A stretch of 58,290 nt of DNA. Source: Bacteroidota bacterium (GTDB lineage Bacteria; Bacteroidota; Ignavibacteria; Ignavibacteriales; Ignavibacteriaceae). Under the pieces are notes generated by a model that was not told the origin of the DNA, ran no database searches, and saw only the letters and a list, made by a program, of their open reading frames with translations. Made by a program: the position numbers and the translations under genes. The stretch is from contig JADFPP010000011.1 in the NCBI GenBank assembly GCA_022562275.1, forward strand, positions 1 to 58,290, written 5' to 3'. Positions within the stretch are counted from its first letter, which is position 1; every line of letters begins with the position of its first letter. This document shows positions 1 to 58,290 of this stretch, piece by piece.

Positions 1-26
1 CTATCGTTCTCCAGTTTTATTTTTAT

Positions 27-47
27 TCACCTATAAGGTGATTTTTT
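27..47 (+). terminator. possible hairpin terminator at the window edge
   Basis: A 6-bp perfect stem (TCACCT/AGGTGA) with a 3-nt loop is followed by six T residues on the + strand. This fits an intrinsic terminator for a rightward gene ending before the window. The stem is short, and the neighbouring gene is not visible. If that gene runs leftward, the hairpin would instead lie in its leader. Confidence 0.35.
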
Positions 48-324
48 CCTTGTAAAGATAACCTCTATTTTTGTTTTTAAACAGCCCTTTCTGTGATTTT
101 TTGTGCTTCTATATCGGATATGAGATAATTCCTCACCTCTATGAATAATTTAATAATTTGTTGTAATTTCAAGTAGTAAAGAATTAAAGAAAGAGAAACA
201 TTATGTCTGAAGAAAATCATCAATTGCTGTTTATACAAAACCAATAAATAACAATGATATCATTTGGTAAATAAACAGATTTGAAACAAGAACCAAACAA
301 ATAAAAACTAATTAAAGATTAATA
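48..324. other. non-coding leader region before nadK
   Basis: This is AT-rich sequence with no credible open frame. I see no RNA gene and no clear promoter of the TTG-N19-TAnnTTTG type. It presumably holds the nadK promoter. Confidence 0.5.
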
Positions 325-1224
325 ATGCTCATCGGTATAATTGCAAACATAACCAAGGAAAATGTTATTAGTGTTGTCTCCTCCTTCATTAAAGAATTAA
401 AAAGAAACAACCTCGAATACCTTCTTACCAAGTCTTTAGTTGAGGAAAAAGATAAAATTAAAATTGAAACTGATAAAGATTTTTTATGCGATGATAAAGA
501 GATTTATGAAAAATGTGATTTAATCATTTCGATTGGCGGTGACGGGACAATGCTTACAACAGCCTACCAGGCACAATTTTATGAGAAGCCGGTACTTGGT
601 TTAAATATTGGCAAACTTGGTTTTCTTGCAGAGGTCGATATCTCCCAAATAGATAAAATTATAAAAGATATTAAAAATGAAAATTATCAGGTTCAGGAAA
701 GAATGGTAATTACAGGGGAATCTGTTAATTATTCCGTAGAAAAATTATATGCAATTAATGATATTGTGATCGATAAAGGCGGGTGGCCAAAGATGATTGA
801 AATTACTGTTCTGGTGGATGGTGAACATGTTGCAACCTTTTCAGCCGATGGAGTTATAGTGGCAACTCCAATCGGATCAACAGGCTATGCACTTTCAACC
901 GGCGGACCTGTAGTTAGTCCTTCGGCAGGTGCAATTACAATCTGCCCGATTTCGCCTCATAGCTTAACGATGAGACCATTAGTTCTATCGAGCAGCCAGG
1001 AGATTATAATTAAGGCGGATTCACTACACAGCGAAATACGAATAAGCTGCGATGGGCAGCGGGTATATCATATTCCGCCGCCCATTGAAATTAAAATTGT
1101 GAAAAGTGAAAAACCGCTTAAATTAATTCATACTTCTGTTACCACATACTTTCAAACACTCAGAAATAAACTCCTTTGGGGTATTGATGTTAGAAGTAAT
1201 AACTCGGATAATAAAATAAAATGA
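325..1224 (+). CDS. nadK: NAD kinase
   Basis: ATP (or polyphosphate)-dependent NAD+ kinase, the cytosolic source of NADP+. The 299-residue length is normal for the family. The diagnostic GGDGT motif sits at residues 71-75 (SIGGDGTML), in the N-terminal lobe that binds the phosphate donor. The C-terminal half holds the NAD-binding beta-rich domain with the conserved segment DGVIVATPIGSTGYALSTGG. The start ATG has no strong Shine-Dalgarno, which is common in this group. The stop overlaps the start of the following thioredoxin-like gene by 4 nt (ATGA), so the two are probably cotranscribed and translationally coupled. The identification is secure. Confidence 0.95.
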   Translation: MLIGIIANITKENVISVVSSFIKELKRNNLEYLLTKSLVEEKDKIKIETDKDFLCDDKEIYEKCDLIISIGGDGTMLTTAYQAQFYEKPVLGLNIGKLGFLAEVDISQIDKIIKDIKNENYQVQERMVITGESVNYSVEKLYAINDIVIDKGGWPKMIEITVLVDGEHVATFSADGVIVATPIGSTGYALSTGGPVVSPSAGAITICPISPHSLTMRPLVLSSSQEIIIKADSLHSEIRISCDGQRVYHIPPPIEIKIVKSEKPLKLIHTSVTTYFQTLRNKLLWGIDVRSNNSDNKIK

Positions 1225-1751
1225 TCAATAAGTTAAATTTAATTATACTAAGTATTCTGTTTTGTACAAGTATTTTAGCACAGGAATACAACACTGTTAC
1301 TATTGATGAGAAAACAAAAAAACCAATGCTTATCGGTTATACAACATTAGAAGCTTTTAGCGATACAAGTTTTAGCTGGTGGTGGAACTCAGCTTATAAT
1401 ATGTATGAAGTTGATAGTACTGCTACTGAAGAATTAATAGTAAAATTAGAGGATGTTGATATTAAAATTGTAATGGGAACATGGTGCGAAGACAGCAGAA
1501 GGGAAGTCCCGCATTTTTATAAAATATTGGAAGAGATAAACTATCATAAAGAAAAAGTAACGTTGATAAATGTAAACAGAGATAAACAGGGATTAGAAAA
1601 TGAAGTTGAAGGATTGGATATCAACTTTGTACCAACAATAATTTTTATCAGAGCTGGCAAAGAACTTGGTAGAATAGTCGAAATGCCGTATGAAACTTTA
1701 GAGCAAGATATGCTTGAAATTATTTTGGGTCATAGTGAAAACGAAAATTAA
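1221..1751 (+). CDS. exported thioredoxin-like protein
   Basis: A 176-residue protein with a cleavable signal peptide (residues 1-20, hydrophobic, ending LAQ) and a thioredoxin fold from about residue 75. The active-site motif is WCEDS (Cys89 and Ser92) where a classical thioredoxin has WCxxC, so it has one active-site cysteine and is unlikely to be a normal dithiol oxidoreductase. The downstream segment FVPTIIFIRAGKELGRIVE carries the conserved cis-proline region of the fold. It is coupled to nadK by a 4-nt overlap. It may act as a monothiol redox or chaperone-like protein in the periplasm; the substrate is unknown. Confidence 0.75.
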   Translation: MINKLNLIILSILFCTSILAQEYNTVTIDEKTKKPMLIGYTTLEAFSDTSFSWWWNSAYNMYEVDSTATEELIVKLEDVDIKIVMGTWCEDSRREVPHFYKILEEINYHKEKVTLINVNRDKQGLENEVEGLDINFVPTIIFIRAGKELGRIVEMPYETLEQDMLEIILGHSENEN

Positions 1752-1825
1752 ATGCATGTAAATTGTACCAGTTTAACCACGCTGCAAGAGTGAGTATTAA
1801 AGAACTTTGACAAAACCACTTACAG

Positions 1826-2980
1826 TTAACTCTCTACTTCATCGAGCACAAGCACTTCAGTCTTCTTTTTAGGCACACTTTTTTTGGCAGCTTGTGCTTT
1901 TTTCTTCTTTTTACTCCCAAAGCCATCCGGATTATTTTTATCTGCGTAGTTTTTATATGAGTAAACTTCGTTCTTGTAATTTCTGAGAATGATTTTCTCT
2001 TCATCCATATGAAGAACATAATTCGGCAGCAGAGGTATCTTTCCGCCGCCGCCGGGGGCATCAATCACAAAGTGTGGAATAGCCAAGCCGCTTGTGTGTC
2101 CTCGTAATGCTTCAACTATCTTCATTCCTGTTTCAATAGAAGTGCGAAAATGATTTGCGCCTTTTGTTTCATCAGCCATATACATATAATAAGGTCTGAC
2201 TCTTATCTTCAAAAGTTTTTGCATTAACTCTTTTACAACAGCCGGATCATCATTTATATCTTTCATAATTACCATCTGGTTGCCTACGGGAACACCGGCG
2301 TTTGCGAGCATCTCGCATGCTTCTGTACTTTCAGGTGTTACTTCCCATGGATGATTGAAATGCGTGTTCACATAAATAGGATGATACTTTTTAATAACAT
2401 TACAAAGTTTTTGAGTAATTCTTTGAGGAAGGACCACAGGCATTCTGGTACCAAGGCGAATAATTTCTATATGCTTAATTGTTCTTAGCCTTTTCAATAT
2501 TTTCTCAAGCATTGTATCAGTCAGCATAAGAGGATCACCGCCCGAAAGAATAACATCTCTTATTTCAGCATGTTCTTCAAGATAATCGAAAGCGGATTCC
2601 AATCCTTTCATTGATATCTTTTCATAATCGCCAACTTTCCTTTTTCTAGTACAAAACCGGCAATAGATTCCACACTGACTGGTAACAAGAAACAATGCAC
2701 GATCAGGATAGCGATGAGTTATATTCGGAACGGGACTCATAGCATCTTCCATTAGCGGATCGTCTATTGCAGTAAAATCTTCCAGCTCAACTTTATCAGG
2801 AATACACTGAAGCCAAATCGGATCACCAGGATAACGTATTAAACTCAGATAATAAGGATTGATCCGTGCCTGAAAAAACTCATCAAGATCTTCGGCAGTT
2901 TTTCTGTCCATATTAAATTGTTCTACAAGATGATCAACTGTATGAACACTTTCCCTTATCAGTTTTTGCCACAGTTCCAT
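1826..2980 (-). CDS. kamA: lysine 2,3-aminomutase (radical SAM, PLP-dependent)
   Basis: This enzyme interconverts L-lysine and beta-lysine using an Fe4S4 cluster, S-adenosylmethionine and PLP. It is 384 residues long. The cluster motif is CGIYCRFC (Cys103, Cys107, Cys110), SGGDP follows at 146-150, and the PLP lysine is in PGGGGK (Lys314). Asp270 (YYMYMAD) and Asp307 (FVIDAPGG) match the two aspartates that bind the epsilon-amino group in lysine 2,3-aminomutase, which favours lysine over glutamate as substrate. The C-terminus is an unusual lysine/alanine-rich tail of about 30 residues. It is the last gene of a four-gene leftward operon with a GNAT protein (9-nt gap) and two ATP-grasp ligases, and the preceding + strand gene is convergent. 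The family is secure; lysine specificity is inferred from the aspartates. Confidence 0.9.
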   Translation of the reverse strand: MELWQKLIRESVHTVDHLVEQFNMDRKTAEDLDEFFQARINPYYLSLIRYPGDPIWLQCIPDKVELEDFTAIDDPLMEDAMSPVPNITHRYPDRALFLVTSQCGIYCRFCTRKRKVGDYEKISMKGLESAFDYLEEHAEIRDVILSGGDPLMLTDTMLEKILKRLRTIKHIEIIRLGTRMPVVLPQRITQKLCNVIKKYHPIYVNTHFNHPWEVTPESTEACEMLANAGVPVGNQMVIMKDINDDPAVVKELMQKLLKIRVRPYYMYMADETKGANHFRTSIETGMKIVEALRGHTSGLAIPHFVIDAPGGGGKIPLLPNYVLHMDEEKIILRNYKNEVYSYKNYADKNNPDGFGSKKKKKAQAAKKSVPKKKTEVLVLDEVES

Positions 2981-2989
2981 AGCGGCTCC

Positions 2990-3472
2990 TTAGTTTTGCT
3001 TATTGTTAAAGTATTTTCCGAAAATTATTAACCTATCACCCATTGAATAAAAATCATTTATCTCAGATAGAATACTGTAATTATTTCTTAAATAGAAATT
3101 TCTTGTTCCTTCATAACTATCTCTGGATGAAGTTTCTGCCAATAACCATCTTCCTTTATTTTTCATTACAAAATTTTCTGCATGTTCTATTAAAGTTTTA
3201 CCTATACCTTTATTCTCAAAATCAGGATTGGTTACAATCCAGTACAAATCATAAACTGCATCTGTCAGTGGTCTTTTACCTGTGCAATGATAACCAATAA
3301 TTTCACTGCCTTTTTCGTATACAAAAACATTATAATCCGTCTGGTTCGGATCAGAAGCTGCTGCATTAACCAGCTCCATAGCTACATTTACTTCTTCTTC
3401 ACTGAAGTTTTTTATTTTCCTGAGTATCGATTCTATTTCAGGCACATCATCCGGCTTTAACTTGCGTATCAT
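2990..3472 (-). CDS. GNAT-family N-acetyltransferase
   Basis: A 160-residue single GNAT domain. Motif A, which binds acetyl-CoA, is visible as DFENKGIGKTLIEHAENF (about residues 88-105), and the C-terminal strand region is GTRNFYLRNNY. Its start overlaps the upstream ATP-grasp gene by 26 nt, and it ends 9 nt before kamA, so it belongs to the same transcript. In the known pathway for the osmolyte N-epsilon-acetyl-beta-lysine, KamA (AblA) works with a GNAT acetyltransferase (AblB). This protein is shorter than typical AblB, so it may be a functional analogue or may acetylate an ATP-grasp product instead. The substrate is not readable from sequence. Confidence 0.8.
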   Translation of the reverse strand: MIRKLKPDDVPEIESILRKIKNFSEEEVNVAMELVNAAASDPNQTDYNVFVYEKGSEIIGYHCTGKRPLTDAVYDLYWIVTNPDFENKGIGKTLIEHAENFVMKNKGRWLLAETSSRDSYEGTRNFYLRNNYSILSEINDFYSMGDRLIIFGKYFNNKQN

Positions 3473-4511
3473 GTATCAATTTTCTTTTTAATGCAAAATT
3501 GGCAATAGCTAAAAGTAATTCAGAATGATTTACTCCATCTTCTAATGCCGCTCTGGCAAATCCCGAATCAGTTGAAACATCCGGATTCGGATTTACTTCA
3601 ATAACAAAAGGTATGCCATTACTACTTAATCTTATATCTATACGAGCATAGTCCCGGCATTCCAAAGCTTTGAATGCCGACATTGCAACTTTATTTATTT
3701 TATTTAGAGTACGTTTACTAAGATTAGCAGGGCATATGGGTTTAGTGTGATTGTAATAAATGCTGCTTTCTATCCATTTCCCATCGTAAGTAACAATTTT
3801 AGGAAGTTTTGCTGGTAACCCTGTAAAATCAATTTCGGATACCGGAAGAGGTTTACCATCTAATATTGCAACGTTCAATTCTCTGCCTTCGATGTATTCT
3901 TCAAGTATTATTTCCTGTATATAGATTTCTGATAAAAATTTAAAGTGCTTCCTCAATTCCGTAAAAGTATTAACAACCGAAAATTCCGAGACCCCAATAC
4001 TTGCATCTTCAGTTAATAATTTAAGTATGATAGGAAAACTGAGGGAGATATCTTTTTTTGAAAACCTTTCATTTGGTTTTAGTTTTATAAAATTTGGAGT
4101 TTTAATACCAAATGACCTTAATATTTCTTTTGTTCTCGCTTTATCTAAACAGTTGCCTAAAGAAATGGGTCTGCATCCGGTATATTCAAAACCAAGCAGT
4201 TCAAACAATCCGGCAAGGCAATATTCAAACGAAGTTACTCCTTCAACTGATTCGACAAAATTAAATATTACATCAGGTGAAAATGAATTAATTCCGTTAA
4301 TTGTTTTTTGTACATCTCTATCTATTGCTAATGTTTCTACTTGCGTAAAATGTTTCTTCAATGTTCTTTTAACATTATTTAATTCCTTAAGGAAACTCTT
4401 TTCGGAAAGATCATCTTCACTATTATTATCTTTTAGCGGCTTACCATTGTAAACAGAAAAAATACTTACCGGGGCATTGAAACAGATTAATATTTTTGAT
4501 TCGATCTTCAT
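3447..4511 (-). CDS. ATP-grasp ligase, D-alanine-D-alanine-ligase-like (second of pair)
   Basis: A 354-residue ATP-grasp protein. It contains LGNCLDKARTKEIL, typical of the D-Ala-D-Ala ligase superfamily, the glycine-poor loop LTEDASIGVSEFSVV, the EEYIEGRELNVAIL strand, and the metal-binding end RIDIRL...IEVNPNPD. Such enzymes form an amide bond through an acyl-phosphate. The N-terminus (ILICFNAPVSIF) is unlike true Ddl. With a paralogue directly upstream (4-nt overlap) and kamA/GNAT downstream, it is unlikely to be the cell-wall Ddl and more likely joins amino acids or beta-amino acids. Function in the pathway is inferred. Confidence 0.75.
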   Translation of the reverse strand: MKIESKILICFNAPVSIFSVYNGKPLKDNNSEDDLSEKSFLKELNNVKRTLKKHFTQVETLAIDRDVQKTINGINSFSPDVIFNFVESVEGVTSFEYCLAGLFELLGFEYTGCRPISLGNCLDKARTKEILRSFGIKTPNFIKLKPNERFSKKDISLSFPIILKLLTEDASIGVSEFSVVNTFTELRKHFKFLSEIYIQEIILEEYIEGRELNVAILDGKPLPVSEIDFTGLPAKLPKIVTYDGKWIESSIYYNHTKPICPANLSKRTLNKINKVAMSAFKALECRDYARIDIRLSSNGIPFVIEVNPNPDVSTDSGFARAALEDGVNHSELLLAIANFALKRKLIHDTQVKAG

Positions 4512-5563
4512 AATAAATTGTGTCTTTTACAAGCAGCGTACAATACACTTTGTATCATTTGGTTATAGTCAATTCCAGCAACGCGTGCAGCTTTAGGGAA
4601 ACTGGAATTTTCGTTTGGATCGGGCATTATACCCGGCAAAGGATTTATTTCTATAATATTGGGAATGCCATCTTTATCTAACCTTACATCAATACGACTC
4701 CAATCTTTACAGTCCAAAACTTTAAATGTTTGTAAAACTATTTCTTCAATATTTTCTTTCAATTCTTCAACAAGTGATGCCGGGCATTCAAACACGTCAA
4801 AGTCACTTTCTTTAGTATCAAGTATCCATTTTGCCTCGTATGAGTAAAGATGCTCAACATCTTCAGGAAATTTATCATACCTTATTTCTACTAAAGGGAG
4901 AACTTTTGTTTCACTATCATTACCAATTACAGATACAGTAAATTCTCTGCCGGGCAGGTATTCTTCAATTAATGCTGGTTGATCGTACTCATCAATAACC
5001 CGCTTTATTTCTGTAAGAAGTTCATCATTATGTCTTACAAGTGAAGAACTAAAAATTCCCCTGCTAGAGCCTTCCGATTTCGGCTTTACTATTAATGGAA
5101 AGTTAAAAGAATGATTAATGGGAATGTTATAATTATCTACAACGAAAAACTTCGGTGTAGGTATTTTATGATAAGAAAGAATTTCTTTTGTTCTAGATTT
5201 ATCGAGGCAGATACCTAAAGTTAATGCGTCCGATCCGGTAAAAGGTATTTGCAGCATATCCAGCATAGCCGGAATTTGAGATTCACGACTTAAACAATTA
5301 ATTCCTTCGGCAATGTTAAAAACAATATCTGGTTTTGCTTTTTTAAATTTTTCGAAAGCATTTTCATTTGCATTAATCATTATTACATCATGGTAAACTT
5401 CTATTGCTTCCCTTAATGCGTTAATAGTCTCCCATGTATCCCACTCGGCAAAAGTATCTATTGCATATTCTGTTTGTGTAACATTATTAGTTTGAACCGG
5501 AGATAATTCTTTATAAGAAGTATCACTTTCCGGTTTTAAATTGTAAGTAACTACAACATTCAA
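4508..5563 (-). CDS. ATP-grasp ligase, D-alanine-D-alanine-ligase-like (first of pair)
   Basis: A 351-residue paralogue of the following gene and the first gene of the leftward operon. Conserved parts are LGICLDKSRTKEIL, the ATP-binding loop VKPKSEGSSRGI, EEYLPGREFTVSVIG, and RIDVRL...IEINPLPG with the Asp/Glu/Asn metal ligands. The sequence PDIVFNIAEG is also typical of Ddl-like ligases. The loop in this copy is closer to canonical than in its partner, so the two probably use different substrates. A Bacteroidota-type promoter lies about 55 nt upstream. It could be mistaken for cell-wall ddlA; the tandem arrangement with kamA argues for a dedicated small-molecule pathway. Confidence 0.75.
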   Translation of the reverse strand: MNVVVTYNLKPESDTSYKELSPVQTNNVTQTEYAIDTFAEWDTWETINALREAIEVYHDVIMINANENAFEKFKKAKPDIVFNIAEGINCLSRESQIPAMLDMLQIPFTGSDALTLGICLDKSRTKEILSYHKIPTPKFFVVDNYNIPINHSFNFPLIVKPKSEGSSRGIFSSSLVRHNDELLTEIKRVIDEYDQPALIEEYLPGREFTVSVIGNDSETKVLPLVEIRYDKFPEDVEHLYSYEAKWILDTKESDFDVFECPASLVEELKENIEEIVLQTFKVLDCKDWSRIDVRLDKDGIPNIIEINPLPGIMPDPNENSSFPKAARVAGIDYNQMIQSVLYAACKRHNLL

Positions 5564-5618
5564 ACGACGTTTAAAAGTATATAATAAAATATTTTCTCCT
5601 TTAAAATATTTTTTTAAA

Positions 5619-5648
5619 CAAATATAACTATTAATATTTTTAAGTCAA
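5619..5648 (-). promoter_or_regulatory. Bacteroidota-type promoter for the ATP-grasp/kamA operon
   Basis: Read on the minus strand, TTG (5648..5646) is followed by exactly 19 nt and then TATATTTG (5626..5619). This matches the primary sigma-factor consensus of Bacteroidota (TTG, about 19 nt, TAnnTTTG). The predicted transcript would start near 5612 and give a leader of roughly 50 nt. The remaining recG-side spacer (5649..5839) shows nothing else I can support. Confidence 0.6.
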
Positions 5649-5839
5649 CAAGTTTTAAAAGTAGTTTAAAATTATTTTTTAAATAATATTAATCATTTTG
5701 GAAATAAATGTTGTAATAATTTTTTTTATAGAAGGATTATATTCAAGTAATGAAAATATTATTTATTCTTCCTTTGATGATGATATTGATGGAAGCTCCT
5801 GTTTACACGGGCATGCGTGTGATGGATGGATAAAAATGT

Positions 5840-8050
5840 TTAGCCGATCTCAGCATACTTCAGGTTTTCAGAATAATAGTTCGTTAGATTTATTCTTACA
5901 ATATTGTTATCGGGCAATTTTAATCCGGGGTCATTATTTATTAATGTAAACGCAATTTTTTTTGTATTAATTATTAATTCCATGTCTTCAGTTAAATTAA
6001 CAAATTTTAATTCGGGGAAACCACTTTGTTTCGTTCCAAAAATATCTCCCGGGCCTCTTAATTTTAAATCAACCTCCGCAACTTTAAATCCGTCAACATT
6101 CTTGACCAGGGTTTGCAATCTTATAGCGGCTTTATATTTTTCGATTTGTGAAGTTGATAAATAATCTAATTCCAGCTCACCAAAATTTTGTTTTGAAGCA
6201 AGACTGTCATTAGTAACTAAAATACAATATGCCTGCTTGTCACTTCTTCCCACTCTTCCTCTTAGCTGATGTAGTTGTGACAGACCAAATCTGTGGGCAT
6301 CATTAATTAATATAATATTAGCATCAGGAATATCAATACCAACTTCAATTACGGTTGTAGAAACAAGAACATCGAATTTTTTATTTATAAAAAGGAGCAT
6401 CATTTCTTCCTTTTCCCGCCATTTCATTTTTCCATGAATTAGTCCAACCCTTACATTATTTAGATAAGTATTTTTAAGTTTATTGTAATAATCGGTAGCG
6501 GCTTTTAAATCGAGTTTATCAGATACTTCGACAAGCGGATAAACAATAAATGATTGATATCCACTTTTATGTTTATCGAGAATAAATTTATATATATCCG
6601 GCAATTTACTTTCACCTCGTAAAACCGTTATAACCGGCTTTCTATTAATCGGCATTTCATCAATTACAGAAACATCAAGGTCACCGTAAACAGTCATTGA
6701 AATTGTTCTTGGAATAGGTGTTGCTGTCATCACAAGAACATCGGGAGTTTTACCTTTACTTTGAAGTAAGCCGCGTTGCTTAACACCAAAACGATGCTGT
6801 TCATCGATTACAACCAAACCGAGATTGTTAAAAACTACAGTTTCCTCAAAAAGGGCATGAGTCCCAATTATTATATCAACTTTATTAAGTTCGATATTTG
6901 ACAGTTCCTCATTTCTTTCTGATTTTTTTTGCCCTCCAATTATCAAACTAATTTTTATTTTATGTTCTTTATTTATGGAGAAAAGTTTTTTCATTAAGGA
7001 TGAAATAGTTTTAGCATGTTGATCAGCTAGTATTTCTGTTGGTGCCATCAATACAGCCTGGAACCCGTTATCAATAGCTATGAGTGCTGCGATCAGGGAA
7101 ACAATAGTTTTCCCGCTCCCAACATCTCCCTGAAGCAATCTGTTCATTGGATATTTGGAAAGCATATCGTTTTTAATTTCTCCAAGGACTTTTAATTGTG
7201 CATTAGTTAATTTAAATGGAAGAACTTTAAGAAAATCAGAAACCAGACTAGTTTTAATTTTCATCTCATTCCCAATTAGTTTTGTTTGGTAATTATATTT
7301 GCGTAAAGCAACCAGAATCTCCAGGTAAAAGAGTTCTTCAAATTTGAATCTCTGCTTCGCCTCTTCAAATTTTTCCTTACTTTCAGGAAAGTGATAATTT
7401 TTTACAGCATCGCTTAAAACAATTAGATTGTTTTGTTTTACAATTTCTGAGGGAAGAGTTTCTTCTAAATGATCAGCATAGTTTTCTACAGCAAAGCTGA
7501 TTATTCTTCTCAAACTCAAATCGCCGATGAAACCTTTTTTTAATTCCTTTGGTATTCTATAAAACGGAATGATCTTACCGGTGTGTAAAAAGTTATTCGA
7601 TTCTTCTTCTGTTATTCTATCAAAATCCGGATGAACAAATTGTAGATTACCATATTTATTTATTTCGGGTTTGGATGATATTGCAATAATCTCATCTTCT
7701 TTAAATGCAGAATAAAAATATTTTGTTCCATGAAACCAAACGCATTCAAAAAAGCCGGACGAATCACGGAAATGAATTTTCAATAATTCCTTTTTCCTGA
7801 AGTGTATTTTTTCTCTATCAACTACTTTCGCAATTATTGTAACCTCTCCGTCGTAACCGCCCTTTACATAACCATAGGCTTTTGCTGCTGTTAATACAGT
7901 CGATCTATCCAGGTGGCGGGAAGGAAAATAAAAAAGAAGTTCTCGAATTGTATTTATTCCAATTTGTTTAAACGATTCTGCACGTTTCGGTCCTACTGAT
8001 TTAAGATATTGAACAGACTGCAAAAGTATTTTTTGATTTTGGGAATTCAT
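5840..8050 (-). CDS. recG: ATP-dependent DNA helicase RecG
   Basis: Branched-DNA helicase that remodels stalled replication forks and Holliday junctions. The 736 residues include the N-terminal wedge/OB region (VTIIAKVVDREKIHF and following), the helicase core with Walker A LLQGDVGSGKTIV, the DEXH box VVIDEQHRFG, motif III VMTATPIPRTI, and the C-terminal helicase motifs VSTTVIEVGIDIP and HQLRGRVGRS. The length is slightly above the roughly 690 residues of E. coli RecG. It is transcribed leftward and its 3' end lies 276 nt from the ATP-grasp operon. Confidence in identity is very high. Confidence 0.96.
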   Translation of the reverse strand: MNSQNQKILLQSVQYLKSVGPKRAESFKQIGINTIRELLFYFPSRHLDRSTVLTAAKAYGYVKGGYDGEVTIIAKVVDREKIHFRKKELLKIHFRDSSGFFECVWFHGTKYFYSAFKEDEIIAISSKPEINKYGNLQFVHPDFDRITEEESNNFLHTGKIIPFYRIPKELKKGFIGDLSLRRIISFAVENYADHLEETLPSEIVKQNNLIVLSDAVKNYHFPESKEKFEEAKQRFKFEELFYLEILVALRKYNYQTKLIGNEMKIKTSLVSDFLKVLPFKLTNAQLKVLGEIKNDMLSKYPMNRLLQGDVGSGKTIVSLIAALIAIDNGFQAVLMAPTEILADQHAKTISSLMKKLFSINKEHKIKISLIIGGQKKSERNEELSNIELNKVDIIIGTHALFEETVVFNNLGLVVIDEQHRFGVKQRGLLQSKGKTPDVLVMTATPIPRTISMTVYGDLDVSVIDEMPINRKPVITVLRGESKLPDIYKFILDKHKSGYQSFIVYPLVEVSDKLDLKAATDYYNKLKNTYLNNVRVGLIHGKMKWREKEEMMLLFINKKFDVLVSTTVIEVGIDIPDANIILINDAHRFGLSQLHQLRGRVGRSDKQAYCILVTNDSLASKQNFGELELDYLSTSQIEKYKAAIRLQTLVKNVDGFKVAEVDLKLRGPGDIFGTKQSGFPELKFVNLTEDMELIINTKKIAFTLINNDPGLKLPDNNIVRINLTNYYSENLKYAEIG

Positions 8051-8194
8051 TTAATTAAAAATAAACCAAGCTTTAGGTAAACTCAATATTAATAGCACAA
8101 TAATTTTTAAAAATAAAAATGATTAACTTTTATTCGTATTTAATAAGTCTTTAAAAATGAAAATATTTTTTTTTAAGTATAGGTAAAATTAAAA

Positions 8195-9565
8195 ATGAAT
8201 TGGAATTCACTATTAAATGATAATAGACTCGGAACTGATAAAACTTCTACTAAGGATTCTTTAGATGGAAGAAGCCAATTCCAAAAAGACTTTGACCGTA
8301 TTGTTTTCTCTCCTGCATTCAGAAGGTTACAGGATAAAACACAAGTGTTTCCGTTACCGGAAAGTGATTTTGTTCATACAAGATTAACTCACAGCCTTGA
8401 GGTGTCAGTTGTTGGAAGATCACTCGGAAATCTTGTTGGTGAAACAATAATTGAAAGAAATTCAAAATTAAAAAAACAATTTACAAAATTTCATTTTGGT
8501 GATATTATTGCTGCTGCCTGCCTTGCCCATGATATTGGTAATCCTCCATTTGGTCATTCAGGCGAAGATGCAATTGCTGAATTTTTTAGGAAAGGAAATG
8601 GAAAAGATTTTGAAGATCAGATTGGTGACGAAAAGAAATGGGATGATCTGATAAATTACGAAGGCAATGCCCAGGGATTCAGAATAATTACAACTTTACA
8701 AAATCCGGATATTAAAGGTGGATTAAGATTAACTTATGCTACTCTTGCTGCTTTCACAAAGTATCCTAAAGAATCTTTCACATCAAATAAATTGAAGTAC
8801 CTAATAAAGAAGAATGCATATAAAAAATTTGGATTTTTTCAATCGGAAAAAGAAATATTTAAGGAAGTTGCTGAAAAGACAGAACTGGATTTTAAAATTA
8901 ACAATAACGATTATTGGTGGCACAGGCATCCATTAACATTACTTGTGGAGGCAGCCGATGATATATGCTATAGAATAATGGATCTTGAAGACGGGTTCAG
9001 ATTGGGTTTAATATCTTTTGTTGACACTGAAGAATTAATGATTTCTTTAGTTAACAAAAATGATTTGATGGATTACAAGGGAAGAGATGAAAATGAAAAA
9101 ATAGGATATCTTCGCGCAAAAGCTATAAGTAATTTAGTTGGCGAATTAGCGGATACATTTTTAGATGAAGAAGAAAACATTATTAGCGGTAAACTGGAAG
9201 ACGATTTAATTTCTGCAATTCCTAATGCAGAAAATTTGGAAAATATTAAATTAGTTTCAATTGATAAAATTTATCACACAAGAAGTGTAGTTGAAAGAGA
9301 AGTTGCAGGTTACGAAGTGCTCGCCGGTTTGCTTGATACGTTTATTCAAGCTTACAATGAATCTTATGCAGAACATCTATCACCAAAAAATCGTGCTGTA
9401 ATTAGTCTTCTTCCTAAAAGAATTACCACTGATAGAAATTATGATCTTTACAAACGATTATTGAAAATAACTGACTTTGTTTCGGGAATGACCGATTCGT
9501 TTGCGGTTTCTCTTTTTAGAAAAATAAAAGGAATTTCTTTACCGGGCGGAAGGGTAACTGAATGA
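8195..9565 (+). CDS. dgt: deoxyguanosinetriphosphate triphosphohydrolase-like protein
   Basis: HD-superfamily dNTPase that hydrolyses dNTPs to the nucleoside and tripolyphosphate. It is 456 residues long. The metal-binding HD signature is complete: His66 in TRLTHSLEVS, and His112-Asp113 in CLAHDIGNPPFGHSGED. A further conserved region is AADDICYRIMDLEDG. It is divergent from recG with a 144-nt spacer and convergent with the three-gene cassette downstream (23-nt gap). dGTPases can limit phage by depleting dNTPs, but this one looks like an ordinary core gene. Confidence 0.92.
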   Translation: MNWNSLLNDNRLGTDKTSTKDSLDGRSQFQKDFDRIVFSPAFRRLQDKTQVFPLPESDFVHTRLTHSLEVSVVGRSLGNLVGETIIERNSKLKKQFTKFHFGDIIAAACLAHDIGNPPFGHSGEDAIAEFFRKGNGKDFEDQIGDEKKWDDLINYEGNAQGFRIITTLQNPDIKGGLRLTYATLAAFTKYPKESFTSNKLKYLIKKNAYKKFGFFQSEKEIFKEVAEKTELDFKINNNDYWWHRHPLTLLVEAADDICYRIMDLEDGFRLGLISFVDTEELMISLVNKNDLMDYKGRDENEKIGYLRAKAISNLVGELADTFLDEEENIISGKLEDDLISAIPNAENLENIKLVSIDKIYHTRSVVEREVAGYEVLAGLLDTFIQAYNESYAEHLSPKNRAVISLLPKRITTDRNYDLYKRLLKITDFVSGMTDSFAVSLFRKIKGISLPGGRVTE

Positions 9566-9588
9566 CTAAAATTTCTAATTAGTATGAT

Positions 9589-10362
9589 TTAGTTGTTGTC
9601 AAACAAAAATTTTAATTTGGGTAAGATTACTTTCATTAATAAATCAGTTAAACTTAGCTTATATAGTTTGGATGGAATGTTGTCTGAGAAATGATTTTCA
9701 TTTTTTTGCTTTCCGTTTACTATTAAAATGTCTGATAATGCATTCTCTACTAGCTTTTCCTTCCATTTGGCCCTAACATCGTCTATAATTTTGCCGTCCT
9801 CAATAAATTTATCTCTAGCGATATGAAATTCTATATGCCAATAATTCAATTTGATCGGTTTATGTTTAATTTTTGTCTCACCTGATAATTCAAAGTTATC
9901 AATAATATCTTTATCAATATTAAATGTTTCAAAAATCTTTTTCTTTTCCTTTTTTTCAAAATTCTTTTTGTAAGGTATTTTTTTTCCATCGATATCATTT
10001 AATTTAAAGTATATTAGACAATAAGGAGTAATTATTTCAATACATTTGCTATAGTCGGATAACCTTACCCTTTCTCCCTCAGACCAAGGTTTAGAAGCAG
10101 AATTAAAGATCCTAAATTTGAAAAATTTGCTCTCGTGAATTTTTGTTAAAAAATACATTGATAACCCAATTGTGCTACTTAATTTACTCACTAAAGAATC
10201 TCTTCGAAGAAAGCCCAAATCATCAAAAGTATTATTATAATCTTTTAATGACCTTCTTATGAGAACATAATTAGATGGAGGTGTATTAATTTGAGTTAAA
10301 TCAATTTGACTTTTGTAGGTTAACTTAGGGATAATTTGTATAGGGTAACTTTCAATTTTCAT
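9589..10362 (-). CDS. hypothetical protein, third gene of the TIGR04255-like cassette
   Basis: I do not recognise a family in these 257 residues. The protein is soluble, with no signal peptide or membrane span, and has a strongly lysine-rich stretch around residues 125-160. It starts 2 nt after the stop of the 199-aa gene, so it is almost certainly cotranslated with it. The gene ends 23 nt from the convergent dgt. Codon use is AT-rich like the neighbours, so there is no sign of very recent transfer. Confidence 0.75.
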   Translation of the reverse strand: MKIESYPIQIIPKLTYKSQIDLTQINTPPSNYVLIRRSLKDYNNTFDDLGFLRRDSLVSKLSSTIGLSMYFLTKIHESKFFKFRIFNSASKPWSEGERVRLSDYSKCIEIITPYCLIYFKLNDIDGKKIPYKKNFEKKEKKKIFETFNIDKDIIDNFELSGETKIKHKPIKLNYWHIEFHIARDKFIEDGKIIDDVRAKWKEKLVENALSDILIVNGKQKNENHFSDNIPSKLYKLSLTDLLMKVILPKLKFLFDNN

Positions 10363-10364
10363 TA

Positions 10365-10964
10365 CTATGAATTAAGTGTTGAAATTCCCTCAATCAACTC
10401 ATTAAATTCTTTTTTAAAGGAAATTAGAAGTTCTTTTGAATGGAAAAGGCTGAAAAAAACATAATTATTTTGAAAAAAATCTGGATCACTAAGTGGAATA
10501 TTTACTATCAATAAGTAATCGTTGTTCAACATTATTCGTGCACTCAGATTCAAATCTGAAGATAAATCAAAGGCAATATCAGTATAATTCGATTTTGAAA
10601 TCGTATCAGCAATTTTAGATAGTATATTTTCGCTGATTTTTATTTCTTCACTTATAAATCGTTTGAATCTAAAAATCTCGTCTTGAATTTGCTCATATAA
10701 AGCATCAGACTTATTATACACTCTTAATTCAATAGAAGCTGTGCCAATGAACTTTTTATAAATCTCCAATTCTGTACTTCTAGAAATACTTCCGGATCCA
10801 GGTAGATAACTACCATATTGCAAATCTTGGATAAGTTTAAATTTCAGAGGGTCAATATATAACATAGGGCTTGACCTACCTAAGGCCTCTGTCCTTTCTT
10901 CACTTGGTTCAATTTGTAATTCTATGTTTTCCGTACCTTGGGGTGTAGTTAAATACTCGTTCAT
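10365..10964 (-). CDS. hypothetical protein, middle gene of the TIGR04255-like cassette
   Basis: I do not recognise a family in these 199 residues. The N-terminal 50 residues look flexible (Pro/Gly/Ser-rich). The remainder alternates short amphipathic helices and beta strands, with a possible partner-binding fold around IEIYKKFIGTASIELRVY. No signal peptide or membrane segment is seen. It lies 7 nt after the TIGR04255-like gene and 2 nt before the 257-aa gene, so it is probably one subunit of a multi-protein unit. Confidence 0.75.
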   Translation of the reverse strand: MNEYLTTPQGTENIELQIEPSEERTEALGRSSPMLYIDPLKFKLIQDLQYGSYLPGSGSISRSTELEIYKKFIGTASIELRVYNKSDALYEQIQDEIFRFKRFISEEIKISENILSKIADTISKSNYTDIAFDLSSDLNLSARIMLNNDYLLIVNIPLSDPDFFQNNYVFFSLFHSKELLISFKKEFNELIEGISTLNS

Positions 10965-10971
10965 TTATTAC

Positions 10972-11688
10972 TCAATATTCTGGATTTAATGATTTAATAA
11001 ACTCCTCATCAAGTATAGAAAAAAAGAGTTCTTTTTCTTCGGAATGAAGATAATCAATGACTTTGTATAGTGACTCATTAATTTCTTGAGATAAATTTAG
11101 GGTTTGTGATGCATCTATATCAATGAGTAGCCCCGAATATGGCTTATTCTGTTTTTTTGCCGTTGTATCTTCATGAATTCTTAATAAAAGTGATATATCT
11201 TCTTTATTAAGAATTGAATGAACTACTCTTTTTTCTTGATTGTAACCTGCTGGTGATTTAAGTTCAAGTTGAACTCTACACACATCAGTGATTGATTTAG
11301 CATTAGGAAAAATACTGATATATCGAACACCAACTCTATTTATCGAGGTGATATCAACCGAGGAACTAATTTTTTTTAAATCCTCTTTAATATTTGAAAA
11401 ATATGTTTTCCAAAGGGGGTATTCCCCTAAATTTTCAAACAAAATTACATCTTCACTAAATGAGAGAGAAAATTTTTCATCACTCATTTGATAATCAGAT
11501 TTGTGCCTTATCATAGCCTGAGTCTTTAGCTCAGGAGGAAGTCCGATGTATTTAAGATTAGTATATTTTGTTGAAAAAAGTTTGTAGATGGAATTCAGTA
11601 CTTTTTCTCGATCTAAATTAAAATTCAATCTAATTTCAACAACTGAACTTAGAAGAGGATCTGGGTTTATTTTTCTTGGTAATTTCAT
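10972..11688 (-). CDS. TIGR04255-like protein, first gene of a three-gene cassette
   Basis: A 238-residue protein whose layout resembles the sporadically distributed TIGR04255 family of unknown function. The N-terminal segment is NPDPLLSSVVEIRLNF, the middle contains SINRVGVRYISIFPN, and an acidic C-terminal helix region begins SLYKVIDYLHSEEK and carries a terminal strand/helix. I base the family call on remembered motif pattern, not a search. It opens a tight leftward operon with two unrelated unknown genes (7-nt and 2-nt gaps). The patchy distribution of the family and the compact operon suggest an accessory function, perhaps defence or a toxin/antitoxin-like role, but nothing in the sequence shows catalysis. 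Confidence 0.6.
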   Translation of the reverse strand: MKLPRKINPDPLLSSVVEIRLNFNLDREKVLNSIYKLFSTKYTNLKYIGLPPELKTQAMIRHKSDYQMSDEKFSLSFSEDVILFENLGEYPLWKTYFSNIKEDLKKISSSVDITSINRVGVRYISIFPNAKSITDVCRVQLELKSPAGYNQEKRVVHSILNKEDISLLLRIHEDTTAKKQNKPYSGLLIDIDASQTLNLSQEINESLYKVIDYLHSEEKELFFSILDEEFIKSLNPEY

Positions 11689-11839
11689 AAATACAATTAT
11701 AATATCACTTACATATTCAATTTAATAAAAAAAAATATATGTTCTATGTTTTTATTTGTAGTTCTAAAATATGACTATTAGACATTATCTTTATTTGAAA
11801 GTTCCGTATATGAGAGATAAAAAGGTCTACCCGACTCAT

Positions 11840-12835
11840 TTATTCCATTTTCATATCCCTTGTCATTAAATCAGTTGTAGCTTTAACCGGATCTTTATCT
11901 TCGAAAAGAATTTTATAAACTTCATTTGTTATCGGAGTTTCAACATCAAATTTTTTGGCAAGCTGAGAAGCTGAACGGCTTGTTTCAACACCTTCGGCAA
12001 CCATCTCCATTGATTTTAATATTTGTTTTAATTTTTTCCCTTTACCAAGCTGCTCTCCAACGTACCTGTTTCTGCTGTGTTTACTCATACAGGTTACAAT
12101 TAAATCGCCCATACCTGAAAGCCCTGCAAATGTTTCAGGATGCGCGCCCATTGCCGAACCTAATCGGGATATCTCCGAAACACCTCTTGTCATTATCGCT
12201 GCCTTGGTATTATCACCGAATCCTGCACCGTCGATAATTCCAGCACCAATTGCTATTACATTTTTAAATGCACCACCCAGTTCAACACCAAGAATATCTG
12301 TTGAAGAATATACCCGGAAATAGGAATTCATAAAAGCTGCTTGAATTGATTTTGAAGTGACAGGTTCTTCGGATGCTGCAGTTACCGCAGTTGGAATACT
12401 TCGGCTTACTTCTTCAGCATGGCTCGGTCCGGATAGAACTCCAATTTGATCATTAGCCAGTAAAGGATGAACATCCTTTAACATTTGAGTCATGGTGAGC
12501 AAAGTTCCTTTTTCAATGCCTTTGGATACGCTAACAAGGATTGAATTTTTAATATCCGAAAAGTCTATCTTCTTTACAACACTTCTTAGAAATTGCGAAG
12601 GTACAGCAAGAATTATCAAATTTTTATCACCTGTTGATTCTCCAAGATCATAAGAGATCTTCATTTCCTTTGGGATTGAAACACCAGGCAAGTAGCGGGA
12701 ATTGACGTGCTTTTTTATTAATTCTTTGGCATAACTTTTTTTGTATTCCCAGAGAATTACATCGTGTCCATTATAATGAAGTAAGATTGCGAGGGTAGTT
12801 CCCCATCCTCCGGCGCCTAGTACGGAGACTTTCAT
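11840..12835 (-). CDS. gpsA: NAD(P)-dependent glycerol-3-phosphate dehydrogenase
   Basis: Reduces dihydroxyacetone phosphate to sn-glycerol-3-phosphate, the backbone for phospholipids. The 331 residues include the dinucleotide-binding motif GAGGWGTTLA at 7-16, the catalytic-lysine region GGAFKNVIAIGAGIIDGAGFGDNTKAA, and GLSGMGDLIVTC. It lies 4 nt downstream of plsY in the same orientation, so the two enzymes that make and first acylate glycerol-3-phosphate are coupled. Confidence 0.96.
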   Translation of the reverse strand: MKVSVLGAGGWGTTLAILLHYNGHDVILWEYKKSYAKELIKKHVNSRYLPGVSIPKEMKISYDLGESTGDKNLIILAVPSQFLRSVVKKIDFSDIKNSILVSVSKGIEKGTLLTMTQMLKDVHPLLANDQIGVLSGPSHAEEVSRSIPTAVTAASEEPVTSKSIQAAFMNSYFRVYSSTDILGVELGGAFKNVIAIGAGIIDGAGFGDNTKAAIMTRGVSEISRLGSAMGAHPETFAGLSGMGDLIVTCMSKHSRNRYVGEQLGKGKKLKQILKSMEMVAEGVETSRSASQLAKKFDVETPITNEVYKILFEDKDPVKATTDLMTRDMKME

Positions 12836-12839
12836 TTAA

Positions 12840-13517
12840 TCAGGAATTTTGTTTCTTTTTGAAACTAAGTTTGCTTTCAGTTCCATTAAAAATTTTAACG
12901 ACGTTTTTTCTATGTGTGTATATAATAAAGATTGTTAAAAAGATTACAAATGGGAGGATAGTATTATACCCATTAATATGTCCATGAAAAACATTTTCTC
13001 TTAAAATAAGGCTAACCGGGATAGAAATTGTAGCAATTAATGAGCCGAGTGAAACATATTTTGAAATAGTAACAACAAGAATAAAGACACCAACTGCAAT
13101 TAACATCTCCACCGTAATTAACATTAGAAGCATACCAAGTCCTGTTGCAATACCTTTTCCACCTCTAAATCCAGCAAAAACAGTCCACACATGACCAATT
13201 ACAGCAGATATGCCTGCAATAATTTGTACGAGTGTAAAATCATCGAAAGGAGAAACATTCGCAAAAGGAAGAGGTCCGAAATATAACCTTGCAACAATAA
13301 CTACTGCAAGTGCACCCTTTAATGTATCGAGCAAAATAACTAAAAAACCATGCTTCCAGCCAAGTACACGCATAACATTTGTACCGCCGGCACTACCGCT
13401 GCCATGGTTACGAATATCAATTCCTTTTGCAAATTTACTTACAATTATACCTGTGGGAACTGATCCTACCAAATAGGAGAGAATAACTATTATTGCTAAT
13501 AAAAACATTTCATTCAA
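12840..13517 (-). CDS. plsY: acyl-phosphate:glycerol-3-phosphate acyltransferase
   Basis: Integral-membrane enzyme that transfers an acyl group from acyl-phosphate to glycerol-3-phosphate, the first acylation of phospholipid synthesis. It is 225 residues long. The three conserved loops are visible: GSVPTGIIVSKF near the N-terminus, the glycine-rich GSGSAGGTNVMRVLG, and FRGGKGIATGLG. Several hydrophobic spans agree with a PlsY topology. It is followed after 4 nt by gpsA. Upstream is a 150-nt spacer with no clear promoter. Confidence 0.95.
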   Translation of the reverse strand: MNEMFLLAIIVILSYLVGSVPTGIIVSKFAKGIDIRNHGSGSAGGTNVMRVLGWKHGFLVILLDTLKGALAVVIVARLYFGPLPFANVSPFDDFTLVQIIAGISAVIGHVWTVFAGFRGGKGIATGLGMLLMLITVEMLIAVGVFILVVTISKYVSLGSLIATISIPVSLILRENVFHGHINGYNTILPFVIFLTIFIIYTHRKNVVKIFNGTESKLSFKKKQNS

Positions 13518-13669
13518 ATTTAATTACAATAAAACCTAACAAATTAAATACTAAAAAACAACGAAAAACATTACTATTCAACACATTTATTAATACTCTG
13601 TTACCCTTAATTTGATGCGTATTATAGGATAAAGGGTTCTTTAAATATCCGCAAATTTTTCATCGGTTT

Positions 13670-15142
13670 TTACCAATATTTCTTCAAATTACTGTTCGAA
13701 TGTATGGTCATACAGCCAAGAATATTTTTTACATATTCCACTTTTCTCATTCCAACTAATGTTGAAGATATCTCTTCCAATGCATTTATAAACATTATTG
13801 CTTTCTGAGATAAGGTTAAATTCTGCTGCTTGCTATCCAGATATTTATTTAATTTACTATACATCTGTTTATTCTTTTCATTCCATTGCCGTGCCAAATT
13901 ACTTTCTATTGAATCCAATGTTATGTTAACCAAAACAGCGTAGTTATTTAGTAAATTTATAATATTGTCGTCATCTTCGAAATAATTACCGAACGTATCT
14001 ATTATAAAATTTGCTCTTGGAATCAGGTAAGAACTTTTTATATCTTTAAACTGACTTGGGCTTTCAAATTCATCATTTTTACTTTCAAGTAATTTACCAA
14101 GCGAGAGACAATCCAGAAGATTTTTTTTATCGTTTAAATTTTCGTTCATCTTGTTTACATATTTATCGATCAATTCTTTTTCAAGACCGCATAACTTGGA
14201 TATCAACTCATTTACTTCTTCCCTGTTTCTATTCTCTCTAATATTAAAATCTGTTAAGCGAACAATTTTATTATTCATAATTGAATTCAGAGGTCTGTTT
14301 ATAAGAACACCCAAATCTTTCTCTCTCGCAAATTCAAGTAAAGATTTCGAACTACCCATTTGATTTTTATTTGTTACAGCTCCTCTTTCAATCAGGTTAA
14401 GCGGGAATTGAATAACCGCAAAGTGATTGTCGTTAGAAATTTCTGTAGCAATATTATAAATAAACTCCAGTGAAGTAAAATCCTTCTTATCCTCTGCTTC
14501 TACAAAAGTATTTGAAGAGATTCCGTAATATGAAATTCTTCCATTTTTAACCTCCCATTCCAGATACTCGAATGCCTGCCTTATTCTGCGGTAGTACTCA
14601 ATCTTCATTTCTTTGTGTGAAGTTATTTCGGAATGTGTTAGAAAGTATTCCGGATTATGAAGTAAGTAAACATCAACTTTTTTTTGTTGAAGATATTTAA
14701 GGGATTTTTGGAGTTGATCTTCAAGAAAAACAGGATGAATACAATGCCAAAGCCCGGGATTACATTTTACAATTTCCGGATAAGGATTTCCCGCGGTTTC
14801 TCTCTCTTTGGCAATTGCCAGGTTATCACCCTGAAGATAACCTCCTTTAGTAATTACAATTATATCATCAAAAGTAATTCGATCTTCAGATAATAGTTTT
14901 TGTAGCACTCTCCCGATTAACCTCTCACTTCCGCCGAGTGAATAATTTGATGAAGTATCTATTAAATTAATACCATGCTGCAAAGCATATTCCAGTGCAA
15001 GGTGATGTTCAGGAATTGGATCATCAACTCTGTATGCTCCAAAACCACAAACACTTGCCGTGAATCCAGTTTTGCCAAGTTTCTTATACTGCAAATCAGG
15101 GTACTTTGATGAGTAATAAACTGTTGAAGATGTAGTTGCCAA
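13670..15142 (-). CDS. aldo/keto reductase with a large internal insertion
   Basis: NAD(P)H-dependent oxidoreductase of the AKR superfamily. The catalytic tetrad is visible: Asp62 and Tyr67 (IDTSSNYSLGGSE), Lys99 (VITKGG) and His162 (LLHNPEY). At 490 residues it is much longer than the usual 300-350. The normal C-terminal element, SSTLVGMRKVEYVKNIL, is still present near residues 455-475. The extra length is therefore an insertion of about 140 mostly helical, charged residues between about 305 and 445. The physiological substrate cannot be told. It is monocistronic, and its start is divergent from the DUF4295-like gene. Confidence 0.85.
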   Translation of the reverse strand: MATTSSTVYYSSKYPDLQYKKLGKTGFTASVCGFGAYRVDDPIPEHHLALEYALQHGINLIDTSSNYSLGGSERLIGRVLQKLLSEDRITFDDIIVITKGGYLQGDNLAIAKERETAGNPYPEIVKCNPGLWHCIHPVFLEDQLQKSLKYLQQKKVDVYLLHNPEYFLTHSEITSHKEMKIEYYRRIRQAFEYLEWEVKNGRISYYGISSNTFVEAEDKKDFTSLEFIYNIATEISNDNHFAVIQFPLNLIERGAVTNKNQMGSSKSLLEFAREKDLGVLINRPLNSIMNNKIVRLTDFNIRENRNREEVNELISKLCGLEKELIDKYVNKMNENLNDKKNLLDCLSLGKLLESKNDEFESPSQFKDIKSSYLIPRANFIIDTFGNYFEDDDNIINLLNNYAVLVNITLDSIESNLARQWNEKNKQMYSKLNKYLDSKQQNLTLSQKAIMFINALEEISSTLVGMRKVEYVKNILGCMTIHSNSNLKKYW

Positions 15143-15234
15143 TCACCACTCCGATTATTATTGTTCGTGATTTTAATTTAGGGAATATATTTCGAATAGA
15201 ATAAAAATATAAAGTTTTTATCCGATAGTTGGTT

Positions 15235-15265
15235 TTTGTTTTGAGGATGATATTGAATATATTTG
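15235..15265 (+). promoter_or_regulatory. Bacteroidota-type promoter for the DUF4295-like gene
   Basis: TTTG (15235..15238), then exactly 19 nt, then TATATTTG (15258..15265). This is an essentially perfect match to the Bacteroidota consensus. The expected transcription start is near 15273, which leaves a very short leader with the ribosome-binding site TAAGGAGA at 15277..15284. Confidence 0.75.
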
Positions 15266-15292
15266 CACCTCAAATTTAAGGAGATTAAAAGA

Positions 15293-15457
15293 ATGGCAAA
15301 ATCAAAGTCATTTGCTGATAAAGCTAAAGGCAAAAAAAAAGTAGATCATATTACGGTAAAATTTATTAAATCTGTAAAATCAGAAAAAGGTACATATAAA
15401 TTCAATGAAAAATTTGTGCGATTAGATAATATTAGTAAAATAACCGAACTAAAGTAA
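15293..15457 (+). CDS. small basic protein resembling DUF4295 (ribosome-associated type)
   Basis: A 54-residue, strongly basic protein beginning MAKSKSFADKAKGKKK. I chose the ATG at 15293 because TAAGGAGA lies 8 nt upstream and the promoter places the transcript start after the more distal in-frame ATG at 15263. Its second half (TYKFNEKFVRLDNISKI) resembles the small DUF4295 proteins that Bacteroidota often encode beside rpmB-rpmG and that are thought to be ribosome-associated. Here it stands alone. The family call is from pattern only and is moderate; the gene itself is well supported. Confidence 0.65.
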   Translation: MAKSKSFADKAKGKKKVDHITVKFIKSVKSEKGTYKFNEKFVRLDNISKITELK

Positions 15458-15555
15458 ATAGATAGATATTAAGCGGTGAGAGCTGTTTTTTTCATCCCCA
15501 CTTCCAACTCATTTCTAAATTTCAGTACAATCCATATTTCACTTCTTTGATTAAT

Positions 15556-15767
15556 TTAACTCAGGTTGACCGGTAAATTTTTTTGTTATTAAAAAACCAT
15601 TTGCCAAGGCATCCCTACGGGAGAAACGATTTAATTATTAAGTCGGCTATTAAGTAACCCACGACTTAAGCCTGCCTGTCCGGTAGGCAGGTCGCGGGTT
15701 ACTGAAACAAAAAAGTTTTTTTAACCGTTTTAACGGTTTATCAAAACAACCGGTCAACTTGAGTTAA
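15556..15767. repeat. MITE-like element with 19-bp terminal inverted repeats
   Basis: The left arm (15556..15574, TTAACTCAGGTTGACCGGT) is the reverse complement of the right arm (15749..15767) with one mismatch. Inside are a nested hairpin CCTGCCT/AGGCAGG near 15668..15690 and a wider imperfect stem built from AACCCACGACT and AGTCGCGGGTT-like arms. There is no open reading frame. The rest of the 493-nt gene-free stretch (15458..15950) holds nothing else I can identify except the DUF4097 leader. Confidence 0.7.
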
Positions 15768-15950
15768 TTAAATTTTTGTGTATAAGATTACCATTAAAAT
15801 TATATAGTTTCAACACTAAATAATTCCTAACTGATTTATACGAATTTAATAATAAGAGGGGTAATATGCAGGTGAATAACTTGTCAATCAACGATTAAAG
15901 TAACCATTTATATATAATTGTTGTCTAATAAATAAAACAAACAGGCAAAT

Positions 15951-16757
15951 ATGAAAAAGTTATCAGTACTAATCATAATACTTATTATTGCATTCCAGTT
16001 TCTTACTGCATGCAACAATTACGTCTACAGCAACGGAGATCTTGAAGTAATAAGGGAGGAAAGATTTCCGATTTCCCGGGGCAAAGAGCTAAAAGTTAAA
16101 GTTGATGGCGGCGATGTAACCGTAACCGGCTGGGATAGATCGGAGGTGTATATAAAAGTTTTAGGTAACGAGAACGCCCGGGAAAAACTTGATTTCATTT
16201 TTGATAACAACGATTCTTATGTAGAGTTCAGAACAAAAACAAAATCTTTATTCAGCAGCTGGTTTTCATATCTTTCGCTAAAGATTGAAGTAAAAATTCC
16301 TGAGAAATTCAATACTAAGATCCACACATCCGGAGGTGATCTTAGATTACGCGGTGTTGAAGGCAGTCACGATCTAAATACATCCGGTGGTGATATCGTG
16401 TGTAAAGAATTCAGGGGAAAACTTGAAGCTTCTACGTCTGGTGGAGATGTTGTTCTTGTCGGTTCGGATTGTGCCATAATTGCACAAACCTCAGGTGGAG
16501 ATATTAAACTGAATTATTCCGGTGAGAATATGGGAATTGATCTTTCCACTTCGGGTGGAGATATACTGATAAAACTTCCGGAGAATTTTGATGCTGCAAT
16601 GGAATTATCAACTTCCGGGGGAGATGTAAGTTGTAATCTATCATTGAATAATGTAACTAAGCTTTCAGAATCAAAAATTATTGCTGATCTGAACAATGGC
16701 GGAAAGGAGTTTATTGCTCACACCTCTGGCGGCGATATTGATGTTAGGAAAAAATAG
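15951..16757 (+). CDS. DUF4097-type lipoprotein with seven TSGGD repeats
   Basis: A 268-residue exported lipoprotein: a hydrophobic signal (residues 5-19) ends in a lipobox, LTAC. The mature protein is a repetitive beta structure in which TSGGD(I/V/L) recurs seven times, about every 18-35 residues (first near residue 125, last at the C-terminus). This matches DUF4097/DUF4098 beta-helical proteins, often annotated adhesin-like. Each repeat probably forms one coil of a right-handed beta solenoid on the membrane surface. The function is unknown. It sits between two inverted-repeat elements and has no operon partners. Confidence 0.8.
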   Translation: MKKLSVLIIILIIAFQFLTACNNYVYSNGDLEVIREERFPISRGKELKVKVDGGDVTVTGWDRSEVYIKVLGNENAREKLDFIFDNNDSYVEFRTKTKSLFSSWFSYLSLKIEVKIPEKFNTKIHTSGGDLRLRGVEGSHDLNTSGGDIVCKEFRGKLEASTSGGDVVLVGSDCAIIAQTSGGDIKLNYSGENMGIDLSTSGGDILIKLPENFDAAMELSTSGGDVSCNLSLNNVTKLSESKIIADLNNGGKEFIAHTSGGDIDVRKK

Positions 16758-16826
16758 TAACTCTGCCTTGAGATACACTGTGGAAAGAAAATAATAATTA
16801 ACTTACGCCACATAATATTATTTGAA

Positions 16827-17014
16827 TTGCCACGACTTTTAAGAGGTTGTTGCAGAGCTAATTATTGTCACACTGAATCCGGCAGTTGCCGGATGAAGTG
16901 TCTTAACTTTATTAAGGATGAGATTCTTCTCCGAAGGAGTCCTTCGGACATTCCGCTACGCTCCATTCAGAATGACATTCGTGACTTGTGCAACGCAGAC
17001 TTAAGTCGTGGCAA
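16827..17014. repeat. MITE/REP-like element with 11-bp terminal inverted repeats
   Basis: The ends TTGCCACGACT (16827..16837) and AGTCGTGGCAA (17004..17014) are perfect inverted repeats. The inner part contains the palindromes CCGGCAGTTGCCGG and CCGAAGGAGTCCTTCGG and an AGAATGACA core. A short open frame across it (16827..17036) is the repeat itself, not a gene. With the adjacent terminator it accounts for the 346-nt stretch between the DUF4097 gene and trxA. Confidence 0.7.
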
Positions 17015-17051
17015 GTTAAAAACAGATTTTGCTTAACATGAGTAATTAATT

Positions 17052-17083
17052 ATAAAAAAGGGCAGAATTGCTTCTGCCCTTTT
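17052..17083 (-). terminator. intrinsic terminator of trxA
   Basis: A perfect 12-bp stem, AAAAGGGCAGAA/TTCTGCCCTTTT, with a 4-nt loop (17068..17071). On the minus strand it is followed by a run of T residues. It lies 20 nt past the trxA stop codon. Confidence 0.8.
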
Positions 17084-17103
17084 AACAACAAATTTAAATG
17101 AGA

Positions 17104-17439
17104 TTAATTTGTACTTCTTAAATAGGGTTTAATCTTTTCTACCAAATGCTGTTTTGGAACAGCACCAATTACAGATTCAACTACTTTGCCGTCTTTAAAA
17201 ATACCAAGTGTAGGAATACTTCTGATACCATATGTCATCGCAACATTTTGATTTTCATCTGTATTTAGTTTTACAACTTTAATTTTGCCTTCGTACTCAC
17301 TTGCAATTTCTTCAACGATTGGGGCAACCATTCTACAAGGTCCGCACCAGGGAGCCCAAAAATCAACCAAGACCGGCAGATCAGATTTCAAAACTTCCAT
17401 TTCAAAATTAAGATCAGTCCCTTCTACTATGTTTTTCAT
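17104..17439 (-). CDS. trxA: thioredoxin
   Basis: Cytosolic dithiol-disulfide oxidoreductase. It is 111 residues long, with the canonical active site WCGPC (Cys32, Cys35), the buried charged/aromatic segment VDFWAPW before it, and the cis-proline in [10 protein letters not shown]. It is monocistronic, leftward, and ends at a strong intrinsic terminator. The upstream 254-nt spacer has no promoter matching the consensus exactly. Confidence 0.97.
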
Positions 17440-17693
17440 ATTAAATAATCCTTGTGTTTCAAATTTTGAATTCGCAAGATAAGATGTTTCAAAATTAATA
17501 AAGTTTCAAGTAGTGTTGATGTGGATCACGAATAATTTCCAAAAGTGCCTAATTTGTATAGATGTGTATGTTTGAGTGAATCAGGATATTTTAAACAGAG
17601 CCATTTCTCCACTGGGTGAAGAAAATCCAAATAGAATTATTCCTATCAGAAACAATAAATAATTTTAAATATAATCTGGAAGGGTATAAACTA

Positions 17694-19253
17694 TTACAGT
17701 TCGGCTTCCATTTGCTTTGTGTAATACAGACGGTATTCTTTTATTGCATCAAACATTGCTTCTGCAAGTTGTTGCTGGTTGGTGGAACTCCTTAGATATT
17801 TTGAATCCTTTTTATTTGAGATAAAACCCGATTCAATTAATACACTTGGCATTGATGCACCAACTAACACATAAAACCCTGCTTGCTTTACACCGCGAGC
17901 CTTTAGCTTTGTATTATGTTTAAATTGTAGGTTAAGCATGTTAGCAAAACTTTCCGAGTATTTCATATAGGAAGAATGTGCCATGCTTACGAGAATAAAA
18001 TTCTCATCGGTTAATTTTTCGTATCGACCGGGATCATCTTCATATTCAATCACACTGTTTTCTCTTTCAGCAATAGCTATTGCTTCCTTGGTTCTACCTG
18101 GTCGTAATAAATATACTTCTATGCCGTTTGCCCCGGATGGTTTTTTCTTAGTTGAGTTGCAATGAATAGAAATAAAAAGTTTTCCATTATGTTCATTCGC
18201 AATTTTGCCTCTCTTATGCAAGTCAACGAATTTATCTGTGCTCCGTGTATAAACTACTTTAACATCTTTCATGTTTCTTTTTATTAACTCACCAAGTTTT
18301 AGAGCAACTTTAAGATTAACATCTTTTTCCTTAATATTATTTATACCTATAGCCCCGGGATCTTTCCCGCCATGACCTGCATCAATTACTATTACATCAA
18401 AATCCCACTTGTCCCTGGTTCTTTGCTCATCTTCAGCTTTAGTAAAAATTTTATTATGAATTGTAATAAAAATATCATTTGTTCCCGTGTCATTCATTAC
18501 TTCGTTAGTAGAGTACTCCTCTCCAACGGCAAACTTAAACTCTGTATCCGGTCCGATATTTTTTACTTTAAAATTTTTAACTAATCCACCAACATTCACG
18601 CGATTAATTTTGTTAATATCTGCATTAACTTGTCTGAAAATAATTGTAAGTATACCATTTTTGTGTGAACTGAAATAAGAAGGAATTCTTTTATTGGAAT
18701 GAATTTTTATTAATGTACCATTTGCTCTCTCGGATACATCAAGTCCTGTAATGTTAAACGAAGTATTCAAACCTGATTCATTTATATCATTAAACAATTT
18801 AGTTTGACCCGGTGGAATGTCACTACCGACAATTAGTTTGTGCGGTGCGCTAAAGGTTAATTGTTTACCATAAGCTTTTTCTATCGGATCTATGCTTAAA
18901 AGCAGGGGAATGAAAATCAGGCTGCCGAAATAATAACTGGAAGTCGGTAATTGATATATAACTTGTTTGCCGGATGCTTTTTCGGTGATAACATAATAAG
19001 GATTCTTCGCTGTTATTTTTAAAAGAAAATTATCAAACTTAAGTTCAATCTTTCTGTTCTTCTCATTAAAAAAATAATTAACTGAAGTTGCTTCGGCAAA
19101 ATCTTTTATTGAAAAATAAACTGTTTGTTCTCTTTTGAAAGAAGGGATATCAGTAATACCTTTTTCTGTGATTACAGATATCTTCTCAAGAGGTTGCGCA
19201 TTTATTATAACTGCCGGGAGAAGAAGTATTATGTAAATAAGTAATATTTTCAT
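17694..19253 (-). CDS. N-acetylmuramoyl-L-alanine amidase with AMIN-like domain
   Basis: Periplasmic zinc amidase that cleaves the lactyl-peptide bond of peptidoglycan. The 519 residues hold a signal peptide (residues 1-19, ending INAQ), a copper-amine-oxidase-like/AMIN beta region (to about 270), and an Amidase_3 domain. The catalytic parts are VIDAGHGGKDPGAIG, FISIHCNS and VLIESGFISNK, giving the zinc histidines and the catalytic glutamate. The domain order resembles AmiC. It starts 24 nt after the methyltransferase-like gene, so the two probably share a transcript. Confidence 0.9.
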   Translation of the reverse strand: MKILLIYIILLLPAVIINAQPLEKISVITEKGITDIPSFKREQTVYFSIKDFAEATSVNYFFNEKNRKIELKFDNFLLKITAKNPYYVITEKASGKQVIYQLPTSSYYFGSLIFIPLLLSIDPIEKAYGKQLTFSAPHKLIVGSDIPPGQTKLFNDINESGLNTSFNITGLDVSERANGTLIKIHSNKRIPSYFSSHKNGILTIIFRQVNADINKINRVNVGGLVKNFKVKNIGPDTEFKFAVGEEYSTNEVMNDTGTNDIFITIHNKIFTKAEDEQRTRDKWDFDVIVIDAGHGGKDPGAIGINNIKEKDVNLKVALKLGELIKRNMKDVKVVYTRSTDKFVDLHKRGKIANEHNGKLFISIHCNSTKKKPSGANGIEVYLLRPGRTKEAIAIAERENSVIEYEDDPGRYEKLTDENFILVSMAHSSYMKYSESFANMLNLQFKHNTKLKARGVKQAGFYVLVGASMPSVLIESGFISNKKDSKYLRSSTNQQQLAEAMFDAIKEYRLYYTKQMEAEL

Positions 19254-19277
19254 AAGCTGAAAATTAGAAGTAATTAC

Positions 19278-19856
19278 TTAACCGATAAAAGGTAAAACAA
19301 ATCCGCTTTTCTTTTTATATGAAACAAAACTATCGGTAAAATGTTTTGCTAATAATTTATCCTCGAGTGAAGCCCGTAAGAGAATAAATGGGATTTGTAT
19401 CACAGCAAGAGGCGCAACTATAAAGCTCAATGTTGAAGCGGCACCCCCAAGATCAATTAATATTTGAGATGTATACTGCGGATGCCGAATAAATTTGAAG
19501 GGTCCGTTTGTAACCAGCTGATGATTTTTTTTAATAAGAATATCCTGCGAATAATTTTCCCCCAATGTTTTGTATGCCCAAACCTGTGTCCACGAAAAAA
19601 CCAGGTAAACAGCCAAGCCGATGTATCTAATTAAATTGTATTCAGTTGTATATTCCAGAGTGCCTAATTGAAACACACCCAGTATTAATCCTATTAATGT
19701 AAACGTTGTAAGAATAACCGGAAATTTTTGCAGATATGTATTTGGTTTTTCCTTAGCCGCCCCTATTTTATCCCGAAAACCTTTTTTAGCCCCCGAAACA
19801 TTAGCACCAAATGTAGCAATTATATTTAAACCGACTATTATATTTATTGGATCCAT
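19278..19856 (-). CDS. isoprenylcysteine carboxyl methyltransferase (ICMT)-family membrane protein
   Basis: A 192-residue membrane protein with about five hydrophobic spans. The family signature is GPFKFIRHPQYTSQILIDLGG, in which RHP is the conserved S-adenosylmethionine-site element of ICMT/phospholipid methyltransferase-like enzymes. Bacterial members methylate small or lipid substrates, mostly unknown. It is the first gene of a two-gene leftward unit with the amidase. Confidence 0.75.
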   Translation of the reverse strand: MDPINIIVGLNIIATFGANVSGAKKGFRDKIGAAKEKPNTYLQKFPVILTTFTLIGLILGVFQLGTLEYTTEYNLIRYIGLAVYLVFSWTQVWAYKTLGENYSQDILIKKNHQLVTNGPFKFIRHPQYTSQILIDLGGAASTLSFIVAPLAVIQIPFILLRASLEDKLLAKHFTDSFVSYKKKSGFVLPFIG

Positions 19857-20007
19857 AAGAGAAAATTTTTGGTGAGAAATATAATGAAATTCGGAATATT
19901 AATTTTTTTAGAGAATCCTGTTCAACTTAAATTTTCTGCAAAGCCAAATGTTAAATGGTTTTATTACTGAATTGCTTTTTGTTTATTATTTTGCCACCGC
20001 AGATTGC

Positions 20008-20229
20008 TTACTGATTACCAATGCTTTTACTGTGCTTTTTCATAATAGCAGTCCACTCTTCCATACTCAACTGTTCCGATTCTTCAATGAGCATAATTGG
20101 AATGTCATCTTCAATTCTATACCTGCGCCGTGTATCTTTATCCGTTGATACGAGTGTTTTACCATCCAAAACAAGATCGGCTTTTGTTTCCGGGCAGCAG
20201 AGGATATCTAAAAGGTCTTTGCTAATCAT
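20008..20229 (-). CDS. Trm112-like small zinc-ribbon protein
   Basis: A 73-residue protein starting MISKDLLDILCCPETKADL, typical of the Trm112/UPF0434 (YcaR-type) family. The N-terminal CC..C-poor ribbon is reduced, and only the LCCP cysteines are visible, so metal binding may be lost. The downstream half, RRRYRIEDDIPIMLIEE, is the conserved family core. In eukaryotes Trm112 activates methyltransferases; the bacterial role is not settled. It stands alone. Confidence 0.8.
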   Translation of the reverse strand: MISKDLLDILCCPETKADLVLDGKTLVSTDKDTRRRYRIEDDIPIMLIEESEQLSMEEWTAIMKKHSKSIGNQ

Positions 20230-20346
20230 ATTAAATTAATTTAATTATATAATGTAAATGTAACATAATTTATAAAAAAAATACCAATAATCAGTTACAT
20301 TCAGAATAAGAGATTTTGTTATCAAAAGGAAGTTGAAGCAAACATC

Positions 20347-20454
20347 TGTCATTCAGTAGGAAACTTTTTATTGCAATGAAAAATATAAATAACTGGATTA
20401 AAAAAATATTGACAGGATTCTTACCTGCATACCGGACAAGCAGGCTGAATGACA
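20347..20454. repeat. short palindromic element (10-bp inverted ends)
   Basis: TGTCATTCAG (20347..20356) is the exact reverse complement of CTGAATGACA (20445..20454). No coding capacity lies between. It sits next to a second, different element (20475..20651), and together they fill most of the 462-nt gap before the PPK2 gene. Confidence 0.55.
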
Positions 20455-20474
20455 ATTATAGTTATCTTTGTTAT

Positions 20475-20651
20475 TAACTGAAGTTACGTAAAATTGTAAA
20501 ACTGCATGTCATGCTCGCGAAAGCGGGCATCCACTATGTAAAAATAAACGAAAAAATGGATTCCCACTCCTGCCTTCCGTCAGGCAGGTTCGTGGGAATG
20601 ACAAATCGGGATCTTTTTTCTGTTATAGGTGTTTTTGCGTAACTTCAGTTA
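20475..20651. repeat. MITE-like element with 19-bp terminal inverted repeats
   Basis: The left end TAACTGAAGTTACGTAAAA (20475..20493) and the right end (20633..20651) are inverted repeats with one mismatch. Inside are hairpins GCTCGCGAAAGCGGGC and CCTGCCTTCCGTCAGGCAGG and a GGGAATGAC core, the last two resembling parts of the other elements in this window. It is non-coding. The outer ends lie 40 nt before the PPK2 start, so the element could affect its expression. Confidence 0.75.
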
Positions 20652-20691
20652 TTAATTCAGATATGAAACGAACATTTAAAATTATAAACCA

Positions 20692-21558
20692 ATGAAACAC
20701 AATAATTTAATAGTTAAACCAAACACAAAAATCAATCTCTCAAAAATTAGCACTTCGGATACAAACGGTTTTAATTCTAAAAAGGAAGCAAAAGCCATGC
20801 TGAAAGATAATATTAAAAAAATGGTTGAACTCCAGGCAAAACTTTATGCGCAGGATAAGTATGCTATGCTAATTATATTTCAGGCTATGGACGCTGCCGG
20901 AAAGGACGGAACGATTAAGCATGTTATGAGTGGATTAAATCCGCAAGGTACGCAGGTTTATAGTTTTAAGCAGCCATCAAAAACAGAATTAGATCATGGA
21001 TACTTATGGCGGATAAACAAGGCTCTGCCTGAAAAAGGAAGAATAGGAATCTTTAACCGTTCACATTACGAGGATGTTTTGGTTGTGCGTGTACATGATC
21101 TTATCAGCGATCAAATAACACCGCTTAAATTTAGAAACAAAAATATCTGGAAACAGAGGTTTCAGCAGATAAATAATTTTGAAAAATATCTTTATGAAAA
21201 CGGTATTATTATACTCAAATTCTTCTTGCATATTTCAAAAGATGAACAGAAAAAGAGATTTTTAAAGCGAATAGATGATCCTGCGAAAAACTGGAAATTT
21301 TCTGAAGGAGACATTAAAGAAAGAGCTTATTGGGGGAATTATCAAAAGGCATATCAGGAAGCAATTTCAGAAACAAGTAAAACTTATGCACCATGGTTCA
21401 TTATTCCGGCAGATAAAAAATGGTTCACAAGATTGGTCGTATCTGAAATAATCGTTTATGAAATGGAAAAATTGGAACCTGATTATCCAAAATTAACCGG
21501 CGAGCAATTAAATAAATTAAGAAAAGCGAAAGAATTGTTGTTGGATGATAAGAAATAA
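20692..21558 (+). CDS. polyphosphate kinase 2 family protein
   Basis: Transfers phosphate between polyphosphate and nucleotides (AMP, ADP or GDP, depending on class). It is 288 residues long. The Walker A-like motif is FQAMDAAGKDGT (64-74), the Walker B region includes GIFNRSHYEDVLVVRVH, and the lid region includes DDPAKNWKFSEGD. It is a single-domain PPK2 of usual length. The subclass cannot be set with confidence. It is convergent with the arsC-like gene, with a hairpin between them. Confidence 0.92.
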   Translation: MKHNNLIVKPNTKINLSKISTSDTNGFNSKKEAKAMLKDNIKKMVELQAKLYAQDKYAMLIIFQAMDAAGKDGTIKHVMSGLNPQGTQVYSFKQPSKTELDHGYLWRINKALPEKGRIGIFNRSHYEDVLVVRVHDLISDQITPLKFRNKNIWKQRFQQINNFEKYLYENGIIILKFFLHISKDEQKKRFLKRIDDPAKNWKFSEGDIKERAYWGNYQKAYQEAISETSKTYAPWFIIPADKKWFTRLVVSEIIVYEMEKLEPDYPKLTGEQLNKLRKAKELLLDDKK

Positions 21559-21587
21559 ACTGATATATTAAAGTCCCTCACCCTAAG

Positions 21588-21632
21588 TCTCCCGTTATTC
21601 CCTTTCTCTTTTTAAAGAGAGAGGGTGGGAGA
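21588..21632. terminator. bidirectional hairpin between PPK2 and arsC-like genes
   Basis: The core stem is CCCTTTCTCTTT paired with AAAGAGAGAGGG (21600..21624, one mismatch). It is flanked by TCTCCC/GGGAGA outer arms. It is placed between two convergent stop codons, where a bidirectional terminator is expected. It lacks a long T tract, so it could also be a dispersed palindromic repeat. Confidence 0.45.
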
Positions 21633-21662
21633 CATTTTACTGATAAGAAAACAGTTCATTAA

Positions 21663-22013
21663 TTATATTAGATCGTTAATGCGTTCCGGTGGGCGTGCCA
21701 ATATTACTTTAGCACCTTTCCTTACAATCGGTCTTTCAATTAAATCCGGATATTTCAACATCAGATTTAATATTTGAGCTTCAGTATAATTTTTATTCTT
21801 TATATCAAGCTCTTTGTAAATTTTATCTTTCTTTCTCATTAATTCAGATGGTTTCATTTTCATCTTTTTTAGTAAATCGTTTAGCAATGCTTTAGTAAAG
21901 GGGGTTTCGTAGTATTTCACTATTTCAAAATCCAATTCCTTTTCTGTTAAAGCTTTAACGGCTTTTCGGCTGGTACTGCAGGTTGGCTTATGATACACTA
22001 TTATTTTTACCAT
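21663..22013 (-). CDS. arsC: arsenate reductase (glutaredoxin-coupled ArsC type)
   Basis: A 116-residue thioredoxin-fold protein. Cys12 sits in PTCSTSR, and Arg60, Arg94 and Arg107 fall at exactly the positions of the catalytic cysteine and three arsenate-binding arginines of E. coli plasmid ArsC. This supports true arsenate reduction rather than the Spx or YfgD branches of the family. No other ars gene is nearby, so it may serve basal detoxification. Family membership is very likely; the activity is inferred from the residues. Confidence 0.85.
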   Translation of the reverse strand: MVKIIVYHKPTCSTSRKAVKALTEKELDFEIVKYYETPFTKALLNDLLKKMKMKPSELMRKKDKIYKELDIKNKNYTEAQILNLMLKYPDLIERPIVRKGAKVILARPPERINDLI

Positions 22014-22156
22014 CTTAATTCTCTTTTTTTAATAAAGCTGTAATGTTATATATATAATATTAAAAAAATAACCGATTTATTTTATTCACTTAAAGTTAGG
22101 CATTCTTTTTTCTGTGATTCAATTTTCCTATATTACTTATTAATACATTACCTGTT

Positions 22157-22915
22157 ATGGAAACATATAATCACATTTTAAATACAATTAAAAGTAAAGG
22201 GGCAGCATATCTTGTTTTGCTTGATCCCGATAAGTTATCATTTGAGAAGTCAGAATCATTTCTAAAACATTGCGCAAGTGCCGGTGTTGATGGTTTTCTA
22301 ATAGGCGGCAGTTTGATGCTGAGTGGTAATTTTGAAATGATGATTGAAAAAGTAAAAGCCAATACAAATCTTCCGGCAATTATTTTTCCGGGTAGCATCG
22401 ATCAAATTTCTCCAAGTGCGGACGCTATTCTTTTCCTATCAGTTGTTAGCGGAAGAAATGCGGATCATTTAATTGGCAGGCATGTGATAGCGTCTCCATT
22501 AATTAAGCGATCAGGAATCGAGGTTATTTCTACAGCTTATACTTTAATCGAATCGGGTATAACATCAACTGCTGTATATATGAGCGGCAGTATGCCGCTG
22601 CCGCGAAATAAACCGGAGATTGCTGCAGCTACTGCTTTGGCTGCCGAATATTTAGGTATGAAACTGATCTACCTTGAAGCCGGTTCAGGTGCTGATCAAC
22701 CTGTTCCTGATGAAATGATCAAGGCTGTTGCTGATGTTTGCACCGTTCCGGTAATTGTTGGTGGCGGGATCAGATCGCCGTTTGTTGCCAGGGAGAAAGT
22801 GGATTGCGGGGCAAATATTATTGTGACAGGAAATTATTTTGAGGATGAAAATAACTGGGATATGATACAGGATTTTGCAAATGCTGTACATTTTAAGGAT
22901 CCGATAGAAGTTTAA
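22157..22915 (+). CDS. geranylgeranylglyceryl-phosphate-synthase family protein
   Basis: A 252-residue TIM-barrel prenyltransferase that joins a polyprenyl diphosphate to sn-glycerol-1-phosphate. The conserved parts are YLVLLDPDKL at the N-terminus, VDGFLIGGSL, the signature LIYLEAGSGADQPV, and the phosphate site IVGGGIRSP. In archaea this is the first step of ether-lipid synthesis. Bacteroidota-group bacteria and Bacillus (PcrB) carry homologues of narrower prenyl length whose products are less well understood. It is followed 108 nt later by gmhA. Confidence 0.88.
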   Translation: METYNHILNTIKSKGAAYLVLLDPDKLSFEKSESFLKHCASAGVDGFLIGGSLMLSGNFEMMIEKVKANTNLPAIIFPGSIDQISPSADAILFLSVVSGRNADHLIGRHVIASPLIKRSGIEVISTAYTLIESGITSTAVYMSGSMPLPRNKPEIAAATALAAEYLGMKLIYLEAGSGADQPVPDEMIKAVADVCTVPVIVGGGIRSPFVAREKVDCGANIIVTGNYFEDENNWDMIQDFANAVHFKDPIEV

Positions 22916-23023
22916 AACATATATAATCTTCCTTAAATCATAGTAAGTTAATCGGTATCCGAAATTTCTCTTAAATTATTATTACCTATTAGCTATTTGA
23001 AAATATTAAAATAATATAAGTTA

Positions 23024-23611
23024 ATGAACAAAGAAAAATTTATTACTGATTCGCTTAAAGATAGCTCTGAAACAAAGCTGAAGATTGAGCAGAAATGTAA
23101 AGATGATATTCTAAAAGCTGTAAACACTCTTAGCGAAGCCTTCCGTAATGGAAATAAACTTCTACTTTGCGGTAACGGCGGCAGTGCAGCTGATTGCCAG
23201 CATATTGCCACTGAGTTGATGATCCGGTTAAGTCATCATATTCAAAGACCTGCGCTTCCGGCAATTGCGTTAACTACAGATACTTCAAATCTGACTGCGG
23301 GCGGTAACGATTTTGGGTTTGAAAATATTTTTACAAGAAGCATTCAAGGTTTGGGAAATGAAGGAGATGTATTACTTGTAATTTCAACAAGTGGTAATTC
23401 AGGTAATGTGATTAAAGCAGCGGAAACAGCACTTTCAAAGGGGATGAAAGTGATTGGGTTTTTAGGAGGTGACGGTGGGAAATTAAAATCATTGGTTGAG
23501 TTGCCCATTGTCATTCCTTCTTCAAATGTTCAGCGAATTCAGGAAGGGCATATAACTGTTGCTCATATAATTTGCGAGCTTGTTGAAGAAGAACTTTATG
23601 GGACACCATAA
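23024..23611 (+). CDS. gmhA: phosphoheptose isomerase (sedoheptulose-7-phosphate isomerase)
   Basis: Converts sedoheptulose 7-phosphate to D-glycero-D-manno-heptose 7-phosphate for lipopolysaccharide inner core or S-layer glycans. It is a 195-residue SIS-domain protein. The sugar-phosphate loop is LLLCGNGGSAADCQH, a second loop is VISTSGNSGNV, and the C-terminal IQEGHITVAHIICELVE is characteristic of GmhA. No other heptose gene is adjacent. The downstream 110-nt spacer contains AT-rich dispersed-repeat-like sequence without coding potential. Confidence 0.92.
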   Translation: MNKEKFITDSLKDSSETKLKIEQKCKDDILKAVNTLSEAFRNGNKLLLCGNGGSAADCQHIATELMIRLSHHIQRPALPAIALTTDTSNLTAGGNDFGFENIFTRSIQGLGNEGDVLLVISTSGNSGNVIKAAETALSKGMKVIGFLGGDGGKLKSLVELPIVIPSSNVQRIQEGHITVAHIICELVEEELYGTP

Positions 23612-23721
23612 ATATCAAATTACAATTAAGCTCCAAGCTTCAAATATCAAAACACAAATTATTTTCTTTGGAATTTGACAATTAAAATTTGTTTGTTTTT
23701 TGTTATTTGGGTATTGAGATT

Positions 23722-24291
23722 TTACAAATTGATTTTAGTTCCCATCCAATAAATTTTATCTCCAACTACTATGTTGTATTTGTCGGTAAAGCCACCTGCC
23801 ACCTCAACAACATAAAGTGAAGGAGCAGTTGAAGGATAACTTTGTGCGGAAAGGATTCTGGTATTTTTATGAATTGTAACTATCTCTTTATTCTTGTTTA
23901 CAAATATCATATCCAATGAAATTAATGTATTCCGCATCCAAAACGCTTGTATTCGTTCGATAGGGAGAGTAAAAAGCATCCCTTCATTTTCATTCATAGA
24001 AATCCGGTTCATCAATCCAAGCTGTCTTTCATACTCATTATCTGCAATTTCGAGATTGATTGTAATTTTAGTATTTCCCAAACTATCTGTAAAAGTAAGT
24101 TCGCCTTCTTTTTTAAAAGTATAATATTTCACATCGGGCTCGTTGTTTTTAATAAAATTATTATAGATAAAAAATGCAGCAACTATAATTATCACAGCCA
24201 TCGTTCCTGCCTTTGATGCAGTAAGTTTAGTCCTCTTTTTTGATTTAATTTCTTTCTTAGAAGTTGATTTTGATTTTTTCTTTTGAGCCAT
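23722..24291 (-). CDS. membrane-anchored DUF192 protein
   Basis: A 189-residue protein. A lysine/serine-rich cytoplasmic N-terminus (1-27) is followed by one membrane span (about 28-46). A DUF192 domain follows, with the family landmarks RQLGLMNR, GMLFTLPIERIQAFWMRNTLISLDMIFV, and a C-terminal VVEVAGGF. DUF192 proteins are small exported beta-barrel-like proteins of unknown function. It is divergent from the hydrolase gene with a 53-nt spacer. Confidence 0.88.
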   Translation of the reverse strand: MAQKKKSKSTSKKEIKSKKRTKLTASKAGTMAVIIIVAAFFIYNNFIKNNEPDVKYYTFKKEGELTFTDSLGNTKITINLEIADNEYERQLGLMNRISMNENEGMLFTLPIERIQAFWMRNTLISLDMIFVNKNKEIVTIHKNTRILSAQSYPSTAPSLYVVEVAGGFTDKYNIVVGDKIYWMGTKINL

Positions 24292-24344
24292 TTCAGAAAT
24301 CCGTAATTTATAATCAACAAATATAACTAATCAGCATAAACTAT

Positions 24345-25226
24345 ATGAGTAAATCCCGATCGATAATTATTGAACGCGCACCAATAGAGCTGGGCGATTC
24401 ACAGAATAAGATGATAGCAAGCGGTTGGGGAGAGGATGCACTAAATAATACTGTAGTAGAAAAAATTACTTACATTTCAGACGGATTAAAGGTTAAAGGT
24501 TATATTGCTTATCCGAAGGATATAACCAATAAATATCCTTGTGTAATTTGGAACAGAGGTGGAATAGGAGACCGTGGTGCAATAGATCCTTTTACTGCAA
24601 AAGGAGTTTTTGGACAGATTGCAAGCTGGGGTTATGTGGTTTTTACTTCGCAGTACAGAGGTAATGACGGCGGCGAAGGTAAAGATGAATTTGGTGGCAG
24701 CGATTTGAATGATGTGCTTAATTTAATTCCTTTGGCAGATGAATTTGATTGTACCGTTATAGATAAATGGGGCATAGAAGGATGGAGCCGCGGAGGGATG
24801 ATGACATATTTAGCATTAACAAAAAATAACCATCCCGCTTATCCGGCAGCAAATTTTAAGTGTGCAATTGTAACAGGAGGAATTGCCAATCTTAGATGTA
24901 ATTCTGATGAGAGTCCGTTTATGCGAAGATTATATGAGGTAACTATGGGCACTTATTCTGATGATGAATTTAATCAGAAGTGTGAATCGCGCTCAATTGT
25001 AAACTTTCCGGAAAAGCTATCTAAAAATACTCCGATGCTTATCCTGCACGGAACGGATGATAACAGGGTCTTACCGCACGATTCGCTTGATCTTTCGTAT
25101 CAACTATTAAAGTATAAGATTCCCTTCCGTTTGGTAATGCTTGAAGGCGGAGATCATTTTATGCGTAAGCATCGGAAAGAAATTGATGAGATGAGAAGGA
25201 AGTGGTACGAGAAATATTTACAGTAG
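24345..25226 (+). CDS. alpha/beta hydrolase, prolyl-oligopeptidase-like (S9) family
   Basis: A 293-residue cytosolic serine hydrolase. The nucleophile elbow is GWSRGG (Ser148). The acid residue lies in LHGTDDNRV, and the histidine in GGDHFM. It has no beta-propeller domain, so it is the catalytic unit alone, as in dipeptidyl-peptidase-like acylhydrolases. Substrate unknown. It is monocistronic. Confidence 0.82.
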   Translation: MSKSRSIIIERAPIELGDSQNKMIASGWGEDALNNTVVEKITYISDGLKVKGYIAYPKDITNKYPCVIWNRGGIGDRGAIDPFTAKGVFGQIASWGYVVFTSQYRGNDGGEGKDEFGGSDLNDVLNLIPLADEFDCTVIDKWGIEGWSRGGMMTYLALTKNNHPAYPAANFKCAIVTGGIANLRCNSDESPFMRRLYEVTMGTYSDDEFNQKCESRSIVNFPEKLSKNTPMLILHGTDDNRVLPHDSLDLSYQLLKYKIPFRLVMLEGGDHFMRKHRKEIDEMRRKWYEKYLQ

Positions 25227-25266
25227 AGAAGCTTCGTGATGTGACCCTGCAATAAAAATACTCTGT

Positions 25267-25311
25267 CATTCCGGACTTTACCGAAGGTATCCCTTTGGGA
25301 GATCCGGAATC
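25267..25311. repeat. REP-like palindrome
   Basis: ATTCCGGACT and GATCCGGAAT form an imperfect stem around a loop that contains TTACCGAAGGTATCCC. The element begins TGTCATTCC, sharing the GTCATTC/GAATGAC core with the other intergenic elements in this window. Apart from a -7-like box near aceE, the rest of the 394-nt gap (25227..25620) shows nothing I can support. Confidence 0.45.
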
Positions 25312-25590
25312 TCTTTTCTTAATTGCACTAAAGTCCATCCCTGTTCTTTAAATGCAAAAGGGGACTCGGGTCATATTAATAATTCCCGAGGTTTTAAAAA
25401 TATTGATAAGCTTTTCTACAGTAAATTTTAGTTTTTTGCTGAAGTGATTTTCATCAATCGCTCTTCCTTGTTTATCATCTCTCAAACAATTAATTTGCTC
25501 ATTCTAATTTTATTTAAATCCAACCGGAATGTATTATTTTCATCAGTTATTAGTTGGATTCCCCAGTATTTTAAATAACCGATTGCAGTA

Positions 25591-25598
25591 TATCTTTG
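25591..25598 (+). promoter_or_regulatory. possible -7 box of the pyruvate dehydrogenase operon
   Basis: TATCTTTG matches the Bacteroidota -7 consensus TAnnTTTG exactly and lies 23 nt upstream of the aceE start. An AAAGGA ribosome-binding site follows at 25608..25613. The expected -33 TTG is not found at the right spacing, so this is tentative. Confidence 0.35.
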
Positions 25599-25620
25599 AA
25601 ATCTTTTAAAGGAAATATTT

Positions 25621-28293
25621 ATGAGTAACGATATTAAGCACGAACTCGAAATTGAAGAATTAGAAACAAGTGAATGGCTGCATTCTCTCGATTATGTTTT
25701 GGAGCATAGTGGACCCGAAAGAGTTGTTGAACTGCTACAACAATTGCAGATACGCGCACATAAAGCCGGAGTGCAAATTCCGTTCACAGCAAACACTCCT
25801 TACATAAATACAATACCAAGAGAAAAACAGCCGCCTTTCCCCGGCAATAGAGAAATTGAGAGAAGAACTAAAAGCATCATCCGTTGGAATGCAATGGCAA
25901 TGGTTGTAAAAGCCAATAAAGTGGAAAGCGGAATCGGCGGTCACATATCAACATATGCAAGTGCGGCTACTCTTTATGAGGTTGGTTTTAATCATTTCTT
26001 CAGAGGTAAAAGAGGCGGATATGAAGGAGATCAGATTTATTTTCAGGGACATGCTTCGCCCGGAATTTATGCACGAGCTTTTCTTGAAGGAAGAATAACA
26101 AAAGAGCAGCTTGAAAACTTTCGCAGAGAATTACAGCCAACCACGGGTCTTTCATCATATCCACACCCCTGGCTTATGCCTGATTTCTGGGAATTCCCCA
26201 CAGTATCAATGGGACTCGGACCCATAATGGCAATCTACCAGGCAAGGTTTAACAGATATTTGGAAGACAGGGATTTGAAGGAGCCCGGCGGAAAAGTTTG
26301 GGCTTTCCTTGGTGATGGTGAAACTGATGAACCCGAAGCACTTGGAGCAATTACACTGGCATCAAGAGAAGAATTGGATAACCTTATTTTTGTAATAAAC
26401 TGTAACCTTCAAAGATTGGACGGACCTGTTAGAGGAAATGGAAAGATAATTCAGGAACTTGAAGCGATTTTCCGTGGTGCCGGATGGAATGTAATTAAAG
26501 TTGTTTGGGGCGATAGCTGGGATCCTTTGCTTGCTGAGGATAAAGACGGCAAACTTGTTAAGCGAATGGGCGAAGTAGTTGACGGGCAGTATCAAAAATA
26601 TACTGTTGAAGGAGGTGCATATATCCGCGAGCATTTTTTCGGAGTTGACGAAGATCTTCTTAAGATGGTTGAAAATATGACCGATGAGCAATTGAGTAAA
26701 ATGCGCCGCGGCGGGCACGATCCTGAAAAAGTTTATGCTGCTTACAATGCTGCAGTTAACCATAAGGGATCACCGACGGTTATACTTGCCAAGACAATTA
26801 AAGGTTATGGTTTGGGCGAAAGCGGTGAGGGAAAAAATATAACTCATCAGCAGAAGAAATTAAATGAAGAGGAGATGAAAGAATTCCGAAGCAGGTTTGG
26901 CATTCCAATTTCGGATGAGCAGATCGCAAAGATGCCTTTCTTCAAACCTGATGAGAATGATGCCGAGATGAAATATCTTAAAGAAAGAAGGGAAGCATTA
27001 GGTGGATTTGTTCCATCACGAAAAACAGATATTCGTCCTATCAAAACTCCCCCGGAATCTATATTTGAGGAATTTTATAAAGGAACTGATGGCAGGGAAG
27101 TTTCATCAACAATGGTGTTTGTAAGAATCCTTACCAAGCTGTTAAAAGATAAAGAAATCGGCAAGTATATTGTTCCTATTGTTCCCGATGAAGCAAGAAC
27201 ATTTGGAATGGAATCACTTTTCCGGCAAATAGGAATTTACGCACACACCGGGCAGCTTTACGAACCAGTCGATGCAGATAGTCTTCTCTATTATAAAGAA
27301 GCAAAGAACGGGCAGATACTTGAAGAAGGTATTACAGAAGCAGGCTCTATGTCTTCCTTTATAGCTGCTGGCACTGCTTATCTAACTCACGGAATTAATA
27401 TGATACCTTTCTTTATTTATTATTCGATGTTTGGATTGCAGCGTGTAGGCGACCTTGTTTGGGCTGCGGCAGATATGGGTGCAAAGGGCTTTATGCTTGG
27501 TGGTACTGCCGGAAGAACTACACTTAACGGTGAAGGTTTACAGCACCAGGATGGTAACAGCCATATACTTGCTTATCCTGTTCCAAATCTTTGTGCTTAC
27601 GATCCTGCATTTGCATTTGAACTTGCGGTAATTATACGTGATGGAATTAAGAGGATGTTCGAAGATCAGGAAAAAGTATTTTACTACATAACGCTAATGA
27701 ACGAAAATTATCCAATGCCGCCAATGCCTAAAGGTGTCAAGGATGGTATTCTTAAAGGTATATATAAATTTAAAGCTTCATCAAAAAAGAATTCCAAACT
27801 AAAAGCAAATCTTTTTGGAAGCGGCACAATAATAAATGAAGTGATAAAGGCACAGGAGATACTAGAGCATGATTATCGTGTTGCCGCCGATGTTTGGAGC
27901 GTTACGAGTTATAAGGAAGTAAGACGAGATGCTTTGGATATTGAGAGATGGAATATGCTTAACCCAACAAAAAAACGAAAAATATCTTATATAGCTGAAT
28001 TGTTTAACGATAACGATGGAGTGTTTGTTGCAACAACTGATTATTTAAAAGTACTACCGGACTCAATAGCAAAATGGCTTCCTAAACCGCTTGCATCTTT
28101 GGGGACTGATGGTTTCGGAAGGAGTGCTTCAAGAGGTGCATTACGCAACTTCTTTGAAGTTGATGCTAAACATATTGTCTTTGCTGCTTTAGGTGAATTA
28201 GCTAAAGAGGGAAAAATAAAAAACACCGTGTTGGACAAAGCAGAAAAAGAACTAGGAATCAAGCCCGATAAAGTTAATCCTCTTTATTCATAG
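25621..28293 (+). CDS. aceE: pyruvate dehydrogenase E1 component, homodimeric type
   Basis: Thiamine-diphosphate enzyme that decarboxylates pyruvate and reductively acetylates the lipoyl group of E2. Its 890 residues match the single-chain E1p of Proteobacteria (E. coli AceE is 887), not the alpha/beta form common in Bacteroidota. The ThDP motif is GDGETDEPE with the downstream CNLQRLDGPVRGN. Other landmarks are QGHASPGIYARAFLEG, the transketolase-like pyrimidine domain with EGITEAGSM, and GTAGRTTLNGEGLQHQDG. It starts the operon aceE-aceF-(four-helix gene)-lpdA. Confidence 0.96.
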   Translation: MSNDIKHELEIEELETSEWLHSLDYVLEHSGPERVVELLQQLQIRAHKAGVQIPFTANTPYINTIPREKQPPFPGNREIERRTKSIIRWNAMAMVVKANKVESGIGGHISTYASAATLYEVGFNHFFRGKRGGYEGDQIYFQGHASPGIYARAFLEGRITKEQLENFRRELQPTTGLSSYPHPWLMPDFWEFPTVSMGLGPIMAIYQARFNRYLEDRDLKEPGGKVWAFLGDGETDEPEALGAITLASREELDNLIFVINCNLQRLDGPVRGNGKIIQELEAIFRGAGWNVIKVVWGDSWDPLLAEDKDGKLVKRMGEVVDGQYQKYTVEGGAYIREHFFGVDEDLLKMVENMTDEQLSKMRRGGHDPEKVYAAYNAAVNHKGSPTVILAKTIKGYGLGESGEGKNITHQQKKLNEEEMKEFRSRFGIPISDEQIAKMPFFKPDENDAEMKYLKERREALGGFVPSRKTDIRPIKTPPESIFEEFYKGTDGREVSSTMVFVRILTKLLKDKEIGKYIVPIVPDEARTFGMESLFRQIGIYAHTGQLYEPVDADSLLYYKEAKNGQILEEGITEAGSMSSFIAAGTAYLTHGINMIPFFIYYSMFGLQRVGDLVWAAADMGAKGFMLGGTAGRTTLNGEGLQHQDGNSHILAYPVPNLCAYDPAFAFELAVIIRDGIKRMFEDQEKVFYYITLMNENYPMPPMPKGVKDGILKGIYKFKASSKKNSKLKANLFGSGTIINEVIKAQEILEHDYRVAADVWSVTSYKEVRRDALDIERWNMLNPTKKRKISYIAELFNDNDGVFVATTDYLKVLPDSIAKWLPKPLASLGTDGFGRSASRGALRNFFEVDAKHIVFAALGELAKEGKIKNTVLDKAEKELGIKPDKVNPLYS

Positions 28294-28329
28294 ATATAAT
28301 GATAAGAAAGAAAATTAATTAGGAAAATA

Positions 28330-30000
28330 ATGGCGAAAGAATTTAAACTGCCCGAATTAGGTGAAAATATAGAATCGGCTGATGTGATTGGAGTATTGGT
28401 AAAGGTGGGGGATAAATTAGAGAAGGATCAATCTATTATTGAGATAGAGACAGATAAAGCAACCGTCGAAGTTCCTTCTACATTAGAAGGTACAGTTTCA
28501 GAAGTGATGGTTAGGGTGGGTGACAATGTTCAGGTTGGACAAACATTAATTAAAGTGGATGAGGCAGGAAAAATATCCGACAAAACTCCCGATAAAAAAA
28601 CAGTAGTAGACGAAAAAAAGAATAATTTAAAAATGGATCCACAGGTTGAAGAAATAGAAGAGAAAAAAAGTTCCTCGAAAAAATCTTCCGGCAAAAAAGA
28701 AATTGTTGAGTTAAAGGTTCCTGATCTTGGCGAAAATATTGACTCTGCAGATGTTATCGGGGTACTTGTAAAGCCAGGTGATATGCTTAAAATTGATCAG
28801 GGTACAATTGAGATAGAAACGGATAAAGCCACAGTTGAAGTTCCATCTACAATTGAAGGAAAAGTAATTGATGTAATGATGAAAGAGGGTGATAAGGCAA
28901 AGGTTGATGATGTTATCCTGATAGTTGAAATACGTATGGAAACACCCGTTAAAAAAGTTTGGAAAGAATCCGGTTTAGAAGTAAAAACTTTGCGTAAAAC
29001 CGAAGTTGAAAAACCGGAATCCGCCGAAAGTTATAAAGGTAAAGTAAGTGTACTAAAGCCCGGTGAGATTGATAAACAACCGCCTATTAGAAAAGGTTCT
29101 GCACCGGCGGCACCATCTGTTAGAAGAATTGCGCGCGAAATTGGTATTGATATAAATGAAGTTAAAGGCACCGGCCCGGGGGGAAGAATTTCAATGGATG
29201 ATGTAAAAGCACATTCAAAGAAACTGCACTTAGAAAGAAAAACCGGCGCCGGGTTTGGAATTAAGCAGGAATCCTTACCTGATTTTACAGTATACGGTGG
29301 GGTAGAAAAAGTTGAGATGACAAAAATTAGAAAGGTGACTGCTGATCATTTAAGTTATGCATGGGCAACAATTCCGCACGTCACACAATTCGATAAAGCA
29401 GATATTACTCAACTAGAAAAAGCGAGAAAAGAATATAACTCAAAATTGGAACAAGGAAAAAGTAAACTTACGGTTACTGCTATTTTGTTGAAGATAATGG
29501 CATCTGCCCTAAAGGAGTTTCCACAGTTTAACGGCAGTATTAATATGGAAACAAAGGAGATTATTTACAAAAAGTATTTTAATGTGGGAATAGCTGTTGA
29601 TACTGAGCGAGGATTGATCGTCCCTGTAATTAAAGATGTGGATAAAAAAAACATTAATAATCTTTCAAAAGAAATGGGGGAACTCGCTCAGAAAGCTCGT
29701 GATAAAAAAATCTCGCTTAAAGAATTACAGGGTGGCTGTATTACAATTACTAATCTTGGTGGAATTGGCGGAACATCATTCACGCCTGTCATAAACTCAC
29801 CAGAGGTTGCAATATTGGGTGTGTCGCGCGGAAGTTATGAACCGATCTATAATGGTAACGGAGTTTTTGAACCAAGATTGATGCTGCCGTTATCACTATC
29901 GTATGATCATAGAATTATTGATGGTGCCGATGCAGTTAGATTTTTAAGATGGGTTGTCGAAGCACTGGAAAAGCCGTTAAAGTTATTAATTGATGGTTGA
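28330..30000 (+). CDS. aceF: dihydrolipoyllysine acetyltransferase, pyruvate dehydrogenase E2
   Basis: Core of the pyruvate dehydrogenase complex; transfers the acetyl group to CoA. Of the 556 residues, two lipoyl domains come first (about 3-76 and 126-200), each with the lipoyl-lysine motif ETDKATVEVPS (Lys43 and Lys166). Alanine/proline/lysine-rich linkers follow, then an E3-binding domain near 262-295 (RRIAREIGIDINEVKGTG), and the catalytic domain (about 325-556) ending with the active site SYDHRIIDGADAVRF. It begins 36 nt after aceE. Confidence 0.96.
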   Translation: MAKEFKLPELGENIESADVIGVLVKVGDKLEKDQSIIEIETDKATVEVPSTLEGTVSEVMVRVGDNVQVGQTLIKVDEAGKISDKTPDKKTVVDEKKNNLKMDPQVEEIEEKKSSSKKSSGKKEIVELKVPDLGENIDSADVIGVLVKPGDMLKIDQGTIEIETDKATVEVPSTIEGKVIDVMMKEGDKAKVDDVILIVEIRMETPVKKVWKESGLEVKTLRKTEVEKPESAESYKGKVSVLKPGEIDKQPPIRKGSAPAAPSVRRIAREIGIDINEVKGTGPGGRISMDDVKAHSKKLHLERKTGAGFGIKQESLPDFTVYGGVEKVEMTKIRKVTADHLSYAWATIPHVTQFDKADITQLEKARKEYNSKLEQGKSKLTVTAILLKIMASALKEFPQFNGSINMETKEIIYKKYFNVGIAVDTERGLIVPVIKDVDKKNINNLSKEMGELAQKARDKKISLKELQGGCITITNLGGIGGTSFTPVINSPEVAILGVSRGSYEPIYNGNGVFEPRLMLPLSLSYDHRIIDGADAVRFLRWVVEALEKPLKLLIDG

Positions 30001-30035
30001 ATAATAATCTTACTCAATTAAGCAAAGGTAAATTT

Positions 30036-30437
30036 TTGAATAAAGTACTATTTGATCATGAAAAATTGAATGTTTATCAAAATGCATTGGATTTTGCAGG
30101 ATGGGTTGATAAGAAAATTCTTCCTGGTAAAAAGAAGTTGGGTGTTTATGGTCAAATCGATAGAGCGTCTACATCAATTCCGCTTAATATTGCAGAGGGA
30201 AATGGAAAATATTCATCAAAAGACAGATGCAGGTATTTTGATATAGCCATGGGCTCTGCATTAGAATGCGCGAGTTGTCTTGATGTTTTACATCGAAAGA
30301 ATTTACTTGAATCAATCATAAAGGACGAAGGAAAGGAAAAATTAAGAGTAATTGTTTCCATGTTAATTGGTCTGATTAAAAGTAATTCGAATCGAACTTA
30401 TGAAGAAGTGGTAAATTATAGTAGTAAACAAAAATAA
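30036..30437 (+). CDS. four-helix-bundle (S23-like) protein inside the pdh operon
   Basis: A predicted 133-residue helical protein of the bacterial four-helix-bundle family first known from 23S rRNA intervening sequences. Family landmarks are KLNVYQNALDFAGWV near the start, YGQIDRASTSIPLNIAEGNG in the middle, and SALECASCLDVL. I prefer the TTG at 30036, which has AAAGG 8 nt upstream. A more distal TTG at 29997 overlaps the aceF stop and would add 13 residues. It is placed between aceF and lpdA, where it has no known role, and is probably an inserted mobile gene. Family function is unknown. Confidence 0.8.
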   Translation: MNKVLFDHEKLNVYQNALDFAGWVDKKILPGKKKLGVYGQIDRASTSIPLNIAEGNGKYSSKDRCRYFDIAMGSALECASCLDVLHRKNLLESIIKDEGKEKLRVIVSMLIGLIKSNSNRTYEEVVNYSSKQK

Positions 30438-30545
30438 TTGCAGATCATTAATTCTTAATCATATTAATAATCGTCTTATTTCTTAAAAGATTAAGATTAA
30501 GTGTAGGATTAAGAAATAAAATAAAATTCAGACAGGAGAACTATA

Positions 30546-31964
30546 TTGAGTACAAACTTAATAGTAATTGGTGGAGGACCCGGCGGATACGCTGCTGCAT
30601 TCCTTGCCGCGGATCTTGGAATGAACGTTACACTTGTTGATCTTGAAAAAAATCCCGGTGGTGTTTGTCTTTACAGAGGATGTATTCCATCCAAAGCTTT
30701 ACTGCATGTTGCAAAATTAATTAGCGAAGCTGAAGAAGCTAAAAACTTAGGTGTGGAATTTTCCAAACCGAAAATTGATCTTGATAAACTAAGAAAATGG
30801 AAAAACGGTGTTGTTGATAAACTTACCGGCGGATTGGGGATTTTATCAAAGCAAAGAAAAATAAACTTCGTTCGGGGTAAAGCAGGTTTTATAAATTCAT
30901 CGACTGTTAAAATCGAAAAAATTGAAGGCGGAGCAGAAGAACTAAAATTTGATAAAGCAATTATTGCGACTGGTTCGCGCATTGCAACATTACCATTTTT
31001 AGATATTAAAAGTAAAAGATTCCTCAACTCAACAACGGCACTCAATCTTCCTGTAATTCCAAAGAGTCTGCTTGTAATTGGCGCCGGTTACATTGGTCTG
31101 GAACTTGGTTCGGTTTATAATGCGCTCGGAAGTAAAGTATCTGTTGTAGAAATGCTGGATGGATTACTGCCCGGCGCTGATAGAGATTTGGTCTCCCATC
31201 TGTCAAAACGAATTAAAAGTAATTTTGAAGAAGTGATTCTTAAATCAAAAGTGGTTGAGATGAAGGAAGTTAAGAATGGTATAAAAGTAACAATAGAAAA
31301 TAAAGATGGAAATATAAATGATAAGGTTTATGATTATGTGCTAATGTCCATTGGAAGAAAACCTGATACTTCTGACCTTGGATTAGAAAATACAAAAGTA
31401 AATGTTAGCGAAAGAGGCTGGATAAAAGTTAATGAACAATTAAGGACTGATGATCCGAACATTTATGCAATTGGTGATATAGTTGGTGAACCTATGCTGG
31501 CTCATAAGGCATCACACGAAGGCAGAGTTGCGGTTGAAGTAATAGCAGGTGAAAAGGTTGCATTCGAACCAAAAGCAATTCCCGCAGTGGTATTCACCGA
31601 TCCTGAAATTGCCTGGGCAGGGCTAACCGAGAATCAAGCGAAAGAAAAAAACATTAAAGTGAATATTTCCAAATTTCCATGGGCAGCTTCGGGAAGAGCC
31701 ACAACTTTGGATAGATTTGATGGGGTGACAAAAATTATATCGGAGCCGAACACAGATATAATATTGGGGGTTGGCATTTGCGGACCTGGTGCCGGAGAAT
31801 TGATTGCCGAAGGAGTTTTAGCTATTGAGATGGCTGCTAATCTTACTGATCTTAAATTAACTATACATCCCCATCCAACTTTATCTGAAACTGTTATGGA
31901 AGCTGCGGAAGTATTTTTTGGGCAGAGCACACATATTTACAGACCCAAAAGAAATAAATCATAA
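30546..31964 (+). CDS. lpdA: dihydrolipoyl dehydrogenase (E3)
   Basis: FAD-dependent disulfide reductase that re-oxidises the lipoyl groups of E2 with NAD+. It is 472 residues long. FAD-binding GGGPGGYAAA near the N-terminus, the redox-active CLYRGC motif (CxxxxC) before IPSKALL, the NAD-binding GAGYIGLELGSVYNALG, and the C-terminal His-Glu pair in HPHPTLSETVMEA are all present. The start is TTG with AGGAGA 7 nt upstream. It is separated from aceF by the four-helix gene but is clearly part of the operon. Confidence 0.96.
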   Translation: MSTNLIVIGGGPGGYAAAFLAADLGMNVTLVDLEKNPGGVCLYRGCIPSKALLHVAKLISEAEEAKNLGVEFSKPKIDLDKLRKWKNGVVDKLTGGLGILSKQRKINFVRGKAGFINSSTVKIEKIEGGAEELKFDKAIIATGSRIATLPFLDIKSKRFLNSTTALNLPVIPKSLLVIGAGYIGLELGSVYNALGSKVSVVEMLDGLLPGADRDLVSHLSKRIKSNFEEVILKSKVVEMKEVKNGIKVTIENKDGNINDKVYDYVLMSIGRKPDTSDLGLENTKVNVSERGWIKVNEQLRTDDPNIYAIGDIVGEPMLAHKASHEGRVAVEVIAGEKVAFEPKAIPAVVFTDPEIAWAGLTENQAKEKNIKVNISKFPWAASGRATTLDRFDGVTKIISEPNTDIILGVGICGPGAGELIAEGVLAIEMAANLTDLKLTIHPHPTLSETVMEAAEVFFGQSTHIYRPKRNKS

Positions 31965-32120
31965 TTTAATATCTTCTGCTGTTACATTATTATCTCCCTG
32001 CGGGGTTTATATTTTTCGTAAACTCTTATTTTGTTTGATAAAACTTTTGCTTTTCAATAGTTTGCATGTCAATTTTGTAGATATTTTATATTGTTAATGA
32101 AATAATATGAGAAAAAGTTT

Positions 32121-32534
32121 ATGACCAAACCGCAGATATGGATAGCATCTTTTTTAGCACTCTTTATTTTACTATTTATTCTTCAAAGAGTTACTAAAGA
32201 GGAAGAAAAGTTTATGCCCATACCAACAGAAAACCTGACAAACCAACCTTCCAAAGAAAATTTTTCAGCACAAGATTTAATTGCAAATTTTGGTTGTACC
32301 AATTGTCACGGCATTGATCTTGAAGGGACCAAACTGGGCCCTGAACTTAAAGATATTAGTAAAAATTTTGGCAGAGGAGAGTTGATAACATACCTGCGTA
32401 ATCCCGGTTCATTCATGGGATCAGAACGTTTTCAAAAATACAGAGAACAATATCCTAGCGTGATAATGCCCAATTTTGGAAATAAAGATGTTAAGGATCT
32501 GGGAAAAATTGCAGATTACCTTCTTGCACGCTAA
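32121..32534 (+). CDS. membrane-anchored mono-haem cytochrome c
   Basis: A 137-residue protein with an uncleaved N-terminal anchor (about residues 6-22) and a class I cytochrome c domain outside the membrane. The haem motif is CTNCH (Cys59, Cys62, His63), and the probable sixth ligand is Met116 in VIMPNFG. Such small cytochromes are electron carriers or subunits of terminal oxidase modules, but no partner gene is adjacent. A hairpin terminator follows. Confidence 0.88.
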   Translation: MTKPQIWIASFLALFILLFILQRVTKEEEKFMPIPTENLTNQPSKENFSAQDLIANFGCTNCHGIDLEGTKLGPELKDISKNFGRGELITYLRNPGSFMGSERFQKYREQYPSVIMPNFGNKDVKDLGKIADYLLAR

Positions 32535-32551
32535 AACTAATTTATAAAAAT

Positions 32552-32576
32552 AAGCGTCCTGTAAAAGGGGCGTTTT
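32552..32576 (+). terminator. probable intrinsic terminator of the cytochrome c gene
   Basis: AAGCGTCC pairs with GGGCGTTT (8 bp, including G-T wobbles) around a short loop and is followed by a T-rich stretch. It lies 18 nt past the stop and is convergent with fbaB. Confidence 0.5.
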
Positions 32577-32606
32577 AATTTTAAAGAAATAATTTATTTC
32601 TATTTA

Positions 32607-33653
32607 TTATGCAATCGTTACATCTTTTGATAGATATACATCCTGGATTAGGTTGAGAAGTTTCACCCCTTCTTCCATCGGTCTTTGGAATGCTTTTCTG
32701 CCGGAAATTAATCCTGTACCACCGGCACGTTTATTAATAACTGCGGTCTTAACAGCATCAGCAAAATCATTATCACCCGAAGCGCCTCCGCTGTTTATTA
32801 ATCCTGCTCTTCCCATATAACAATTTATTACCTGGTAACGGGTCAGGTCGATTGGGTTATCGGATGAAAGTTCGGAATAAACTTTCTTGTGTGTCTTCCC
32901 GAATTTAATCGCTTCAAAACCCCCGTTATTTGTAGGCAGTTTTTGTTTAATAATATCTGCTTGAATTGTAACCCCAAGATGGTTTGCCTGACCGGTAAGA
33001 TCGGCAGCATTATGATAATCTTTATCAGTTTTAAATGCTGAATTCCTTAAATAACACCATAGAACAGTAGCCATTCCCTTTTCGTGTGCATATTGAAATG
33101 CTTCACTCACTTCAATTATCTGGCGTGAACTTTCTTCCGAACCGAAATAAATAGTGGCACCTACTGCTGCTGCGCCCATATCAAAGGCTTGTTCAACGCC
33201 GGCAAACATAATCTGATCATATTTATTCGGATAGGTTAACAACTCATTGTGATTTAATTTTAGAATGAACGGGATCTTATATGCATACTTTCTTGCAGTC
33301 ATACCAAGAACACCCAAAGTAGAAGCAACAGCGTTGCATCCTCCCTCAATTGCAAGCTTTATAATATTTTCCGGATCGAAGTAAATTGGATTTGGAGCAA
33401 ATGAAGCACCGGCTGTATGTTCAATTCCCTGGTCGACAGGAAGGATGGATACATATCCCGTACCTGCTAATCTTCCACTGGTTAGTATCCAGTTAAGATT
33501 TTTTAATACGTTTATGTTTCTATCAGATTTAGCATGTACTCTATCAATAAAATCAGGTCCGGGTAGAATTAATTGATCTTTAGGAAATATAGCTTTGTAA
33601 TTGAGAAGAGAATCGGCTTCATCCCCTAACAATTCTTTTATTTTGTCTATCAT
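32607..33653 (-). CDS. fbaB: class I fructose-bisphosphate aldolase (DhnA/FbaB type)
   Basis: Schiff-base aldolase cleaving fructose 1,6-bisphosphate in glycolysis. It is 348 residues from the ATG at 33653, chosen because GGGAG lies 6 nt upstream; a TTG 12 nt further upstream is less likely. Landmarks are [12 protein letters not shown], the active-site lysine region [23 protein letters not shown], and [19 protein letters not shown]. It belongs to the bacterial/archaeal DhnA family, not the eukaryotic class I fold. It is monocistronic. Confidence 0.93.
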
Positions 33654-33729
33654 TTTAACTCCCAATATTAATTGATTTTATATTAAATATTATTTGATGC
33701 ATTAAAAATAAGCTTTACTAATTTCCTAT

Positions 33730-34722
33730 TCAATTTCCTTTTAATAACGTAAACTTTTTATTCATCTTTTCAATATGATTGAATATACTTGCAGCGTGGA
33801 CCATCGAATTTTCAATAAACCATTTACCCGTTAATTTACCACCGCATACTACACCGGCAACATATAATCCATCAATATTGGTTTCATGTGTATTTTCATT
33901 ATACTTAGGTACTAATCTTTCATCCCTGGAGATATCTATCCCGATTTTCTTCAGAAACTCATAGTCGGGATGATATCCGGTCATCGCAAATACAAAATCA
34001 TTTTTTAGGGTAACTGTGCCATCAGGTGTCTTGATATCAACTTCGTGGTCTCTTATTTCTGTCAGCTCGGAGTTAAAATATGCTTTAATGCTTCCTTCCT
34101 TTATTCTGTTTTCAATATCAGGTCTTACCCAATACTTAACCCCATCTCTCAATTTATTTTCTCTAATAACCATAGATACTTCAGAGCCCCTTCTGTATGT
34201 TTCCAATGCCACATCAACTGCCGAATTTGCTGCACCTATCACAATCAACTTTAGATATGCATAAGGATGAGCTTCATCAAAATAATGTTTTACTTTTTGT
34301 TTTTCTTCTCCGGGGATATTAAGCAGGTTAGGCTTATCGAAGAAACCGGTAGAAACGATTATATGTCTTGCTGTGTATTCTGACTTGCTGGTGGTCAAAT
34401 TAAAAATATCGCCGGATTTTTCAATATTACTTACTTCTTCATAAGTGTTAATGTTTAATGCCCACGTTTCCGCTGTACGCCGATAATATTCCAGGGATTC
34501 TCTTCGCGTAGGTTTATCACCATGGGAAACAAATGGCACTTCTCCGATTTCCAATCTTTCGGAAGTAGAAAAAAAGGTCATGTTCGTTGGGTAGTGAAAT
34601 AACGAATTAACTAAACAACCCTTTTCAATTATTAAAGAAGAGATGTTCCTCTTTTTTGCTTCAATAGCGCATGTTAGTCCAATAGGACCGGCGCCGATAA
34701 TAATCACATCAAAATTGTTCAT
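33730..34722 (-). CDS. YpdA-family flavoprotein (putative bacillithiol-type disulfide reductase)
   Basis: A 330-residue FAD/NAD(P)H-dependent reductase of the thioredoxin-reductase superfamily without the CxxC redox centre. Landmarks are the FAD motif IIIGAGPIGLTCAIEAKKR, the YpdA-type segment LFHYPTNMTFFSTSERLEIG, the second nucleotide motif VIGAANSAVDVALE, and MTGYHPDYEFLKKIGI. YpdA reduces bacillithiol disulfide in bacteria that make this thiol, and members also occur in the Bacteroidota group. I use the ATG at 34722; an upstream TTG (34728) is possible. Confidence 0.85.
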   Translation of the reverse strand: MNNFDVIIIGAGPIGLTCAIEAKKRNISSLIIEKGCLVNSLFHYPTNMTFFSTSERLEIGEVPFVSHGDKPTRRESLEYYRRTAETWALNINTYEEVSNIEKSGDIFNLTTSKSEYTARHIIVSTGFFDKPNLLNIPGEEKQKVKHYFDEAHPYAYLKLIVIGAANSAVDVALETYRRGSEVSMVIRENKLRDGVKYWVRPDIENRIKEGSIKAYFNSELTEIRDHEVDIKTPDGTVTLKNDFVFAMTGYHPDYEFLKKIGIDISRDERLVPKYNENTHETNIDGLYVAGVVCGGKLTGKWFIENSMVHAASIFNHIEKMNKKFTLLKGN

Positions 34723-34810
34723 TGGCAATTTTATTTAATCACAAAATTAATGAACGAAATTTAATGATTCTGTTCTTTTGTTAATAATAATGACACAGAT
34801 ATAATTTGCT

Positions 34811-34843
34811 CAAAAAAAAGAGCAGCGAAAAATTGCTGCTCTT
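34811..34843 (-). terminator. intrinsic terminator after the broken secreted-protein gene
   Basis: A perfect 9-bp stem, AAGAGCAGC/GCTGCTCTT (34818..34826 and 34835..34843). On the minus strand it is followed by eight T residues. It lies 25 nt past the stop of the leftward gene. Confidence 0.8.
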
Positions 34844-34867
34844 ATGATAAAAATATTTTCTCTTCAC

Positions 34868-35287
34868 TTAAGGTATAATTTCTATCAATGCACTGGCTAC
34901 TGTTCTGTCCCTGTCATCTAGTAAGAATACTCGAAAAATTCCCGGATCCTCAAATTCCATATCACTCTCATCATTTTTTGAGAAATAAACATATTTCATG
35001 TCCGTGTCAATTGTATAGTAAAATTTCTTATAATATTCAAACTCAGCCTTACGGTAATTGTATTTATCCAACTGAATGGCAAAATCATCAAGACCCATTG
35101 CATAATCAGCTTTAACCACTACAGTTAAGTATCCTGTTGTGAACCTGTCGCTTACTCCAACTTCACCGTTCCTGCCATATTTCTCGCAGAAAAACATGAC
35201 TGGTTAGTTCTGAGCAAACACTATAGAATGCATAGCACAAAATGAAAATAAGAGGGCAAACACTAAAAACAAATGAATTCTTTTCCT
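34868..35287 (-). pseudogene. small secreted protein gene with lost start codon and in-frame stop
   Basis: The frame open from 35197 (109 residues, MFFCEKYGRNGEVGVSDRF and following) continues upstream in the same frame through one stop (TAA at 35206..35204) into a perfect signal peptide. That peptide reads KRIHLFLVFALLFSF and ends SIVFAQN. The expected start codon, 8 nt after AGGAG, is AGG (35287..35285) instead of ATG. The gene thus seems to carry two point lesions. The mature part is a beta-rich protein with no family I recognise, so it is a degraded exported-protein gene. Sequencing error at two sites is the alternative. Confidence 0.65.
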
Positions 35288-35713
35288 TTATCTAACTCCT
35301 TTTATTGGTTGATTGAATTAGTAAATAGTATAAAAAATTATACCAAAAAAAAACATTAATGAAGTTCACTTTTTTACAATATACTTACTCTATAATAATC
35401 CTTTGTTATAATTACACTTTTTTAGTGGTTATGATTACCTTGCTAATTTGAACGGAACTGGTTAATACCCGTAGTCCAAGTTATTTTAACATACTATTTA
35501 TTATGAATTTTGATTGTTCTGAATTGCTAAATTCAGTTTTTAATTATAAAAAATCAAGTCCGGCAATAATTTTTTTATATTTGCTTTAGTTAACAATTCC
35601 AGTATACTTTAACTTTAACACCTAATTAAAAATATTCTCATTCCTTCTTAAAATGAATAAACTATTTTTAAAAACAAAATAATAAAAGCAGCAAAAAAAA
35701 GGACTGATAAACT
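35288..35713. other. gene-free spacer upstream of the HAD hydrolase
   Basis: AT-rich sequence without credible coding frames, RNA genes or inverted repeats. A TATATTTG box at 35576..35583 matches the Bacteroidota -7 element on the + strand, but no -33 TTG is found at the right spacing. It may drive the HAD gene from about 120 nt upstream. Confidence 0.4.
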
Positions 35714-36358
35714 TTGAATATAGAACACATTTGTTTTGATCTTGACGGCACACTTGTTAAATCAGATAAAACAATTTATAAAGCTACACTTGCTACATTA
35801 AGACACCTTAATATAAAGGGTGATATTCCCGAACAAAAATTTAATAATATGATAGGGTTACACTTTGTTGATATTTTTAATGAATTCAATTTGGAAGTTC
35901 CTGATTTTGAAAAGTTTATTGGGATTTATAAAAAAATATATTTTGACTTCATAGATGATTCAAAATTATATAACAACGTTGAAGATGTACTTTTTTCTTT
36001 AAAGAATGATAAAGATATTAAATTATCATTGCTTACAACTAAAGGGCAGGATCAGGCGGAAAGAATTATAAAATATTTTAATCTGGATAATCATTTTGAT
36101 TTTATAATGGGAAGAAGGGAGGGTATTGCCCACAAACCATCCGCAGAACCGTTGTTGTTTATTTGTAATGAATTGGAAATTGATGCTAAAAATACATTGA
36201 TGGTTGGTGATACTGAATTAGATATTTTATGCGGGAAGAATGCCGGGGCAATCACGTGTGGAGTTACTTACGGTTACAGAACTGAGGAAAGCCTAAAGGA
36301 AAATGATCCTGATTATTTAATTAATGATTTCGATGAGATAATATTATTATTGAGGTAA
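35714..36358 (+). CDS. HAD-superfamily hydrolase, phosphoglycolate-phosphatase-like
   Basis: A 214-residue haloacid-dehalogenase-type phosphatase. Motif I is FDLDGTLV (Asp9, Asp11), motif II is LLTTKG, motif III lies around HKPSAEPLLF, and motif IV is MVGDTELDILCGKNAG. The cap is helical (C1), as in Gph and PGMB-like enzymes. The start is TTG with an AAGGA-like site about 10 nt upstream. The substrate is unknown. It is monocistronic. Confidence 0.88.
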   Translation: MNIEHICFDLDGTLVKSDKTIYKATLATLRHLNIKGDIPEQKFNNMIGLHFVDIFNEFNLEVPDFEKFIGIYKKIYFDFIDDSKLYNNVEDVLFSLKNDKDIKLSLLTTKGQDQAERIIKYFNLDNHFDFIMGRREGIAHKPSAEPLLFICNELEIDAKNTLMVGDTELDILCGKNAGAITCGVTYGYRTEESLKENDPDYLINDFDEIILLLR

Positions 36359-36607
36359 ACCTAGATCATTAAGTGGTATATTTAACACTGTTTGAATTTA
36401 AACAGGAAAAATTTAATCGTATATAATGTACATTTAAGTTACCAAGCTAAAGAAGAGTTTGAGGTTATTATATTTTTAAAAATTGATATTATTGGTTATC
36501 CGCATAAATGTTGCCAATCCAAACATAAATAACTAACTTCAAAATAATTTTTTTGCATCTGTTTTTTCTCCGAACACACTTTTTCACATTAAGTTATAGA
36601 TTCAAAA

Positions 36608-38038
36608 ATGACAAACAAGATCAGCGACAAAAGGGAACATAGTTTCTTTGGGGATGTAGTAAGTTATTTTGAACGGGCAGCAAGGTATACAAAACATCCG
36701 GCTGGATTATTGGATCAGATAAAATGTTGTAATAGTGTTTACAGAATGAAATTTCCCGTACGATTAAAAGAGGGTATCAAGGTGATTACAGCCTACAGAG
36801 CTGAGCACAGCCAGCACAAAATGCCTGTTAAAGGCGGGATCAGATATAGTACAGCCGTAAACCAGGATGAAGTTATGGCACTTGCAGCGTTAATGACTTA
36901 CAAGTGTGCTGTGGTTGATGTTCCCTTTGGTGGAGCAAAAGGCGGCGTTTGCATCGATCCGCGCAAATACAGCGAAGTTGAACTTGAGCAGATCACCCGC
37001 CGTTATACTTCAGAATTAATAAGGAAGAATTTCATAGGTCCCGGAATTGATGTTCCCGCACCCGATTATGGAACCGGCGCAAGAGAAATGGCATGGATAG
37101 CTGATACTTATGCCGCATTTAATCCCGGGCAGATAGATGCAATTGGATGTGTTACGGGCAAGCCAATCAGCCAGGGTGGAATAAGAGGAAGAACCGCAGC
37201 AACCGGACGCGGTGTTTTTTATGGTGTTCGGGAAGCGGTTAATATTAAAGATGATATGAAAAAACTTGGTCTCGAACCGGGTATTCAAAACAAAAAAGTA
37301 ATTGTACAGGGATTGGGAAATGTTGGTTATTACACCGCAAAGTTTTTCCAGCAGGGTGGTGCGGATGTAATTGCAATTGCTGAATATGAAGGAGCAATTT
37401 ATGATAAAAATGGTTTGGATGTAGATGAAGTATTTAAACATAGAAAAAAATCAGGTTCGATATTGAATTTTAAAAATGCAAAAAATATTACGCCGAGTGA
37501 AAAAGCTTTAGAAATGGCCTGCGATATTTTAATTCCGGCTGCATTGGAAAATCAAATTAATTCTGGAAATGCTAAAAGAATAAAAGCAAAAATTATCGGC
37601 GAAGCGGCAAACGGACCGGTTACTCCTGAAGCAGAAAGAGTGTTATTAAAAAAAGGTGTGTTTATCATCCCCGATCTTTATCTTAATGCCGGAGGTGTTA
37701 CGGTTTCTTACTTTGAATGGTTGAAAAATCTTTCACACGTTCGGTTTGGCAGAATGGGTAAGCGTTATGATGAGCTGGTTAACAGAACTTTGGTCGATTC
37801 AATCGAGAGGGCATCCGGCAAATCACTTAGCTCAAAAAATAAAGAAATTATATTGCACGGTGCTGGCGAAGAAGACCTTGTTAATTCCGGCTTGGAAGAA
37901 ACAATGATTAATGCATACAACGAAATAAGAGAAACCTGGAAGAGTAATAAAAAAATTCCCGATTTAAGAACAGCTACTTTTGTTGTTGCAATTAATAAAA
38001 TTGCTAACTCTTATATTGCATTGGGAATATTTCCATAA
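36608..38038 (+). CDS. glutamate dehydrogenase (Glu/Leu/Phe/Val family, 476 aa)
   Basis: Reversible oxidative deamination of glutamate. The substrate region is [31 protein letters not shown] followed by PFGGAKGG, and the coenzyme-binding loop is [15 protein letters not shown]. It has an extended [14 protein letters not shown] motif. It differs from the second glutamate dehydrogenase in the window (44639..46000), so the cell has two distinct types. Coenzyme preference is not decidable with confidence; GLGNVG with a following acidic residue (EYEG) suggests NAD. It has no operon partner. Confidence 0.93.
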
Positions 38039-38079
38039 GTATTTTATAAAGACTCACGATCGAGTGCCTCTGATTTATT

Positions 38080-38730
38080 TTATCTCAGTACAAACTTAAT
38101 AGGGATCACCAGTTTTACTCTAACAGGTTTACCTCTTTGTTTTCCGGGAACAAATTTCGTATTCAGAACTGCGTCTAATGCTTCCTCATCCAATCCGCCG
38201 CCGATACCTTTTTTTACCTTCGCATTAATCACGTTGCCTTCTTCATCTATTATAGCTTCAATATAAACAGTTCCTTTAATTCCTGCTCTTCTTCCAAATT
38301 CTGTGTAATGTATCTTTTCCTGAATAGCTTGTATGCCACCGATTGGATGAGGCATTTCCTCAACTGCAACAAATATTATTGGTTCCTCTATTGCACCTGG
38401 CGGATCACGCGGTGGAGGAGGCGGACCGATTTGGGCATCCAGATCAATTTCGACATCATCTAATTCTATTTCCTGCGGGACTTCATCTGTGTTGACTAAA
38501 ACAGGCGCGGGCATTGGCAGAGGAGGCGGTTTAGGTTTTTGAACAGTATTTATAATATTCTCAATAGTAATAAGATCTTGTGTTTGATTAAAGTTTTCAT
38601 AAGAGTTTCCATCTTTAGGGGACAGCTTAAACGCTGCAATAATCAGGGAAAGTGAAAGTATAAGACTAATCTCAAAATATCGTCTGTATTTTCTCCTCAA
38701 ATCAACTCTATAGTTTTTGATGGCGGGTAC
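38080..38730 (-). CDS. TonB-like energy transducer, start codon uncertain
   Basis: Couples the proton-motive force to outer-membrane transport. It has one N-terminal membrane anchor (FEISLILSLSLIIAAF), a proline-rich periplasmic spacer, and a C-terminal TonB domain ending KPVRVKLVIPIKFVLR. A TTG at 38700 would start it, but the frame stays open upstream. The codons preceding it encode PAIKNYRVDL, which looks like the normal N-terminus. A perfect AGGAGG (38741..38736) sits 5 nt before a GTA codon (38730), so the natural start appears to have been lost or to be non-canonical. The domain call is firm; the start is not. Confidence 0.85.
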   Translation of the reverse strand, partial: VPAIKNYRVDLRRKYRRYFEISLILSLSLIIAAFKLSPKDGNSYENFNQTQDLITIENIINTVQKPKPPPLPMPAPVLVNTDEVPQEIELDDVEIDLDAQIGPPPPPRDPPGAIEEPIIFVAVEEMPHPIGGIQAIQEKIHYTEFGRRAGIKGTVYIEAIIDEEGNVINAKVKKGIGGGLDEEALDAVLNTKFVPGKQRGKPVRVKLVIPIKFVLR

Positions 38731-38831
38731 AATTACCTCCTGGCTTTTATATTTGATTCCGGTTTAACTACATGCCATCAATATTGTTCCTGATGAGATT
38801 AATTTATTACTTTGGAAACAGACGGGTTTAT

Positions 38832-39212
38832 TTATAATCCTCCCCCGAAGACTTCCGACAGTTCAATCTCATAACCGTTTGGATCTTTGATGTAGATCGA
38901 TGTTGAACTTTCCCACTTTAATGGACCCCCATAAAAAATTTCTATTTCCATCTCTGTACACTTCTGCATTATATCATCAAAATTCTCAATGTGAAATCCA
39001 AAGTGGTGAAATCCTTTTTTTGTATAACCCTTAAATTCAGGTATTTCATATAGACAAAGTTTTACTCTTTCATTGCCGATAATTTTTGAATTTTGATCAG
39101 GCTGTTCTTTTAATACTTCAAACCCAAAAAGTTTTTTATAGAAATCAACCGATTCTTTCAGACTGACCACTTCTATATTAACGTGATCCATGCCACTAAC
39201 TTTAAGATTCAT
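38832..39212 (-). CDS. VOC-family (glyoxalase/dioxygenase-like) protein
   Basis: A 126-residue single vicinal-oxygen-chelate domain with two beta-alpha-beta-beta-beta modules. The first starts MDHVNIEVVSLKESVDFYKKLFGF and the second FHHFGFHIENFDDIM, ending YIKDPNGYEIELSE. His10, His60 or nearby, and the C-terminal Glu are candidate metal ligands. Function could be lactoylglutathione-lyase-like, bleomycin-resistance-like or other; sequence does not decide. AGGAGT ribosome-binding site upstream of the ATG. Confidence 0.85.
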   Translation of the reverse strand: MNLKVSGMDHVNIEVVSLKESVDFYKKLFGFEVLKEQPDQNSKIIGNERVKLCLYEIPEFKGYTKKGFHHFGFHIENFDDIMQKCTEMEIEIFYGGPLKWESSTSIYIKDPNGYEIELSEVFGGGL

Positions 39213-39409
39213 TTTATACTCCTGTAATAAATGATTAAAATATAAATTGCACTCTTTTCAATCGGAATAATAAAACTTTTTAGTGAATGTAAAATAGCAT
39301 ACAATTTCTGCATTAATAATTTATAATTATTATACTATTATAAAAATATTTTGTTAATTATGTGTGAGTCAACTTACGATTTAAGTGAATTATTATTTAC
39401 AATTATCTT

Positions 39410-40090
39410 ATGTACAAGTATTCTATAATCATTCCAACATTAAATGAAGAGAAATTTCTACCGCTTGTTCTGGAACATCTTAATAAATTTGATGAAGACT
39501 TCGAAATTATAGTTGCGGACGGCGGAAGCAGAGATGATACATTAATCACTGCTGAAGATTTTAATGTTAAAATATGTAAGTGTGAAAAAGGAAAAGGTTT
39601 ACAGCTCAATAACGGTGCTAAATGTTCATCAGGGAAAGTGTTAATCTTTCTGCATGCCGACACTTTTTTACCGGATGATGTTTTTAATTTGATTAATGAA
39701 TATATGTTTATCAAGAAAATTAATATTGCAACATTTAAAATGAAATTTGATATTGAAAACTATTTAATGAAAGTTTATTCATGGTTCACAAAGTTCGATT
39801 CCATATTTACAACATTCGGCGATCAGGTTATTGTTATACGAAGAGATTTTTTTAATGAATTGAATGGATTTCCCAACTTAACTATTTTTGAAGATGTTGA
39901 GTTGTGCAGGAAAGCAAGAAGAAAAACAAAAATTTATAAACTGCCTGCATTTGTAACAACCTCAGCAAGACGATTTATAAGAAAAGGAATTCTTAAGACA
40001 CAACTATTAAACGGATTATATATAATGGGATATTTAATTGGTGTGAGTCCCGCAAGAATTTATAAGAAATACTTTAAAGAAAAATTATGA
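39410..40090 (+). CDS. family 2 glycosyltransferase, TIGR04283-like
   Basis: A 226-residue GT-A glycosyltransferase. The opening motif SIIIPTLNEE is followed by EIIVADGGSRDDT, CEKGKGLQLNNGAKC and the catalytic-site motif FLHADT. This set is typical of the TIGR04283 group, often found beside DUF547 or radical-SAM proteins. Its product is unknown. The stop overlaps the start of the DUF547 gene by 4 nt (ATGA), which supports a functional link. Confidence 0.85.
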   Translation: MYKYSIIIPTLNEEKFLPLVLEHLNKFDEDFEIIVADGGSRDDTLITAEDFNVKICKCEKGKGLQLNNGAKCSSGKVLIFLHADTFLPDDVFNLINEYMFIKKINIATFKMKFDIENYLMKVYSWFTKFDSIFTTFGDQVIVIRRDFFNELNGFPNLTIFEDVELCRKARRKTKIYKLPAFVTTSARRFIRKGILKTQLLNGLYIMGYLIGVSPARIYKKYFKEKL

Positions 40091-40866
40091 TAAAAATTGG
40101 CTGTATATTTTTAGGAATACTTTTTTTTGTTTCAGTTAGTTCGGCACAAGATGAAAATGATCAGCATTTATTATTCACTCAAATATTGAATGATTATGTT
40201 TTTAACGGATTGGTAAATTATATAAAATTAAAAGATGATAAACGGCTCGATAAATATTTAGAGCAGCTTGAAAATACTAATCCTGATAATCTTTTAACCG
40301 ATGATGATAAACTTGCGTTTTGGATAAATGCCTATAATGCTTACACTTTAAAATTTATAGTTGAAGAATATCCAGTAGAAAGTATTAATGATCTTCATTG
40401 GGGCGGATTGTATCTTGGGTCTTTACTCGGTACAACTGTTTGGGATGATGAGAAAATAATAATAAATGGAAAAAGGTTATCACTTAACAATATCGAACAC
40501 GATATTGCACGCAAAATATTTAATGAGGAAAGAGTGCACTTTGTGATGGTTTGTGCTTCTTATAGTTGTCCTCCGCTTCGGGATGAAGCTTATGAAGGTA
40601 TTAAACTTAACGAACAGCTTAACGAGCAGGCAAGAATATTTTTTAATGATGAAACAAAAAATAAATTTGATTTGAAAAAGCGAATAGCATACTTATCTAA
40701 AATATTTGATTGGTATGATGATGACTTTGGCAAAGATAAGAATGAAATTTTAATTTATGTTTCTCAATATTTGGATGAAAATCTGGCAAAACAAATAAAG
40801 GATAATATTAACGAATGGCAGATCGATTATTTAAGCTATGATTGGGATTTGAATGAGCTAAAGTAA
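40087..40866 (+). CDS. exported DUF547 protein
   Basis: A 259-residue protein with a signal peptide (residues 1-20, ending SSAQ). The DUF547 core is KLAFWINAYNAYTLKFIVEE, followed by IEHDIARKIF and the cysteine-containing MVCASYSCPPLRDEAYEG. The domain has a papain-like appearance but no assigned activity. It is coupled to the upstream glycosyltransferase (4-nt overlap), a pairing seen repeatedly in bacterial genomes, which suggests a cell-envelope role. Confidence 0.85.
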   Translation: MIKIGCIFLGILFFVSVSSAQDENDQHLLFTQILNDYVFNGLVNYIKLKDDKRLDKYLEQLENTNPDNLLTDDDKLAFWINAYNAYTLKFIVEEYPVESINDLHWGGLYLGSLLGTTVWDDEKIIINGKRLSLNNIEHDIARKIFNEERVHFVMVCASYSCPPLRDEAYEGIKLNEQLNEQARIFFNDETKNKFDLKKRIAYLSKIFDWYDDDFGKDKNEILIYVSQYLDENLAKQIKDNINEWQIDYLSYDWDLNELK

Positions 40867-40941
40867 CCACTACAGTAATTCTCACAATTATAATCAGCTT
40901 GTGCCCCAATTGGATTTCCGGAATTAAATTGATAATTATTA

Positions 40942-41402
40942 TTATTCGTGAAATATCATTAAACCGTAATGTCCAACACTATAATCCCTGTTAAACTTAT
41001 AAACAGATATTACAATTTTATATTCTTCATCTGATCTTGGCTTTATTGAAACTGTAGCCACGTCATCATTTTCAGCATCATCTTCAATTTTTTTCCATTT
41101 CCCCTTTCTTTCTATATATACTGTAATATCAATATCTTTAATTCTGTAATCACCAAAAGCAGCTATGCCGTGAGTCAAGCCCTCATATAAAGTTCGGAAT
41201 GTTCTTCTCTTATTAAATCATATTCTATTCTTACTATTTCAAAATCTTCACTCTCAATTTCTTCTGCCAATGGTTTAGCTGCAGCTAATATTGGCTCCAT
41301 TGAAGTTCCTTTATCATTATCCAGGTAGGAATAATTCTTTTGACCAAAAGATATAGCGGCTGTAAATACAAATACAATTGCTATAAGTATACTCAGTTTC
41401 AT
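40942..41402 (-). pseudogene. small secreted protein gene broken by a 2-nt frameshift
   Basis: Two partial frames on the minus strand fit one gene. The first (from ATG 41402, with AGAGG 7 nt upstream) has a signal peptide (KLSILIAIVFVFTAAISFGQ) and ends at TGA 41177..41175. The second runs from there to 40942 in another frame. Removing one TA from the TATAT run near 41185..41190 restores a continuous reading, ELYEGLTHGIAAFGDYR. The combined protein would be an exported beta-rich protein of about 150 residues with no known domain. This is true decay or an assembly error at a short dinucleotide repeat. Confidence 0.65.
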
Positions 41403-41467
41403 TATGCAACCTCTTGTATTTAAGGGGAATTGAAAATACTTGTAAGACAATTTAAGAAAATATTTAT

Positions 41468-44400
41468 TTACGATTCAGGCTTTAAGATCATTCCTTTGTT
41501 TGCATGTCCGCTCATCTGAATAATTAGCGGTTTATCAAATCGTAAGTGTTTTGTGTATTTTTTTTGTGCGTAGGGTTGAACAGAAAGGAGCCACTCCCAA
41601 TTTATAAAACCATCATTATGCACAGTATCAATTGAAAAGTAACCAATCATAAAAGATGTTATATTCTGAAAAAAATGTGAACCCTGTGAAGGTTCAACTA
41701 CCATGTCCTTAAAGCTTGTTTCAATTATTGCTTTCGCTCCGGCAATTTGTTCCCATTTTACTGGTATGCCAAGCCACGGATCAAGTGATCCCCATCTACC
41801 AACCCCTATAAGTAAATATGGTTTATTTGATTTAATTAGATCACCATTGAATGATGCAACTTCTGCAGCAACCTCACTGCTTTTTGAACGTTCAAATAAG
41901 TGGTAATCTACAATTACTATATCCTTAATGTCACTAATAATTCCGTTACCCAATACCTGTTTACTTCTGCAGATAAGTTCATCATCATTATGTTCCTCAA
42001 TATTTAATTGCTCTTCCCCAAGACTTATAACAAGCGGTCTAATTTGCAATATTCCGAATTCGTTATTTGTATTTCTATCAGTATTTACGTTTACTGCAAA
42101 TTCCATTTCAATCGGAGTACCCATTCCCCAGATTCCTAAATCCAACAATAAATTTAAAATCTCTGACAGTGGAAACAACTTTTGTTTTAAAATTGGTCCG
42201 AATGTTACAACCCTGGGTCCGGTTCTTGAAAGACCATCATATATTGCATAATTATCAGCAACATATGTAGAACCAACTAAATTTAACGAACCGTCCTTTT
42301 CTGCAATATCTATACTATGGCATTTAACATTTAAATCGTGTGCATCAATGTGATGATCTAATTTCTCATCTAACTGAAGTGCGTAAAATCCTTTTTGAGA
42401 GTTGTTCAAAGATTCTTCAACCGAATAAAATTGAATAAGATCATCAGGATATTTTGGATTAAATCTTACGGTATTGCCTCCCTCAACAACCGTTTTGCCC
42501 AATCCAAGTGCAACGGCTACAACACCATCAGATGATTCCTGGTGAGGGAGCGGATAAAAGTTATATGATTTTGCTACTCCGCTAATATCGGGGTAAAACC
42601 TGTTCTCGTGTGTTACACCAATCATCTTCTGAATAATTACTGCCATCTTTTCTTCTTCTGTTCGGTATGAAGTAATTTTTATATAATTTTTCGCACCTTG
42701 ATAGAATGTTGAGGCAAAGACTTTTTTAATTGTTGAAATTAAATCATTCAATCTTTTATCCAGATCGGCATGATTATTTGGAATCATATATGTTTGATAA
42801 ACTCCTGCAAAGGGATGATACTGTGAATCTTCCAGAAGGCTTGATGATCTGACTGCTAAAGGAGAATTCATTAGTATTAAAAATTCGGTAAGTTTATCCA
42901 AAATGTCCTTTGGAAAATTTTGAGCACTAAGAAATGTTTTCAATATATTTTCATCATTTTCACAATTAAGTGCAAACTCTCGCAACTCATTTGAATCTAA
43001 AAAATAATCAAAAACTTCGGTACCTAAAATTACAGCCGGAGGCACATATATTTGTGTATTTTTAAACTTATTGCTAATGTGATAATTATTTATAAGTGTG
43101 TTAATAAACCCCAAGCCTCTGGCTTTTCCACCAAGGGAACCGCCACCTATTCTTGCAAGACTGTTTTCCGGATCGAATGTTCCTTTATCGAAATCAGCAA
43201 TTATACCTCTTTGTCTTATTGTTCTGTATTCATGCAACGATTTAATCAGGTCCTGTCTGAGTGCTTCATCGTTTGAATAATCAGAAATTTTTCTCGGTCT
43301 TAGTTGATGCGCCAGCCAGAATTCCGTTCTGGCTTTCAGCCAGTTTGAAAAATGATTTCTTGAACCATGGAAATTAATACTTTCTAGTGGAACTACTTTC
43401 AAACATTCTTCAAGACTCTTTAAATCTGTTGCACGTCCTACTTCTTTTCCGCTGGCAGTCTTAAAAACAAAATCACCGAAACCAAATTGATCATTAAGAA
43501 ATTGCCTGAAATCGGTTAACAATGTTGGAGAATTTTTTAAAAGAAATGAGGTGTTGATATTTTTTGCTAATTTTTCATTTTCCGGGTTATCTGAAGTAAG
43601 AAGAACAGGTATATCGGGGTGGTCCTTTTTAACAGCTTTTGCAAATCGTATCCCGGCTTTGATGTCTAATTTATTTTTACGAGGAAAAGATATATCCGAT
43701 ATTATACCCAATACTAATTGTTTATACTTTTTATAGTATTCCCATGCCTCTTCATAATTAGAACATAAAAGGATTTTTGGTCTCGCCCTCATTCGTAAAA
43801 ATTTATGCGTAAGGTTTATCCCTTCCGAAATTAATTGACGGGATTGTTTAAGTACTTCGGTATATATTAGAGGGAGGAAATAAGAATAATAGCGAACGTT
43901 GTCTTCTATAAATATTATGTTCTGAACCCCTATCATTTCACTATCGTTCTCAATGTTTTTAATATCTTCTAAATATTTTATTATTCCCAATATAATTCTG
44001 AAATCACCTGCCCAGGTAAATATTTTATTAAATACATCTTTTTCAGGATTGTTTAAGAGTAATTTTAACTCACTATTATCATGTGCAAGCAGCACTATTG
44101 GAATTATCAATCCGGATTGACGAATCATTTTTGCAAAATTCAAAACGTGCATGTCCTCTATGTGCATGGTTGTTATAATTAGGTCAAATCTGTTTTCATC
44201 ATTTATCATGCGCATTGCTTCTTGGCCGCTGGAAACCCTTGTTAAATCAGGTGAGTGTGTAAGGTTTAATCCTTGATATTCATTTCTAATAAGCTCGTAA
44301 AGTCTGCCGTCCTCTTCAAACAAATATAGATCATAAAGGCTGGATACAAGAAGAATATCTCTTATTCGGTACTTCATCAGGTTTTGAAACCCCTGCATTC

Positions 44401-44473
44401 TGTTTCCGAAAGCATTCTCCACCCACTGTGCCTCACGATCAGAATTTATTTTTTTTGTGTACTTCATTACCAT
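41468..44473 (-). CDS. receiver-like plus PEP/pyruvate-binding (PPDK_N) protein
   Basis: A 1001-residue cytosolic protein. Two response-regulator-like folds lie at about 37-165 and 185-325; the second has a candidate phospho-acceptor in ISDISFP. A pyruvate-phosphate-dikinase N-terminal ATP-grasp domain follows (about 440-900), with GGGSLGGKARGLGF at 443-456, LAVRSSSLLEDSQYHPFAGV, and LQIRPLV near 820. It lacks the phospho-histidine swivel and PEP TIM-barrel domains, so it cannot be a normal PEP synthase. It is probably a regulator or phosphotransfer protein. It lies downstream of gdhA, and a remnant of a second copy lies just beyond that gene. Confidence 0.8.
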   Translation of the reverse strand: MVMKYTKKINSDREAQWVENAFGNRMQGFQNLMKYRIRDILLVSSLYDLYLFEEDGRLYELIRNEYQGLNLTHSPDLTRVSSGQEAMRMINDENRFDLIITTMHIEDMHVLNFAKMIRQSGLIIPIVLLAHDNSELKLLLNNPEKDVFNKIFTWAGDFRIILGIIKYLEDIKNIENDSEMIGVQNIIFIEDNVRYYSYFLPLIYTEVLKQSRQLISEGINLTHKFLRMRARPKILLCSNYEEAWEYYKKYKQLVLGIISDISFPRKNKLDIKAGIRFAKAVKKDHPDIPVLLTSDNPENEKLAKNINTSFLLKNSPTLLTDFRQFLNDQFGFGDFVFKTASGKEVGRATDLKSLEECLKVVPLESINFHGSRNHFSNWLKARTEFWLAHQLRPRKISDYSNDEALRQDLIKSLHEYRTIRQRGIIADFDKGTFDPENSLARIGGGSLGGKARGLGFINTLINNYHISNKFKNTQIYVPPAVILGTEVFDYFLDSNELREFALNCENDENILKTFLSAQNFPKDILDKLTEFLILMNSPLAVRSSSLLEDSQYHPFAGVYQTYMIPNNHADLDKRLNDLISTIKKVFASTFYQGAKNYIKITSYRTEEEKMAVIIQKMIGVTHENRFYPDISGVAKSYNFYPLPHQESSDGVVAVALGLGKTVVEGGNTVRFNPKYPDDLIQFYSVEESLNNSQKGFYALQLDEKLDHHIDAHDLNVKCHSIDIAEKDGSLNLVGSTYVADNYAIYDGLSRTGPRVVTFGPILKQKLFPLSEILNLLLDLGIWGMGTPIEMEFAVNVNTDRNTNNEFGILQIRPLVISLGEEQLNIEEHNDDELICRSKQVLGNGIISDIKDIVIVDYHLFERSKSSEVAAEVASFNGDLIKSNKPYLLIGVGRWGSLDPWLGIPVKWEQIAGAKAIIETSFKDMVVEPSQGSHFFQNITSFMIGYFSIDTVHNDGFINWEWLLSVQPYAQKKYTKHLRFDKPLIIQMSGHANKGMILKPES

Positions 44474-44555
44474 TAAGTTAAATAATTATTTCTGAAAATA
44501 TATGAAGATTTCTTTCTTTAATAAATTCATTAAAAAGACCACATTGAAATAAAAA

Positions 44556-44596
44556 TGGCGAAGCAACCATTTGAGGAAAATAGTAATACTTCGCCA
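44556..44596 (-). terminator. possible terminator/attenuator between gdhA and the PPDK_N protein
   Basis: TGGCGAAG (44556..44563) and CTTCGCCA (44589..44596) form a perfect 8-bp stem with a 25-nt loop, followed on the minus strand by a T-rich run. The long loop makes it a weaker terminator, so partial readthrough to the downstream gene is possible. Confidence 0.4.
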
Positions 44597-44638
44597 GCTA
44601 TAAAGTGCGTTTAGGGAAAATAACTATGATTTTAATGT

Positions 44639-46000
44639 TTATACAACACCCTGATCCAGCATTGCATCTGCAACTTTAAGGAATCCGCCGATATTTGCAC
44701 CGTTCACATAGTTACCCGGAGTACCAAATCTATCGGCAGTATCAAGACAAGTTTTATGAATATTCTTCATAATATTTCTTAACCTGTCATCAACTTCCTG
44801 TCTTGACCATGGTAGTCTCATACTGTTTTGACTCATCTCAAGCCCGGATACTGCAACACCACCGGCATTAGCAGCCTTTGCAGGACCATACAGAATTTTG
44901 TTATCCAGGAATAGTTTAACACCATCTAAAGTGGTTGGCATATTTGCACCCTCACTAATAACATAAACACCATTGTTTAATAGATTTTGAGCATCTTTAG
45001 CATTTATTTCATTTTGTGTAGCGCTTGGGAATGCGCAATCGGCTTTATGGTTCCAAAGGGGATTAAAATCCTGATTAGAATCAATCTTTGTGTAAACCGT
45101 ATTCTTATACTTTTCGGAGTATTCTATTATTCTGCCTCTTTTAATATTCTTCAAATCCATAATAAATTTTAACTTTTCACTATCAAATCCTTCTTCATCA
45201 TAAATATAACCGTTCGAATCAGAAAGTGTAACCACCTTTCCACCGAGTTCAAGTATCTTCTCAACTGCGTATTGTGCAACATTACCACTTCCCGAAACAA
45301 GACATGTTTTCCCTTCGAATGTTTCATTTCTTGTCTCAAACATTTCGGCAGCAAAATAAACTGATCCATAACCCGTTGCTTCCGGCCTGATGAGTGATCC
45401 TCCCCAGTTTAAACCTTTACCTGTTAAAATACCTGTAAATTCATTTCTTAACTTTTTATACTGTCCGAATAAGTATCCAATCTCTCTGCCGCCAACACCA
45501 ATATCTCCAGCCGGTACGTCTGTGTTTGGTCCGATATGCCGAAACAATTCGCTCATAAATGCCTGGCAAAATCTCATAATTTTAAGATCGCTTTTTCCTT
45601 TCGGATCAAAATCAGATCCGCCTTTACCGCCCCCCATCGGCAATGTTGTTAAACTGTTTTTAAATACTTGTTCGAAGGCTAAGAATTTTAAGATGCCAAG
45701 GTTTACAGAGGGATGAAATCTGAGACCACCCTTGTATGGTCCAATTGCAGAATTCGTTTCAATCCTGTAACCAATATTAATGTTTATTTCACCCTGGTCA
45801 TCAACCCAGGGAACCCGGAAGATAATAATTCGTTCGGGTTCAATAAGTCTTTCTAAAATTTTTGAAGTGCGATATTCCGGATGTCTATCTAAAACTATAC
45901 TTAAAGAATCCGCAACTTCTTCAACTGCCTGATGAAATTCAGGTTGTGCCGGATGTTTGGCTTTTAATTGTGCCATTAAGCTATTTACATAATCAGACAT
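44639..46000 (-). CDS. gdhA: NADP-type glutamate dehydrogenase
   Basis: A 453-residue hexameric glutamate dehydrogenase that assimilates ammonium. The landmarks are GPYKGGLRFHPSVNLGILKFLAFEQ, the catalytic-lysine segment PMGGGKGGSDFDPKGKS, VPAGDIGVGGREIGYLFG, and the Rossmann loop VSGSGNVAQYAVEK with the downstream serine typical of NADP use. It resembles E. coli GdhA. It is followed by the receiver-PPDK_N gene and preceded by the broken copy of the same gene pair. A GGGAG ribosome-binding site is 8 nt upstream of the start. Confidence 0.95.
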   Translation of the reverse strand: MSDYVNSLMAQLKAKHPAQPEFHQAVEEVADSLSIVLDRHPEYRTSKILERLIEPERIIIFRVPWVDDQGEININIGYRIETNSAIGPYKGGLRFHPSVNLGILKFLAFEQVFKNSLTTLPMGGGKGGSDFDPKGKSDLKIMRFCQAFMSELFRHIGPNTDVPAGDIGVGGREIGYLFGQYKKLRNEFTGILTGKGLNWGGSLIRPEATGYGSVYFAAEMFETRNETFEGKTCLVSGSGNVAQYAVEKILELGGKVVTLSDSNGYIYDEEGFDSEKLKFIMDLKNIKRGRIIEYSEKYKNTVYTKIDSNQDFNPLWNHKADCAFPSATQNEINAKDAQNLLNNGVYVISEGANMPTTLDGVKLFLDNKILYGPAKAANAGGVAVSGLEMSQNSMRLPWSRQEVDDRLRNIMKNIHKTCLDTADRFGTPGNYVNGANIGGFLKVADAMLDQGVV

Positions 46001-46181
46001 GTAGTAACTCCCATTTTTTATTATTGTATAATGCGAAATTCATCTTTTATAAAGATAACCTGCATGTTAAAAAAAATTATATCTTAAAATTAAGTAATGT
46101 ATTACTGATTTCAATAATTTTAAATGTAATTATAAATTATTACTATGAGCATGAAAAGACATTGAGTACCGGATAGATCTA

Positions 46182-46351
46182 TCAGACACCCGGTTTTGAA
46201 ATTACCTCTTTATTCTTATGCCCATTAATACTAATGCAGAGTTGTTGTTGAAAATATAAGTGTCTTGTGAATTCCATCTTTTCAACCAGAGACTGGTTCA
46301 ATAACCAATCCCAATTGATGAATCCGACTTTACTAAAAGTGTTAACAGTAA
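46182..46351 (-). pseudogene. C-terminal remnant of a second receiver-PPDK_N gene
   Basis: In one minus-strand frame the sequence reads VNTFSKVGFINWDWLL, then a diverged stretch with FTRHLYF, and ends HKNKEVISKPGV before TGA (46184..46182). This aligns along its length with the last 50 residues of the intact 1001-aa protein (IDTVHNDGFINWEWLL ... HANKGMILKPES). The N-terminal 95 percent is gone. The frame has no start. It lies directly downstream of a truncated gdhA copy, in the same order as the intact pair. Confidence 0.8.
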
Positions 46352-46554
46352 ACTACCATACGGGCCGCACGAAATGTTATCACTCTCTCCGGCTCTATCA
46401 TTCTTTCCAGTATTTTCATTGAACAGTACTCAGGATGCCGTTCTAATACAACAGATAAAGAGCTTAACACTTCTTCAACTGCCTGATGAAATTCAGATTC
46501 GATAAGGTTTTTGCTTTTAACATCAGGCATCATTATTTCAAAATAATCGCTCAT
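46352..46554 (-). pseudogene. N-terminal remnant of a second gdhA
   Basis: A 70-residue frame starts MSDYFEIMMPDVKSKNLIES and continues EFHQAVEEVLSSLSVVLERH, matching the first 62 residues of the intact gdhA (MSDYVNSLMAQLKAKHPAQP, then EFHQAVEEV). Similarity stops abruptly after PERVITFR, and the frame ends nine codons later. What follows is the tail of the receiver-PPDK_N gene. It is therefore the 5' end of a duplicated gdhA joined by deletion to the 3' end of its neighbour. The start retains an upstream region but the product cannot be a dehydrogenase. Confidence 0.85.
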
Positions 46555-46737
46555 TTATTCCTCATCTCGAATAAATTTTTAAGAAGCATTGGGAAAATCA
46601 GCAATTTTTACTAAAGCAAAATAATTGATTATTAATAATTTGAGAAAGATTTTGAACATCTAATGATATAGTAACTTATTTAGTTATTTAATAAATTATT
46701 TGTTGAAAGAATAACTTTTTTATTAGAGAGAATTCAG

Positions 46738-47931
46738 ATGAATAACTTAATATTTAAAGAAAAAATAGATCAGGCAATTTCAATATTAGAAGAAAAAGAT
46801 ATTGATATGTGGGTTACTTTTGTTCGTGAAAGTTCTATTAATCACGATGCTGTCCTGGATATGATTGTTGGCGTAAATTCAACATGGCAGGCAGCATTTA
46901 TAATTAATAAAGATGGTGATACAACTGCAATTATTGGTGATATGGAAGAAGAGAATTTCAAAAAAACAGGTTTATACAAAAATATAATAGGATACTTGAA
47001 ATCAATCAGAGAACCCTTTGTTGAATATCTCAAGAAAAAAGATCCTAAGAAGATTGCCATTAACTATTCAAAAAATTCTGTACTGGCTGATGGTTTAACT
47101 TATGGTATGTATCAGATTTTATTGGATCATCTTGAGGGAACGGGTTTCTCCGAGAGATTAATTTCTTCTGAAGAGATTATATCCGCGCTGAGGGGAAGAA
47201 AATCTTCAACTGAAATGAATATTATGAAGGAAGCTGTTGATGAAACATTAAAAATATTTGATCAGGTAACAGGATTTTTAAAGCCAGGAATGACAGAAAT
47301 TGAAGTGGCAGATTTTGTACGGAAATTAACCGTCGAAAAAGGATTTGAGTACGGTTGGGAAGAAACTCATTGTCCTGCTGTTTTTGCAGGTCCAAATCCG
47401 AATGGACCACATATGGGACCAAGTGATAAGAAAATTGAAAAGGGAACATTGGTTAATATGGACTTTGGAATTTTGTTTAAGGGCTACTGCTCCGATTTGC
47501 AGCGAACCTGGTACATATTAAATGATGACGAAGAAAAAGCACCGGAACCGGTACAGAAAGGATTTGAAGTCATTCGTGACGCAATTCAGAAAGTAGCAAA
47601 TAAACTTAAACCCGGTGTTAAAGGCGTTGATATGGATTCGATTGCGAGAAGTTATATCATTGAAAATGGTTATCCGGAGTACCCACACGGGTTAGGGCAT
47701 CAGGTAGGAAAAACAGTGCATGATGGTGTTGCGGGTTTATTTCCTTCCTGGGAAAGATATGGCAATTCACCTTTTATGGATCTGGAAGAAGGTCAGGTTT
47801 TCACGATAGAACCGAGACTGCCTGTTGAAGGTTTTGGTGTTTCCACATTGGAAGAGGAAATATATTTAACTAAAGATGGATGTGAATTTATTTCAAAGCC
47901 GCAAAAGGAATTAATATTAATAAAATCATAG
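46738..47931 (+). CDS. M24-family metallopeptidase (Xaa-Pro aminopeptidase-like)
   Basis: A 397-residue pita-bread-fold dinuclear metallopeptidase. It has a creatinase/prolidase N-terminal domain (1-165) and a C-terminal catalytic domain. All five metal ligands are visible in order: Asp in VNMDFGIL, Asp in CSDLQRTW, His in GLGHQVG, Glu in FTIEPRLP, and Glu in STLEEEIYLT. It would remove N-terminal residues before proline or split dipeptides. The T9SS protein follows after 8 nt, so the two are cotranscribed. Confidence 0.9.
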   Translation: MNNLIFKEKIDQAISILEEKDIDMWVTFVRESSINHDAVLDMIVGVNSTWQAAFIINKDGDTTAIIGDMEEENFKKTGLYKNIIGYLKSIREPFVEYLKKKDPKKIAINYSKNSVLADGLTYGMYQILLDHLEGTGFSERLISSEEIISALRGRKSSTEMNIMKEAVDETLKIFDQVTGFLKPGMTEIEVADFVRKLTVEKGFEYGWEETHCPAVFAGPNPNGPHMGPSDKKIEKGTLVNMDFGILFKGYCSDLQRTWYILNDDEEKAPEPVQKGFEVIRDAIQKVANKLKPGVKGVDMDSIARSYIIENGYPEYPHGLGHQVGKTVHDGVAGLFPSWERYGNSPFMDLEEGQVFTIEPRLPVEGFGVSTLEEEIYLTKDGCEFISKPQKELILIKS

Positions 47932-47938
47932 AGTTGCA

Positions 47939-49087
47939 ATGAAGCGATTAATCATAAGCTCGGTTATTTTAGTTTTTATTTTTGTTGCATATGCAATTTT
48001 GCCACCCGAAAGGACGGGTAATTTTCTTGTAACAAGTTTCGGTAACGACAGCATTGCTGTTTATGATTCACTTGGCAATTACCTTCGTACATTCACTGCC
48101 CCGGGAGTAAGCGGACCTCGCGGAATAGTTTTTGCCCCTAACAATAAAATTTATATCGCGAGCCAGTTTACGGGTGAAATCTTTGTCTTTAATTCTGATG
48201 AGCAGTTCATTACGAAATTTACAAGTGCTGAGCTGGATGGTCCCACAGGAATGGCAGTGTCAAACCAGGGTGAATTATATGTTGCAAGTTTTAATAATGA
48301 TCAGGTAGTTGTGTTTGATTTAGACGGGAATTTCCTTCGAACATTTACAGGCGGATCATTAAATGGTACAAACTGTGTTGCTATAGATTCGCATGGAGCA
48401 ATTTATGTTTCCAGTGCTCTTAATTCGCTGATATTAAAATTTGATGCTAACGAAAATTTCATGTTCGAATTTACCGGCGGGGGTATTTCCAGTCCGATGA
48501 GCATTGCAAGAAATACTAGCGATGTGCTTTATATATCCGGAGGTGGTTCGAATAACATAGTAAAGTTTGATACTTTAGGAAATATGGTGGGCGTAATTAC
48601 TCATCCCGATTTACCCGCACCACAGGGAATTGCTTTTGATAACAGGGGACATTTTTTCTCGTCTTCATTTTCAGCGCATAAAATTGTTGAGTTTGATGAA
48701 AACGATAACTATGTACAAACAATAACTTCTGGAAATTTGCAAGTACCACGTAGCATTGCTTTTAAACATCTTAAGCCGGTTACTTCTGTTGAAGATGAAA
48801 TAACTGTTGCTGAATTTGAATTAGATCAGAACTATCCCAACCCGTTTAATCCAACAACAAAGATAAAATTTACAATTCAGTCAGATGTCAGACGTGAAAT
48901 GTTAAACGTGAGTTTAAAAGTTTATGATGTTTTAGGTAATGAAATTGTAATATTAGTTAACGAAGAAAAACCCTCAGGAAGTTACGAGGTTGAATTTAGC
49001 GGGGCAGAATTACCAAGCGGAATATATTTTTACAAACTGGATGCAGGAAATTTTTCTGATACAAAGAAAATGATGCTGCTCAAATAA
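47939..49087 (+). CDS. secreted NHL-repeat protein with T9SS C-terminal sorting domain
   Basis: A 382-residue protein with an N-terminal signal anchor (about residues 3-20). Residues 25-280 form a repeated beta-propeller of NHL/SMP-30-like blades; the recurrent unit resembles FDxxGNFLRTFTG...GPxGIAxD. The C-terminal 85 residues are a type IX sorting domain: FELDQNYPNPFNPTTKIKFT, then LKVYDVLGNEI, LPSGIYFYKL and a terminal TKKMMLLK. It should be exported by Sec and then the T9SS to the surface. The ligand is unknown. Confidence 0.9.
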   Translation: MKRLIISSVILVFIFVAYAILPPERTGNFLVTSFGNDSIAVYDSLGNYLRTFTAPGVSGPRGIVFAPNNKIYIASQFTGEIFVFNSDEQFITKFTSAELDGPTGMAVSNQGELYVASFNNDQVVVFDLDGNFLRTFTGGSLNGTNCVAIDSHGAIYVSSALNSLILKFDANENFMFEFTGGGISSPMSIARNTSDVLYISGGGSNNIVKFDTLGNMVGVITHPDLPAPQGIAFDNRGHFFSSSFSAHKIVEFDENDNYVQTITSGNLQVPRSIAFKHLKPVTSVEDEITVAEFELDQNYPNPFNPTTKIKFTIQSDVRREMLNVSLKVYDVLGNEIVILVNEEKPSGSYEVEFSGAELPSGIYFYKLDAGNFSDTKKMMLLK

Positions 49088-49126
49088 AGATCTATCGAGG
49101 TGCATCTCAACCATATAAAATAATAC

Positions 49127-49729
49127 TTAAAACTCACATCCTCTTGTGTAAGAGTTGTGCAGCAGTTTTTTGTATTCATCAAACGAAATTTCAATTGCAC
49201 CAAACATTTGTAAATGTTCGGTCATATATTGAACATCCAGAAGAAGAAAATCCTTTTCGATTAAGTGATTGATCAGTGCTACTAATGCAGCTTTTGATGC
49301 TTCAGAAACACTTGAAAACATCGATTCGCCAAAAAAAGCACCCCTGAAAGTAACTCCATAAAGACCACCAACAAGTTCACCATCAAGCCATGTTTCAACA
49401 GTATGAACATGTCCGCGCTTTCTTAATCTTTTATATGCCTTAATTAATTCTTCTGAAATCCACGTTTCTTTCCTGTCAGAACAACGCATAATAACCTGGG
49501 TAAAATCCTCATCCAATTTTATTTCAAAATTCTTCTTTTTAATTGCCTTTCGTGCAGAGCGGGGGATCTTATAATTGTCCAGGGGTATTATGGATCTTAC
49601 ATCCGGCATATACCAATTAATTGCACCGGTTTTATCATCTGCCATTGGGAATGCGCCGCTTGCGTAAAGCCTTAGCATATTATCAGGTTTAAGTAATTCC
49701 TTCGGGTCAAATTTATTCCGAGAATCCAT
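49127..49729 (-). CDS. aat: leucyl/phenylalanyl-tRNA-protein transferase
   Basis: Adds Leu or Phe to N-terminal Lys/Arg of proteins, marking them for ClpAP (N-degron pathway). It is 200 residues long. Landmarks are YASGAFPMADDKTGAINWYMPDVRSIIPLD, TWISEELIKAYKRLRKRGHVHTVETW, and LVGGLYGVTFRGAFFGESMFS. This is a close match to the family in length and motif order. It is monocistronic and convergent with the T9SS gene. Confidence 0.95.
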   Translation of the reverse strand: MDSRNKFDPKELLKPDNMLRLYASGAFPMADDKTGAINWYMPDVRSIIPLDNYKIPRSARKAIKKKNFEIKLDEDFTQVIMRCSDRKETWISEELIKAYKRLRKRGHVHTVETWLDGELVGGLYGVTFRGAFFGESMFSSVSEASKAALVALINHLIEKDFLLLDVQYMTEHLQMFGAIEISFDEYKKLLHNSYTRGCEF

Positions 49730-49917
49730 ATTTAATTATATCTTGTTCTAAATAAGGTTAAATTTAACAATAATTTTTTACTCTCTCAATTTACTATAGA
49801 AGAGTGTATTATGTTTTACCCGTGCTATAAATAGTGTTTTTATTTGAAGATAGAGCTTTATAAGTTAATGCTTTGTTTTCAATTGATTGTTTATTAAAAA
49901 TCTTCAGGGAATAAATA

Positions 49918-50868
49918 TTGATAAAGAAAATTGCTGTTGTTGCTTTTGGAGGTAATGCCTTGCTCAGGGATAATGAGATAGGTACAATTAAGCAGCAGGA
50001 AAAACATGCTTATGATACATTAACTCATTTATTAAAGTTATTAGAGGATGACTTTAGCATCGTAATTACACATGGAAACGGTCCGCAGGTAGGAAACATT
50101 ATGCTTAGAAACGATGCCGGATATAATGAGTTTAAAATTCCTAAAATGCCTCTGGATATTTGCGTTGCAGATTCTCAGGGTGGCATTGGATATATGATTG
50201 AACGCCAGATGAAAAACATACTGAACGAAAATAAAATAAAAAAAAATGTTGTTACATTTGTTACACAGGTAGTTGTTGATATTGATGATCCTGCTTTTAA
50301 GGAACCGACAAAACCAATTGGTGCTTTCTATCTTAAAGAGGAATCTGAGTTGCTTTCAAAATCAAATCCAAATCTTGTTTTTAAGGAAGACCCGGGCAAA
50401 AGAGGATGGCGAAGAGTAGTACCATCACCCAAACCAATTGATATAATTAACAAAGAAGCCATTAAAGATCTAACAAAGAAAGACAATATTGTAATTGCTG
50501 TAGGCGGCGGCGGGGTTCCTGTTTATAGAGACAATAATAAGAATCTACAAGGTGTAGAAGCAGTAATTGATAAAGACCTTGCTTCGGCTTTACTGGCAAG
50601 GGAGATTGGTGCGGATGCTTTTTATATTATTACCGATGTTCCAAAGGTTTATGTTAATTTTAAAAAACCGGACCAAAAAGGACTTGACAAAATAACAGTA
50701 GCAGAAGCTGAAAAATACTATGAAGAAGGGGAGTTTGCAGCAGGAAGCATGGGACCCAAGATACTTGCAGCTATTGATTTTGTAAAAAACGGTGGGAAAG
50801 AAACAATTATTACTGAATCAACTCAGTTGGCAATTCCAAATTGCGGCACGCGCATAGTACTAAAATAA
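49918..50868 (+). CDS. arcC: carbamate kinase
   Basis: Converts carbamoyl phosphate and ADP to ATP, carbamate and ammonia. The 316 residues contain VVAFGGNALLRD at the N-terminus, ITHGNGPQVGNIMLR, VVPSPKPIDI, VAVGGGGVPVYRD, and GSMGPKILAAIDFV. It belongs to the amino-acid-kinase superfamily. The start is TTG with AGGGA 8 nt upstream. No arcA or arcB is adjacent, so the source of carbamoyl phosphate is not visible here. Confidence 0.93.
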   Translation: MIKKIAVVAFGGNALLRDNEIGTIKQQEKHAYDTLTHLLKLLEDDFSIVITHGNGPQVGNIMLRNDAGYNEFKIPKMPLDICVADSQGGIGYMIERQMKNILNENKIKKNVVTFVTQVVVDIDDPAFKEPTKPIGAFYLKEESELLSKSNPNLVFKEDPGKRGWRRVVPSPKPIDIINKEAIKDLTKKDNIVIAVGGGGVPVYRDNNKNLQGVEAVIDKDLASALLAREIGADAFYIITDVPKVYVNFKKPDQKGLDKITVAEAEKYYEEGEFAAGSMGPKILAAIDFVKNGGKETIITESTQLAIPNCGTRIVLK

Positions 50869-50953
50869 AAATATAGCCGCTAAGCATAATAATTCACCCC
50901 ATATAATTAAATATGCGAAGAATTTAACCTCCCTTTTTTAATTGTAGAAGTAA

Positions 50954-51685
50954 TTATATCTCGGTTCTTTTGATAAATTGCAAAATAATCGGATCATCAG
51001 AATTTATTAACTGCTCCTGGCTTCCAATAAAATAGATTTTTCCATCGTGCATCATAGCCACTTTATTTGCCACATTTTTTACACTGTACATATCATGAGT
51101 TACCACAATTGAAGTTACATTTAGTTTGTCTGTTAAATCTTTTATCAATTTATCTATTGAGTCTGCCATAATCGGATCGAGTCCGGTTGTTGGCTCATCG
51201 TAAAGAATATAATCAGGATTTGTAATTAATGCCCGGGCTAAAGCAACCCGTTTTTTCATTCCCCCGGAAAGTTCAGCCGGTTTTAATTTTTGAGTCCCCG
51301 GCAATTCAACCATTTCAAGCATCTTTTCTACAAGAGAGTTAATCTCGGTATTGGTATAACCATTTGCTGAATCAACCAGGGGCAGGGATATGTTTTCTTC
51401 CACAGTCATCGAATCGAATAGAGCTGCTCCCTGAAACAAAAATCCGAATTTTCTTCGGAGCTTGTAGAGATCTTTCATTTCCAATTCGTTAATAATTTGA
51501 TCTTCGACCTTAACAGTACCGGAATCAGGTATGAGCAAACCAACAATGTGTTTGATCAAAACACTTTTACCACAACCACTTTTCCCAATTACTACAATCG
51601 TCTCACCAGAATCAATTTTTAGATTTATTCCTTTTAGAACCTTATTTTCCCCGAAGCTTTTATGTAAATCTACAATCTCAATCAT
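50954..51685 (-). CDS. ABC transporter ATPase, Mla/Ttg2A-like
   Basis: A 243-residue ATP-binding subunit. Walker A is GKSGCGKS (33-40), the Q-loop segment is FLFQGAALFDSMTVEENISLPL (typical of MlaF), the signature is LSGGMKKRVALARAL, and Walker B is DYILYDEPTTGLDP. Members energise retrograde phospholipid transport between the outer and inner membrane. The MlaE permease and MlaD partners are not adjacent; the next gene upstream (15-nt gap) is an unrelated M2 peptidase. Confidence 0.88.
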   Translation of the reverse strand: MIEIVDLHKSFGENKVLKGINLKIDSGETIVVIGKSGCGKSVLIKHIVGLLIPDSGTVKVEDQIINELEMKDLYKLRRKFGFLFQGAALFDSMTVEENISLPLVDSANGYTNTEINSLVEKMLEMVELPGTQKLKPAELSGGMKKRVALARALITNPDYILYDEPTTGLDPIMADSIDKLIKDLTDKLNVTSIVVTHDMYSVKNVANKVAMMHDGKIYFIGSQEQLINSDDPIILQFIKRTEI

Positions 51686-51699
51686 TTTAAATTTATAAA

Positions 51700-53502
51700 C
51701 TAAAAGTTTTCGCGCAGAGTATATGTTCTTCCTTCGTTAACTTTTTTAAGATAATCCATCAAAGGGGCAAAATAGTCAACCATTGGTTTTGCGCTCATTT
51801 CAGAACCAAGGCTCTTTTTCATTAACTCTCTCCAATCTACAGTTGCTCCCGGCGACATAACATCGGATAGAAACTTTCCCACTTCCTTATTTCCATAATA
51901 ATTTGTTGCATGCGGGTCCTGCTGAAGAATCTGCTTTGCTATGTAATTGTGAAACTGGAATAGAAGTACGTAAGAAATTGCATAATCATAATATTGAGCA
52001 GCATCGTTATTTATATGAGTTTTGGATGCTGCATCACAGTATTGTTCACCCCTGTCATAAGGCGGCACAATTCCCTGGTATTTTCTTTTTAAATTCCACC
52101 ATTCTAAATTATACTGATCTTTTGGCAGATTAAGTGTGTATAATTCATACTCAAAATCAGTCATAACACCAGCGCTCCACGGTATAAATATAATGTATTC
52201 CAGCGCTTCTTTAAATAGCACTTGTATGTCATCCAATTTTACATTCTTTGGTATCAAACCCATCTCTTCTAAAAATGGTTGTTGAAGAGAAGCCAACCCG
52301 ATCATACTTCCAAATGCTTCGTGGAAACCCCTGTTACCACCTTCCCGTAAAATATAGGGTACATCCGGATTTGAATAAGATAAGAAATAATAAATATGTC
52401 CAAGCTCATGCAGAGATGTGCTCCACCAATCAGAATTTTTAACATCTACACTCATCAAAGATCTAATATCACGCTCGAAATCCATATGCCAGGCAGATGC
52501 ATGATTATTCTTTTTATAATCTGCGTCCGGCGGGGCAGGATACAAACTGGATTTTTCCCAGAAAGTTTGTGGTAGATTTTCAAATCCCAAACTCACATAA
52601 AAATCTTCACCCTTTTTTACAATCCACTCAGCAGATTTTTTTTCCAATTCCTCACTAAAATTTATTCCCTCTACTTCCACCAGTTCTTTCCAATCCTGCC
52701 CCCATCTGTTTGGCAGCCAGTGTGCCGGAAGCATTTCGGGAACATCCTCTCCATATTTTTCAGCAAGAATATATCGTGCCCATGTATGAAGCTCTCTGTA
52801 TAATGGCCAGATATCTCTTATCATATTCTGACAAACATCACGCATTTCATCAACCGTCATACCGTAATCAGAAACCTGATAGGTAAAGTAATCATCATAA
52901 CCAAGTGCCTGTACTGATTTATTTCTTAATCGTTGGAGATTTGCCAATCCATCTTTTAGTCCAATTCCCACCTCTTTACTTGCTTCCCATGTTTTAAGTC
53001 TTTTTTTAATATTATTTTCAGTTTTTAAACTCACATCAATTTCATTAGTAGATACCGACTTATTATCGATTTTAAAATCAAATCCATAAAGCAATTGCGT
53101 TTGTTTTATGTCCGCCTCTATTTTTTCCTTAACTATTTCACTTGCAGTTTCAGGATTACTGGCAGCCAGGTAAAGAACTCTTTTTAATTGTCTGATCTGC
53201 AGGTCGGTTAGTTCATTTTTTAATTTAAGATACTTAGCAGCCTTTTCTATATTTTCTCTACTGCCGGTAAACTGTGCATAATTAGCTTGAGCATCCTGAG
53301 CATTTTTGCTTGTGATGGTATCGCCTTCAACAATTTTAGTGTTCAGCGCCCATTCTCCTTTATTCCACTCATAGCCAAGCTGCCGATATTGTTTATTATA
53401 ATCTTCTAAGTATACCTGTACTTCGTTTTGAAGATCTGAATTTTTTGAACAGGATATGATCGTTAATAAAATGATCAGAAGAAGATAATTTATAGTTTTC
53501 AT
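51700..53502 (-). CDS. M2-family metallopeptidase lipoprotein (ACE-like peptidyl-dipeptidase)
   Basis: A 600-residue zinc dipeptidase-type enzyme with a lipoprotein signal (lipobox ending IISC, Cys18), so it is anchored in the periplasm or on the outer membrane. The zinc site is HELGH (His365, Glu366, His369) with the third ligand Glu395 in HEAFG, in the M2 pattern. The helical C-terminal region contains KYQGIVPPYDRGEQYCDAASK. Bacterial homologues (Dcp/ACE-like) cut C-terminal dipeptides. The ABC ATPase follows after 14 nt. Confidence 0.92.
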   Translation of the reverse strand: MKTINYLLLIILLTIISCSKNSDLQNEVQVYLEDYNKQYRQLGYEWNKGEWALNTKIVEGDTITSKNAQDAQANYAQFTGSRENIEKAAKYLKLKNELTDLQIRQLKRVLYLAASNPETASEIVKEKIEADIKQTQLLYGFDFKIDNKSVSTNEIDVSLKTENNIKKRLKTWEASKEVGIGLKDGLANLQRLRNKSVQALGYDDYFTYQVSDYGMTVDEMRDVCQNMIRDIWPLYRELHTWARYILAEKYGEDVPEMLPAHWLPNRWGQDWKELVEVEGINFSEELEKKSAEWIVKKGEDFYVSLGFENLPQTFWEKSSLYPAPPDADYKKNNHASAWHMDFERDIRSLMSVDVKNSDWWSTSLHELGHIYYFLSYSNPDVPYILREGGNRGFHEAFGSMIGLASLQQPFLEEMGLIPKNVKLDDIQVLFKEALEYIIFIPWSAGVMTDFEYELYTLNLPKDQYNLEWWNLKRKYQGIVPPYDRGEQYCDAASKTHINNDAAQYYDYAISYVLLFQFHNYIAKQILQQDPHATNYYGNKEVGKFLSDVMSPGATVDWRELMKKSLGSEMSAKPMVDYFAPLMDYLKKVNEGRTYTLRENF

Positions 53503-53685
53503 TTTGTCCTTGAAGATTAATTAGAAAAAGTTCCATTTTTATATTTAATATTATGCATAGCATTAAGTTTAATTTTCTGATATCAAAATTAAATGATTAA
53601 TAACATTTTATTGCTAAAATCAGTTCAATATTTTTTATCAACGACTATTTTATAATTAATTTGTAACAGCTGCTGCGATCTTTAT

Positions 53686-54741
53686 TCAATTAACTTTCAA
53701 GTTTTCTAACAGTTCATTAAATGCGATATTATATTCATTGGGTTTATTCCAATTTGTAAAGTCGCTGATATGTTTTTCGGATAATATTTTATTTAACACG
53801 GATTTATCTCCACTTGTTATATCGCTATTAATTTTCAAGGGCATCAGTATGGATCGTTTTCTTTGCCCGTCTTCAGCCAACACATCTTCAACTTCTGTTA
53901 TAATCCACTTACTATTAGTAGAGTTATTAGATAGGATAACTAATAATTTATCTTCGGCAGTATTAACTTCATTTATTAAGTCTTTTACTCTATCTCCTGT
54001 TTTCTTATTATCCGGAGTTAGCCAGCATCTTATACCCTCATTCTGTAAATCCCTATGCAGTTTTATGGCAAATAGTTTATCTTCGTTTGAATACAAAATA
54101 AAGCAGGAATAATATTGTGCAGTTATCTCCGAAAGAGAGGGGAGATATTTAATAAAATCTTCTGTTAACCCGATACCTCTTAAAAATTCCTGCGGTAAGA
54201 TATCTCCATACCTTAAAAGTATATTAGCATCTACGTATGATCTTGAACGGTGTAAACAATTAGCCAACCCTTCTAATTGCAATAAATCAACATCAGAGAA
54301 AACAGTTTGTCCTAAAATTGCAGAATCAAAGTTAGTATTATTGAAAAATGTTTTAATGAAACTTGTACTATATAAGTTAGCCCTGGCAAGATTGGCATTA
54401 TCAAGAGTTGCCCAAAAGAAATTAACCTGACGGAGATTAGCCGCACTGAGATTTGCATTACTAAGATCTGCCCCAATAAAATCCGATGCACATAAATTAG
54501 CCCCGGTTAGATCTGTTTCTACAAGTACAGATTCTGTAAGATCAACTCCGTACAGATTAGTTTCATAAAGATTAGCCCCTGTGAGATCAGTCCTGCTGAG
54601 GAAAGCCCCGGAAAGATCAATCATACTGAGATCAATATCGGTTAAGGTAGCCCCCCTGAGATTAAGTCGTTCGCCCGTATTGCGATCTGCTAACCACATT
54701 TTATGGCGATGGAGTAATTTTTGTATTTCTTGTTTTTTCAT
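53686..54741 (-). CDS. pentapeptide-repeat/TIR-domain fusion protein
   Basis: A 351-residue cytosolic protein. Residues 25-150 are pentapeptide repeats (A(N/D)LxxA units such as TGANLYETNLYGVDL and GADLSNANLSAANL), giving a right-handed quadrilateral beta helix. Residues about 209-345 form a TIR domain beginning YYSCFILYSNEDK. In TIR NADases the catalytic Glu follows a serine/tryptophan; here SKWIITE places Glu283 there, so NAD hydrolysis is possible. The architecture suggests recognition by the solenoid and signalling or cell-death by the TIR domain, as in antiphage TIR proteins. That role is inference; no partner gene is adjacent. Confidence 0.85.
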   Translation of the reverse strand: MKKQEIQKLLHRHKMWLADRNTGERLNLRGATLTDIDLSMIDLSGAFLSRTDLTGANLYETNLYGVDLTESVLVETDLTGANLCASDFIGADLSNANLSAANLRQVNFFWATLDNANLARANLYSTSFIKTFFNNTNFDSAILGQTVFSDVDLLQLEGLANCLHRSRSYVDANILLRYGDILPQEFLRGIGLTEDFIKYLPSLSEITAQYYSCFILYSNEDKLFAIKLHRDLQNEGIRCWLTPDNKKTGDRVKDLINEVNTAEDKLLVILSNNSTNSKWIITEVEDVLAEDGQRKRSILMPLKINSDITSGDKSVLNKILSEKHISDFTNWNKPNEYNIAFNELLENLKVN

Positions 54742-55025
54742 ATCTATAATCTAACGAATGGTAATCTTAGTGTCTATCTTCACAACTCTCTTGCAACAAC
54801 AACATCAGTTCTTAAATTCTCAACAACTCCAGCGCTTTCATTAATTGCCTCGAGGAAGAAAATATAAAATCCAATACGGAATGCTTCGCTGGGGGTCATC
54901 TCTTCTATCAAAAATCACCGAGCCTGATGAGCCGCTTGCCTGACTGTTAGCCTACGGTTTGTATAACAAGCGTAGCATCCCATAGAGTGCTATGATTTCA
55001 TATACATTATTGTGTGTAGGTATTT
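54742..55025. other. gene-free spacer with a cassette-edge-like motif
   Basis: No coding frame is credible here. At 54933..54972 the sequence contains CGCTTG, then GTTAGCC (54946..54952), and after a short gap TAACAAGCG (54964..54972). The same GTTAGCC and TAACAAGCG strings mark the two edges of the last cargo gene at 57560 and 58197. It may be the scar of an earlier cassette. Confidence 0.4.
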
Positions 55026-55703
55026 TTATTTGTACGCTTCATTCGCTTTTTTATGTAGTCTTAAAAGTCCTGGAATTCCTTTAATCAAATCCCAAATGGC
55101 TATAAATCCACCTTGAGAAAGAGCCTTCAACATAATAAAAGGATTTGGTTTTGCCGGTTCAAAATGCTCTTCCGTGATAATTCGATTCTTATTTAAAGTG
55201 GATAACACTTCTGAAACTTTTGCTGGATTATTCCAATCCCCTCTAAAGACTACTGTCCCTTCGGTATTGATTATATATAACATATCGGGCAAACCGCCAT
55301 ATTGTAAATGGAAATCACCATTTAAGTTGTCAATTAGGATAACTCTATTTTCACCATATAATTTCTTTGTCTTGGTGGCTAAATTTATTTTTTGTTTTAA
55401 AGTTCGATGCTCTGTTGTTCTTTCACCGGGATGTGCTTCACGGACATAAATCAATAAGAAACCGACATTTGGAAACTTGTCCTTTAAGTTCTCCATTTGG
55501 GGGATACACTTTGCATACATTGGGCAAGTAATACTTCCTGTTTCGAGTACGATCGGTTTATCCAAAAAACCTGAAAGCATAACCTGTTTCCCATTTATGT
55601 CATATAAGTGCAAGTCGATAAGCTTTTCCCCTGCTTTTGGACCTGGGAAATTTGCCAAATCATAGAATTTGGTCTTAAAATTTTTATAATTATAATCTGT
55701 CAT
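55026..55703 (-). CDS. deiodinase-like redoxin (Cys in the selenocysteine position)
   Basis: A 225-residue thioredoxin-fold protein of the iodothyronine-deiodinase-like family (PF00837 group). The active-site segment is ETGSITCPMYAKC: Cys60 lies where vertebrate deiodinases have selenocysteine (GSCTU), and Cys66 could resolve it. Further landmarks are FLLIYVREAHPGE, LIDNLNGDFHLQYGGLPD, and VVFRGDWNNP. It has no signal peptide. I use the ATG at 55703; a GTG at 55727 lies inside the adjacent repeat. A leftward -7-like box in that repeat may drive it. True substrate unknown; peroxiredoxin-like activity is likely. Confidence 0.8.
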   Translation of the reverse strand: MTDYNYKNFKTKFYDLANFPGPKAGEKLIDLHLYDINGKQVMLSGFLDKPIVLETGSITCPMYAKCIPQMENLKDKFPNVGFLLIYVREAHPGERTTEHRTLKQKINLATKTKKLYGENRVILIDNLNGDFHLQYGGLPDMLYIINTEGTVVFRGDWNNPAKVSEVLSTLNKNRIITEEHFEPAKPNPFIMLKALSQGGFIAIWDLIKGIPGLLRLHKKANEAYK

Positions 55704-55723
55704 TTCTATTATTTTTTGCTTAC

Positions 55724-56066
55724 ACACAACTTCTTAATAAACCTGTATGTTAACAGGCAGGCGATGCGTTGTAACTGCAAATTAACCACTAAATTATGTT
55801 AGTACAAATATAGTAAAACACATTTACCATTTTTTTAAAGTTGTACTTCTTACAATTCCTATAACTATTATGATGATTAAAAATAAAGTTAGAATCATTA
55901 CTGAATTTTTAACCAATCTGTAATCTGACCCACCCTCTTTAAGAGACATAATTCCAATAATAATATGCGGGTATATTTCATATTATACTGCACGAAAATG
56001 AATTTCTTTACTTACTATGTAATATGTTGTATTTTTATAATAATGCGGATATTGGCGGTAGAATAT
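55724..56066. repeat. cassette-array repeat, copy 1 (about 340 bp)
   Basis: It is directly repeated 1.49 kb downstream (copy 2). The stretch 55949..56009 is identical for 61 nt to 57440..57500, and most of the remainder aligns with scattered substitutions and short indels. It starts with a CCTGT...ACAGG hairpin. On the minus strand, TATATTTG (55812..55805) is a -7-like box pointing toward the deiodinase-like gene. It has no insertion-sequence or RNA features that I recognise. Confidence 0.85.
55824..55949 (-). CDS. possible 41-residue membrane peptide encoded in repeat copy 1
   Basis: ATG at 55949 opens MSLKEGGSDYRLVKNSV, followed by one very hydrophobic segment (ILTLFLIIIIVIGIV) and a basic tail, with the stop at 55824. 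In copy 2 the same frame is mostly kept but the ATG has become AGG and a TGA appears after the hydrophobic segment. The conserved part shows conservative changes. It may be a relic of a small gene or chance; the ribosome-binding site is weak. Confidence 0.3.
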   Translation of the reverse strand: MSLKEGGSDYRLVKNSVMILTLFLIIIIVIGIVRSTTLKKW

Positions 56067-56127
56067 ATATTATATTACACAATTACGAAACTTGTGAACT
56101 TAGAGCGAGGTTTGTTTCTAGGTGAAC

Positions 56128-56134
56128 GTTATGT
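56128..56134 (+). other. left edge motif of the metallo-hydrolase cargo (GTTATGT)
   Basis: GTTATGT is preceded by GTGAAC, so the local 10-mer is GTGAACGTTA (56122..56131). The identical 10-mer recurs at 57161..57170, just past the cargo, and ATATAAC (57146..57152) is complementary to GTTATGT at six of seven positions. The base composition changes sharply from here. It resembles an integron core site (G|TTRRRY form) or a target-site duplication. Confidence 0.45.
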
Positions 56135-56143
56135 GGAAGCCAA

Positions 56144-57082
56144 ATGTATTACCAAGTCTTGTCAGATGAAGCACGAGTAGTGCACCCAAGCCAGGCCCGT
56201 AAAAACGCCTTCGCCGCTCATCATCTTGAAATACGGATGTTTCACGGCGGGCACGGCGAGTGCATCCTTGTCGTCTTTCCTGATAATAATTGCTGGTTGG
56301 TAGATTGCGGACAGGGTACTGGAGATCGGTCTAATGAAACTCTGGCTGCAAACGTCGTCACCTATCTTGAACGTAACGGTCTGCATCTTGATGCCATTAT
56401 CCCCACCCATCCGCACTCAGACCACGCAAAAGCCTTCACGACTATTCTCGCAGACCCTTCGCCTAACATAACCAGCCCGCTAACGATCTATCGAAGCAAC
56501 GATCCCGGCTGGTCTGCTTCCGACAAGAAATGGTTGGTTCCTTACCGAAGTGCAGCGGCATCCCGGGGCGTCGATAATGTATTGGAGGACAAGAGAATTA
56601 AAGTATCTATTGCGCCTGACATATTGGCCCAGTTATTTGCTGGCAGTTCGGGCAAACGTTTTTACATCAGCATATTCCTGCAGATCCAATTCCATGGAGC
56701 AAGGATTCTTTTTACCGGCGACGCTTACAAATCCTATGAAAGAGGTCTTAGAGATAGATTCGGGACTGAATTCTTTAGAGCCGATGTTCTCAAAATTACT
56801 CATCACGGTAGCGAACACGGAACCGACGAAGGAGTTCTCAGGGACATTCTTCCAGGAATCGCAATTGCCTCAACTGGACAGGGTGGTGGCCATCGGCTCG
56901 AGGCCGAAACAAGAGATCACATTAAAGCAGGCGGGCCTCGAGTGCGGGTGTTCGAGACTTTCCGGGACCAAAACCAACAGGAGAATAAGCGGGATATCAT
57001 TCTTACTACAGACGGACTTCCAATTAATGGCGCCGGCATTCTCTATAGAGTCCGGCAAGTTGCCCCTGAATTTGGCGATTAG
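56144..57082 (+). CDS. metallo-beta-lactamase-fold hydrolase, ComEC-like (cargo gene)
   Basis: A 312-residue protein of the MBL fold. The signature HxHxDH is complete in THPHSDH (His89, His91, Asp93, His94). Other metal-site elements are the ILFTGDAYKS loop and KITHHGSEHGTDE. The closest pattern is the soluble MBL domain of ComEC/Rec2, a DNA-processing or nuclease-type subfamily. The coding sequence is clearly more GC-rich than the flanking repeats and core genes, so it was probably acquired. The ATG at 56144 lies 10 nt inside the cassette edge and has no ribosome-binding site; Met32 is an alternative. It is flanked by repeat copies 1 and 2. Confidence 0.85.
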   Translation: MYYQVLSDEARVVHPSQARKNAFAAHHLEIRMFHGGHGECILVVFPDNNCWLVDCGQGTGDRSNETLAANVVTYLERNGLHLDAIIPTHPHSDHAKAFTTILADPSPNITSPLTIYRSNDPGWSASDKKWLVPYRSAAASRGVDNVLEDKRIKVSIAPDILAQLFAGSSGKRFYISIFLQIQFHGARILFTGDAYKSYERGLRDRFGTEFFRADVLKITHHGSEHGTDEGVLRDILPGIAIASTGQGGGHRLEAETRDHIKAGGPRVRVFETFRDQNQQENKRDIILTTDGLPINGAGILYRVRQVAPEFGD

Positions 57083-57213
57083 CTTTCGTGTACAAGAGCG
57101 ACGGTTCATAATTTATCCTATAGAAATGGACATCGAGAGTGTGCTATATAACAACTCATTGTGAACGTTACCTAATTCAAAATTTCTTTCGCTTTTTTAA
57201 TTACAGCAATTTG

Positions 57214-57559
57214 GCACAACGTCTCAATAAACCTGTATGCAGACAGACAGGCGCAATGGGTTTCAACTGTAAATTAACCAGTAAAGTATGCTATTATAAA
57301 TATAGTCAAACTCATTTAACATTTTTTTAAGTTGTACTTATTACAATTCAGATAGCAATTATGATTATAAGAAATAAAGTTAGAATTACTACTGAGTTTT
57401 TAGCCAATCTGTAATCTGACCCACTCTCTTTAAGAGACCTAATTCCAATAATAATATGCGGGTATATTTCATATTATACTGCACGAAAATGAATTTCTTT
57501 GCTTACTATATAATATGTTGTATATTTATAATAATGTCGATATTGGTAGTAGAATATAA
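57214..57559. repeat. cassette-array repeat, copy 2
   Basis: Direct repeat of 55724..56066 in the same orientation, with the 61-nt identical run at 57440..57500 and the CCTGT...ACAGG hairpin retained with a changed loop. It ends immediately before the GTTAGCC edge of the next cargo gene. Short frames across it are not credible genes. Together with the spacer 57083..57213, which contains the cargo edge motif ATATAACAACTC, it fills the 492-nt gap. Confidence 0.85.
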
Positions 57560-57566
57560 GTTAGCC
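57560..57566 (+). other. left edge motif of the last cargo gene (GTTAGCC)
   Basis: GTTAGCC is the exact reverse complement of GGCTAAC at 58194..58200, which overlaps the cargo gene's stop codon. The pair brackets one gene and fits the R'/R'' arrangement at the ends of an integron cassette. Confidence 0.5.
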
Positions 57567-57574
57567 GTCGAAGG

Positions 57575-58199
57575 ATGCGATACGTGATGATTACACCTTC
57601 AGAAATGGAGCAGCGACGTTCACCCCGTGGTTTGCGTGAATTCGTAGGTCGGTTCAAGGATGCTGTCCAAGCTGACGAGCCCGAGCGGCATCGCGGGATT
57701 CAGAAGAAGGGGTTGTACAAGGAGTTCCTTGACGAGCTCGTCCCGCTGAGCTGTTTCGCAGTGTGTGCATACCACGAAACTTATGAGGTCGAGCTAGTTC
57801 TGGGAAACCAGCAATACGACGCGGTGGTGTTCAGTGAGACTGGAGAAGAGGTCGATCGCATTCAGATCACCACTCCTCATGATGGCACCGCAGCGGCGAT
57901 CGACGCAAAACGGGTCGTTGGTCAAGGTTACGGCCAGATTCACGTGGGCAACCCCGGTGAGGACTTCGACGCGCTGTTTCCTCATGTGCTCGCCACTTGT
58001 CGGAGGAAAGCCCAGAACGACTACAGTGATTGCACATTGGGTGGTTGCCATCGCGCCAATGCTGCCCTTCCAGTCGTTCGGGGCGCGGTACGAGGAGCAG
58101 ATAGAAGCGCTTGTCAGCGAAATGAAGAAGATCGAATTCAAGGCAAAGAGGGTCTTTCTCCTCGTCCTTCCCGATAGAGTGGTTGACGTTCACGGCTAA
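57575..58199 (+). pseudogene. hypothetical cargo gene with an apparent 1-nt frameshift
   Basis: The first frame (57575 to about 58036) encodes a hydrophilic protein: MITPSEMEQRRSPRGLREF early, FDALFPHVLATCRRKAQND late. Beyond that, the sense frame is the one ending at TAA 58197..58199 (VVAIAPMLPFQSFGARYEEQ and following, ending LPDRVVDVHG). Dropping one G from the GGG run near 58036..58039 joins them into about 207 residues. I do not recognise the family. It is GC-rich, with proteobacteria-like codon use, unlike the host. The start may be ATG 57575 or ATG 57587. Real lesion or assembly error cannot be told apart. Confidence 0.65.
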
Positions 58200-58225
58200 C
58201 AAGCGTTTCGAGAAGGACGCGCGTA
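58194..58225 (+). other. right edge motif of the last cargo gene (GGCTAAC AAGCG)
   Basis: GGCTAAC (58194..58200) contains the stop codon of the cargo gene and is followed by AAGCGTTTCGAGAAGGACGC. This arrangement is characteristic of the left half of attC sites in integron cassettes. It then runs directly into repeat copy 3. Confidence 0.5.
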
Positions 58226-58227
58226 TA

Positions 58228-58290
58228 TTATTACAAATATAGTCAATCACATTTAACATTAGTTGAATTCGCTACATATATATTGAATAT
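58228..58290. repeat. cassette-array repeat, copy 3 (5'-truncated, runs off the window)
   Basis: The segment TTATTACAAATATAGTCAA and the following CATTTAACATT match copies 1 and 2 from about 75 nt inside the repeat (near 55798 and 57290). The first 75 nt are replaced by the edge of the cargo gene. The similarity fades toward the window end. Confidence 0.6.

Follow-up and report, generated by a model that had tools for sequence, protein, structure and literature searches.

At its right-hand end, the analysed DNA, from an uncultured bacterium, carries a gene-capture array of the integron type; the layout is unusual, but the array does not represent a new class of system. The window, that is, the whole stretch that was analysed, is contig JADFPP010000011.1 (C86) of Bacteroidota bacterium GCA_022562275.1 (own genome, G000) and is exactly 58,290 nt long. 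The locus is probably a dispersed integron cassette array with no integrase gene at the site, in which the recurring part of the repeat, an element of about 90 nt termed P, consists of a promoter-like core and an attC-like right half. The preliminary description had already suggested gene capture of the integron type, and this agrees with the G^TT ends, the attC hairpin, the copies of part of the repeat elsewhere and a cassette shared with another species at 98.6% identity.

Two full copies of the repeat, each of about 340 nt, are located in direct orientation at about 55,722-56,072 and 57,215-57,563, with a spacing of about 1,491. They share 242 ungapped nt at 90% identity and further blocks of 78 nt (83%) and 39 nt (85%), and their pairwise alignment contains the 61-nt identical run that had been reported for them. 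As minus-strand features, the copies were delimited at 55,722-56,128 (copy 1), 57,215-57,560 (copy 2) and 58,223-58,290 (copy 3). The third copy, previously described as truncated, is indeed present and followed by the contig end; it is smaller than implied, with just 45 nt at 82% identity (58,223-58,267) between a foreign joint at 58,222/58,223 and the end of the contig at 58,290. A search for further units to the right had been proposed; no overlapping contig was found beyond 58,290. The claim that the cargo is richer in GC than the genome holds: the GC content is 0.487 in the cargo 1 segment and 0.553 in the cargo 2 segment, 0.28-0.29 in the repeats and 0.341 in window positions 1-54,000, and 0 of 212 overlapping 1-kb windows within 1-53,750 reach 0.47 (maximum 0.434). 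An Rfam search of 53,000-58,290 gave RgsA as the sole match with E up to 1 (23.9 bits, gathering score 88.4).

Only P recurs in the genus. It ends with GTTTATTGAGACG^TT, and the genes begin at G^TT. The P of copy 1 (55,729-55,835, minus strand), which has the promoter-like core (..TATATTTG..) and the attC-like right half, scores 72.5 bits with the model R1, and that of copy 2 (57,218-57,327) scores 74.5 bits, both being training copies; copy 3, at 29.2 bits, retains only the promoter-like core, joined to the end of cargo 2 in place of its own att half. The model, built from 13 copies and searched against 94 genomes, matched 31 places in 8 genomes, 13 of these places being training copies: 7 in G000, 11 in G004, 7 in G001, 2 in G003 and 1 each in G024 and G034, with two marginal. 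In six genomes, P copies are found facing a wide variety of genes. Their conserved TANNTTTG-like core we take to be promoter-like, and P may act as a promoter; a sigma-70 scan, a method not suited to this phylum, did not exceed shuffles. The end of P folds merely as a 6-bp hairpin, and its left half is too degenerate to be called a full attC. An exact search for 25 nt of P in viral contigs found none.

In attC sites, the R''/R' and L''/L' arms fold into a hairpin, and the site ends with G^TT. The agreement of a gene's start with its own other end was determined for 18 testable P-linked genes, five more P sites having no GTT at the expected point. A match of at least 8/9 was found in 7 of the 18 and a 9/9 match in 3, with the reservation that two of the 7 represent a single cassette found in two genomes and that 5 of 17 foreign ends match these two as well; the remaining 11 showed no convincing own-end match. 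Cross pairs reached 8 in 7.5% of cases, and 4 of 60 control ORFs scored at least 8, none of them 9. The summed own-end score was 129 versus a shuffled mean of 113.9 (sd 3.0), and 0 of 20,000 shuffles were as high. When 8 sites chosen by eye were completed with their own start, 6 folded at z < -1.8 on both strands. Hairpins of attC type were seen in the deiodinase cassette, in AAA, C2c and C13 of G004 and in C77 and C45 of G000, while folding of VOC of G004 gave none. A consensus fold of the 8 sites produced no pairs, because the alignment had misplaced the arms, and a strict R/L-box scan was dropped since it gave at most one place per strand in integrase-bearing loci and equally many in the control. 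The lineage attC core pattern occurs at 5 places in 2 of the 6 genomes of the genus, none of them in G000. The window holds one full attC site (54,955-55,020) and the half site of cargo 2, and the syntenic contig G004:C2 has two folded sites (AAA, C2c) in addition to the deiodinase site; a cassette array without integrase (CALIN) would have two or more attC sites in succession.

The integrase was located elsewhere. As had been stated, no integron integrase is encoded at the locus: the family TIGR02249 has no match on C86, and the locus does not qualify as a complete integron, in which intI and attI adjoin the array. The recombinase search proposed at the outset thus failed on this contig and succeeded in the rest of the genome, where 13 matches were found, one of them above the curated cut-off (303.9 bits versus 265). 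This gene, which is interrupted in G000, spans contigs C23 and C45, which join by an exact 127-nt overlap. Cassettes adjoin intI on C45, and three of their four start motifs have partners (9/9, 9/9 and 8/9); by reading, C45, with the start of intI and its cassettes, fits a complete integron. R1 lists no P in the array beside the integrase, nor anywhere on C23 or C45, and P was therefore rejected as a candidate for the attI site of the resident integrase. Four of the six genomes of the genus (G001-G004) have no match over the integron-integrase cut-off, and three of these four have P copies.

The deiodinase/redoxin-like gene beside copy 1 (55,026-55,703, minus strand; T4_deiodinase, E 3e-12) is a complete cassette (54,955-55,729), whose own start and end match at 8/9. 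Its attC of about 66 nt (54,955-55,020, minus strand) folds with z of -1.8 on the top and -3.25 on the bottom strand; R'' ACACACAAT pairs with the cassette's own start GTTGTGTGT, and the L arms are TGTATA/TATACA. The cassette adjoins a piece (54,784-54,954, minus strand) from the 3' end, with the C-terminal domain, of a gene resembling those for type IX secretion substrates. The neighbouring gene (53,686-54,741, minus strand) encodes 351 aa with pentapeptide repeats and a TIR domain according to Pfam; ..CATTCG^TTAGATT stands in front of it, no matching 3' end was seen, and it is not shown to be a cassette.

The same region was recognised in G004, on a contig syntenic with the window. Five of the six P copies there stand directly before a minus-strand gene, behind the remaining one comes an empty joint, GAGACG|TTAGCAAAC, some genes of the stretch lack a preceding P, and three are on the other strand. 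Joints at G^TT were observed; an attG insertion would be one made by IntI at such a point outside the platform. The deiodinase cassette is 98.6% identical between the two genomes (99.3% in the CDS), compared with 77.8% for the adjacent secretion fragment, which occupies the same place in G004, 80.8% for the promoter core and 75-78% for the syntenic chromosome; one cassette is therefore common to two species inside diverged flanks. Sequence similar to the secretion fragment is present in all six genomes of the genus, and a paralogous 112-aa frame on contig C49 of G000 matches FlgD_ig at 33.4 bits (cut-off 27) and the CHU_C secretion signal at 26.7 bits, just below its cut-off of 27. In the relatives, the spacer holds a 3' fragment of such a gene, with the cut lying on G^TT or immediately beside it; the start of the spacer, TTGGC.., does not pair on inspection with the att half of P. 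A genome taken up as a near strain (L041), whose integrase is uninterrupted, appears to be G024, of another genus, its two longest matches having 66-71% identity.

Such an exchange might also be read as homologous recombination: dispersed promoter repeats would recombine with copies of the secretion gene, genes would be swapped, and the att-like marks would be left as fossils of past integron activity, IntI no longer being relevant. The edges of the exchanged deiodinase block speak for this, since they are displaced a little from G^TT: one side keeps 95.1% identity over 61 nt of P, and on the other identity falls about 10 nt inside the attC. So does the presence of P copies in genomes that have no integron-integrase match above the cut-off. 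However, beyond those 61 nt the shared stretches adjoining the block are of limited length and reach only 78-81% identity, which makes them poor substrates, and homologous recombination does not explain why cassette ends match their own other end. We consider this account rather improbable.

The two cargo segments were less uniform than single genes set between repeats, as they had been described: both GC-rich segments are there, but the frame of cargo 2 is not intact. Cargo 1 (56,129-57,167, plus strand) has GTGAACG^TT on both flanks and contains a gene (56,144-57,082, plus strand) for a metallo-beta-lactamase-fold hydrolase similar to the ComEC C-terminus and LmuA (Lactamase_B 39.7 bits; LmuA E 5e-16; ComEC_Rec2 56.4 bits, far under the cut-off). 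Folding gave no signal of an attC hairpin for cargo 1, and its own-end match is 7/9 at best; it fits the cassette scheme only through the flanking G^TT joints. In plasmids, only proteins less than 60% identical to it were found, in 61 records, and the annotated ones among the ten matches listed are named ComEC/Rec2. Between cargo 1 and copy 2 sits a possible minus-strand cassette remnant (57,168-57,214), a short open end ..KKAKEILN followed by AGGTAAC, read from the translation only. Cargo 2 (57,561-58,222, plus strand) starts with G^TTAGCCGT (57,560-57,568) and ends with ACGGCTAAC (58,192-58,200), followed by AAGCGTTTCGAGAAGGACGCGCG. Its own-end match is 9/9, and its attC is incomplete where it meets P, leaving a half site; the segment can be read as a cassette inserted on the opposite strand. 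Its start and end are in different frames, the gene being interrupted by either a frameshift or a fault in the assembly. No homologues of cargo 2 were found in plasmids, phages and viral contigs, or in 9 integrase-bearing genomes by a search without a positive control.

The frameshift in cargo 2 and the odd point at which copy 3 is joined raise the question of an assembly chimera or binning contamination, with the GC-rich cargo and copies 2 and 3 misjoined; the feature is at a contig end, and the draft has 148 contigs and 2.72% contamination. Nevertheless, copies 1 and 2 are both of the P type of the genus, the deiodinase side is syntenic with G004, and the ends of cargo 2 match perfectly, which makes a random joint unlikely. 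An artefact of this kind thus seems to us quite unlikely.

Apart from P, copies 1 and 2 have in common a 240-nt stretch, Z. Outside the locus, the own genome matches Z at a single place on C5, marginally and over 34 nt (E 6.5e-4); as a DNA query, with few candidates scored per genome, Z had no match in 96 other genomes, and a peptide read from it matched only C86 among 59 genomes. A 52-aa frame of copy 1 is broken in copy 2 and is without a homologue in 58 other genomes, and Z was therefore treated as non-coding or a remnant. An exact search for 34 nt of Z in viral contigs found none. Thus, when the repeat was followed through the genome and its relatives, as had been recommended, the P part recurred in both, while the rest, as far as seen, appears confined to this locus. 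Such a distribution bears on the proposal of an undescribed capture system, or giant recombination site, in which the entire repeat of about 340 nt would be the site. The 90% identity of copies 1 and 2 over 242 nt, with the identical run, is what such a site would display, but Z lacks matches in the genomes searched as DNA and as peptide, and ordinary attC hairpins occur with several of the linked genes. On the minus strand, an attC-like character was read in just the final 50 nt or so, at one end of the repeat; the remainder is promoter-like core and Z, and the attC sites of resolved cassettes are mostly about 50-70 nt long (about 130 nt on contig C77 and about 190 nt for the first site of the intI-adjacent array on C45). 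The repeat as a whole was accordingly not accepted as an attC, and we regard the proposal as very improbable. That the direct repeats around the cargo belong to a known transposon flanking one insertion can practically be dismissed, as the contig has no TIGR02249-type recombinase match, the five ORFs scanned match no transposase family, in keeping with the preliminary description, the region has just two inverted pairs, both weak, and P faces so many different genes.

For the dispersed integron array, a mechanism may be proposed from the sequences. The repeat, read on the minus strand, ends in P, and gene cassettes, often single, lie directly behind P copies and so probably have their own promoter, independent of a single platform promoter. 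The most likely point of entry for the cassettes is the G^TT of P, by way of an integron integrase supplied from elsewhere in the genome; IntI would thus act in trans, with P as the insertion point. Recombination between a P site and a secretion-substrate gene would give the cut fragment of the relatives. More tentatively, and with considerable doubt on our part, the genus may carry an integron split into many portable one-cassette platforms, P being a copyable head (promoter and att site) served by an integrase in trans, and the secretion-gene spacers being snapshots of recombination, by the integrase, between an att site and a chromosomal gene. If true, spacers cut at G^TT would be a natural record of the birth of cassettes or cassette spacers. 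In any case, cut secretion-gene fragments beside att halves offer a concrete place to test the creation of mobile units by an integrase.

The majority of integron models assume a single platform promoter and draw on arrays from a few proteobacterial groups; with a promoter-like unit ahead of many individual cassettes, as in this other phylum, distant cassettes would escape silence by a different route. What is new here is that P precedes many, not all, cassettes and that the relatives have, within the spacer, a secretion-substrate gene's 3' end with its cut at G^TT. The locus resembles CALIN and sedentary chromosomal integron arrays in its attC hairpins, G^TT cassette ends, foreign genes and an integrase elsewhere in the genome and none at the locus, but its cassettes are often single, scattered and, in many cases, placed behind their own copy of a promoter-like spacer. 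Loot et al. (2024) reportedly described cassette insertion into genomes at attG sites; here too, G^TT-like points lie outside the integron platform, although each belongs to a copy of a single conserved element whose core is promoter-like. In the Vibrio cholerae superintegron, a lineage-specific repeat (VCR) likewise stands between successive cassettes; VCRs are attC sites themselves, whereas the part repeated here is mainly promoter-like and precedes genes with a separate, shorter attC. Integrons have already been reported in Ignavibacteriae and Chlorobi, according to the available part of that report (PMC9024848). Gene-less promoter cassettes are known, from the available excerpts, in Vibrio (PMC11014356) and in Treponema and an oral metagenome (PMC6557892), and P would share with those described there the character of a non-coding promoter unit between cassettes driving the next gene. 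Since the start of the spacer does not pair with its own att end, the P spacer is not a canonical cassette; in contrast to the promoter cassettes of these excerpts, one unit recurs before many cassettes and, in the relatives, includes part of a chromosomal gene.

The direct repeats named in the preliminary description proved to be real: copies 1 and 2, which have a 61-nt identical run in common in pairwise alignment, are 90% identical across 242 nt, with two more matching blocks, and the short third copy near the contig end is also present (45 nt, 82% identity). The cargo was likewise confirmed to be more GC-rich than the genome, with 48.7% and 55.3% in the two segments between the repeat copies, 28-29% in the repeats and 34.1% in the remaining window; 47% GC was reached by none of the 212 1-kb windows within 1-53,750. 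The cargo 1 gene (56,144-57,082, plus strand) encodes a hydrolase with a metallo-beta-lactamase fold, akin to LmuA and to the C-terminus of ComEC, and the cargo 2 gene (57,575-58,199, plus strand), which has its start and end in different frames, gave no family match at the limits used.

When copy 1 was used as a query against 97 genomes, matches were obtained in four, and those outside the window were mostly to its first ~140 nt. Minus-strand alignment of the matching copies revealed a common promoter-like core (..GTTTGACTATATTTGTAATAACATAC..), and most of the aligned copies end in ..GTTTATTGAGACG^TT, beyond which the sequences diverge and different genes begin. This ~90-nt element, named P (a promoter-like core followed by an attC-like right half), was modelled from sequence alone, with 13 copies found in the genome under study (G000), its congener G004 and G024, a member of another genus of the family. 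Across 94 genomes the model matched 31 places, distributed over eight of them, including the 13 training copies, which match by construction, and after filters that drop weak matches: seven in G000, 11 in G004, seven in G001, two in G003, one each in G024 and G034, and two marginal ones. This distribution points to an element largely confined to this genus and found sporadically elsewhere in its family. A promoter function of P is predicted from a conserved TANNTTTG-like box, the promoter consensus. The 240 nt separating P from cargo 1, common to copies 1 and 2, were found elsewhere only as a marginal 34-nt match on contig C5; at the position of this stretch, relatives in several cases have the 3'-terminal part of a gene resembling those for type IX secretion substrates, and a paralogous 112-aa frame on contig C49 scored 33.4 bits for FlgD_ig and 26.7 bits for CHU_C (cut-off 27). 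At six places (G004 C2, C22 and C51; G024 C4; G000 C65 and C38) ~130 nt more are found ahead of P, containing a terminator-like hairpin oriented to the opposite strand, and this stretch could represent a small RNA or a bidirectional promoter region.

In an integron cassette, the first bases pair with an arm at the 3' end of the same cassette. This own-end match was sought at 23 P places, omitting eight of the 31 (the empty joint, copy 3, C38, G001_693, G001_1467, G004 C51 and the two marginal ones); at five of these the expected GTT was missing, leaving 18 for scoring. Own matches at 8 or more of 9 positions were obtained for seven, and 9/9 for three; the deiodinase cassette accounts for two of the seven (G000 and G004), and 5/17 foreign ends match it too. 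The summed score of the 18 genes was 129 versus a shuffled mean of 113.9 (sd 3.0), with none of 20,000 shufflings as high; 7.5% of cross pairs reached 8, and among 60 control ORFs four reached at least 8 and none 9. Eight candidate attC sites, chosen by eye and each completed with its own start, were folded, and six gave z below -1.8 on both strands, the signal being absent for G004 VOC and cargo 1. The P-linked genes are, in part, integron cassettes; the 11 of 18 that lack a convincing own-end match may be decayed, multi-gene or non-cassette.

The clearest cassette of the window holds the deiodinase-like gene and lies to the left of copy 1 (54,955-55,729, minus strand), with a folded attC of ~66 nt. 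Cargo 2 starts with GTTAGCCGT and ends with ACGGCTAAC, a 9/9 match, and the right half of its attC is missing or lost, because the site meets a P core after ~30 nt. Cargo 1, for which folding yielded no attC hairpin, is flanked by GTGAACG^TT at either side and is a putative cassette. Both cargo genes are oriented opposite to P. Left of the array and adjoining it lies a gene (53686-54741) whose product combines pentapeptide repeats with a TIR domain, possibly a defence gene; reading of its flanks did not support cassette status.

Window positions 49,158-51,692 are syntenic with G004:C2 1-3,386 at 75-78% identity. Farther along that contig there are six P copies, one of them weak; a minus-strand gene follows directly behind five, and behind the remaining copy comes an empty joint, GAGACG|TTAGCAAAC. 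Secretion-gene fragments lie behind several of the P-linked genes, cut CG|TT at three joints and CG|TA behind the deiodinase. Some genes there have no preceding P, and three genes are on the other strand. In G004 C49, C13 and C2c a second gene stands after the first attC without P. At 20456-22861, G004:C2 also has a cassette encoding an AAA_13 ATPase of 801 aa, a gene that is large for a single cassette; its attC folds well.

Between G000 and G004, identity is 98.6% across the deiodinase cassette (CDS 99.3%), versus 77.8% for the adjacent fragment and 80.8% for the promoter core, so a unit of about cassette size has moved recently. The edges of this unit do not coincide precisely with G^TT: the att half of P plus the 5' leader (61 nt) is 95.1% identical. 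Beside a mechanosensitive-channel-like neighbour, so named by reading, G000 (C49) and G001 differ in the gene behind P. On C49 a gene behind a P copy (256-1371) has an IrrE/ImmA-like domain (Peptidase_M78), a second frame (1-266) runs off the contig end, and by reading the pair looks toxin-antitoxin-like.

A profile search located an integron integrase gene (intI) of G000 on contig C23 (7020-7947; 303.9 bits, cut-off 265), interrupted close to its end. C23 joins C45 through an exact 127-nt overlap, and four cassette start motifs were found on C45, three with partners (9/9, 9/9 and 8/9). The first attC of this intI-adjacent array spans ~190 nt (C45:1680-1870), the next two looking longer still by reading. 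A second, decayed intI start on C63 (1-160), its first 34 nt exactly as in the C23 copy, probably marks a second, dead integron locus. Within the genus, two of six genomes exceed the integron-integrase cut-off. Among the 13 loci found, the closest relative of the C23 integrase (96% over 255 residues) is L041, the integrase locus of MAG B13T1B10 (JACZTL010000013.1, 925-1884), a genome with P at the same place as in G024. Compared with 66-71% DNA identity in the two longest matches of B13T1B10 to window positions 49,000-58,290, this value suggests that the integrase was probably transferred recently between two genera of one family.

Most likely, cassettes were inserted by an integrase supplied from elsewhere, with the G^TT of a P copy as the entry point, so that many of them would each lie behind a promoter. 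The secretion-gene fragments are compatible with a P end having recombined with a G^TT-like point of a neighbouring gene, through deletion or capture of a new unit, two routes that are indistinguishable here. Outside integrons, insertion at attG sites has reportedly been described before.

From its gene content, the source organism probably belongs in Ignavibacteria or close to them. Published work reports integrons in Ignavibacteriae and Chlorobi (PMC9024848) and gene-less cassettes with promoter activity in Vibrio (PMC11014356) and in Treponema/oral metagenome (PMC6557892). In the portions of the open-licence literature covered, we found no description of repeated promoter spacers ahead of single cassettes, nor of secretion-gene fragments within such spacers. 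The system is accordingly read as a variant within known integrons, its apparently new part being the promoter-like spacers that recur ahead of single cassettes, some of them, in relatives, with secretion-gene fragments.
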